Part shown: positions 1-33,329 of the stretch, one piece after another
How positions within the stretch are numbered: position 1 is the first letter of the stretch
How the letters are laid out: each line of letters opens with the position of its first letter
Origin: a virus
Direction: 5' to 3' (one strand)
Virus record (IMG/VR): IMGVR_UViG_3300006925_000061
Coordinates: 1-33,329 of that record
Length of the DNA stretch: 33,329 nucleotides
Notes under the pieces: model-generated
Database searches by the model: none
What the model was told of the DNA's origin: nothing
What the model saw: only the letters and a program-made list of their open reading frames with translations
Made by a program: the position numbers and the translations under genes

Positions 1-13
1 TATATAAACAAAT
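1..13 (+). promoter_or_regulatory. Candidate late promoter element
   Basis: TATATAAACAAAT begins 23 nt before the ATG at 24. The same 13 bases recur at 26108-26120, again 23 nt before an ATG, and a TATATAATA version lies 23 nt before the ATG at 2240. It resembles the T4 late promoter TATAAATA, and the spacing would leave a leader of roughly ten bases. The element touches the window edge, so its upstream side cannot be judged. The promoter role is inferred. Confidence 0.4.
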
Positions 14-23
14 CAGGATAAAT

Positions 24-1322
24 ATGTATTCTAACGAACAACTTAATGCTATACATTCTTCAAAGATAGGTTTTGAATTTGAGTTCTTTTCAAACGAAAA
101 CCTTGACCTTACAAAAGACGGTTTAGCCCAAACATTAAATAAGACAATTAGGATAGAGGAAAAGGCCCATAGTGACTTTGTCCCTACTCAAGATATCTTT
201 AAATTAGAACCAGATAACTCTGGTGGTACTGGGATGATTGAATTAGTAACTGGACCTCTTCCTTTTGTTGAGGCTAAGTTAATTATGGCCAAAACTTTAA
301 AATGGATTAGAGAAAATGGAACCACTAACGAGAGGTGTTCAATCCATGTTAATATTGCGTTTGATGGAAAGAAGCTAGGACCTATTGTTAATATGTCTAA
401 ATTAGATATAGGAAAATTTGTACTTAACTTTGATGAAAATAAGGTATATGAAGCTTTCCCAAACAGAAAAGATTCCGTTTATGCAAAATCTGTAAAATTT
501 ATTGTACCTTTGAGTGGCATGACTCAACCTTCACCAGAAAAAAATCTGTGGAAGAATTACATGTTTGTTAAAGAAAAGTATTACGGTATTAATTTTGGTA
601 AAGTACCTAAAGGTTATATTGAATTTAGATATTTAGGTGGAAAGGATTATGAAAAAAAATATTCCACTATACTTTCAATGACAGAGCATTTTATTACTTC
701 ATTATATGAAACTTTAGTTAACCCACAATATAATGAAACAGACTTAAAGGTTTTAGATAAGATTTTAGAAAAACATAAAACTGTTGTTGAGTCTTATCGA
801 ACCTATTCTTCGTTTAAAGAAAAATTTCCGAACATTCATTTAATGGTTGATCTGCAAACATATGATCAGATTGTTGAAATGTATTATCCTAAAATTAGAG
901 AAAAGATTTTTGATTTAATTACAAAGGCTGATATGAATGAAGGTTTAATTAATTATGATGCTGATACAGGAAGAATACAAATTAAAGATGCAAAATTAAT
1001 GAGGTGCTTTGAGATAAGCGGCGTTGATATTGTAGATTCAGTTATTCAAGGTAACATAGTTAACTGTGATATCTTTGGTTGTGATTTAAAAAATGCATCT
1101 GTATTTGAATCAAATCTTTTTGGTGCTACTATTGTCGAGGATTGCAAAATAGAAGAATCCTATGTAAGTAGAAATGTTATATGCCAAGATAGTTATGTAT
1201 TTGGTAAGAGAGGTGTATTTAGTGGAGAAATGATCGGTGGTATTTTTAGACAAGGGCGAGCAACAAAACTTGCAAGGTTTGGTGATAAAACCGAAGTAAT
1301 AGAAATAGAAAAAATTAAATAA
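24..1322 (+). CDS. Amidoligase-like protein with pentapeptide-repeat C-terminus
   Basis: Residues 16-22 (GFEFEFF), 60-68 (KLEPDNSGG), 73-79 (ELVTGPL), 105-111 (CSIHVNI) and 199-203 (IEFRY) match, in order, the conserved blocks of the amidoligase (COOH-NH2 ligase, glutamine-synthetase-like fold) family. These enzymes join an amine to a carboxylate using ATP. Residues about 338-392 form consecutive five-residue units (CDIFG, CDLKN, ASVFE, SNLFG, ATIVE), typical of a pentapeptide-repeat quadrilateral beta-helix. The last 40 residues are polar. The start at 24 is the first ATG and sits 23 nt after a TATATAA element. The gene opens the structural cluster, 4 nt before a neck-like gene, which suggests a role in virion assembly or modification of host or capsid peptides. 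Substrate unknown. Family assignment is moderately sure; the beta-helix is clear from the repeats. Confidence 0.6.
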   Translation: MYSNEQLNAIHSSKIGFEFEFFSNENLDLTKDGLAQTLNKTIRIEEKAHSDFVPTQDIFKLEPDNSGGTGMIELVTGPLPFVEAKLIMAKTLKWIRENGTTNERCSIHVNIAFDGKKLGPIVNMSKLDIGKFVLNFDENKVYEAFPNRKDSVYAKSVKFIVPLSGMTQPSPEKNLWKNYMFVKEKYYGINFGKVPKGYIEFRYLGGKDYEKKYSTILSMTEHFITSLYETLVNPQYNETDLKVLDKILEKHKTVVESYRTYSSFKEKFPNIHLMVDLQTYDQIVEMYYPKIREKIFDLITKADMNEGLINYDADTGRIQIKDAKLMRCFEISGVDIVDSVIQGNIVNCDIFGCDLKNASVFESNLFGATIVEDCKIEESYVSRNVICQDSYVFGKRGVFSGEMIGGIFRQGRATKLARFGDKTEVIEIEKIK

Positions 1323-1326
1323 AGAT

Positions 1327-2181
1327 ATGGCTAGGAATAAAACTTGGTGTAATCCGGATTCACAGGAATGTTTAGATGCACTCATTAAAGAAATTAATGA
1401 TGACTTAACAGTTGCATGTCAAATACCTTTCACTGTACCTAAAAAAGAATTGGCTCATATTATAAATAGGGCAAAGGATTACTTTTATAAGATATATGAA
1501 GATAGTGTAGAGGAAATGTTTATAGCATTACCTGCTGCTGCGTGGGGTGAAAAAGATTTTAGGCAAGGGATTAGCCATAATAGCGGTGGTAACACATTAA
1601 CTGAAAAGGATGTTAATAATCCTAGGGGCGTTGTAAAAATGCCGCCAACTGTATGGGCAGTTAATAATGTATTTCAAATAAATGGATTCTCTGGTGAAGA
1701 TGGTGGCTTTGGGGATAATTCATTTTCAGCTGGGGATGTAGATTTTTCATTAGATAAATTTATATACTCTGATGTATATGGTGCAGGTATCGGCTCTGAA
1801 GATTTAATGTATTATGTAATTAATTCAAAATACATCGATAATGCAAGACAGGTTTTACAAGCACAGATTTCATATAACTATAATAGGCTTACCAAAAAAT
1901 TTAGATTTATGGGAGAGTTACCTAAAAATGGTGCATGTATATTTCAAGTATATAATACTATTCCTGATTGTGATCTTTTTCAGGATGAGGCGTTTATAAG
2001 ATATTGTATTGGAATGGCTAAAATACAATTATCAAGAATATTAGGAACTTTTCAATTTAATCTACCAGGTAATATAACAATTAATTATGATTTAATTTCT
2101 ACAGAAGGTAGGGATGAAGTTGATGCTATCGTTGAAGAAATAAAAGGAGATGAAGGCGTTGATTACTTTTTCACTGGATAA
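1327..2181 (+). CDS. Neck / head-completion protein (T4 gp13/gp14-like)
   Basis: This 284-aa protein has a C-terminal third that reads like the end of T4-like neck proteins: a helix (residues about 220-235, RYCIGMAKIQLSRIL) followed by FNLPGNITINY, an acidic helix (EVDAIVEEIK) and a closing DYFFTG. In T4, gp13 and gp14 form the neck closing the DNA-filled head and joining it to the tail. T4 gp13 is about 309 aa and gp14 about 256 aa, so length does not decide between them. The gene begins 4 nt after the amidoligase-like gene and precedes the gp25-like gene by 58 nt. The middle (about 70-150) is glycine/aspartate-rich and unassigned. Identification rests on remembered family patterns at the C-terminus, so it is moderate. 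Confidence 0.5.
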   Translation: MARNKTWCNPDSQECLDALIKEINDDLTVACQIPFTVPKKELAHIINRAKDYFYKIYEDSVEEMFIALPAAAWGEKDFRQGISHNSGGNTLTEKDVNNPRGVVKMPPTVWAVNNVFQINGFSGEDGGFGDNSFSAGDVDFSLDKFIYSDVYGAGIGSEDLMYYVINSKYIDNARQVLQAQISYNYNRLTKKFRFMGELPKNGACIFQVYNTIPDCDLFQDEAFIRYCIGMAKIQLSRILGTFQFNLPGNITINYDLISTEGRDEVDAIVEEIKGDEGVDYFFTG

Positions 2182-2211
2182 AAATATAATCTAAGACCCT
2201 CAAAAAATGTA

Positions 2212-2238
2212 GAGAATATATAATAAAAGAATATTCTC
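2212..2238 (+). promoter_or_regulatory. Hairpin overlapping a TATATAATA element, just before the gp25-like start
   Basis: GAGAATAT (2212-2219) and ATATTCTC (2231-2238) are perfect 8-bp inverted repeats with an 11-nt A-rich loop. The 3' arm ends one base before the ATG at 2240. TATATAATA (2217-2225) overlaps the 5' arm and loop and begins exactly 23 nt before that ATG, as in two other places in the window. It could be a late promoter, a translational hairpin, or both. The sequence is certain; the role is inferred. Confidence 0.45.
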
Positions 2239-2239
2239 A

Positions 2240-2605
2240 ATGATTAAGGAAATATACAGTAGAGACATAGATGCACCAAAGTATAATGGTGATGTAATTG
2301 AGGTGACGGATGAATTGCAACAACTGATCCTTAAAATAGAGAATTGTTTATTTACAAGGCAAGGTGATGTTTTAGGTTCTCCTAATATGGGATGTAATTT
2401 AGATGATCTTGTCTTTTCTTTAGTATTAAATGAATCAGTGATTGCTCAAAGAATAAGTACGCAGATTCAAACATACTGTTTAAACAGCAGCAGTAGTCAA
2501 TTTGGTATAGATGTAAGAGTACAGTTTTACAGTACAGTTGATAGAAATGGCTGTTTAGTTGATATTTTTGTAAATGAAGAAAGAGTCATAGGGGCTTTGT
2601 TTTAA
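2240..2605 (+). CDS. 25: Baseplate wedge subunit, T4 gp25 / GPW-like
   Basis: This 121-aa protein is close to T4 gp25 (132 aa). The family's conserved region is visible at residues 36-59: a basic residue (R40), then a glycine-rich turn with P48 and G51 (LGSPNMGCNLDDLVF), followed by a helix. The C-terminal half holds beta strands with a polar turn (DRNGCLVDIFVN). gp25/GPW proteins sit at the inner baseplate and nucleate the tail sheath. The next gene is gp6/baseplate-J-like, the usual partner in contractile tails (gp25-gp6-gp53 wedge core), which strengthens the call. The start follows a hairpin and TATATAATA motif, and the gene is separated from the next by 18 nt. Fairly sure. Confidence 0.8.
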   Translation: MIKEIYSRDIDAPKYNGDVIEVTDELQQLILKIENCLFTRQGDVLGSPNMGCNLDDLVFSLVLNESVIAQRISTQIQTYCLNSSSSQFGIDVRVQFYSTVDRNGCLVDIFVNEERVIGALF

Positions 2606-2623
2606 AATAAAATAAAATAGTTA

Positions 2624-4480
2624 ATGTCATTTTTCAGTAAAACCAGAATTAAAGCAACAGAATTATTCTTTGATGCTTTTCAATACTTACAGCGCCAATA
2701 TGATCAGGCTGGTGAAGTATTTACACCTGCATCACCCTTTGGTCAAATTCTTACAGTAGTTGCTAATTTAGGTGAGCTTATTTTATTTTACATTGAGGCG
2801 GTTGCAACAGAGCTTAATATTAGCAGAGCAAGAAATATTGAATCTATTTATGGCTTATCAAGATTAACTGGTCATGATCCATCTAGAGGTATATCTTCAC
2901 AAGGGGTAATAGGCCTAAGATTAAATACTTCAGCAGCAACATTAGTTGAAGGTGACTATGTACAAATATTAAATTATGCACCTTGTGAAATTGGACAAAA
3001 CAGTTTAATGTATTTTATAAAGTTTGACAGTGATTACATTAGATTAGAAAAAACAACTAGACAGTTTGTAAATGTAGAATTAATACAAGGTGAATTAGAA
3101 GATCAAACTTTTACTGGTACCGGTACAGCTTTACAGAGTTATAATTTAACTACAAAAGAACCAACCGATCAATATATGGTTGATGTTCATGTTGATGGTA
3201 AATTATGGAAAAAGGTAGATTCTTTATATGATATGAATAATGGAGAAGAGGCGGTCATGGTAAAAACAAGCGTAAATGGTGGATTAACTATTTTCTTTGG
3301 TAATAATCAATTTGGGCAACCTCCAGCATTAGGCTCTATAATAAAAGTTACTTATGTCAAGACTCGTGGATCTGCTGGTAACATTGGAGGTAAAAATTTA
3401 GATATTAAGTTTGTTGAACCAGGCACAGACCCAACAGGTGAAGATGTTGATTTAAATGAAGTATTATCATTAAACATTGTTCGTAATCCTATGTTCGGGT
3501 CTGATAGTGAAGATCCACAGTTTACAAGATTGATTGCCCCATACCAAAGCAATTCTTTTGTTTTAGCTAATCCTAATAATTACATTTATTATTTAAGTAA
3601 GTACGACTTCTTTTCTTTTATTGATGCATATAACACAAAGGATGATCAATATTTAGATGATGATAATATTATTTACTTATTTTTGATTCCTAACATCGCT
3701 AAGAAAATTACCAGTGATAAGGATTATTTTAGTGTTCCTGTAGAAGAATTTTCAATGACTGCCGATGAGAAGGAAATGGTATATGAAATACTTAATGAGA
3801 GCGGTAGGCAAGTTGTTACAGCCGAGGTTAGAATCAATGATCCTGTAATAAAAAGATACGCTTTAAATATTGTATTAAGATATGTTGAAGGTTTTGATAA
3901 AGATGAGATTCATGCTTCGATTAGGGAGCAGCTTAGTGAGTATTTTATATACATAAATAGAAGAGATAGGATTCCAAGATCAGATATAATTTCAATTATT
4001 GAAAATGTTAATGGTGTTGACTCAGTTAATGTTTTCTTTGTATCAGAAGAAAATGAAAAGGCTATATCAGAAGGCTTTTATGAAGTTCCTGTATATGGTA
4101 CAGATCCAGTAACAGACCAAAAAGTATTAATAGAATCTAAAAAGGTAGAATTAAAAGCAGATGAAGATCCACAATTAGGCCTAGATGAGTTTGGTGATAT
4201 TGTAATTGGACCTGAAGATTTGGCTATCATAAGAGGTGGCTGGGAAGACAGAAATGGTACATTCTATGAGGCGATACCAAACAAGAATGCTGTGAGTTCT
4301 CTTAATATATTCTTTAAAGGCACTATTCCTAATAACCTTTATAATAAAACTCAACAGGCAAAGTTTAATGATCTTAAGAGAAGTAGAGGTACTACTATCG
4401 CAACATCTGGTAATTCTAGGAGCACAAATACAGGGAGGTTAAAAAGTAATCCTACACTAAAAGCAATACGAGGAAAGTAA
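2624..4480 (+). CDS. 6: Baseplate wedge subunit, T4 gp6 / baseplate J-like
   Basis: This 618-aa protein is near T4 gp6 (660 aa). Residues about 20-75 are a helical region typical of gp6/gpJ N-termini (SPFGQILTVVANLGELILFY). Residues about 205-255 hold the baseplate-J signature: FFGNNQFGQPPALGSIIKV followed by a short strand and TRGSAGNIGG. The region around 395-470 (a two-strand unit, a helix, then NRRDRIPRSDI and NVNGVDSVNV) matches the C-terminal repeated fold that dimerises wedges. gp6 proteins form the ring connecting baseplate wedges. The C-terminal 60 residues are Ser/Thr/Asn-rich and probably flexible. It lies directly after gp25-like and 1 nt before a small 89-aa gene. Fairly sure. 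Confidence 0.85.
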   Translation: MSFFSKTRIKATELFFDAFQYLQRQYDQAGEVFTPASPFGQILTVVANLGELILFYIEAVATELNISRARNIESIYGLSRLTGHDPSRGISSQGVIGLRLNTSAATLVEGDYVQILNYAPCEIGQNSLMYFIKFDSDYIRLEKTTRQFVNVELIQGELEDQTFTGTGTALQSYNLTTKEPTDQYMVDVHVDGKLWKKVDSLYDMNNGEEAVMVKTSVNGGLTIFFGNNQFGQPPALGSIIKVTYVKTRGSAGNIGGKNLDIKFVEPGTDPTGEDVDLNEVLSLNIVRNPMFGSDSEDPQFTRLIAPYQSNSFVLANPNNYIYYLSKYDFFSFIDAYNTKDDQYLDDDNIIYLFLIPNIAKKITSDKDYFSVPVEEFSMTADEKEMVYEILNESGRQVVTAEVRINDPVIKRYALNIVLRYVEGFDKDEIHASIREQLSEYFIYINRRDRIPRSDIISIIENVNGVDSVNVFFVSEENEKAISEGFYEVPVYGTDPVTDQKVLIESKKVELKADEDPQLGLDEFGDIVIGPEDLAIIRGGWEDRNGTFYEAIPNKNAVSSLNIFFKGTIPNNLYNKTQQAKFNDLKRSRGTTIATSGNSRSTNTGRLKSNPTLKAIRGK

Positions 4481-4481
4481 T

Positions 4482-4751
4482 ATGAATAAATTTACAGAAA
4501 AAAGAACAGGTATGCCTAGTGTTTATAAGGCTACATATGAAGAAGGTTGGATTTTAAAAAATCAAGGTAATGACTATAATGAGAATTTAATGAAGAATTC
4601 TTTTTCTAATTATATGTTTAGAAATGAAAGGCTTGCAGAATTCTTAAATGGTTACCTAAGACCTATTATGACATTTTGGATTAACAAAGTAAAGTATTTA
4701 AGAATCTATTATAACTTCGGTGTACCAAAAGATTACCAAAAAATAAATTAA
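4482..4751 (+). CDS. Small protein of the baseplate cluster, unassigned
   Basis: This 89-aa protein sits between gp6-like and gp7-like genes with 1-nt spacing on both sides, so it is surely expressed with the wedge genes. It is basic and aromatic-rich, with a central motif NSFSNYMFRNERLAEFLNGY and a helix ending near FWINKVKYLRIYYNFG. I see no catalytic motif, signal peptide or membrane segment. The position suggests a small wedge component or a split N-terminal piece of the next protein. T4 gp53 (196 aa) is the wedge protein otherwise missing here, but the length differs by half and I cannot show homology. Confidence 0.7.
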   Translation: MNKFTEKRTGMPSVYKATYEEGWILKNQGNDYNENLMKNSFSNYMFRNERLAEFLNGYLRPIMTFWINKVKYLRIYYNFGVPKDYQKIN

Positions 4752-4752
4752 G

Positions 4753-7700
4753 ATGGCTAATAATTGGCAACATTTAAACTTCTTTGACAAGAATGGTAAG
4801 TATTATAATTTTGATTATGATACTTCTTCTGATAAATGGACAGGTTCTATTTACTTACCTGAGGTATCCATTGGGTTGTTTGAAGTGGGACAGTTATTTA
4901 TATTAGAAGAGTTCATTGATAAAACTACCAATACAAAAAAATTCGGCTTTCCTCATGGTATAGAAGTTCCTACTGGTACTACTGGGTCAACTAACGGTGT
5001 ATGTAATTGGGTTGCTGAATGGCAAACAACCGATCCTACTGAAATATTCTTATTTCAATTTAATATGAATTTTGATAGTGGTACACAAACCTCATTGGAG
5101 ATTGAACCTGATGGGCCACCGCTACAAATACTATCAGAGTTAGAAATTCCATTAGATTCAGATCCTACAGAAACAGTTGATCCTAGAGGCTATACAATAA
5201 CTGATAAAATTAGATCTGAGGCTCTTCAAATTAATTTAGCAATTAGATCTGAAATTGAAAACACATTTAAAAGAACGTTACTAATAAAAGACGATTGTAC
5301 TGGTAATGTAATAGCTGAAATTTTAATCTGGGGTGAAACTATAGGAGAAGATGAAAGACTAAAAGTTATGACTCAAAATATGGGCTATAATATTTTAGAA
5401 TCAGATAGTGAAGTATTTAGAGATACTAATATAAAGGAAATCCTTCCTAACTTTGAAGAAGTTAATTTAAAGAGAAAGGAAATCATGATGGAAGGTAGTA
5501 ACATTTACCCTTTCATAGGTTCTTATAAAGGTTTAATAAATGCTATTAAGTTTTTTGGATATGATACTTTACAAGTAAAGGAATTTTGGAAAAATGTGGA
5601 TGCTAACTCTCCACAATTTGGTAAGTATATACAAAGTAATAATATTGCTTTATTTGATCCTACTGTTCAATTTAATGATAAGAAAATTACACTTCCCAAT
5701 AAAAGGTTTAGAAAAACTAGTTTATTTAGTTTAGTTTATAGAATTAATGAAATTATTCCAGATAGGTACAGTGAAGAAGATTTACCTCTGACTGAAGAAA
5801 ATTATGATTTTACTATTGAAGAAATTTTAATTAAGCTATTTGGGTTAAAGAAAAAATTAGAAAATGAATTCTTACCACTTAACGCTAGAATTAAGGATAT
5901 AACTGGAGAGGCAGATTTCTTTGGTTTGCTCGAGGTGGTAAATACAAATAGCAGAAATAAGAAATGTGAAATTACTGCAGGTATAGATACTAATTTTAAA
6001 TTATCTACCGATGATTGTATATACATGGAAGACCTTAGATCATTTAGTTCTTTTTGTTTAGCATCAGAAGCTATTGTTAATCAGGCAGTTCTTAATTTCT
6101 GTAATGCATATATAGCTCCTTTGAGCTCAGGTTCAATTGGAAGAAATTTAGTTTTAGGTCCAATTTCTACAGGTGAAACTTATCCACCGTCACCAATAGG
6201 ACCAGATCCTAACAGTCCATTAGGTCCATTATATGATGGAAATAATGTTACAGTGTCTGGTTTAGCCGATGCATTCCTTGCATACTTTACCAGGTATTCA
6301 CCTAAGCTTAACAGAATTGGTGTATGGCCTGATGGTGAATCTTCATATTACTTACCTGATAAACCTGGCATTCCTGTAGGGGCAATGACAGTATTAGAAA
6401 ATGATTCCTTTAATAATATAACATGGGATAATGTTGATTCTACATGGAATCAACTAAACGATGCTAATAAATTTTTTACATTTGACATTGATCCACAAGG
6501 TGTTGTTGCGGGTGATGTATTTACAATTAATGACCCTGATACTAATACCGGTGCTACTTATACAGCGGTGCTAGGTGATACTGATGTTGATGTTAGAAAT
6601 GCTTTATATAATCAATTAATAAATCTTAAGGCTTCGTTTATAGACCCATGGGTATTCTGGGATATTACACAGGAGACTGTTGTTACTGGTGCTGTTGTTA
6701 GATTATTTGGTCAGAATGTTGATAGGTTAAAAGTAAGCTGTGAGTCAAATTTTGGCTCTCAATTATTATTTAATCAATTACCAGGTGAAACTTTATTTAC
6801 ATGGAGTGGTATTGAAAAAGGAAATTTTGAAGAAATAGAATGGACTATTTATAAAGAAGCCACTGATATTTCGCCATCTTATTATAAGGTGTTTAGGGGA
6901 CCTATTTCACAATATAATAAAGTACCGTTAATATTACCATACGTTGGAACTTATAGTGTAGAAATGAAACTATATGACTTATATAACAATATTTCATCTA
7001 ATGTTAAAACTGATTTTATATGTGTAGAAAATAGAGAGGTTGAATATTCTGGATGGTATCAATCACGAAAGGAAAATTATACCTGGTCTAGTGAAGGTAA
7101 ATATTTATGGAATGATTACGGATCTTTATGGAATTTACCTATTGCTCCTACGATGACATGGGATGATGAAACTCCTAGTTTGTACACTTCCTTGAATAGA
7201 GTAAATGCAATACTTAATAATTTTGGATTAGGGGCATCTCCTGATTTTCAATTATTAAATTACCAAGATGACGGTAAGGCTAGTTTTTCTGGTCCATATA
7301 GATGGGATAATTTAAATACCGGTGGTTGGAATGACACTTATCATTTATGGTGGGATATGACAAGTACTACTGGTGATACTCCAGCATTTTTTCAATTTGC
7401 TGAAGTTGTGCCTGAAACATATCTTAAAATAACTGATATTAATGGGGAAACCGCAGAGCATTATTTTGATTTATCTACAACTACATTAGCACAAGCAGCC
7501 GCAGGATTAAATACGAGTACAAATAAAATTATTAATAAATATGTTTATAATGTAGTTTACGATGCATCAAGTAATCAGAAGTTTATACAGGCAGTATGCA
7601 GATATTTTGGTGTACATGGTGATTGGACATATCTTGATATTGTATATACTAACGGTGATAGAGTATGCCCTAGTACAGGTGTAACAGGTTCGCCTTTCCC

Positions 7701-8040
7701 AACAGGTTCAACCGGATGCCCAAGTTTAATTTATAGAAAAGGTTTACATAAAGCAAGCAATCCTACTTGGAGTACTGCTAAGTTTATAAATAATGGCAAA
7801 ACTTTACCGAAGATGACGTGGCTTATGTTTGTATATGATAAATGTAAGATACCTGGAAAAGGCGAACCTAGATGGATTATTAAGAATACAACTAACTCAA
7901 ACATGGCCGATATATATTTTGAGAGTAAATACTTAACTTATCTGTTTAAGGAATCTGGTAAATATGAGATCACCCTTGAACTTACAGATACGAATGGGAA
8001 TAAATATAAAAAGGGTAGAAATATCCTAGTAATAAAATAG
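4753..8040 (+). CDS. Large baseplate wedge protein, positional gp7 analogue, with PKD/Ig-like domains
   Basis: The 1095-aa protein follows the gp6-like gene, as gene 7 does in T4 (gp7, 1032 aa). Residues about 150-290 include NMGYNILESDSE and SNIYPFIGSYKGLINAIKFF, a pattern seen in tail wedge/tail-protein-I-like proteins. Two Ig-like (PKD-type) stretches are visible: about 715-760 (ending GTYSVEMKLYDLYNN) and the final 60 residues (ESGKYEITLELTDTNGNKYK). Three Trp-rich segments (near 558, 775 and 850: ITWDNVDSTWNQ, YTWSSEGKYLWND, YRWDNLNTGGWND) look like related linkers or repeats. About 10 nt before the next ATG it ends cleanly. The gp7 assignment is by position and size with weak sequence support. 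It is safely a virion protein. Confidence 0.6.
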   Translation: MANNWQHLNFFDKNGKYYNFDYDTSSDKWTGSIYLPEVSIGLFEVGQLFILEEFIDKTTNTKKFGFPHGIEVPTGTTGSTNGVCNWVAEWQTTDPTEIFLFQFNMNFDSGTQTSLEIEPDGPPLQILSELEIPLDSDPTETVDPRGYTITDKIRSEALQINLAIRSEIENTFKRTLLIKDDCTGNVIAEILIWGETIGEDERLKVMTQNMGYNILESDSEVFRDTNIKEILPNFEEVNLKRKEIMMEGSNIYPFIGSYKGLINAIKFFGYDTLQVKEFWKNVDANSPQFGKYIQSNNIALFDPTVQFNDKKITLPNKRFRKTSLFSLVYRINEIIPDRYSEEDLPLTEENYDFTIEEILIKLFGLKKKLENEFLPLNARIKDITGEADFFGLLEVVNTNSRNKKCEITAGIDTNFKLSTDDCIYMEDLRSFSSFCLASEAIVNQAVLNFCNAYIAPLSSGSIGRNLVLGPISTGETYPPSPIGPDPNSPLGPLYDGNNVTVSGLADAFLAYFTRYSPKLNRIGVWPDGESSYYLPDKPGIPVGAMTVLENDSFNNITWDNVDSTWNQLNDANKFFTFDIDPQGVVAGDVFTINDPDTNTGATYTAVLGDTDVDVRNALYNQLINLKASFIDPWVFWDITQETVVTGAVVRLFGQNVDRLKVSCESNFGSQLLFNQLPGETLFTWSGIEKGNFEEIEWTIYKEATDISPSYYKVFRGPISQYNKVPLILPYVGTYSVEMKLYDLYNNISSNVKTDFICVENREVEYSGWYQSRKENYTWSSEGKYLWNDYGSLWNLPIAPTMTWDDETPSLYTSLNRVNAILNNFGLGASPDFQLLNYQDDGKASFSGPYRWDNLNTGGWNDTYHLWWDMTSTTGDTPAFFQFAEVVPETYLKITDINGETAEHYFDLSTTTLAQAAAGLNTSTNKIINKYVYNVVYDASSNQKFIQAVCRYFGVHGDWTYLDIVYTNGDRVCPSTGVTGSPFPTGSTGCPSLIYRKGLHKASNPTWSTAKFINNGKTLPKMTWLMFVYDKCKIPGKGEPRWIIKNTTNSNMADIYFESKYLTYLFKESGKYEITLELTDTNGNKYKKGRNILVIK

Positions 8041-8047
8041 AAAAGAA

Positions 8048-8689
8048 ATGGCAATTAGCGTAACAGAAATTCTTGGAACAGATTCTTTATCAGGATCCAG
8101 ATTAGTATTGAATGATAACTTCAATATTTTGACCAGTGAAATTAATGCAATGGAGGTTTACTTTAATCCAACTGCAGGAACTATCACAAATCTAAACGAT
8201 TTAAAAACCGAATCATTAAGAGTAGGATTAAGTACTATCCTATTAGATATTAATGCTTCTACTTTTGATGTTTTAACAAACGTCAATATGACAGGTAATT
8301 TAAATCTTAATGGTGGTGGCTTATTTAGAAATGATCAAGATCCACAACCTTTAGATGATACATTTGCGGCAGGGTCACCGATACCAGTAGGTACGAGTAG
8401 TGCAATACCTCCTTACACAATAGAGAGGGTATTTAATACTGACGTAGCAGTACCTGTATCAATATTATTGAATGATGGTGCAATTGGTCAAGAAATATTT
8501 TTTGTATACTCTGATGCACAGACTGGTGTAGTTAGTATATCCGGTGCAGTGACTCCATTAGTATTACCAGGTGGTACTAATATTGAGTTAAATGCGCAAG
8601 GTGATACGGCTCATTTATTATGTGCTGATGATGGAACAGGAAATGGGATTTGGTTCTTAGTAGGTGGAACTGGATATTCAATAGTTTAA
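8048..8689 (+). CDS. Short fibre-type virion protein
   Basis: This 213-aa protein begins MAISVTEILGTDSLSG and continues NDNFNIL. The 868-aa fibre at 19490 begins with the same pattern (MAITIQDLLASDTISQ, then NFNFDQL), suggesting a common attachment domain of about 30 residues. The middle (about 80-100) is short, Asn/Gly/Leu-rich beta sequence (MTGNLNLNGGGLF). The last 100 residues form a compact beta-rich, Gly-rich domain with IGQEIFFVYSD and a terminal GIWFLVGGTGYSI, like phage fibre or head-decoration tips. It sits between the gp7-like and 707-aa genes. Likely baseplate-attached or a small fibre; the receptor, if any, is unknown. Confidence 0.6.
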   Translation: MAISVTEILGTDSLSGSRLVLNDNFNILTSEINAMEVYFNPTAGTITNLNDLKTESLRVGLSTILLDINASTFDVLTNVNMTGNLNLNGGGLFRNDQDPQPLDDTFAAGSPIPVGTSSAIPPYTIERVFNTDVAVPVSILLNDGAIGQEIFFVYSDAQTGVVSISGAVTPLVLPGGTNIELNAQGDTAHLLCADDGTGNGIWFLVGGTGYSIV

Positions 8690-8707
8690 TAAAAAGAAAA
8701 GAGATAC

Positions 8708-10831
8708 ATGGCAACTACGCCTTTAATTAAAACACCGCAGGCGGATGGAGGTACATTTTATACCTTCTCCTCTTCTGCAAGAGATCTATCAAAGACCCTT
8801 AACAATGACGAGCTTAAGTTGGTCTTTTCTAAGTTTGTGCTTTTAAATATACCGGACATGGATGGTTTACCTTATCCAGGATTTGGTAGTAATGAAAACT
8901 ACATGCAATTTGATACTATCGATGGTATGATTGCGAGCGGTGGAAATGCAGCTGACCCAAATGTTAACTTTACACAAAGTCTTCAGAATTACGCGCTGAA
9001 TCTAGAGGAGTTAATTATTAGTGATACTGATTATGATAATTCTATACAGAGGTCGGTTGCAGAAAGAGTATTTTTTAAATGGATGAAAGAGACTGGTGCA
9101 ATGAGATTTCGTGCTGCCACTAATCTTGAAAAAAATCCTGGTGTATCTAAACCTTTATTTGTTGAAGAAGACGAACAACCTACCGGTAATAATCAATATA
9201 GAAGAGTAGTAAAATATGTAGGTGATATTGATATTGTAAATAATGTAGATAAAGCAGGTGAAGCTTATACAGAACTTTATATTAATGTACCTACTGAAGT
9301 AGGAGGAACTCCAACTATTTTATTTGATTCTATCTCAGACACTAATTATCAACCAAGCCTAAAGATACAGGGTACTGGTCCAAATGCTGAATATATTCTT
9401 GGTAGGAATGCATCAACTGTTCACCCACAAGGTTTAAATATTAATGCATTTTATGATTATGACGAACCTTTATTAGGAGGAGGACCTGGTGGCTATAGTG
9501 ATCCTAATGCAAACTGGATGGATGAGCCTACTCCGCCTACAACCACAAATTCTTATTTCACAGAGCCTATTACATTTACAAATCCTGTAAGTGTTCCAAT
9601 TAGAAAAGACCCTGCTGATTATAATAATCCGCCTAACTTTACTGGAGTTACTTATATAAGATCTGAACTGGATGGAATATCAGTTGACTTTACTGCAAAT
9701 GATTATGAGCAGATTGTAACAGATCCTACCATTTCTACAATATCACAATTTAATGGTACTGATTTAGCAGGTACTTTTGAATTTAACGCTGTATTAGTGT
9801 ATTATGATTTAGTAGATACAAGTAATACTGCAAACACGGTTACTAATCTTTATGGTATTTTATTAGTAGATAATATTACACCTACAACAGATGGTGGTTA
9901 CATTCAAAGATATCCTAAGTATAAGCCTAACAAAGTTACAGGACAAAATGGAAACAGTTATGGATTTAAAATCAATCTTAGATTTGATGCTTCACCAGGA
10001 ACGGCCGGCATCGACACAATTGTTAATGACTATAATACATTTTCAATGCAGCTCTTCAGTGAAGCAACTGCACAACTTCAAGAATCGGCAAAGATATTCC
10101 AAACACAACAATTAGAGATATCTACCATAGACCAAAAGGTACAAGCATTAGAAAATCAAATAACTAATGTAGCTGATGTAACATCTTTACAGGCTCAAAT
10201 TACTAGTGTACAGGATCAGTTAGATAATGCTAACTTAGCATTTGCAAATGATACAGTTTTATTAGATCTTATTGCTAAAAATTCTGATGAGATACAAAAT
10301 TTGGCAAATGGAAATGTCCCAACTACTTTACAGTATAACACAGACGTTTTAAGACAAGGGCCTGGTATTACTATAGATACCAATACACCTAATATAGTTA
10401 CAGTTTCTTTGGCTAGCCAGGAATATAATTTTATGGTACCTTTTGATAAGGATGAAGTTCAGATAACAACAACAACACCGTTAAACTTAAACCAAGCAAC
10501 TCCACAAGTATTTACTTCATTAAGAACTTATACTAATATGTTAAGATTGGATACGGTTAATGAGGCTGGTGGTGACTTAAATATTTATATTAATGATACC
10601 GACATACAATGGAAAACTGGGCAGACGGTGAGACTAACGTTTAATAATACTCTTAATATAGGGTCAAGAAATATTAGAGTATGGACAGATTCTCCAAGCA
10701 GGCTTAATAATGGATCTTATGGAATATCAATGGGGGTTATTACTAACGCTGATATTTCAACTAAACCTATTATTGAGTTTATATGTACAGAGCAAGGTGT
10801 GCTGAATTTTGTATATGATATAATCAAATAA
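8708..10831 (+). CDS. Virion structural protein with central coiled coil
   Basis: This 707-aa protein has no recognised family. Residues 1-120 are mixed alpha/beta (SSARDLSKTLNNDELKL, ISDTDYDNSIQRSVAERVF) and look like a globular assembly domain. Residues 180-440 are beta-rich with Pro/Asn loops. Residues about 450-540 form a heptad-patterned coiled coil (Leu/Ile/Gln-rich, QKVQALENQI), a trimerisation hallmark of fibres. The last 150 residues are a beta-rich tip. It lies in a co-directional structural run between a short fibre-type gene and a 1307-aa gene. A baseplate-peripheral or fibre-shaft role is likely; T4 gp8-gp11 analogy is possible but I could not match any of them. Confidence 0.6.
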   Translation: MATTPLIKTPQADGGTFYTFSSSARDLSKTLNNDELKLVFSKFVLLNIPDMDGLPYPGFGSNENYMQFDTIDGMIASGGNAADPNVNFTQSLQNYALNLEELIISDTDYDNSIQRSVAERVFFKWMKETGAMRFRAATNLEKNPGVSKPLFVEEDEQPTGNNQYRRVVKYVGDIDIVNNVDKAGEAYTELYINVPTEVGGTPTILFDSISDTNYQPSLKIQGTGPNAEYILGRNASTVHPQGLNINAFYDYDEPLLGGGPGGYSDPNANWMDEPTPPTTTNSYFTEPITFTNPVSVPIRKDPADYNNPPNFTGVTYIRSELDGISVDFTANDYEQIVTDPTISTISQFNGTDLAGTFEFNAVLVYYDLVDTSNTANTVTNLYGILLVDNITPTTDGGYIQRYPKYKPNKVTGQNGNSYGFKINLRFDASPGTAGIDTIVNDYNTFSMQLFSEATAQLQESAKIFQTQQLEISTIDQKVQALENQITNVADVTSLQAQITSVQDQLDNANLAFANDTVLLDLIAKNSDEIQNLANGNVPTTLQYNTDVLRQGPGITIDTNTPNIVTVSLASQEYNFMVPFDKDEVQITTTTPLNLNQATPQVFTSLRTYTNMLRLDTVNEAGGDLNIYINDTDIQWKTGQTVRLTFNNTLNIGSRNIRVWTDSPSRLNNGSYGISMGVITNADISTKPIIEFICTEQGVLNFVYDIIK

Positions 10832-10856
10832 ATAATAAAAGAAAGAAAGAAAAATA

Positions 10857-13800
10857 ATGGCTGAAAATAATTCAATATCAACACTTTTACCAGAACTTCT
10901 TAGACTTTTTAATAATTCTTTAGAAAGTTTTGAAAAGGTTAATCAGGCCATAACTTCTAGTAATGAGTCGGTTACAATTAATATTCAAAATAATAACGGA
11001 ACAAACTCAAGAGTCACTATACCTAGTTTTGGCTTTCTTAAAAATTCAGTTGATAGACTGCAGAGTAATATAGATACAATTACCAACCTAAATGGTAGTA
11101 ACAGTTCTATTAGATTACCTGATGGGACTTTTAGAAAATTAGTACTTGCTAAATTGCCTACAGAGGCGCAAGATTTAAGTGCTATAAATTCAGTTGAAAA
11201 CTTTAATATTAAACCTAATTGGTTCTTTGAAGAATTAATTAACCCGTTACTATATGTATCATTTGATTTAACTGGGCAAGTTCCAATTGACACAGAAAGA
11301 GCCATAATTCAAAGATATATTTTAAATACAAATACTCAATCAAAGGTTAATTTTTTTACTGATAGTTTTGAAGGTAGGGCAGATATTAACTATAATGATT
11401 TTTTACAGGAAATTGTTGAGAGAAACATTTCATATGTATTGGATGAAGCAGTGGTTGATTTACCACCAAGAGTAAAGAGGTATACAGGAAACTTTAGTAT
11501 ATTAAGAATATCAGATGCAACGGTTACAGAGGAGGTAAACGGTGTTAGTGTCACATCTCAAAGAAAACAATATAAATTAAATAAAATATTTTACACTGAT
11601 TCTGAGGCTGACTTTGATGATACAATACAGTTAGCAGTAGGTGATAGTCTAGAAGTAATTAGCAATCCTATTAATACAAGGTATAGAGTTATAAAATTAG
11701 ATTCAAGCACTAACACAGTTATTTTAGAATTGGTTGAAGGATCCGAGCCTATAAGAATAGGCGCTGATATTCTAAAAATTGCATCATCACTAGAAGACAA
11801 TGTACAAGTAGACGTTACTGTTGGATTTAACGAAAGGTGTGTAACTTTTGTTAAGCCTATTGATCCTGATTCTAAAATACCTTCTGTTAATTGGTCACCT
11901 GGTAGTGCATTTTATACAAATACTTTAACCACATTAAATGCTGCAGGATCAGAACAAACTTTAGCAGAATATTACCAACAGAGTGCAATTGACTTTGGTG
12001 CAATGCTACTTTCATTTGCTGATGATAAGATACCTACAACAAGAGAAGGCGTTAAACCTAATTCACCAACTGTTAATGTAGAAGATTTTAGCGTTAAGCT
12101 TATCAATGCGCAAGTCAGCGATTCACCTGCAATAATAGAACTTACTGATTTAAATAATCAAAAGAATACAATTGAATCTACTCTTAAAGAATTAGACGGT
12201 GCAATTTCAAAAAGTAGAGCAAAGATACAAACTACAAATTATTCAACTGAAGTTGAGAGAGATGCTGATGTCAATGCATTACAAGGATTAGTCACTGAAA
12301 GATCATCACAGGCTGAATTATATTCATCTGTAGTAAAAGAAATAGATGCAAAGTCAAAAGATAATTCGGTATCAAGTATTTCACCTAAATATAGAGCTAG
12401 AGGATTTTGGGCAATGCCTGAGGAAAAATCCACACCGGCTACTGGAATACAATCTATAGTCAAATTTAAAATAAGATACCGTTATCTTTCTAGCGACGGT
12501 GCAGCTAATCCTGTTGATCAATTTAAGTTTAAAGATGGATCAGGTGAAAGCCAAGGTGCATTTTCTAATTATAATATTATAGATAGTACACTAAGACCTA
12601 GAACAAAAGATCCTATAACAGGTGTATATCAATGGGTAGAGATCGATGCTGATAATGCAGACTCAGTTAATATTAATCAATTAGATATACCTATAAGAAA
12701 GGGTGAACAGGTAGAAGTGCAAATAAAATCCATTAGTGAGGCTGGGTGGCCATCTAATCCATTAGAGAGTGATTGGTCAATTCCAGTAATAATAGCATTT
12801 CCAGCAGATCTTAGTTCTGATAATGCAGTAGAAGCTATAATTAATCAAAATCAACAAGATTTAGCAAAAGTTTCGTTAGAACAAGATCTTAATGAACTAG
12901 GTATCCAGGAACATTTAAGCAGTTCCTTTGTGGCTAATGAAACTTATTTTGCACATTCATCACCAGTAATTGCATCAGGGTTTTTATCCGAAAACCAAAC
13001 ACCTATAGATTTATTTACTAAATTAAATGAAATGCAAGCTAGACTAGACGAGTTTGCTGAGATACTAAGGAATGCACAAGGTGAGTTAGTTGTAACATTA
13101 ATTGACGACCAAGGTAATGTTACTAATTTAAATAGAAATTCTGTAACTAAAGTTTTTGCAGGATTTTATTCACAAGAAGTTTCTAACCTAGACGATCCTA
13201 GAGGAGCTGTTATATCCAAAACATTTTTTATTAATTTAGGAAACAGAGAACAGACTGGTTTAAGATTAGTATCAAGGGTTGCAGGAAATAGAAAAAGGAT
13301 GGTTAAGCAATCAGAAAATCCTAATTATACTTTAGCCGAGGCAACCGGAGGATCTGTTATTTTACCTGCAACATATTCTTGGTTAGATAACAGTGCCGTA
13401 AATCAAAGCAACGGTATATCAACATATAAAGCAGATGATGCCGATTATAACACAGTAAGAAAATATGACTTGGCACCTGTTCTTTTAACTAACCCAACAA
13501 TCGATGGTACATGGAGGTATGGGCAAACAACATCTATATCACCATTCCAGTCTACACAAAATAAAAATCAATTTATAAGTAGTAGGTTTAGTGATGTTTC
13601 ATCCGAAGAAGACTTTTATAGTTATAGAAATCCGGCTGGAGACTATACATTTAATTTAGATACCGCTGAAAACTTTTATGGTAGAACTACATTTAATGCC
13701 GTTCCTGTTGCTGGTGAATTTATTTGGGGTGGTGGTTTTGATGTAACGACAGGTTTACCTACAAGTGCAGCACAATATGATAATTTAGGTAACAGTGATA

Positions 13801-14780
13801 CATTGGAAATCCATATAACTCACCCATATGTCCAAAACTTTGATACCTATAGACAGGCTTATATAAATTTAACTGGAGATTCTACTACATTAGGTGCTGT
13901 TGGTAGCGGTTTACCTACAATTGCACAAGCAAATTGTACATCAGTGTCTGGTGGTGGAAACGGTACAGCAAATGTTATGTTTAGGCATTCTAAATTTATT
14001 CCTTTACAATCAGATGAGGATTTAGGTAAACAGCAAGCAATTTATTTAAATGAAGATGTATTAGATTTAGATGCAATGTCAAGTATTGCTCCCTTTGGTG
14101 GGGTTGCGTGGCCTAATGGTCAAACATTGATGGCTAGCCCTACTCTTACGGATATTGGGCCACTTGGAAATCCGGCAGATCCTAATTTAGTAAATGGTGG
14201 AAAGGGTTATGAAAGAAATACAAAAACTTCATTTGATGCGTTTGACCAATACACACTAGGAGAACAATCATGCGGATCTTATCTGTTTATTTCTAGTGAT
14301 GATCACCAAGGATTACAGGTTGGTGGAGATTCTATACAGTCTTCTGCTATTATACAATTTGGTCAACAAAACTCAGTTAATATACCTATGGTATTTCAAT
14401 ATAGAATGACTGATTATTTTGGTACAGGTGCAGGTAATGCAGGTGGTATAGGTAATATTGCAGGTGATACTACTGGTGCAACTGTTAATGTAACATATTC
14501 TAAAACTATTGGATTTGATATCTTCCCTAATAATCAGGATGTTTATCAGTATGATGTTGAAGTATTTGCAAAATATAGGTCTGATAATCTTAATATAGAT
14601 GTATTCCCATCGCAAACAGTAACTAAAGGTTTAAGTGACTTAGAAAAGGTATTAACTAAATTAAGCCCAAGCGTAACTGCAACCAGAGTTAATAGTATAG
14701 TTAGAACTGGTGGAGGAAGTATTGGTGGCGGTGGTGTTAATCAAGGATTCCAAGACGTTAATGAAGGTGCTAGTTTTTAA
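10857..14780 (+). CDS. Giant virion structural protein with coiled coils and FN3-like domain
   Basis: This 1307-aa protein has no recognised family. N-terminal residues 1-80 are Asn/Ser-rich helices. Residues about 428-500 are a heptad-like coiled coil (TIESTLKELDGAIS). Residues about 536-648 look like a fibronectin-III-type beta sandwich (FKIRYRY at the start, GEQVEVQIKSISEAGW near the end). A second helical stretch lies near 720-745 (MQARLDEFAEILRNA). The C-terminal half is glycine- and asparagine-rich beta sequence and ends with a Gly-rich GGGSIGGGG segment, probably flexible. The start follows a 25-nt A-rich gap. It belongs to the tail/baseplate-fibre block; a long fibre or peripheral baseplate protein is the best guess. 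Confidence 0.6.
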   Translation: MAENNSISTLLPELLRLFNNSLESFEKVNQAITSSNESVTINIQNNNGTNSRVTIPSFGFLKNSVDRLQSNIDTITNLNGSNSSIRLPDGTFRKLVLAKLPTEAQDLSAINSVENFNIKPNWFFEELINPLLYVSFDLTGQVPIDTERAIIQRYILNTNTQSKVNFFTDSFEGRADINYNDFLQEIVERNISYVLDEAVVDLPPRVKRYTGNFSILRISDATVTEEVNGVSVTSQRKQYKLNKIFYTDSEADFDDTIQLAVGDSLEVISNPINTRYRVIKLDSSTNTVILELVEGSEPIRIGADILKIASSLEDNVQVDVTVGFNERCVTFVKPIDPDSKIPSVNWSPGSAFYTNTLTTLNAAGSEQTLAEYYQQSAIDFGAMLLSFADDKIPTTREGVKPNSPTVNVEDFSVKLINAQVSDSPAIIELTDLNNQKNTIESTLKELDGAISKSRAKIQTTNYSTEVERDADVNALQGLVTERSSQAELYSSVVKEIDAKSKDNSVSSISPKYRARGFWAMPEEKSTPATGIQSIVKFKIRYRYLSSDGAANPVDQFKFKDGSGESQGAFSNYNIIDSTLRPRTKDPITGVYQWVEIDADNADSVNINQLDIPIRKGEQVEVQIKSISEAGWPSNPLESDWSIPVIIAFPADLSSDNAVEAIINQNQQDLAKVSLEQDLNELGIQEHLSSSFVANETYFAHSSPVIASGFLSENQTPIDLFTKLNEMQARLDEFAEILRNAQGELVVTLIDDQGNVTNLNRNSVTKVFAGFYSQEVSNLDDPRGAVISKTFFINLGNREQTGLRLVSRVAGNRKRMVKQSENPNYTLAEATGGSVILPATYSWLDNSAVNQSNGISTYKADDADYNTVRKYDLAPVLLTNPTIDGTWRYGQTTSISPFQSTQNKNQFISSRFSDVSSEEDFYSYRNPAGDYTFNLDTAENFYGRTTFNAVPVAGEFIWGGGFDVTTGLPTSAAQYDNLGNSDTLEIHITHPYVQNFDTYRQAYINLTGDSTTLGAVGSGLPTIAQANCTSVSGGGNGTANVMFRHSKFIPLQSDEDLGKQQAIYLNEDVLDLDAMSSIAPFGGVAWPNGQTLMASPTLTDIGPLGNPADPNLVNGGKGYERNTKTSFDAFDQYTLGEQSCGSYLFISSDDHQGLQVGGDSIQSSAIIQFGQQNSVNIPMVFQYRMTDYFGTGAGNAGGIGNIAGDTTGATVNVTYSKTIGFDIFPNNQDVYQYDVEVFAKYRSDNLNIDVFPSQTVTKGLSDLEKVLTKLSPSVTATRVNSIVRTGGGSIGGGGVNQGFQDVNEGASF

Positions 14781-14784
14781 GCAC

Positions 14785-14833
14785 TTAATTTTCACTACCT
14801 TCATGGTGAATAAATAAAAAAAGTGAAAATTAA
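14785..14833 (+). promoter_or_regulatory. Bistable hairpin ending at the start codon of the 1548-aa gene
   Basis: TTAATTTTCACT (14785-14796) and AGTGAAAATTAA (14822-14833) are a perfect 12-bp inverted repeat; the 3' arm ends directly before the ATG at 14834. The first arm's TTCAC (14791-14795) can instead pair with a nearer GTGAA (14806-14810), so the two foldings are mutually exclusive. No T-run follows the long stem, so it is not a standard terminator. It lies in the only gap over 50 nt between structural genes 10857 and 22096. A translational control role is inferred; the pairing is seen directly. Confidence 0.55.
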
Positions 14834-17800
14834 ATGGCCGAAAAACTTTTTGATAAAGCATCTTATGGTATAGTTAGAACTAATCCTAAACTAACAGGTA
14901 ATGTTAAGCTTGTTAGTAATAATAAAGATTTATATCTAGAATCTTTTAGTGCTAATACTGAATTGGCATCATCTACCTTTAAAGCATTTAAAATTAGTGG
15001 CAAGAACACTTACGACCGCGATGTGTGGCAGTTCTTCCAAGGAGGTAAATTCCCAACCAATTTAGCATATGAAGTTTTTCAAGAATACCGAGATGTATCT
15101 GTTTTATCACAATATCAAAATCAGTTTGAAATGTTTTATTCAGCAGGTACTAGGTCTGTTGCATCTAACTCTTATTCTGAAGATTTAGGCATTCTCGCGC
15201 CTATTTGGTTAAACGAACAAATTCCTAATAATTTTGTAATATTTAGAATTGATAATCCGGCGGCTGTTAATAATATTAATGAATCTTTGCAAAATACTAA
15301 TTACCTAGATGCACAGACATCAGCCGAATTTACAAAAAATGTTTTGGAGAATTGTACTGCTATTAAAACATTTGATTTAACAAGCAATAGTTTATTAGGT
15401 TCTTATTTAAGAAATTATAGAAACCAGGAATCTTTCCCAAAGTCTCCTTTAAATATATCATGGAGAAAGGATGAACCTATACAATGGGCTGGGATTAATT
15501 ATAAGAAAGGTGGATTTACACAATCAGGTAGTTTTTCATATGATGGTTTAGTTACACAAGATACTACAATTATTAATAATGAATTCTTTTTTACTGAAGG
15601 TTTTGAAAGAAACAATGTTCTATTGGCAAATTTAATTAACATGGAATTTTTATTCACTGATGTTAATGCTGCTGACTATTCTATAAACAGGTATTTTGGT
15701 TTATATGTTAATGAAGTAGAGGAAGGGTTATTTGATATATCTGGTGAAGGATTTTATAAAAATACAGAGAAAACACAATTACCTAAAATTAAATCTATAA
15801 ACGAAGTATCTGAAATGCTTAATACACCATTTGAGATGACAAACGAGAATGGTATACTTGTTTATCTAGATCCTGCTAAAACAACAACGGTTACTGGGTT
15901 GCCCACACCTAGTAGAGTAAACGAAGTTGAATCTATATTTTATATAAAAGATAAAGACAATCAATTTCATACAGTAAAAAAAGGTTCACGATGGGGAACT
16001 AATCAAATAAGGCTATTTGATACTAAAATTGATATATCTAGGCTTGCTGGGTTTAAACAACCAGATACTTACGCAAATGCAAAAATTCTTAACCAAAAAG
16101 GAAAGGCAACCTGCTACTTTAAAATTATTAGTGAAATAACTGATGGTAGCACAATTACGTTTTATGACGGTGTTGATTTAACTGGTCAAGTTGCTGCTAG
16201 TTTAGCAATGGCACCTACACCAGGCAAAAGTAATGGTCAATTTTTTAATCCTACTGGTACGCCTAAAGAAATTGCTATATCTATTACATCCGCTATAAAT
16301 AATGGAATATCAGCAGAGAAAAGGTTTTTTGAAGCAACATATAATGATGATACTGTTTATGTACAATCAAGATTTGGTGGGAGTAGATTTAACCGTCTTA
16401 ATTTTGAAGTAGATTATGCATCGTATCCATCAATATCAAATGAACTTATTACTTATCCTAGTACAAGTTTAATTGAACCTATTAAGAATTTTGTCGGTGG
16501 GAATGATTTTACCGGTTCTTTACTTAAAGTTACTAATGGTGACCAGGAAAGATTTAGCATTGGTAATTATATTCAATCTAAGGACGGTTTTGCGCAAATT
16601 GAAAGCTGGGTGCCATATTTAAATGAGCCTATTAAAAACGATAGCGGTAGTACAATAGGATATACTGGCGTCAATGATTTTGTTATTATAACTTTAAATG
16701 ATAACCAAATAAATATTACTAGGAGTGGTCAGGTTGCTTTGTATTCTGATTATAGGCCATCATTTGGTAGATTTTCAATATTTCCAATTAGAGATTTTGA
16801 TTTTGATTTCTATAGCACTATGTATAGCCAATTAGGTGAATTAGATTTTGAATATAGACAATATAATCAAAGATTACCTGACCCTATTACTGGTGAATTA
16901 GAATATATTAATATAAGTGCAAATCCTGAAATAAGATCTTTTTATGATGATGGTGGTTTTGCTAACCTAATAGCTTTACTTAAAGAATCAGATCCTAATA
17001 GAACTTTTGATACTGTCATTGAATCAGAATATGATAGGTTAGAGGAAAACTTTTTAAAGCAGCAGGCCGTTGCATCTAGAGTCATACCTTATATTAATAA
17101 ATGGTCTTGGTTAAACGATGGTAAAAATGTTAGGAATTTGCCATATAGTTTAAATTTAAGCGAGGCATTTGGTCAAAATAACTTTGCACCATCCAAATAC
17201 TCAATAGGGCAAGATCCACAGGGCTTTACTCATGAGTGGTATTATTTATGCGAGTTTCCATATTATTTTGGTAATGAGGCGATCCAAAGTTCATGGAGCT
17301 ATATAGATACTGCACCTACTGATACTATAGAAGAGAACCCTTTTACCGGGGCAGTTTACACACCAGGTACATTTCAAAAAGTAAATCAGGATTATTTTAA
17401 TGATTATTTTATTATAGATAAGTTTACGAGTGGTGGTAATATTAATCTTATAGATAGGCAACTAAGATATGGTAGATTTAGTGGCGGCGATGAAAAGAAT
17501 TTTGCCGAAGCCTTTTTAAGAGGTGTAAGAATAATAGCTAAGCCTAAAGCCAATCCTGAAAATAGACCTAACTTTAATGCAAGATCACTAAAGTATATCA
17601 ATGACGGTAGATTTAATGAATATAGGTTTTCAGTAATGCTTATACCTAATGCGCCTGACAAACCTGAAACACAAATTAAGTTTGTTAAAAATGATAAATG
17701 GAAAACAGTAGTTATGATGATCTTTTTATCATTAGATAATGAATGTATAAATAATGGATCACAAAGCATTGACAGAACTACATTATATTCATATGAGAGT

Positions 17801-19480
17801 GATTATTTAGTTTACTCATCTGGTGCCGACGAATGTGAACCTATACTTTCAACTGGGTTTGGTAATGACTATACCTACGAAAGAAGCCTTATTCAAGGTG
17901 CAATAAGCTTAGCTGCCACAACATTTGACTTATCCCTCAATGCTTATGTGTTCCAAGGAATCAACGATATAAATGGTAACCCTCCTAGATTTTTGCGAGA
18001 TATTAAAATTGGTGCAAACGGTACATTTAATGATATTAGATTTACAATAGGTTCTGATAATTATCGAATCTTTGGTATAACCAGAGTTATATCGGATACA
18101 CAATTTCTTGGTGCTGAAATTGAAAAAAATGGAAACCCATTTGTTCCTGGTGGACCTTCACCATCTAATTTAACATTATCACAAACAAACTTTTTCTCTG
18201 ACGAAGGCGGTTTTAATGCGTATACATCAAGATTAAGTGATATAGGTTTTGCTACTATCTTTAAGAATGTTAACCAAGGAGATCCTAGTATTATATATGA
18301 GACTATTGATAAAGATGGTAATAGGATATTGGATAAAAATGGAAATATGGCCCAAACTTTTAGTATAGAACTTAGAGCCCAGGCTGATATTTTAAAATCT
18401 GTATATGTAGGAGTACTACCTGATCCTGCAAAGCCAACTGTGTTTAACTTAACCGATGTAATCGGGTATGATCTTTCCTTACAGAAAAAACCTAGGATCA
18501 CACCAATAGGTAGGCATGCTGGGTATTATCAGCCAACATCATTACCTATAATTAGCTTTAGGGATCCTTATTTAGATATTGATTTTGATAACATAACTGG
18601 GAGTACTTCCGGGTCTGTTAATGACGAATTATATAAATTTAAAGTAATGGAACTGTGTAGATATTTAAATACCCAGTTTAATAGTAGTGATACTGAAAAC
18701 TTTGGGCAAATAAAAAACCTCTTTTACCATAAAGTAAATGAAGAAGACCCTTCAACAGTATTAGAGCTTTCTATTGACAGTGCATACTTAAGTTTATACC
18801 CATTAATTAATGAAGTAGGTATAGCAAAAAGAGATTTTTATTTATGGTCGTCTAATTGGGAACCTGCTTATTTTAGAAAGAGTATAGATAAATCATTAAT
18901 TGAATCTATTATTGGGACTAAGTCTATGACCGAGAAAAAATCATTTTACGGTTCTAAGTATTTAAAGGTACCGCAAACAATAGAATTAGAAACCTTTATA
19001 CATTCACCAATTGCAATAAAAGATGCAATAAAACAACCTAGTTTAATAGATGGAACATTTATGACTCGTGAAAATGATACATCAGTTATATTTTATACAT
19101 TTATACAAAAAAGACTTATTGAGTATTTATTTGAGCCAATCAAAGAGCAATTTAAAAAATACATAAAGGATGAATTTAGCTTTGGTGACACTGATACATT
19201 AGATGATGACGTGGAGAGATACATAACACAGAATATCTTACAGCTGTATAAAGTTGATAATATTGATTTTTATGTAAAAAGTACACGGAGTAAATCACCG
19301 CTAGATTATACAACAGCCGAACTAACCAATTCGGAAAAGGTTGCTGCAGGATTAACTGTTAATTCATCTGTTGGGTCAAATCTATTAAATACAAATCCAT
19401 TTGATGTTAGCCTAATATATAACAAAAGGAGTGGTTTTACTGAATCATTTGGGTTCAGTATTACTATAGTTAAAAAATAA
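14834..19480 (+). CDS. Giant virion structural protein (1548 aa), unassigned
   Basis: The longest gene here encodes 1548 aa. I do not recognise the family. It lacks a signal peptide, membrane segment or enzymatic motif; it is Asn/Tyr/Phe-rich with many short beta strands and sparse helices, typical of a baseplate-peripheral or fibre protein. N-terminal YGIVRTNPKLTGNVKLV, a central WSYIDTAPTDTIEENPF loop and a helical segment near 1415-1450 (TFIQKRLIEYLFEPI, FKKYIKDEFSF) are the landmarks. The upstream 12-bp inverted repeat could control its translation. It ends 9 nt before the collagen-containing fibre gene, so it may form the platform for that fibre; this is inference from order only. Confidence 0.6.
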   Translation: MAEKLFDKASYGIVRTNPKLTGNVKLVSNNKDLYLESFSANTELASSTFKAFKISGKNTYDRDVWQFFQGGKFPTNLAYEVFQEYRDVSVLSQYQNQFEMFYSAGTRSVASNSYSEDLGILAPIWLNEQIPNNFVIFRIDNPAAVNNINESLQNTNYLDAQTSAEFTKNVLENCTAIKTFDLTSNSLLGSYLRNYRNQESFPKSPLNISWRKDEPIQWAGINYKKGGFTQSGSFSYDGLVTQDTTIINNEFFFTEGFERNNVLLANLINMEFLFTDVNAADYSINRYFGLYVNEVEEGLFDISGEGFYKNTEKTQLPKIKSINEVSEMLNTPFEMTNENGILVYLDPAKTTTVTGLPTPSRVNEVESIFYIKDKDNQFHTVKKGSRWGTNQIRLFDTKIDISRLAGFKQPDTYANAKILNQKGKATCYFKIISEITDGSTITFYDGVDLTGQVAASLAMAPTPGKSNGQFFNPTGTPKEIAISITSAINNGISAEKRFFEATYNDDTVYVQSRFGGSRFNRLNFEVDYASYPSISNELITYPSTSLIEPIKNFVGGNDFTGSLLKVTNGDQERFSIGNYIQSKDGFAQIESWVPYLNEPIKNDSGSTIGYTGVNDFVIITLNDNQINITRSGQVALYSDYRPSFGRFSIFPIRDFDFDFYSTMYSQLGELDFEYRQYNQRLPDPITGELEYINISANPEIRSFYDDGGFANLIALLKESDPNRTFDTVIESEYDRLEENFLKQQAVASRVIPYINKWSWLNDGKNVRNLPYSLNLSEAFGQNNFAPSKYSIGQDPQGFTHEWYYLCEFPYYFGNEAIQSSWSYIDTAPTDTIEENPFTGAVYTPGTFQKVNQDYFNDYFIIDKFTSGGNINLIDRQLRYGRFSGGDEKNFAEAFLRGVRIIAKPKANPENRPNFNARSLKYINDGRFNEYRFSVMLIPNAPDKPETQIKFVKNDKWKTVVMMIFLSLDNECINNGSQSIDRTTLYSYESDYLVYSSGADECEPILSTGFGNDYTYERSLIQGAISLAATTFDLSLNAYVFQGINDINGNPPRFLRDIKIGANGTFNDIRFTIGSDNYRIFGITRVISDTQFLGAEIEKNGNPFVPGGPSPSNLTLSQTNFFSDEGGFNAYTSRLSDIGFATIFKNVNQGDPSIIYETIDKDGNRILDKNGNMAQTFSIELRAQADILKSVYVGVLPDPAKPTVFNLTDVIGYDLSLQKKPRITPIGRHAGYYQPTSLPIISFRDPYLDIDFDNITGSTSGSVNDELYKFKVMELCRYLNTQFNSSDTENFGQIKNLFYHKVNEEDPSTVLELSIDSAYLSLYPLINEVGIAKRDFYLWSSNWEPAYFRKSIDKSLIESIIGTKSMTEKKSFYGSKYLKVPQTIELETFIHSPIAIKDAIKQPSLIDGTFMTRENDTSVIFYTFIQKRLIEYLFEPIKEQFKKYIKDEFSFGDTDTLDDDVERYITQNILQLYKVDNIDFYVKSTRSKSPLDYTTAELTNSEKVAAGLTVNSSVGSNLLNTNPFDVSLIYNKRSGFTESFGFSITIVKK

Positions 19481-19489
19481 GAATTAAAG

Positions 19490-22096
19490 ATGGCAATTAC
19501 CATACAAGATCTACTTGCATCCGATACTATTTCGCAGGCAGTTGATAAAATTAATTTTAACTTTGATCAGCTATTGTTAAATGGTGGTGGTCCAGTTGGA
19601 CCCCCTGGTGCACAAGGGCCTTCCGGGCCAATAGGTGGAAGAGGTGAACGAGGAACTGAATGGTATCAAGGAGTTAATACACCAATTGTAGTACCGCCAA
19701 CAGCAACACCGTTAGATGCTGATTTTTATCTACAGAGTAATGGCGATGTATGGGAGTATACCGGGTTGGCTTGGACACCTACTGGAATAAATTTAACAGG
19801 ACCACAAGGAACCCCTGGTACTGCAGTAGGATGGTCTCAGTTTGGTAATGATGGATCTGGAAATTATCAGCTAACATCAAAAAATGTTTCGTACCCTTCT
19901 TTGTTAGGACCAACTGATACTACAATTAATGCACAAAACCAAGGTATATCTGTAGCGTCTTTTGGTATAGCCGGACCTAATGATAGTAACATATATTTAA
20001 ATTCTAAGTTTAAAATTACCTCGGCATTTGCAGGACAGCTTGACGCATCAGTACTTTCAGTTTTAATTAGACAAGGAGATTCGGGTGCTAATGCAATAAA
20101 GTTTATGGGAGGTAATGAAATCAATGAAAACTATGAACAGGCCGACTTAAGTAAACTAGCTTCCATAAATTTAGGTACTGACGATGCATTTAATATTATT
20201 GTACCTAAAGTAGGTACAGTAGGTGATTCTAATCAATACACGGGATTTACTTTAGATACTTCTAATAGAGGACAGAGGTTTAGAGCTGGTAATGGATTGG
20301 TATTTGAAGCTGGTACAAAAGGTACTGCCGATTATGCATTAGATAATAGTAATGTTGAGTTTACTTTAAACCAATTAGTAGGTGGTGCTGGAGTTCCTAA
20401 CTTTAGAATTAAAACAATAGGTACCCTTTCACAGACACAAACTCAAATTGGACCAACTGCTGGTATAATTACATTGGACCCTTCATTTACGGGTGGTGCT
20501 AAATTTCAGGTTTCTGATTTTGGCGTTGCAGCAAATTCTAATATTACTCTTTTAACTGGTGCTACTGCACAACTTAAGGCAGGCACTAATCAAGTAGGAG
20601 TAAACCCTACTAATGCTTTTATCCAAACAACCACTGGTAATATTAATATAGATTCAAGCGCAGGTGGTGATATTAATATTGATGCTTCTGGTGGTGATAT
20701 TGAAATTAATTCTACTGGAGGTCAGACAATTGTACAGAGTAATCTGTTATCGGTTTTTGGAGTTGCGGGACCAGTATATAACAGTTCATTAGTAATGACC
20801 TCTCAATTAACGAGTCTCATTGCTAACGGTAGTGGTAATACTGGTAATATTAATTTAATGATTCAATCCATCGGTATTAATAAAAAAATGCAGATAGGCT
20901 TAGGAACAAATAATACTGGAGGTGTTATTGAAATAGGTAGACCATTTGGAACTGCTGCAAGTTTTAAAGAAAATGCTAGTATTTCATTAAGCTATGATCC
21001 AAACACATTACCAGGTACACAGGAGGATAAAATTAATATTACAGGTAGAGTCGCATTTATGCTACAGGGTACAGCTTCATCAACCCCGGCCAGTAATGCT
21101 ACTATATTTGTTGATACTGGGACTACATATTATGGCTCAGGTGATGTCATTGTTATGAATGGTGACCCGGCGGCTTTTCTATCCGCGAATGTTGTTCAAG
21201 AACAGTGGACTGATTTTACTAATACTGGAATATTTATTGGTAAAGGTAATGGTACCAACGCTGGGGACCCACCTTCTGCTACCCAGCAATATGGTATTTT
21301 TGTTAATAATACTAATACCTTTAAGCAAGGAACTGTTTATAATCCAACTGAGGAACGATTTAAAGTAACAAGTGAGGTAACACAAGTTAGCAATAAAATG
21401 ATTTGGTCTAGTGGTCAAGAGACGAAAATTGACATGTTTTATAATAATTATCCGGTTGCGCTTCCAAACCCGTTCAAAATAACCCCAACAAAGGCGCACT
21501 ATCGATTTATGGTAGGGCCATTTCAAATTCAGGATTATACTTGGATCAACCATGTAAACGGAGGTCTTGCAAACCCTGGTGCTGGTAGCAACCCCACAGT
21601 AAGAAATTTTACAATAGATGCACCAAATGATTGGGATGAAGGGCAGCGTTGTCATTTTGAGCTATTTACCATGACCGGGAATATTACAGTTGAGGATCCT
21701 GGGCAAACGCAGCAGCAAACGTATGGTGGGTCTCAAGGAATAGGTGTTAGGTGGGTATCTTCTAAAAAATCAGTTAATAACACAAACACTACTAAAAAGT
21801 ATAGTGATTACATCCAAACGGGTAGGCCTCAATTTTCACCTATATCAACATTTGCTTACCCATACTACGCTAGATGCAGTTTTACATTACAATGGAATGG
21901 GAAAACAACAAGTTTTTACGGCGCCCCATCAGGCGATACGAACCTCAATAATTGGCGTTATACGTCAGGATGGTCTCTGGTTGGAGTACCGGTTTGGGAT
22001 CAAGGGCAAATGGGTGGCGGTGGAGCGTCTGTCCCAGCAGACAGTTACTTTTACACAACTAATACCGGGTTCATAATTGATGGACCACCTAATTAA
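19490..22096 (+). CDS. Tail fibre with collagen-like stretch and beta-helix shaft
   Basis: This 868-aa protein starts MAITIQDLLASDTISQ, then NFNFDQL, a pattern shared with the 213-aa protein at 8048 (likely attachment domain). Residues about 33-56 are a collagen-like Gly-X-Y run (GPP, GAQ, GPS, GPI, GER), with a second short one near 104 (GPQGTPG). Around 382-412 are near-identical beta turns (NINID, DINID, DIEIN) typical of a beta-helical shaft. The final 200 residues form a Trp/Tyr-rich tip whose DNA is visibly GC-richer than the rest: two 60-nt lines at 21901 and 21961 count about 45% and 57% GC, against AT-rich neighbours. A receptor-binding tip gained or exchanged by recombination is likely (inference). 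Confidence 0.75.
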   Translation: MAITIQDLLASDTISQAVDKINFNFDQLLLNGGGPVGPPGAQGPSGPIGGRGERGTEWYQGVNTPIVVPPTATPLDADFYLQSNGDVWEYTGLAWTPTGINLTGPQGTPGTAVGWSQFGNDGSGNYQLTSKNVSYPSLLGPTDTTINAQNQGISVASFGIAGPNDSNIYLNSKFKITSAFAGQLDASVLSVLIRQGDSGANAIKFMGGNEINENYEQADLSKLASINLGTDDAFNIIVPKVGTVGDSNQYTGFTLDTSNRGQRFRAGNGLVFEAGTKGTADYALDNSNVEFTLNQLVGGAGVPNFRIKTIGTLSQTQTQIGPTAGIITLDPSFTGGAKFQVSDFGVAANSNITLLTGATAQLKAGTNQVGVNPTNAFIQTTTGNINIDSSAGGDINIDASGGDIEINSTGGQTIVQSNLLSVFGVAGPVYNSSLVMTSQLTSLIANGSGNTGNINLMIQSIGINKKMQIGLGTNNTGGVIEIGRPFGTAASFKENASISLSYDPNTLPGTQEDKINITGRVAFMLQGTASSTPASNATIFVDTGTTYYGSGDVIVMNGDPAAFLSANVVQEQWTDFTNTGIFIGKGNGTNAGDPPSATQQYGIFVNNTNTFKQGTVYNPTEERFKVTSEVTQVSNKMIWSSGQETKIDMFYNNYPVALPNPFKITPTKAHYRFMVGPFQIQDYTWINHVNGGLANPGAGSNPTVRNFTIDAPNDWDEGQRCHFELFTMTGNITVEDPGQTQQQTYGGSQGIGVRWVSSKKSVNNTNTTKKYSDYIQTGRPQFSPISTFAYPYYARCSFTLQWNGKTTSFYGAPSGDTNLNNWRYTSGWSLVGVPVWDQGQMGGGGASVPADSYFYTTNTGFIIDGPPN

Positions 22097-22120
22097 TAAG
22101 ATAATATAAAAACTAATTAA

Positions 22121-22363
22121 ATGACAAAAAAAGAAAGAAAAGAATTAGCAAATTTCATAGATAGGTATAAAGAGATTGAAACTTCTATTGATCTTATGCA
22201 AAAGAGCATAGAGAGCCTAGCTGAAAAACGAGATGACCTTTTTGAAGAATTAGATCAAATGAAGGGTAAAGAAAAAAAGTTTATGGATAAGTTAATAGAA
22301 AAATATGGAGAAAGTAATGTTACTCCATGGAAGCTAAAACAGATCTACGAAGAAGGTTTATGA
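22121..22363 (+). CDS. Small coiled-coil protein, coupled to the next gene
   Basis: This 80-aa protein is almost entirely charged helix: residues 10-60 have a heptad-like pattern (Ile/Leu/Met spaced in sevens, with Glu/Lys/Asp between), and it ends YGESNVTPWKLKQIYEEGL. There is no signal peptide or membrane segment. Its stop codon overlaps the start of the membrane protein at 22360 (ATGA), so the two are translationally coupled and probably act together. It follows the fibre gene by 24 nt. The family is not recognised; a fibre-assembly chaperone or a partner of the membrane protein would both fit. Confidence 0.7.
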   Translation: MTKKERKELANFIDRYKEIETSIDLMQKSIESLAEKRDDLFEELDQMKGKEKKFMDKLIEKYGESNVTPWKLKQIYEEGL

Positions 22364-23130
22364 TAATATTAAAAAACATAATAGGAATACTTACTGATCC
22401 TAAAAACATGAGAATGTTTTTATTAGGTGGTATTGTAGTGTTATGTATTTTGCTGTTTAGACAATGCGAAGAAACTGAAATTGCTAAAGGTGAAGCAGTC
22501 AGAATTGATAATAATTGGAAAGCTTCTTTAGATACAATTCAAAACTATATTGATGAAAACGGAAATGCAGCTGCACAGATAAGAGCACTAAATTTATCGT
22601 TAGAAGAATTAGAAAATGAATTAAAATTTGAAAAAGGAAAACCACCAATAACTGTTATTAAAACTGAAACTGTAATTAAAGAAGTTATTGTAGAAGTTCC
22701 TGTAATTGTATTAGATACTATCACCGGTAATTTTAATTCTGCATTAACATTTGCAGATAAAAAAGAATGGGGTAAAAGTTTTAGAAACATTGGTGGTTTA
22801 GTACCTTATGAACTTAATGATAGTGTTATAACATTTGGTGATGCAACAATAGAATTAGAACAAAACATATTTTTATCTGCAACATTAACAAGAGATAATA
22901 AAACAAAGGAATTATTTGTAAATCTTTTAACTGATTATCCTGGTACTACATTTAATAGTGCAGAAGGGATCTTAATTGATCAAAAAAGTAAAGCGTTTAA
23001 AAGTTTACAATACGAAAATAGAAAAACATTAGGCCTAGGTTTACAACTAGGAGTCGGTTTAAGTGGCCAGCAAATTACCCCGTATGTAGGGGTTGGTTTA
23101 AACTACACTCCAAAGTTTTTACAGTGGTAA
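22360..23130 (+). CDS. Membrane-anchored protein with coiled coil and Gly-rich beta C-terminus
   Basis: I chose the ATG at 22360 (256 aa), which overlaps the upstream stop as ATGA; an upstream in-frame ATG at 22327 lies inside the previous gene. Residues 17-33 are a clear transmembrane helix (MFLLGGIVVLCILLF) after a short basic N-terminus, followed by RQC and a helical region (residues 45-90, LNLSLEELENELKFEK), a Val/Ile-rich strand segment and a C-terminal GLGLQLGVGLSG...PYVGVGLNY. This topology (inner-membrane anchor, periplasmic coiled coil, amphipathic strands) resembles spanins or envelope-spanning phage proteins, but no lysis genes (endolysin, holin) are adjacent. A lysis or virion/envelope role is inferred; the TM helix is clear. 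Confidence 0.7.
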   Translation: MIILKNIIGILTDPKNMRMFLLGGIVVLCILLFRQCEETEIAKGEAVRIDNNWKASLDTIQNYIDENGNAAAQIRALNLSLEELENELKFEKGKPPITVIKTETVIKEVIVEVPVIVLDTITGNFNSALTFADKKEWGKSFRNIGGLVPYELNDSVITFGDATIELEQNIFLSATLTRDNKTKELFVNLLTDYPGTTFNSAEGILIDQKSKAFKSLQYENRKTLGLGLQLGVGLSGQQITPYVGVGLNYTPKFLQW

Positions 23131-23143
23131 ATAAATAAAAAGA

Positions 23144-24523
23144 ATGGAATCATCTAAATTTTTACAAATAGCTGACGGTATTTTACTAGAATATATTTAT
23201 ACTAGTCAATCAAACCCAACGGAGCTTAACACAGGTACCTATCCTATAGAAATTATGAGGGATGAGCATACTGGTGGTAGTTACCTTTTTAACACACAAG
23301 GTGTAGCGCCTGAGATGGGTAATTATAGAGATATCTCCGTTGCTGCTATTAATAAAAACAAAACACAGTATGCATATTTAGATACTGACATAGGAGTACC
23401 TTATAATGATTTTGATCCATTATTAACTAATTCTGCTGATTTGTTACAGGTATTTAACCCACAACAAAATATAGCATATGATAAAATAAGAGTACATTTT
23501 ATTTCTGGTTTTAGTTTTACTGGATATGATGGTATTATATTTGAAACTTTAGTACCTAGGAGAGATGGTGTTTTACTTAATCTATCATCAATCAACTTCT
23601 TAAAAGATGATACACCAGTTTTTAATCCTGATCCAGTTTTAATAAATGATCAGTTATATGCTACATACATTGAGTGGAGAGTACCTTCTCTATTCTTTAT
23701 GAATAATAGTTTTAATTCTGCTGTGTCCAATGGCCTAGGTTATAGATTAACAGAAGGCCAAGGTTTTTTAAGTACTCCAAATATTACATTTAAAGCTACA
23801 GGTATTTATGAAACGATTGTTGATAATGGCTATAGTTATTATAATGTAGAAGAAATAAATGCTGCTACGTTTGCGAGTAGAGATATTTATGATAATCTTT
23901 ATGCAAGTGTTGTAGAGTCAGACGGTGGAGATTATTTTGAACTATCTGGGGAAGTTACAGGATCTACCTTTTCAGATTTTATTGCTCAACTAAATTCATC
24001 TGGTGGTGATTACATTGTATTCCATGAAATAAATGTTAGTGAACAGATTAATCAAAATTTTATCAAAACAAGTACACAGGTGTTTACACAAACCACTGGT
24101 TTTGATAATCCTATTCTATTTAGGCCTATAATTTTAAACAGTGCTATAGCTGCAGCATTTTCTATTAATTATATGTTAAGACTTTATAACAGAGCTGACA
24201 ATTCACAAATTATAAAACTTGCTAAATTAACTTCATTTGATGTTAATAAGTATGGAAGAAGATTAATGAAAATAAATTTAGGAGTTGTACCAACGGTTGC
24301 AAATGTTTATAATCAAATAGCACCTGATGATGGGGAAAATATTATAGTTAATAATGGTGGGGTTGGTAATAACCCAGGGCAAACTTCTGACCAAATAGTA
24401 GAGAAGCTTGTTGTTAAAACAAAATATGTTACTTCATTTAGAGATAGGGTAAATGTAAAGGCTTCAATTTCACCAGCTAAAATACAAACAATAACAGAAG
24501 ACGATGGCAGCACAACAGAATAA
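23144..24523 (+). CDS. Tail/baseplate structural protein, unassigned
   Basis: The 459-aa protein is beta-rich with aromatic and Asn/Asp residues and no membrane segment or enzyme motif. Its N-terminus (FLQIADGILLEYIYTSQSN) and a C-terminal segment around 375-400 (KYGRRLMKINLGVVPTVANV) are its most distinctive stretches. The C-terminal tail (about 400-459) is polar and likely flexible. Its stop overlaps the next start by 20 nt. Lying between fibre and tube-like genes, it is most likely a baseplate or tail-hub component. I do not recognise the family. Confidence 0.65.
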   Translation: MESSKFLQIADGILLEYIYTSQSNPTELNTGTYPIEIMRDEHTGGSYLFNTQGVAPEMGNYRDISVAAINKNKTQYAYLDTDIGVPYNDFDPLLTNSADLLQVFNPQQNIAYDKIRVHFISGFSFTGYDGIIFETLVPRRDGVLLNLSSINFLKDDTPVFNPDPVLINDQLYATYIEWRVPSLFFMNNSFNSAVSNGLGYRLTEGQGFLSTPNITFKATGIYETIVDNGYSYYNVEEINAATFASRDIYDNLYASVVESDGGDYFELSGEVTGSTFSDFIAQLNSSGGDYIVFHEINVSEQINQNFIKTSTQVFTQTTGFDNPILFRPIILNSAIAAAFSINYMLRLYNRADNSQIIKLAKLTSFDVNKYGRRLMKINLGVVPTVANVYNQIAPDDGENIIVNNGGVGNNPGQTSDQIVEKLVVKTKYVTSFRDRVNVKASISPAKIQTITEDDGSTTE

Positions 24524-25556
24524 TGCAGAATCAATATCTACACCTAATGTTAATAAACCAGGTGTTACTACAAAACCGATTGGTGTACAATCTAATATAG
24601 CTGTATCCAAGACAGTAAATGAATACTTTAAAAAATTTACTTCACTAAATCCTAGTGCTGAGCCCTTACCACAAGGTGATGGTGTTATCAGAATATCTCC
24701 ATTTGATGATTATATTATTTTTACATTATATGACGAGACTTCTGGAATAAGACCAAGTAATTCTAATTCTAAAGCAATACCTGGTATTTCTCCGTCGGCC
24801 GATGATGTTATTAATACTGCAGATACTCCAATAGATCTTAGTAATGTTGGAACTTTAACATTAGTATTTGTAGGTGAGAATGATGAAATAAGAATACCTA
24901 ATTGGACACAGGTAAAGGATGTTGATCTTTCCAAGGGGCAAGTTTTATTTAGAATAAGTAAAGAAGATTCAAAAAAGATACTAGCATTAGATAACCAAAA
25001 TTTTTACATATCTACTAGAATGGAAGATCCTAGTGGAGTTAGTGATGAAAGTGTATTGTACACAGGAACCTTTTTAGGATTAACTGATGCTGCGCAACAG
25101 ACACTAACAGCTAAGATGAATGACCAGGCATTATTATATGCTAGAGAATTGGCAGGTTTGCGTAGTGTTATTGAAAACTATAAGGAACAATTGGCTGAGA
25201 TGATATCTTTAGACCAAGATCAAAATTCTACTATTACTGCATTACAGCAATCTAATATAGAATTAACAAATGAAATTGCTATACTAACAGAAGAATTAGG
25301 TTCTACTGAAGCTGAATTGGTTACAAAGAATGCTCAATTAGCAGCACAGCAAGCAGAGAGGCTAAAAAAGAAAAGATCACAAATAAGGGCTATATCAAAA
25401 ATTGCAGCAGGATCTAAGAAGGGTAAACAAATAAGATATAATCAACAGGCAGCAGGCTTGTTACAAGAATTTAATACAGCATCAAACCCTGTAATAATAA
25501 AACCTAGTAATGGTAACACTGAAAACACTGAAATAGATAATTTTTTAAATAAATGA
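24504..25556 (+). CDS. Structural protein with C-terminal coiled coil, unassigned
   Basis: The 350-aa protein starts within the previous gene (20-nt overlap), and its stop overlaps the next start (ATGA at 25553), so the trio 23144-26107 is translationally coupled. No later in-frame ATG occurs until about residue 168, supporting this start. Residues 60-190 form a beta-rich domain (DGVIRISPFDDYIIFTLYD). Residues about 215-300 are a long charged coiled coil (QQSNIELTNEIAILTEELG), ending in a basic segment (LKKKRSQIRAISKIAAGSKK). A baseplate or tail-length/connector role is suggested by its place directly before the tube-like gene. Family not recognised. Confidence 0.7.
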   Translation: MAAQQNNAESISTPNVNKPGVTTKPIGVQSNIAVSKTVNEYFKKFTSLNPSAEPLPQGDGVIRISPFDDYIIFTLYDETSGIRPSNSNSKAIPGISPSADDVINTADTPIDLSNVGTLTLVFVGENDEIRIPNWTQVKDVDLSKGQVLFRISKEDSKKILALDNQNFYISTRMEDPSGVSDESVLYTGTFLGLTDAAQQTLTAKMNDQALLYARELAGLRSVIENYKEQLAEMISLDQDQNSTITALQQSNIELTNEIAILTEELGSTEAELVTKNAQLAAQQAERLKKKRSQIRAISKIAAGSKKGKQIRYNQQAAGLLQEFNTASNPVIIKPSNGNTENTEIDNFLNK

Positions 25557-26107
25557 TATTAAGCGCAAGAAATAACCAGTTTAAATTTGAATTCCCTAGA
25601 AATTTTATACCTAAGGAACTTGTAGATAAGTATAAGCCATATTTAAATCGTATGCCAGGCTCTATGATTAAGGAGCCTATTGATTATTTTAATTATGGAA
25701 TACAGTCAATGAATTTACCAGGACCTAGTTTTGATCCTGTTACACAAAATGATTTTCCAGGTAATACTAGGAGGTTTAGAACAAGCTTACCTAAGCAAGA
25801 ATTATTTGATAAAGAGTTAACAGTGACCATGCAAGCATTTGATGGATGGGTAAATTATTGGATGGCTATAGATGTGTTTGATTATTATTATAGTAGAAGT
25901 GGTAAAGAACCCTTTGTACCTGAAGGTGTTGGTTTGCAGATGATTGATGGTGATGGTAATATTTTTGTAACTTGCCAACTGAAAGAAATGATTATGACTA
26001 GTGTTAGTGCATTAGATTTAAATTTCTCTAGCAACACAATAGAATTCCAAACCTTTGATATTAATTTTACATATAACATACTTGAAACTAATATTAATCT
26101 TGTCTAA
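25553..26107 (+). CDS. Tail-tube-like protein (gp19/gp54 type fold)
   Basis: The 184-aa protein is close to T4 gp19 tail tube (163 aa). Residues 1-40 contain NNQFKFEFPRNF; the centre is a beta domain with MQAFDGWVNYWMAIDVFDYY, and the C-terminal region (about 147-178) has the ALDLNFSSNTIEFQTFDINF pattern of tube-type proteins, where alternate strands end with a hydrophobic strand. Gp19 polymerises as hexameric rings forming the DNA channel, while gp48/gp54 cap and start the tube with a related fold. The gene is translationally coupled to the two genes before it. Whether it is the main tube or a tube-initiator cannot be told here; the position beside baseplate genes leans to an initiator. Confidence 0.5.
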   Translation: MILSARNNQFKFEFPRNFIPKELVDKYKPYLNRMPGSMIKEPIDYFNYGIQSMNLPGPSFDPVTQNDFPGNTRRFRTSLPKQELFDKELTVTMQAFDGWVNYWMAIDVFDYYYSRSGKEPFVPEGVGLQMIDGDGNIFVTCQLKEMIMTSVSALDLNFSSNTIEFQTFDINFTYNILETNINLV

Positions 26108-26120
26108 TATATAAACAAAT
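26108..26120 (+). promoter_or_regulatory. Candidate late promoter element (repeat of window start)
   Basis: TATATAAACAAAT is identical to bases 1-13 and lies exactly 23 nt before the ATG at 26131, as does the window-start copy relative to its own ATG at 24. It overlaps the end of the tube-like gene's downstream region. Candidate late promoter for the internal-protein-like gene. Confidence 0.45.
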
Positions 26121-26130
26121 AGAAAGAGCA

Positions 26131-26487
26131 ATGAAAACATTTAAAGATTACCTTACAGAAAATTCTGATGACTCAATTGACATTCAAAATTTATTAAATG
26201 AGTCACATGAATTAACTGAAGAACATGAGGCAGCAATTAATGCAGTTGTAGATAAATTAGTAGAAGATCATAATAACGGTAAAGATTTAGAATCTGCAAT
26301 GGAAGAAATAGTTAATGAAGGAATATTAGGTTCTATTTTAGGTGGTCTTACAGGGTTTGCTTTAGGTAAGGCTGTAGGTAAAGCAATTGCTAAAGTATTA
26401 GGTATTCAAAAGGGTGCCTTATATGATTTACTAACAAGTCGTTTGGTTGGTGCTGCATTAGGTGCAGTATTAGGTAAGCGCATTTAA
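26131..26487 (+). CDS. Candidate internal head protein: capsid-targeting-like N-terminus, glycine-zipper C-terminus
   Basis: This 118-aa protein begins MKTFKDYLTE. T4 internal proteins (IPII/IPIII) begin MKTYQEFI(A/N)E, the capsid-targeting sequence removed by the gp21 prohead protease after (L/I)xE. Here LTE occurs at residues 8-10 and again at 28-30. Residues 11-63 are acidic helix. Residues 64-118 are a glycine/alanine-rich, zipper-like membrane-active pattern (GILGSILGGLTG, GKAVGKAIAKVLG, GAALGAVLG). If cleaved, the mature part would be basic and hydrophobic and could insert into membranes during DNA entry. It has its own TATATAA element 23 nt upstream. It sits between tail and replication genes. 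Packaging and ejection roles are inferred. Confidence 0.6.
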   Translation: MKTFKDYLTENSDDSIDIQNLLNESHELTEEHEAAINAVVDKLVEDHNNGKDLESAMEEIVNEGILGSILGGLTGFALGKAVGKAIAKVLGIQKGALYDLLTSRLVGAALGAVLGKRI

Positions 26488-26497
26488 TTCATTATAA

Positions 26498-27166
26498 TTG
26501 ATTTACACAGGCATAGATTTCTCTCTTAATAGTCCAGGTACATGTACACAGGACCACAAAGGCAAATACACGTTTATTACATTCTTTAATTATGGTAATA
26601 GAATATGGGATGAAGAAGGGCGAAAGATTCCTAAAGCATTTTCAGTTCATAAGGAATTAATGGATAACAAAACCATTTTAGGATTTCCTTATTATAGACA
26701 AGTAAAAGACAAAGACTTTTTACTTAGGGAACGGGAGAAACTCACGGACGGCCAAAATATAGCCGAATTAATTTCAAACATTTTAATAACCTTATATGGA
26801 ACAGATAGTCATAAAATTGCACTAGAAGGATTTTCATACGGATCAAAAGGTAACTCATTTATTGATATTGTTCAGTATAATACCTTTTTAAGAAATGAAA
26901 TAGTTAATGCATGGGGTGTAAAAAATATTTCAATATATCAACCTTCCCATGTTAAGAAATTAGCCGGTAAAGGTAATGCAAATAAACATTACATGGTAAA
27001 GGCATTCCAGGATGATGTTTTTAATGATAAAAATTTAAGGAAAACAGATTTGTGGAAATGGACTCAAGGTAAAGACTTTACAGAAAAGATCCCTAAACCG
27101 ATAGATGACCTAGTAGATGCGTATTTTATATTAAATGCAAATAAAGAAAAAGGAAGTGATCATTAA
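26498..27166 (+). CDS. RuvC-like Holliday-junction endonuclease
   Basis: This 222-aa protein has an RNase H-like RuvC layout: an acidic residue in the first strand (D7 of GIDFS), a second strand acid (E110 in ALEGFSYGSKG), and a final acidic pair in PIDDLVDAYFI (D203, D204, D207), with a Lys-rich helix between (SHVKKLAGKGNANKH). RuvC-type enzymes cut four-way DNA junctions, needed here for resolving replication/recombination concatemers before packaging. The start is TTG at 26498: an in-frame TAA (26495-26497) immediately precedes it and the family motif begins at residue 2, so no ATG is possible. T4 itself uses a different enzyme (gp49), so this is a substitution. It starts 10 nt after the previous stop. 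Assignment is fairly sure. Confidence 0.75.
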   Translation: MIYTGIDFSLNSPGTCTQDHKGKYTFITFFNYGNRIWDEEGRKIPKAFSVHKELMDNKTILGFPYYRQVKDKDFLLREREKLTDGQNIAELISNILITLYGTDSHKIALEGFSYGSKGNSFIDIVQYNTFLRNEIVNAWGVKNISIYQPSHVKKLAGKGNANKHYMVKAFQDDVFNDKNLRKTDLWKWTQGKDFTEKIPKPIDDLVDAYFILNANKEKGSDH

Positions 27167-27278
27167 ATACTTTATACTTGAAAACCACTAAATACTTTGA
27201 ATCTAGTAATTACATACTTCTCTTTCTTTAATTTAGTATATTTTATATATAGAGTTTAGAACTTAGTTTCAGAAAATT
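27167..27278 (+). promoter_or_regulatory. 112-nt leader/promoter region before GroES-like gene, with TACTT repeats
   Basis: TACTTTA (27168), TACTTGA (27175), TACTTTGA (27193) and TACTTC (27215) occur within 53 nt, and TAAATACTTT is repeated exactly at 27164 and 27189. A TATATAG lies 33 nt before the ATG at 27279. The T4 middle-promoter MotA box (TGCTT(T/C)A) is similar but not the same. Likely a promoter with repeated binding sites; not proven. Confidence 0.35.
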
Positions 27279-27545
27279 ATGATAAAAGCAATAAAAAATA
27301 GAATATTTATTAAAAAAGATGAACAACCGGAAAAAATTGGTAGTATATATGTACCAAAAACTGAAGGTCAGTATGCTCCGCCATATTCTGGTACCATCCT
27401 TTCGGTTGGGTCTGATATAGAAGACTCGGATTATAAGGTAGGGGCAACGGTATTATTTCATGATTTAGCAGGCACAGAATTCAAATATAATGGGGAGACG
27501 ATATTCAGCATTAGAGAAAATGATGTAACTGCTATTATAGAATAA
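27279..27545 (+). CDS. GroES-like cochaperonin (T4 gp31 role)
   Basis: This 88-aa protein has the GroES fold pattern: an N-terminal strand with KNRIFIKKDE, a mobile-loop region (residues about 17-33, KIGSIYVPKTEGQYAPP), then SGTILSVG, a polar turn, VGATVLFHDLAG, KYNGETIFSIRENDVTAIIE. GroES is about 97 aa, so length fits. T4 gp31 replaces host GroES with host GroEL to fold the large major capsid protein; the same role is likely here. The gene has its own 112-nt leader and stands alone, followed by a hairpin. Its mobile-loop sequence is unlike GroES's own loop, which could reflect specificity for the host GroEL (inference). Fairly sure. Confidence 0.8.
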   Translation: MIKAIKNRIFIKKDEQPEKIGSIYVPKTEGQYAPPYSGTILSVGSDIEDSDYKVGATVLFHDLAGTEFKYNGETIFSIRENDVTAIIE

Positions 27546-27551
27546 TTTTTT

Positions 27552-27572
27552 TATTTAGTGTGAAACTAAATA
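27552..27572 (+). other. Hairpin after GroES-like gene
   Basis: TATTTAGT (27552-27559) and ACTAAATA (27565-27572) form a perfect 8-bp stem with a 5-nt loop, starting 7 nt after the GroES-like stop. A run of T's lies before it, not after, so on the + strand it is not a standard intrinsic terminator; on the - strand it would be followed by A's read as U's. It could limit read-through or protect the 3' end. Weak evidence. Confidence 0.35.
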
Positions 27573-27736
27573 GAGATATGAATATATAATAAACAAAGGA
27601 ACTGATATTATTCAGGGACTTATAAACAGGCATATAACAAGGCAAAGTATATTGGCAATTCCCGGGCAAGTTAAATAGGCAGCGCTGCGTTATATCCATT
27701 AATTAATAACAAAGTAAAAATAAAAAGGCAATTAAA
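27573..27736 (+). promoter_or_regulatory. gp32 leader: phased GGCA motifs and long-range stem
   Basis: The longest gap in the window (191 nt with the hairpin) precedes the gp32-like gene. TATATAATAAAC (27583-27594) is a candidate promoter. GGCA occurs at 27629, 27641, 27654, 27665, 27678 and 27727, plus 27739 across codons 1-2: spacings 12, 13, 11, 13, 49 and 12, close to multiples of 12. GGCATATAAC (27629-27638) can pair with GTTATATCC (27689-27697), nine pairs with one bulged C, and GCAGCGCTGC (27679-27688) is a perfect palindrome just inside it. T4 gp32 represses its own mRNA by binding its leader; such an operator is the best reading, though unproven. Confidence 0.55.
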
Positions 27737-28657
27737 ATGGCAAATGAATTCGACATTTTCAGTGTAAGCGTCAAGGACCTTGACACTGGAGACAGACCCG
27801 CACCAAGTAGCGATCTGTACACACCAAAACCCGATCAGGGACAAGACGGTACCTACCGTTCATTAATTAGGTTTCTTCCTAATGTAAAAAATCCACGTAA
27901 ACCTTTCGTTCGTAAATATGTCTATTGGTTAGAAGATAGAGATGGAAACGGCTTTTATGTAGACTCACCTTCAACTGTTGGAGAAAAATGTGCAGTACAA
28001 GACATGTTCTTCAAACTTAGAAATTCTGAATCTGCTGTAGACAAAAAGATGTCGGAAGGGCTTAAGCGTAGAGAAGTATTTTATGCATTGGTACAAATCG
28101 TAAAGGATCCACAAAACAGAGATCTTGAAGGACAAGTTAAAATTATGAAGTTTGGTTATAAAATCAAAACTAAAATTGATGAAGAACTAAATCCACAATT
28201 TGATGAACCTACTCAAGTATTCGATCCGTTTGAAGGAAAGAATTTTGAATTAGTAATTTCAAAGAAAGGTGGTTATCCTAATTACGATTCTTCTAAATTT
28301 CAAGGGAGTAGGTCTGCAATGACAATCGGCGATGAAGCAGTAACTGCTGATGATGCTGGTAGAACTGCAATTTTGGATTACATTAAGGATGCACCAGAAC
28401 TAGCAAACTTTGATTATCGTCCATGGACTGATGAGCAGAGAAATAAAGTAATGGGCGTACTTTCACAATTCAGTAACCCAGGCTCATCTATTGAAACTGT
28501 TACAAGAGCTCAAGCTGCACCAGAACCTGTAAAGTCTGAAGCTGCCGCGGCAAGTGTAACTGAAACTGCATCAGCACCGGCTGCATCAGAAACTAAATCT
28601 GAAGATTCTTCTAAGGGAGATGATTTTGATGATTTTATTAACGGATTAGACCTTTAA
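27737..28657 (+). CDS. 32: ssDNA-binding protein, T4 gp32-like
   Basis: The 306-aa protein matches T4 gp32 in size (301 aa) and layout: a short N-terminal region, an OB-fold core rich in aromatic and basic residues (residues about 40-225: YRSLIRFLPNVKNPRKPF, YVYWLEDRDGNGFYV, GYKIKTKIDEELNPQFDEP), an Ala/Glu/Ser-rich linker (about 260-290) and an acidic C-terminal tail (DDFDDFINGLDL) that would contact partner proteins. It coats ssDNA during replication, recombination and repair. The T4 zinc ligands (one His, three Cys) are not kept: there is a single Cys in the protein (C85). It is followed after 4 nt by a primase. Assignment is sure; the zinc loss is seen directly. Confidence 0.85.
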   Translation: MANEFDIFSVSVKDLDTGDRPAPSSDLYTPKPDQGQDGTYRSLIRFLPNVKNPRKPFVRKYVYWLEDRDGNGFYVDSPSTVGEKCAVQDMFFKLRNSESAVDKKMSEGLKRREVFYALVQIVKDPQNRDLEGQVKIMKFGYKIKTKIDEELNPQFDEPTQVFDPFEGKNFELVISKKGGYPNYDSSKFQGSRSAMTIGDEAVTADDAGRTAILDYIKDAPELANFDYRPWTDEQRNKVMGVLSQFSNPGSSIETVTRAQAAPEPVKSEAAAASVTETASAPAASETKSEDSSKGDDFDDFINGLDL

Positions 28658-28661
28658 TAAT

Positions 28662-29735
28662 ATGGGAACAGAAGTAGTAATATCTTCTGAAATGAAAGCT
28701 CGGATCATCGATAAGGTGGTCCGAGTTCTTCACCTTAATCATTCTCATTCAGAAAAAAGGAGAATATTAGAAAGTAAGGAACGTTTAAATTTTGCATGCC
28801 CTTACTGTGGAGATTCACACGATTCACCTAGAAAGAAAAGAGGTAATCTTTATTGGAATAATTTACAATTCCATTGCTATAATTGCTCTGCTCATGAAAG
28901 CTTAGATACTTTTCTTAAAGATCATAATCAAAACTTTGAAGGTGAAGATCGTATAGATGTAATTAATTTCATTAAGGAAAATAAGAAAAACTTTTCATTA
29001 GGTGAAACCTTAGAATTTCATTTATTTGAAAAGGCAAATCAATTTGCATTATCTTTTGATGAGATCGCATTAGGATTTAATGTATATCCAATTAATTCTT
29101 TAACATATCGGGCATACCCATATCTTAAGAGTAGATTACTTCATCATAAGACTGAAAAGTTTGGTTATGACCCAAGAAGAAAAGAGCTTTATGTTTTTAA
29201 TTTAAATTCTGCTAATAAGATTGTAGGATTTCAAGTAAGGGCATTAGATGATAACGGCGGTCCTAAATATAAAACCTGGAATATAGAAAGAATATATGAT
29301 AGGTTAAAGAAACCTTTAAATGTGACAGAAGAAGAATTGGATTCTCTTAACAAAATATCAATGATCTTTGGTATACTTACCACAGATTTAAGTAGAGAGT
29401 TTACCGTATTTGAAGGGCCTATAGATTCTTTCTTTATGACAAATACTATTGGTCTTACCGGTGTTAAAAAACAAATATTAGATTTTGACGAAATACCAAC
29501 CGTTAGATATTTCTTTGATAATGATATTGAAGGTAAATCTAAAATGATACAAAAACTCAAAAATGGAAATACTGTTTTTATGTGGGATAAGTTTTTAAAG
29601 GATTTTAGAATACCTTCTAAAAAAGTAAAGGATTTAAATGATTTGGTTAAATATGAATATAAGCATAGGACTGGGTGTTTAAATCAGTTGGATAAATATT
29701 TTACAAATAACCATTTAGATCTTATATTTATATGA
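28662..29735 (+). CDS. 61: DNA primase, T4 gp61-like
   Basis: The 357-aa protein (T4 gp61, 342 aa) has an N-terminal zinc finger: C46-P-Y-C49 and H71-C72-x-x-C75 (FACPYCGDSHDS, FHCYNCS), typical of DnaG-type zinc-binding domains that read the template. The C-terminal half carries TOPRIM-like acids: E251 in EGPID, D286/D288 in FDND followed by IEG, and K323-D324-L-N-D (KDLND). Gp61 makes RNA primers with the gp41 helicase for lagging-strand synthesis. It follows gp32 by 4 nt and overlaps the next start as ATGA. In T4 the gene downstream of 32 is 59, so this order differs. Fairly sure. Confidence 0.85.
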   Translation: MGTEVVISSEMKARIIDKVVRVLHLNHSHSEKRRILESKERLNFACPYCGDSHDSPRKKRGNLYWNNLQFHCYNCSAHESLDTFLKDHNQNFEGEDRIDVINFIKENKKNFSLGETLEFHLFEKANQFALSFDEIALGFNVYPINSLTYRAYPYLKSRLLHHKTEKFGYDPRRKELYVFNLNSANKIVGFQVRALDDNGGPKYKTWNIERIYDRLKKPLNVTEEELDSLNKISMIFGILTTDLSREFTVFEGPIDSFFMTNTIGLTGVKKQILDFDEIPTVRYFFDNDIEGKSKMIQKLKNGNTVFMWDKFLKDFRIPSKKVKDLNDLVKYEYKHRTGCLNQLDKYFTNNHLDLIFI

Positions 29736-29947
29736 TAAAAAATTATAATGAATTTGTGACCGAGCAATTTGATGATTTTTATGATGACTTAGAAACCTCT
29801 AAGAAAAAGATTAAACTATTTACTAAGTTTAAAAAAATAGAGGCAGCTGATGTAAAAACTAGTTTTTCGTTACCTCAACCTAAGCGCAAATTTCAACCAA
29901 AGATTAAACAATATAAAAAGACTAATAACGATAAAGGAATATTTTAA
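29732..29947 (+). CDS. Small basic protein with capsid-targeting-like N-terminus
   Basis: This 71-aa protein starts MIKNYNEFVTEQFDDF, close to the MKT(F/Y)xxF(I/L)xE opening of T4 internal proteins; VTE at residues 9-11 is the possible prohead-protease site. After an acidic stretch it turns very basic (residues 24-66: KKKIKLFTKFKK, PKRKFQPKIKQYKK), as T4 internal proteins are after cleavage. It overlaps the primase stop (ATGA) and the next start (TAATG, one base). An alternative is a small transcription factor such as gp33, which in T4 lies near gene 32, but I see no such signature. The CDS is sure; the internal-protein role is a guess supported by the N-terminus. Confidence 0.5.
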   Translation: MIKNYNEFVTEQFDDFYDDLETSKKKIKLFTKFKKIEAADVKTSFSLPQPKRKFQPKIKQYKKTNNDKGIF

Positions 29948-30396
29948 TGGCATTTGACGATAAACAAATAAAGGAAGCTAACGAGCAATTAGAAATTAGA
30001 TTAGGGACAGACCGAAATGATTGGAAGGCAAACATCAAAGACCTTGTTGCTAAGCTAAAAAATATGAATGAATTGGCTGAATGTCAAGTAAGAATGTTAT
30101 CATATAGGCAAATCCTATTAGATAAGGTAACTGATTTTAAAACTACCATATATAAAAGGAATGCTACGTGGGATAGGTATTATAAACAACAATACCGAGA
30201 GTATTCAATTAATTATGATGTTAAGTTAACTAATGGTGAAAAGAACCAATTTATAAAAGCAGATCTTTCTTCTCTTAGGCAACAAATAGATATGTTACAA
30301 TCTCATATAGATTATTATTATGAATGTATTAAGACATTAGATAATATGGCGTTTGCAATAAGAAACAGAATTAATCTGGATGATAAAGAATTTTAA
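29947..30396 (+). CDS. uvsY: Recombination mediator, UvsY-like
   Basis: The 149-aa protein is close to T4 UvsY (137 aa) and lies directly before UvsW, as uvsW and uvsY are adjacent in T4. It is helical: an N-terminal charged helix, a tyrosine-rich segment (KRNATWDRYYKQQYREY), a lysine/aspartate turn (NQFIKADLSSLRQQI), and a final helix (IKTLDNMAFAIRNRINLDD) like the UvsY C-terminus. UvsY loads UvsX recombinase onto gp32-coated ssDNA. No UvsX is visible in this window. The start overlaps the previous stop (TAATG). Similarity was judged by pattern and neighbourhood, so moderately sure. Confidence 0.65.
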   Translation: MAFDDKQIKEANEQLEIRLGTDRNDWKANIKDLVAKLKNMNELAECQVRMLSYRQILLDKVTDFKTTIYKRNATWDRYYKQQYREYSINYDVKLTNGEKNQFIKADLSSLRQQIDMLQSHIDYYYECIKTLDNMAFAIRNRINLDDKEF

Positions 30397-31898
30397 TGGA
30401 ATTATCTCTGTCGGAAAATAAAAAGTTTTTAGTAATTGATTCATGTACCGAGTTGGAATATGAACAGTTAAAATCTAGTCTTACTAAGAAAATAGAAGGC
30501 TGGAGATTCCACCCTTTAGTAAAGAAAAAGGTGTGGGATGGTAACATTTCATTTATTAAAAGAAATAAAATTCCTGCAGGTCTATGGAAAGAAGTAATTG
30601 ATATTTGTAAAGAATATGATTACCAATTTACATTAAATGGTATAACCGATATTTTTGATACCTCTATAGATGAAGAAATATTTAGATCTTGGGTAGATGA
30701 ATTTTTTGATACCTCTGAAATTAAACCTAGAGATTATCAAATTGATGCTGCTCTTAAAATTTTAAAGTATAGAAGATGTTTAGCTGAATTAGCAACATCG
30801 GCAGGTAAAACTTTAATTTCATTTATGGTGGTTGCTTATATGATGGAACAGTTAGGTAAAAAGAAAATCTTAATGATTGTACCTAATGTAAGTTTGGTCG
30901 TACAGGCAAGTGGAGATTTTGAAGAATACAATAAAGGCAGAGTACCTATTAAGATTCAACAAATTTATGCAGGAGTTAAACTAAGAAAAAGTTCTAATGT
31001 AGTTATTGGTACATATCAATCATTAACTAAAAAAGATGAGGAATACTTTAGCCAATTTGATGCTGTCTTTGTAGATGAAACTCATAAAGCAAAAGCAAAT
31101 TCAATCCAAAAGATAATGGATAAATGTTGGCACTGTGATTATAGATTTGGTTTAAGTGGTACTATTCCTAAAAGAGGAACTGTAAATAGACTAAGTTTAA
31201 TGTCGGCAATGGGCCCTTTAGTTACACAAGTAAAGGCTGCTCATTTACAAGATGAAGGTTATATTGCAAAATGTAAAGTATTACAGATCCACATGGATTA
31301 TGCAACAGATTCACAAAAAGAAGCATTTTCATCCCTTTCCAAAAACCCTTATGATAGACAAAAGTTATTTAGTTTAGAGCAAAACTTTATTAATGAAAGT
31401 GAAAAAAGGCTAGATTTTATTTGCCAAGTAATTAAAAAGTCAACTTCAAATTCATTAGTTCTATTTCATAAAATAGCATACGGTGAAAAGATTTACCAAA
31501 AACTTAGATCAATAACAGATAAAAAAGTCTATTATGTAGATGGATCTGTTAAGTCTGATTTTAGAGAAGAGTTTAAAAAGAGAATGGAAAAGAATGACGA
31601 TGTTATAATTGTAGCATCATACGGTACCTTTTCAACAGGTATTTCTATTAAAAATATACATAACATATTTTTTACTGAATCCTTTAAATCAGAAGTTATT
31701 ATTAGACAATCAATTGGTAGAGGTTTAAGAAAACATTCATCAAAGGATGTGGTAAAAATATATGACTTTATTGACGACCTACGGTATAAAGTAGATGACC
31801 ATGACTGGGTGAATTACATATATAGGCATGGTATGGAACGAAGGAAAATTTACAAAGAAGAAAAGTTTCCTTTTGAGGTACAGAATGTTAGATACTAA
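30396..31898 (+). CDS. uvsW: DNA/RNA helicase, UvsW
   Basis: The 500-aa protein matches T4 UvsW (503 aa). It is a superfamily 2 helicase: Walker A A133-TSAGKT139, Walker B D227-E-T-H230 (VDETHKA), motif III S254-G-T256, and motif VI Q438-S-I-G-R-G-L-R445. N-terminal residues 1-110 (WDGNISFIKRNKIPAGL) form the UvsW accessory domain. UvsW drives branch migration and removes R-loops, stopping origin-type initiation late in T4 infection. It overlaps the UvsY-like stop (TAATG). It ends the replication/recombination run; a weak hairpin follows at 31907. Sure. Confidence 0.9.
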   Translation: MELSLSENKKFLVIDSCTELEYEQLKSSLTKKIEGWRFHPLVKKKVWDGNISFIKRNKIPAGLWKEVIDICKEYDYQFTLNGITDIFDTSIDEEIFRSWVDEFFDTSEIKPRDYQIDAALKILKYRRCLAELATSAGKTLISFMVVAYMMEQLGKKKILMIVPNVSLVVQASGDFEEYNKGRVPIKIQQIYAGVKLRKSSNVVIGTYQSLTKKDEEYFSQFDAVFVDETHKAKANSIQKIMDKCWHCDYRFGLSGTIPKRGTVNRLSLMSAMGPLVTQVKAAHLQDEGYIAKCKVLQIHMDYATDSQKEAFSSLSKNPYDRQKLFSLEQNFINESEKRLDFICQVIKKSTSNSLVLFHKIAYGEKIYQKLRSITDKKVYYVDGSVKSDFREEFKKRMEKNDDVIIVASYGTFSTGISIKNIHNIFFTESFKSEVIIRQSIGRGLRKHSSKDVVKIYDFIDDLRYKVDDHDWVNYIYRHGMERRKIYKEEKFPFEVQNVRY

Positions 31899-31906
31899 TA
31901 TAGAAT

Positions 31907-31924
31907 ATCTTTCTCATGAGAGAT
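31907..31924 (+). terminator. Weak hairpin between UvsW and the acidic gene
   Basis: ATCTTTC (31907-31913) pairs with GAGAGAT (31918-31924), seven pairs including one T-G wobble, loop TCAT. It lies 8 nt after the UvsW stop and no T-run follows, so as a terminator it would be weak. It could also be a promoter-distal structure. Confidence 0.25.
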
Positions 31925-31927
31925 GGA

Positions 31928-31938
31928 TATATAAAAAA
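31928..31938 (+). promoter_or_regulatory. Candidate late promoter element before acidic gene
   Basis: TATATAAAAAA lies 34 nt before the ATG at 31962, in the A-rich leader of the acidic gene. It resembles the elements at 1, 2217, 26108 and 27583, but its distance differs (34 rather than 23), so the call is weaker than those. Confidence 0.3.
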
Positions 31939-31961
31939 AGAATCAAAAAAAGATAATTATA

Positions 31962-33329
31962 ATGAAACCAATCAAAAAGTTTTCAATGATAGCTAAAGCC
32001 GGTGATTCAATCAATGAATCTGCTGATGCTAATCACGATGCTGTAATGGATCTTGTTAAAAAGATGGGGTATGACAGTGTTGAAGAATTAAAGAAAGAAA
32101 AGAATCTTCTAACAAAATTAGAAGGTATTATTAAAGAATTCACACCAAAGCAAGATATATCTGAAGATGAACTTGAAGAAGATAGAGCTGAGGACATAGC
32201 TGATGAAATTAAGAAAAAAGGCGAGCCTAAATCTTTAGAAGGTGATGAAGGTGAAAAGGAAGAAGATAAGGAAGTAGGTGCTACTGGTGAAGTTGCTGAA
32301 GAAACTGAAGAAGTTGAAGAAGATAAGGCAAAAGATATCGAGGATGAAGTATTGGCTAAAGGTGAACCTAAAGATTTAGAAGATAAAGCTGGTGATAAGG
32401 TTTCTGACGACCCTGCAATTACTGACGAGGTTCCTGCTGAAGCTGATGAAGTAGAAGATGAGGATGGTGTTGAGGTTGCTGCTGAAGAGGAAGAGACTCC
32501 AGCTGCTACTAAAAGAATTATGGCTTTTGAGGATTTTATTAAAGAAAAGGAAGTTACAGTAAATAAGAATGTAAAATATCACGATGATGATGAAGAGCCT
32601 GAAGATTATGCTGTTCCTGTAGCGGCATCTGCTAAACCACTTGCTGAAGACGATGATGAAGACGAAGGTGAAGATGACGAAAAGAAAGGCGATGAATTAG
32701 AAGATAAAGGCGATGTTAAAGTGGATCATGAAGATGATAAAGAAAAGGAAGACCACTATAAAGGAGCTGTTAAATCTGATGATGCTGAAATTGATGCATT
32801 AAAGAAAGATGTTGAATACGACAAAGAGGAAGAAGAAGACGATAAGAATGAATCAAGAATCATGTCATTTGCAAACTTTGTAACTGAATCTTATGAAGAC
32901 ACCGATGAAGAAGTTGATGAAGAAGAAATGGAAGCTGAAGAAGAAGAAGCTGTTGAAGAAGCTGTCGGTGAAGTAATTACTAAAGTTACAGGTGATGAAA
33001 TTGCCGATGAAGAAGCAGGTGATGATGGTCTTGCTATTCCTGCAGAAAAAGGTGACGGTTCTGAAACTGCTGCTGGTATTGCTGGTGATATAATGGATAT
33101 GGGTAAGCCAAAAGAACAGCCTGAATCAAAAGGTGAAGAATTGGTTACTAAAGATCAAAATATTACAACCGAAGTAAAAGGTGAAGCTGATGATCTTAAG
33201 GATGCTACTGAAGTTCCTGCAGAAATGGGCGACGGTTCCGAAACTGCCGCCGGTATTGCTGGAGATATAATGGATATGGGTAAGCCAAAAGAACAGCCTG
33301 AAGCAAAAGGTGAAGCATTAGTTGGAGAA
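31962..33329 (+). CDS. Highly acidic repeat protein, candidate prohead core/scaffold precursor (3' end cut off)
   Basis: An ATG at 31962 opens a frame of at least 456 codons with no stop, running to the window end. Residues 1-75 are mixed and helical; the rest is dominated by Glu/Asp with Ala, Lys and Gly. Two internal segments, MAFEDFIKE (M187) and MSFANFVTE (M301), repeat the N-terminal motif of the candidate internal proteins, and each follows RI. Two repeat families are seen: residues 76-99 and 123-146 (ADEIKKKGEPKSLEG type), and a 59-residue tandem (residues 359 and 418 onward, GDGSETAAGIAGDIMDMGKP). T4 core proteins gp22/gp67 are acidic and are cut by the gp21 protease into internal peptides; this protein could be such a precursor. 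The CDS is sure; the role is inferred. Confidence 0.65.
   Translation, partial: MKPIKKFSMIAKAGDSINESADANHDAVMDLVKKMGYDSVEELKKEKNLLTKLEGIIKEFTPKQDISEDELEEDRAEDIADEIKKKGEPKSLEGDEGEKEEDKEVGATGEVAEETEEVEEDKAKDIEDEVLAKGEPKDLEDKAGDKVSDDPAITDEVPAEADEVEDEDGVEVAAEEEETPAATKRIMAFEDFIKEKEVTVNKNVKYHDDDEEPEDYAVPVAASAKPLAEDDDEDEGEDDEKKGDELEDKGDVKVDHEDDKEKEDHYKGAVKSDDAEIDALKKDVEYDKEEEEDDKNESRIMSFANFVTESYEDTDEEVDEEEMEAEEEEAVEEAVGEVITKVTGDEIADEEAGDDGLAIPAEKGDGSETAAGIAGDIMDMGKPKEQPESKGEELVTKDQNITTEVKGEADDLKDATEVPAEMGDGSETAAGIAGDIMDMGKPKEQPEAKGEALVGE
32187..32399 (+). repeat. Paired repeat in the acidic protein (141-nt period)
   Basis: The units 32187-32258 and 32328-32399 encode similar 24-residue segments (AEDIADEIKKKGEPK and AKDIEDEVLAKGEPK, then a Leu-Glu and Gly-Asp/Glu end). 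The period is 141 nt (47 codons). The copies have diverged in DNA and protein, so this is an old internal duplication. Confidence 0.6.
33036..33329 (+). repeat. Tandem 177-nt repeat in the acidic protein
   Basis: A unit starting at 33036 recurs at 33213, a 59-codon period. Both copies encode (I/V)PAE then GDGSETAAGIAGDIMDMGKP and KEQPE(S/A)KGE. The second copy is cut by the window end. The DNA is strongly conserved (long identical runs around the central GATATAATGGATATG), with mostly third-position differences, so it is a recent duplication or one under purifying selection. Confidence 0.75.

Follow-up and report, generated by a model that had tools for sequence, protein, structure and literature searches.

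The last open frame of a 33,329-base virus record (the window, meaning the whole stretch of DNA that was analysed) probably encodes a late, head-directed precursor of the T4-core type, processed at several sites, in a marine phage of the T4 superfamily. Because address-and-cut signals are repeated along the chain, the protein probably enters the head during its growth and is cut into several pieces inside it. Our best reading of the window gene is as the acidic variant within a modular family of head polyproteins. In that family, a view we favour with less assurance, a constant head-targeting N-domain and a three-helix C-domain would frame exchangeable cassettes bounded by protease sites, several products would be released per gene, and the capsid-targeting sequences (CTS) would imitate the scaffold repeat. 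Against the best explanation, the gene adjoins recombination genes and has no head genes beside it.

The acidic gene and its surroundings

Judged by gene content, the window belongs to a T4-superfamily phage. Its structural genes encode baseplate, neck and tail tube proteins, and further genes encode RuvC, a GroES-like protein, a gp32-like protein, primase, a UvsY-like protein and UvsW, with the acidic frame last (Table 1). Many IMG/VR contigs are 85-100% identical to the window, and the closest sequenced relative by UvsW, at 58% identity, is the uncultured 462-kb phage LR756500.

The frame that opens at 31962 proves to be a genuine gene. In relatives it starts 59-68 nt after uvsW, and dN/dS of 0.12-0.22 between relatives and the window copy indicates purifying selection, with the lowest values in or near the motif-1 block. 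The original prediction of a Glu/Asp-rich frame of at least 456 codons was borne out (D+E 35.5%, K+R 12.3%, pI 4.06), and 46 complete copies from related contigs are 409-665 aa long. The two kinds of repeat and two internal motifs that it described are likewise present. The linker repeat has the consensus EDxAxDIxDExxxKGEPKxLE, and some relatives add 1-4 copies of YDxVxxGGNKGDKSKT. AlphaFold places order mainly at both ends of the protein (N-terminal helices at 25-34 and 40-60), with short helices at both motifs and disorder elsewhere; the C-domain modelled alone is confident (pLDDT 90). Profile searches of PHROGs, Pfam and PDB with the acidic protein gave no match, Pfam returning sub-threshold composition hits only, and tblastn against 50,697 phage records and bacterial and archaeal genome contigs found nothing.

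Two further features of the region were seen in relatives. At L152:9001-11353 uvsW is interrupted and an HNH-type ORF is inserted near, possibly an intron or homing element. In G001 a long low-complexity repeat region (76344-83573, flipped gene-table coordinates) lies at the contig end, and because of these repeats the assemblies of the lineage may break there.

Table 1. Features of the window and of related head loci (a slash marks a predicted cut)
Feature	Location	Strand	Remarks
118-aa motif-bearing protein	26131..26487	+	N-terminal targeting motif MKTFKDYLTE/N; Gly-rich hydrophobic C-terminal half
UvsW helicase	30396..31898	+	constant 5' neighbour of acidic gene
Promoter-like element	31905..31934	+	ATATCTTT-N13-GATATATAA; conserved; class found before virion genes
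Acidic head-polyprotein ORF (putative), 5' part	31962..33329	+	456 codons; ATG at 31962, stop beyond window
N-terminal propeptide (predicted)	31962..32018	+	MKPIKKFSMIAKAGDSINE; aa 1-19; in register with T4 IPI propeptide MKTFKEFTSTTTPVSTITE
N-terminal helical domain	32019..32165	+	aa 20-68; ends at invariant DISE/
Linker repeat unit, copy 1	32178..32240	+	EDRAEDIADEIKKKGEPKSLE; aa 73
Linker repeat unit, copy 2	32319..32381	+	EDKAKDIEDEVLAKGEPKDLE; aa 120
Internal motif 1	32514..32546	+	RIMAFEDFIKE/; aa 185-195; capsid-targeting-like; predicted cut after E195
Internal motif 2	32856..32888	+	RIMSFANFVTE/; aa 299-309; capsid-targeting-like; predicted cut after E309
C-terminal-half repeat, copy 1	33051..33125	+	GDGSETAAGIAGDIMDMGKPKEQPE; aa 364
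C-terminal-half repeat, copy 2	33228..33302	+	GDGSETAAGIAGDIMDMGKPKEQPE; aa 423
S77 prohead protease-scaffold fusion	L213:7079-8884; L321:8183-9904; LR756500 226725-228623		14-residue YSEYIAENVDKSI-like repeats

Targeting motifs and predicted cut sites

Both internal motifs have the layout of the T4 IPIII CTS, MKTYQEFIAE, in which residues 4 and 7 serve targeting and residues 8 and 10 processing; the T4 protease gp21 cleaves after L/I-x-E (PMC9026906). Each carries the aromatic residues at 4 and 7, the aliphatic residue at 8 and the Glu at 10. Across 33 aligned complete relatives (L003 numbering) F186, F189 and E192 are invariant in motif 1, and F306, F309, V310 and E312 in motif 2, while the residues beside these determinants vary; the sole exception to the determinants in these 33 is one Cys at position 8. 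Shuffled family proteins give 0.01-0.03 motifs each (about 0.02 per protein), and no second protein with two strict motifs was found among 314 ORFs of at least 60 aa on the contigs of four relatives. In a control of 37 T4 proteins the strict motif occurs in IPII, IPIII and the gp23 cut site (FGSFLTE, residue 65), with two further matches in gp6 and gp20. LR756500 shows no enrichment of internal motifs (31 against 28 expected), so that their presence cannot be taken as general, and some motif-bearing proteins of that phage may not be head proteins.

The original prediction overlooked a third signal, at the N-terminus. There MKPIKKFS-7-SINE/S aligns gaplessly with the T4 IPI propeptide MKTFKEFT-7-TITE/A, and residue 20 is the first of the mature IPI chain (2JUB). 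The predicted propeptide thus ends in [LI]xE followed by A or S, with E19/S20 invariant in the 33 relatives where IPI has E19/A20.

Leaving aside the folded ends, the alignment of these 33 complete sequences contains 94 Glu columns, and five of them (19, 68, 192, 312 and 462, L003 numbering) are invariant. All five stand in the [ILV]xE context, against 6 of the 89 variable ones (Fisher P 8.4e-6, an approximate figure and not a clean probability, because the 33 sequences are related). They sit at the borders between propeptide, helical N-domain, three acidic segments of 120-150 aa (net charge -42, -36 and -34) and C-domain. L112, a divergent relative outside the alignment, keeps all five; among members of the wider family the final site sometimes departs from [ILV]xE (TNE in L313, ANE in L295). 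The [ILV]xE rule is that of the T4 prohead protease, transferred here by analogy, and it seems valid in the lineage because Glu 9, 21 and 46 of the capsid propeptide are 98-100% conserved, all in [ILV]xE, across 52 capsid proteins from the wider lineage.

The motifs might instead only dock the chain to the scaffold, leaving the whole protein uncut as a flexible core clamp. In T4 the two steps are separable, Asp at CTS position 10 stopping processing and not targeting (PMC9026906), and in L152, the most distant acidic relative, Q replaces E at position 10 of motif 1 (FINQ; contig end). However, the P1 Glu is invariant at five sites, three of which (19, 68 and 462) have no internal aromatic motif, and we consider an uncut cross-linker improbable.

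Head genes, the scaffold repeat and the promoter-like element

Portal and capsid genes do not adjoin the acidic gene, as originally noted for the side that lies within the window. In the lineage the portal, an S77 protease-scaffold fusion and a gp23-type capsid protein form one cluster elsewhere. On contig G019 (181 kb) a window-type acidic gene, at about 174.2-176.0 kb, occurs together with the head cluster (capsid gene at about 20.0-21.9 kb), and in G020 (166 kb) a family gene lies about 31 kb from the capsid gene on one contig. In most window-type head loci some 50 nt separate the portal and protease genes. The scaffold part of the fusion consists of a 14-residue repeat, Y[SA]EY[IVL]AE, and contains 9-10 strict copies of the targeting motif, mostly at 14-residue spacing, against 0.12 expected. 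One motif is thus common to scaffold and cargo of the lineage, which would imply that capsid-targeting sequences are imitations of the scaffold repeat.

Other motif-bearing genes were observed around the head cluster. In L160 a separate one (MKHVKTFDKFIAE) follows the protease-scaffold fusion. In window-type relatives a Lys/Glu-rich protein (L213:10861-12039 and homologues) is encoded directly 3' of the capsid gene, and its N-terminus, MKRVKSYNEFIAES, is nearly that of the T4 IPIII targeting sequence. G020 carries a 134-aa motif-bearing gene (MRYVKLFEQFIKE; L323:13463-13867) in the portal-protease interval, the place of gp67/gp68 in T4.

It had been suggested that downstream genes unrelated to head assembly would speak against a head role. 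Portal, protease and capsid genes do not follow, and no classical head gene is adjacent; the downstream region nevertheless does not look unrelated to head assembly, because the next gene bears the motif in 47 of 51 cases, compared with a background of 27 of 314 (9%). Of the ten genes that follow the family gene in G020, most start with a motif, e.g. MKHIKLFEQFINE. Within the window, the 118-aa protein is the second member of the motif-bearing set; its gene directly follows the tail tube gene, its relatives have a TATATAA box upstream, and it is a candidate injected membrane protein.

Several other products of motif-bearing or neighbouring genes deserve mention. The motif-bearing genes 3' of the acidic gene at L082:11284-16664 include one whose 423-aa product contains a nucleotidyltransferase/ligase-like EKTDGQ stretch, as well as genes for a protein of about 1000 aa with EKLSGSS and for an NMN adenylyltransferase-like protein, these last two being fused in LR756500. 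A small basic-tailed protein (L082:16664-16891; L085:17812-18234; LR756500 265261-265644) contains a copy of the N-arm of the mature capsid protein, NPNMNVQGMGxVxLPGDPG..GSGD, then a run of Lys and, at the C-terminus, an F..F element; it may be a capsid-arm mimic. LR756500 also encodes leucine-rich-repeat-like proteins (13446-14282, 180972-181730, 198758-199531 and 331856-332545) with capsid-targeting-like N-termini (MKYIKEYEEFILEA), possibly packaged effectors.

The element upstream of the acidic gene, ending in GGATATATAAAAAAA, is near-invariant across 29 distinct upstream regions. A TATATAA box precedes 53 of 314 genes, compared with 15.7 expected (dinucleotide shuffle; maximum 26 in 200), and its position peaks 20-30 nt before the start. 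Several of the genes for baseplate, portal and protease and of the motif-bearing genes have it, and uvsW, uvsY and primase lack it. The element appears to resemble a T4-type late promoter.

The constant position directly 3' of uvsW could also be expected of a cytoplasmic acidic protein tied to recombination or replication through its uvsY/uvsW neighbourhood, with incidental head-like motifs. We regard this as very improbable given the low chance level of the motifs, the invariance of their determinants, the motif in the downstream genes, and a late-type promoter element of the gene's own that uvsW, uvsY and primase lack. The original proposal of a multi-segment acidic precursor is instead strengthened by the five invariant [ILV]xE borders, the motif shared with the scaffold, the IPI-like N-terminus and the late-type promoter element.

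Comparison with known systems and the wider family

The motifs with their conservation, the pattern of sites, the promoter element, synteny and the family are seen in the sequences themselves, and from them we infer the targeting, the cleavage and the fate of the pieces. In the proposed sequence of events, the IPI-type propeptide and the two internal CTS-like motifs would bring the chain to the core of the prohead, as in T4 by way of the scaffold, whose tandem repeat is built from the same motif. The S77 prohead protease of the lineage would then cut after Glu at the five [ILV]xE sites (L003 19, 68, 192, 312 and 462). The products would be a small helical domain from the N-terminus, a three-helix domain from the C-terminus and, between them, three acidic segments that are mostly disordered. 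These segments would most likely be core filler, like the gp67 and gp22 peptides of T4, and would be largely lost before DNA packaging, which is the least certain step.

The protein resembles T4 IPI, IPII and IPIII in its aromatic-xx-aromatic-aliphatic-x-Glu motif and in the 19-residue propeptide in register with IPI. T4 internal proteins are short, with a single N-terminal cut, whereas the acidic protein is long and very acidic, with internal motif copies and five predicted cuts. The comparison with gp22 and gp67 made in the original prediction stands for the acidic, multi-site pattern and fails for a gp22-type scaffold. Like gp67 (pI 4.05), the protein has a helical N-part, an acidic run and several [LI]xE sites, a match in composition and sites at the level of sequence; in contrast, it is 5-8 times longer and has a conserved C-domain as well as targeting motifs, searches of PHROGs, Pfam and PDB gave no match that connects it with gp67, and its gene sits behind uvsW and not in the portal-protease interval. 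With gp22, an acidic core protein, it shares multiple [LI]xE sites, but it is mostly disordered and is no coiled-coil scaffold. The gp22 place between protease and major capsid genes is occupied by the protease-scaffold fusion, and a gp22 homologue was rejected because the scaffold was found elsewhere, fused to the protease near portal and capsid.

Inner-body and ejection head proteins of phiKZ and SPN3US have propeptides cut after xxE by the prohead protease; in the part of that account considered here these are mostly single long N-terminal propeptides, and cassettes are not reported (PMC5694885). Polyvalent proteins of phages and conjugative elements join several unrelated modules in one chain and are thought to be packaged and injected (PMC5512222). 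Unlike these, the present family has small modules, prohead-protease-type sites between them and constant head-targeting ends, and no enzymatic domain was recognised in it.

The C-terminal three-helix domain joins the acidic gene to this wider family. A search with the domain found 64 distinct complete proteins, nearly all encoded just 3' of uvsW, and 18 of them are not of the acidic-linker type found in the window. In these, small folded modules separated by [ILV]xE sites followed by A or S can replace the acidic linkers between similar ends; the exception is the minimal relative L393 (166 aa), which recalls gp67 and consists of N-domain, a poly-Asp run and C-domain. Modules match PHROG families 1987 and 5922, where no function is assigned, and neither window-type nor cargo-type members have a Pfam domain above the cut-off. 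Most full-length members of the MEKL/MAKL group contain 4-9 [LIV]xE[AS] sites against 1.5-2 expected, compared with 114 sites in total against 92 expected in 98 control proteins. L338 differs from L335, L351, L358, L359, L361 and L362 by a 95-98 aa insert with both borders at most 2 residues from a site; these six comparisons are non-independent, and the border test is clean for close relatives only, cassette borders in distant pairs scattering relative to sites. Foldseek with the C-terminal domain gave viral matches up to TM 0.87 to uncharacterised proteins, including those of Tenacibaculum phages PTm1 and PTm5, with no PDB match and no E-value below 0.001, and no profile match of the domain was found in PTm5 or LR756500. 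The positional analogue in LR756500, adjoining its uvsW (269766-270629; 287 aa, pI 5.8), has no significant similarity to the acidic protein.

T4 internal proteins are injected and act early in the new host. The pieces of the acidic protein might similarly stay in the head and be injected, e.g. to serve early in the new host as chaperones or as acidic mimics of DNA. The motif-bearing neighbours look like cargo (the NMN adenylyltransferase-like protein, small folded proteins), cargo-type relatives contain the folded modules with PHROG matches, and the C-terminal domain is predicted to fold well. The acidic segments, however, are mostly disordered and vary in length with the protein (409-665 aa), as would be expected of filler rather than of an enzyme or a specific inhibitor, and retention with injection seems unlikely. 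For the role of the acidic pieces, gp67-like core filler is our first choice and injected acidic peptides our second.

If the polyprotein reading is true, tailed phages would use polyproteins within their heads and exchange the modules of these at protease sites. The T4 capsid-targeting sequence would receive a testable explanation, as its counterpart in this lineage resembles a single unit of the 14-residue scaffold repeat. For large uncultured marine phages, a simple sequence rule would then list the proteins that are packed in the head and probably injected.
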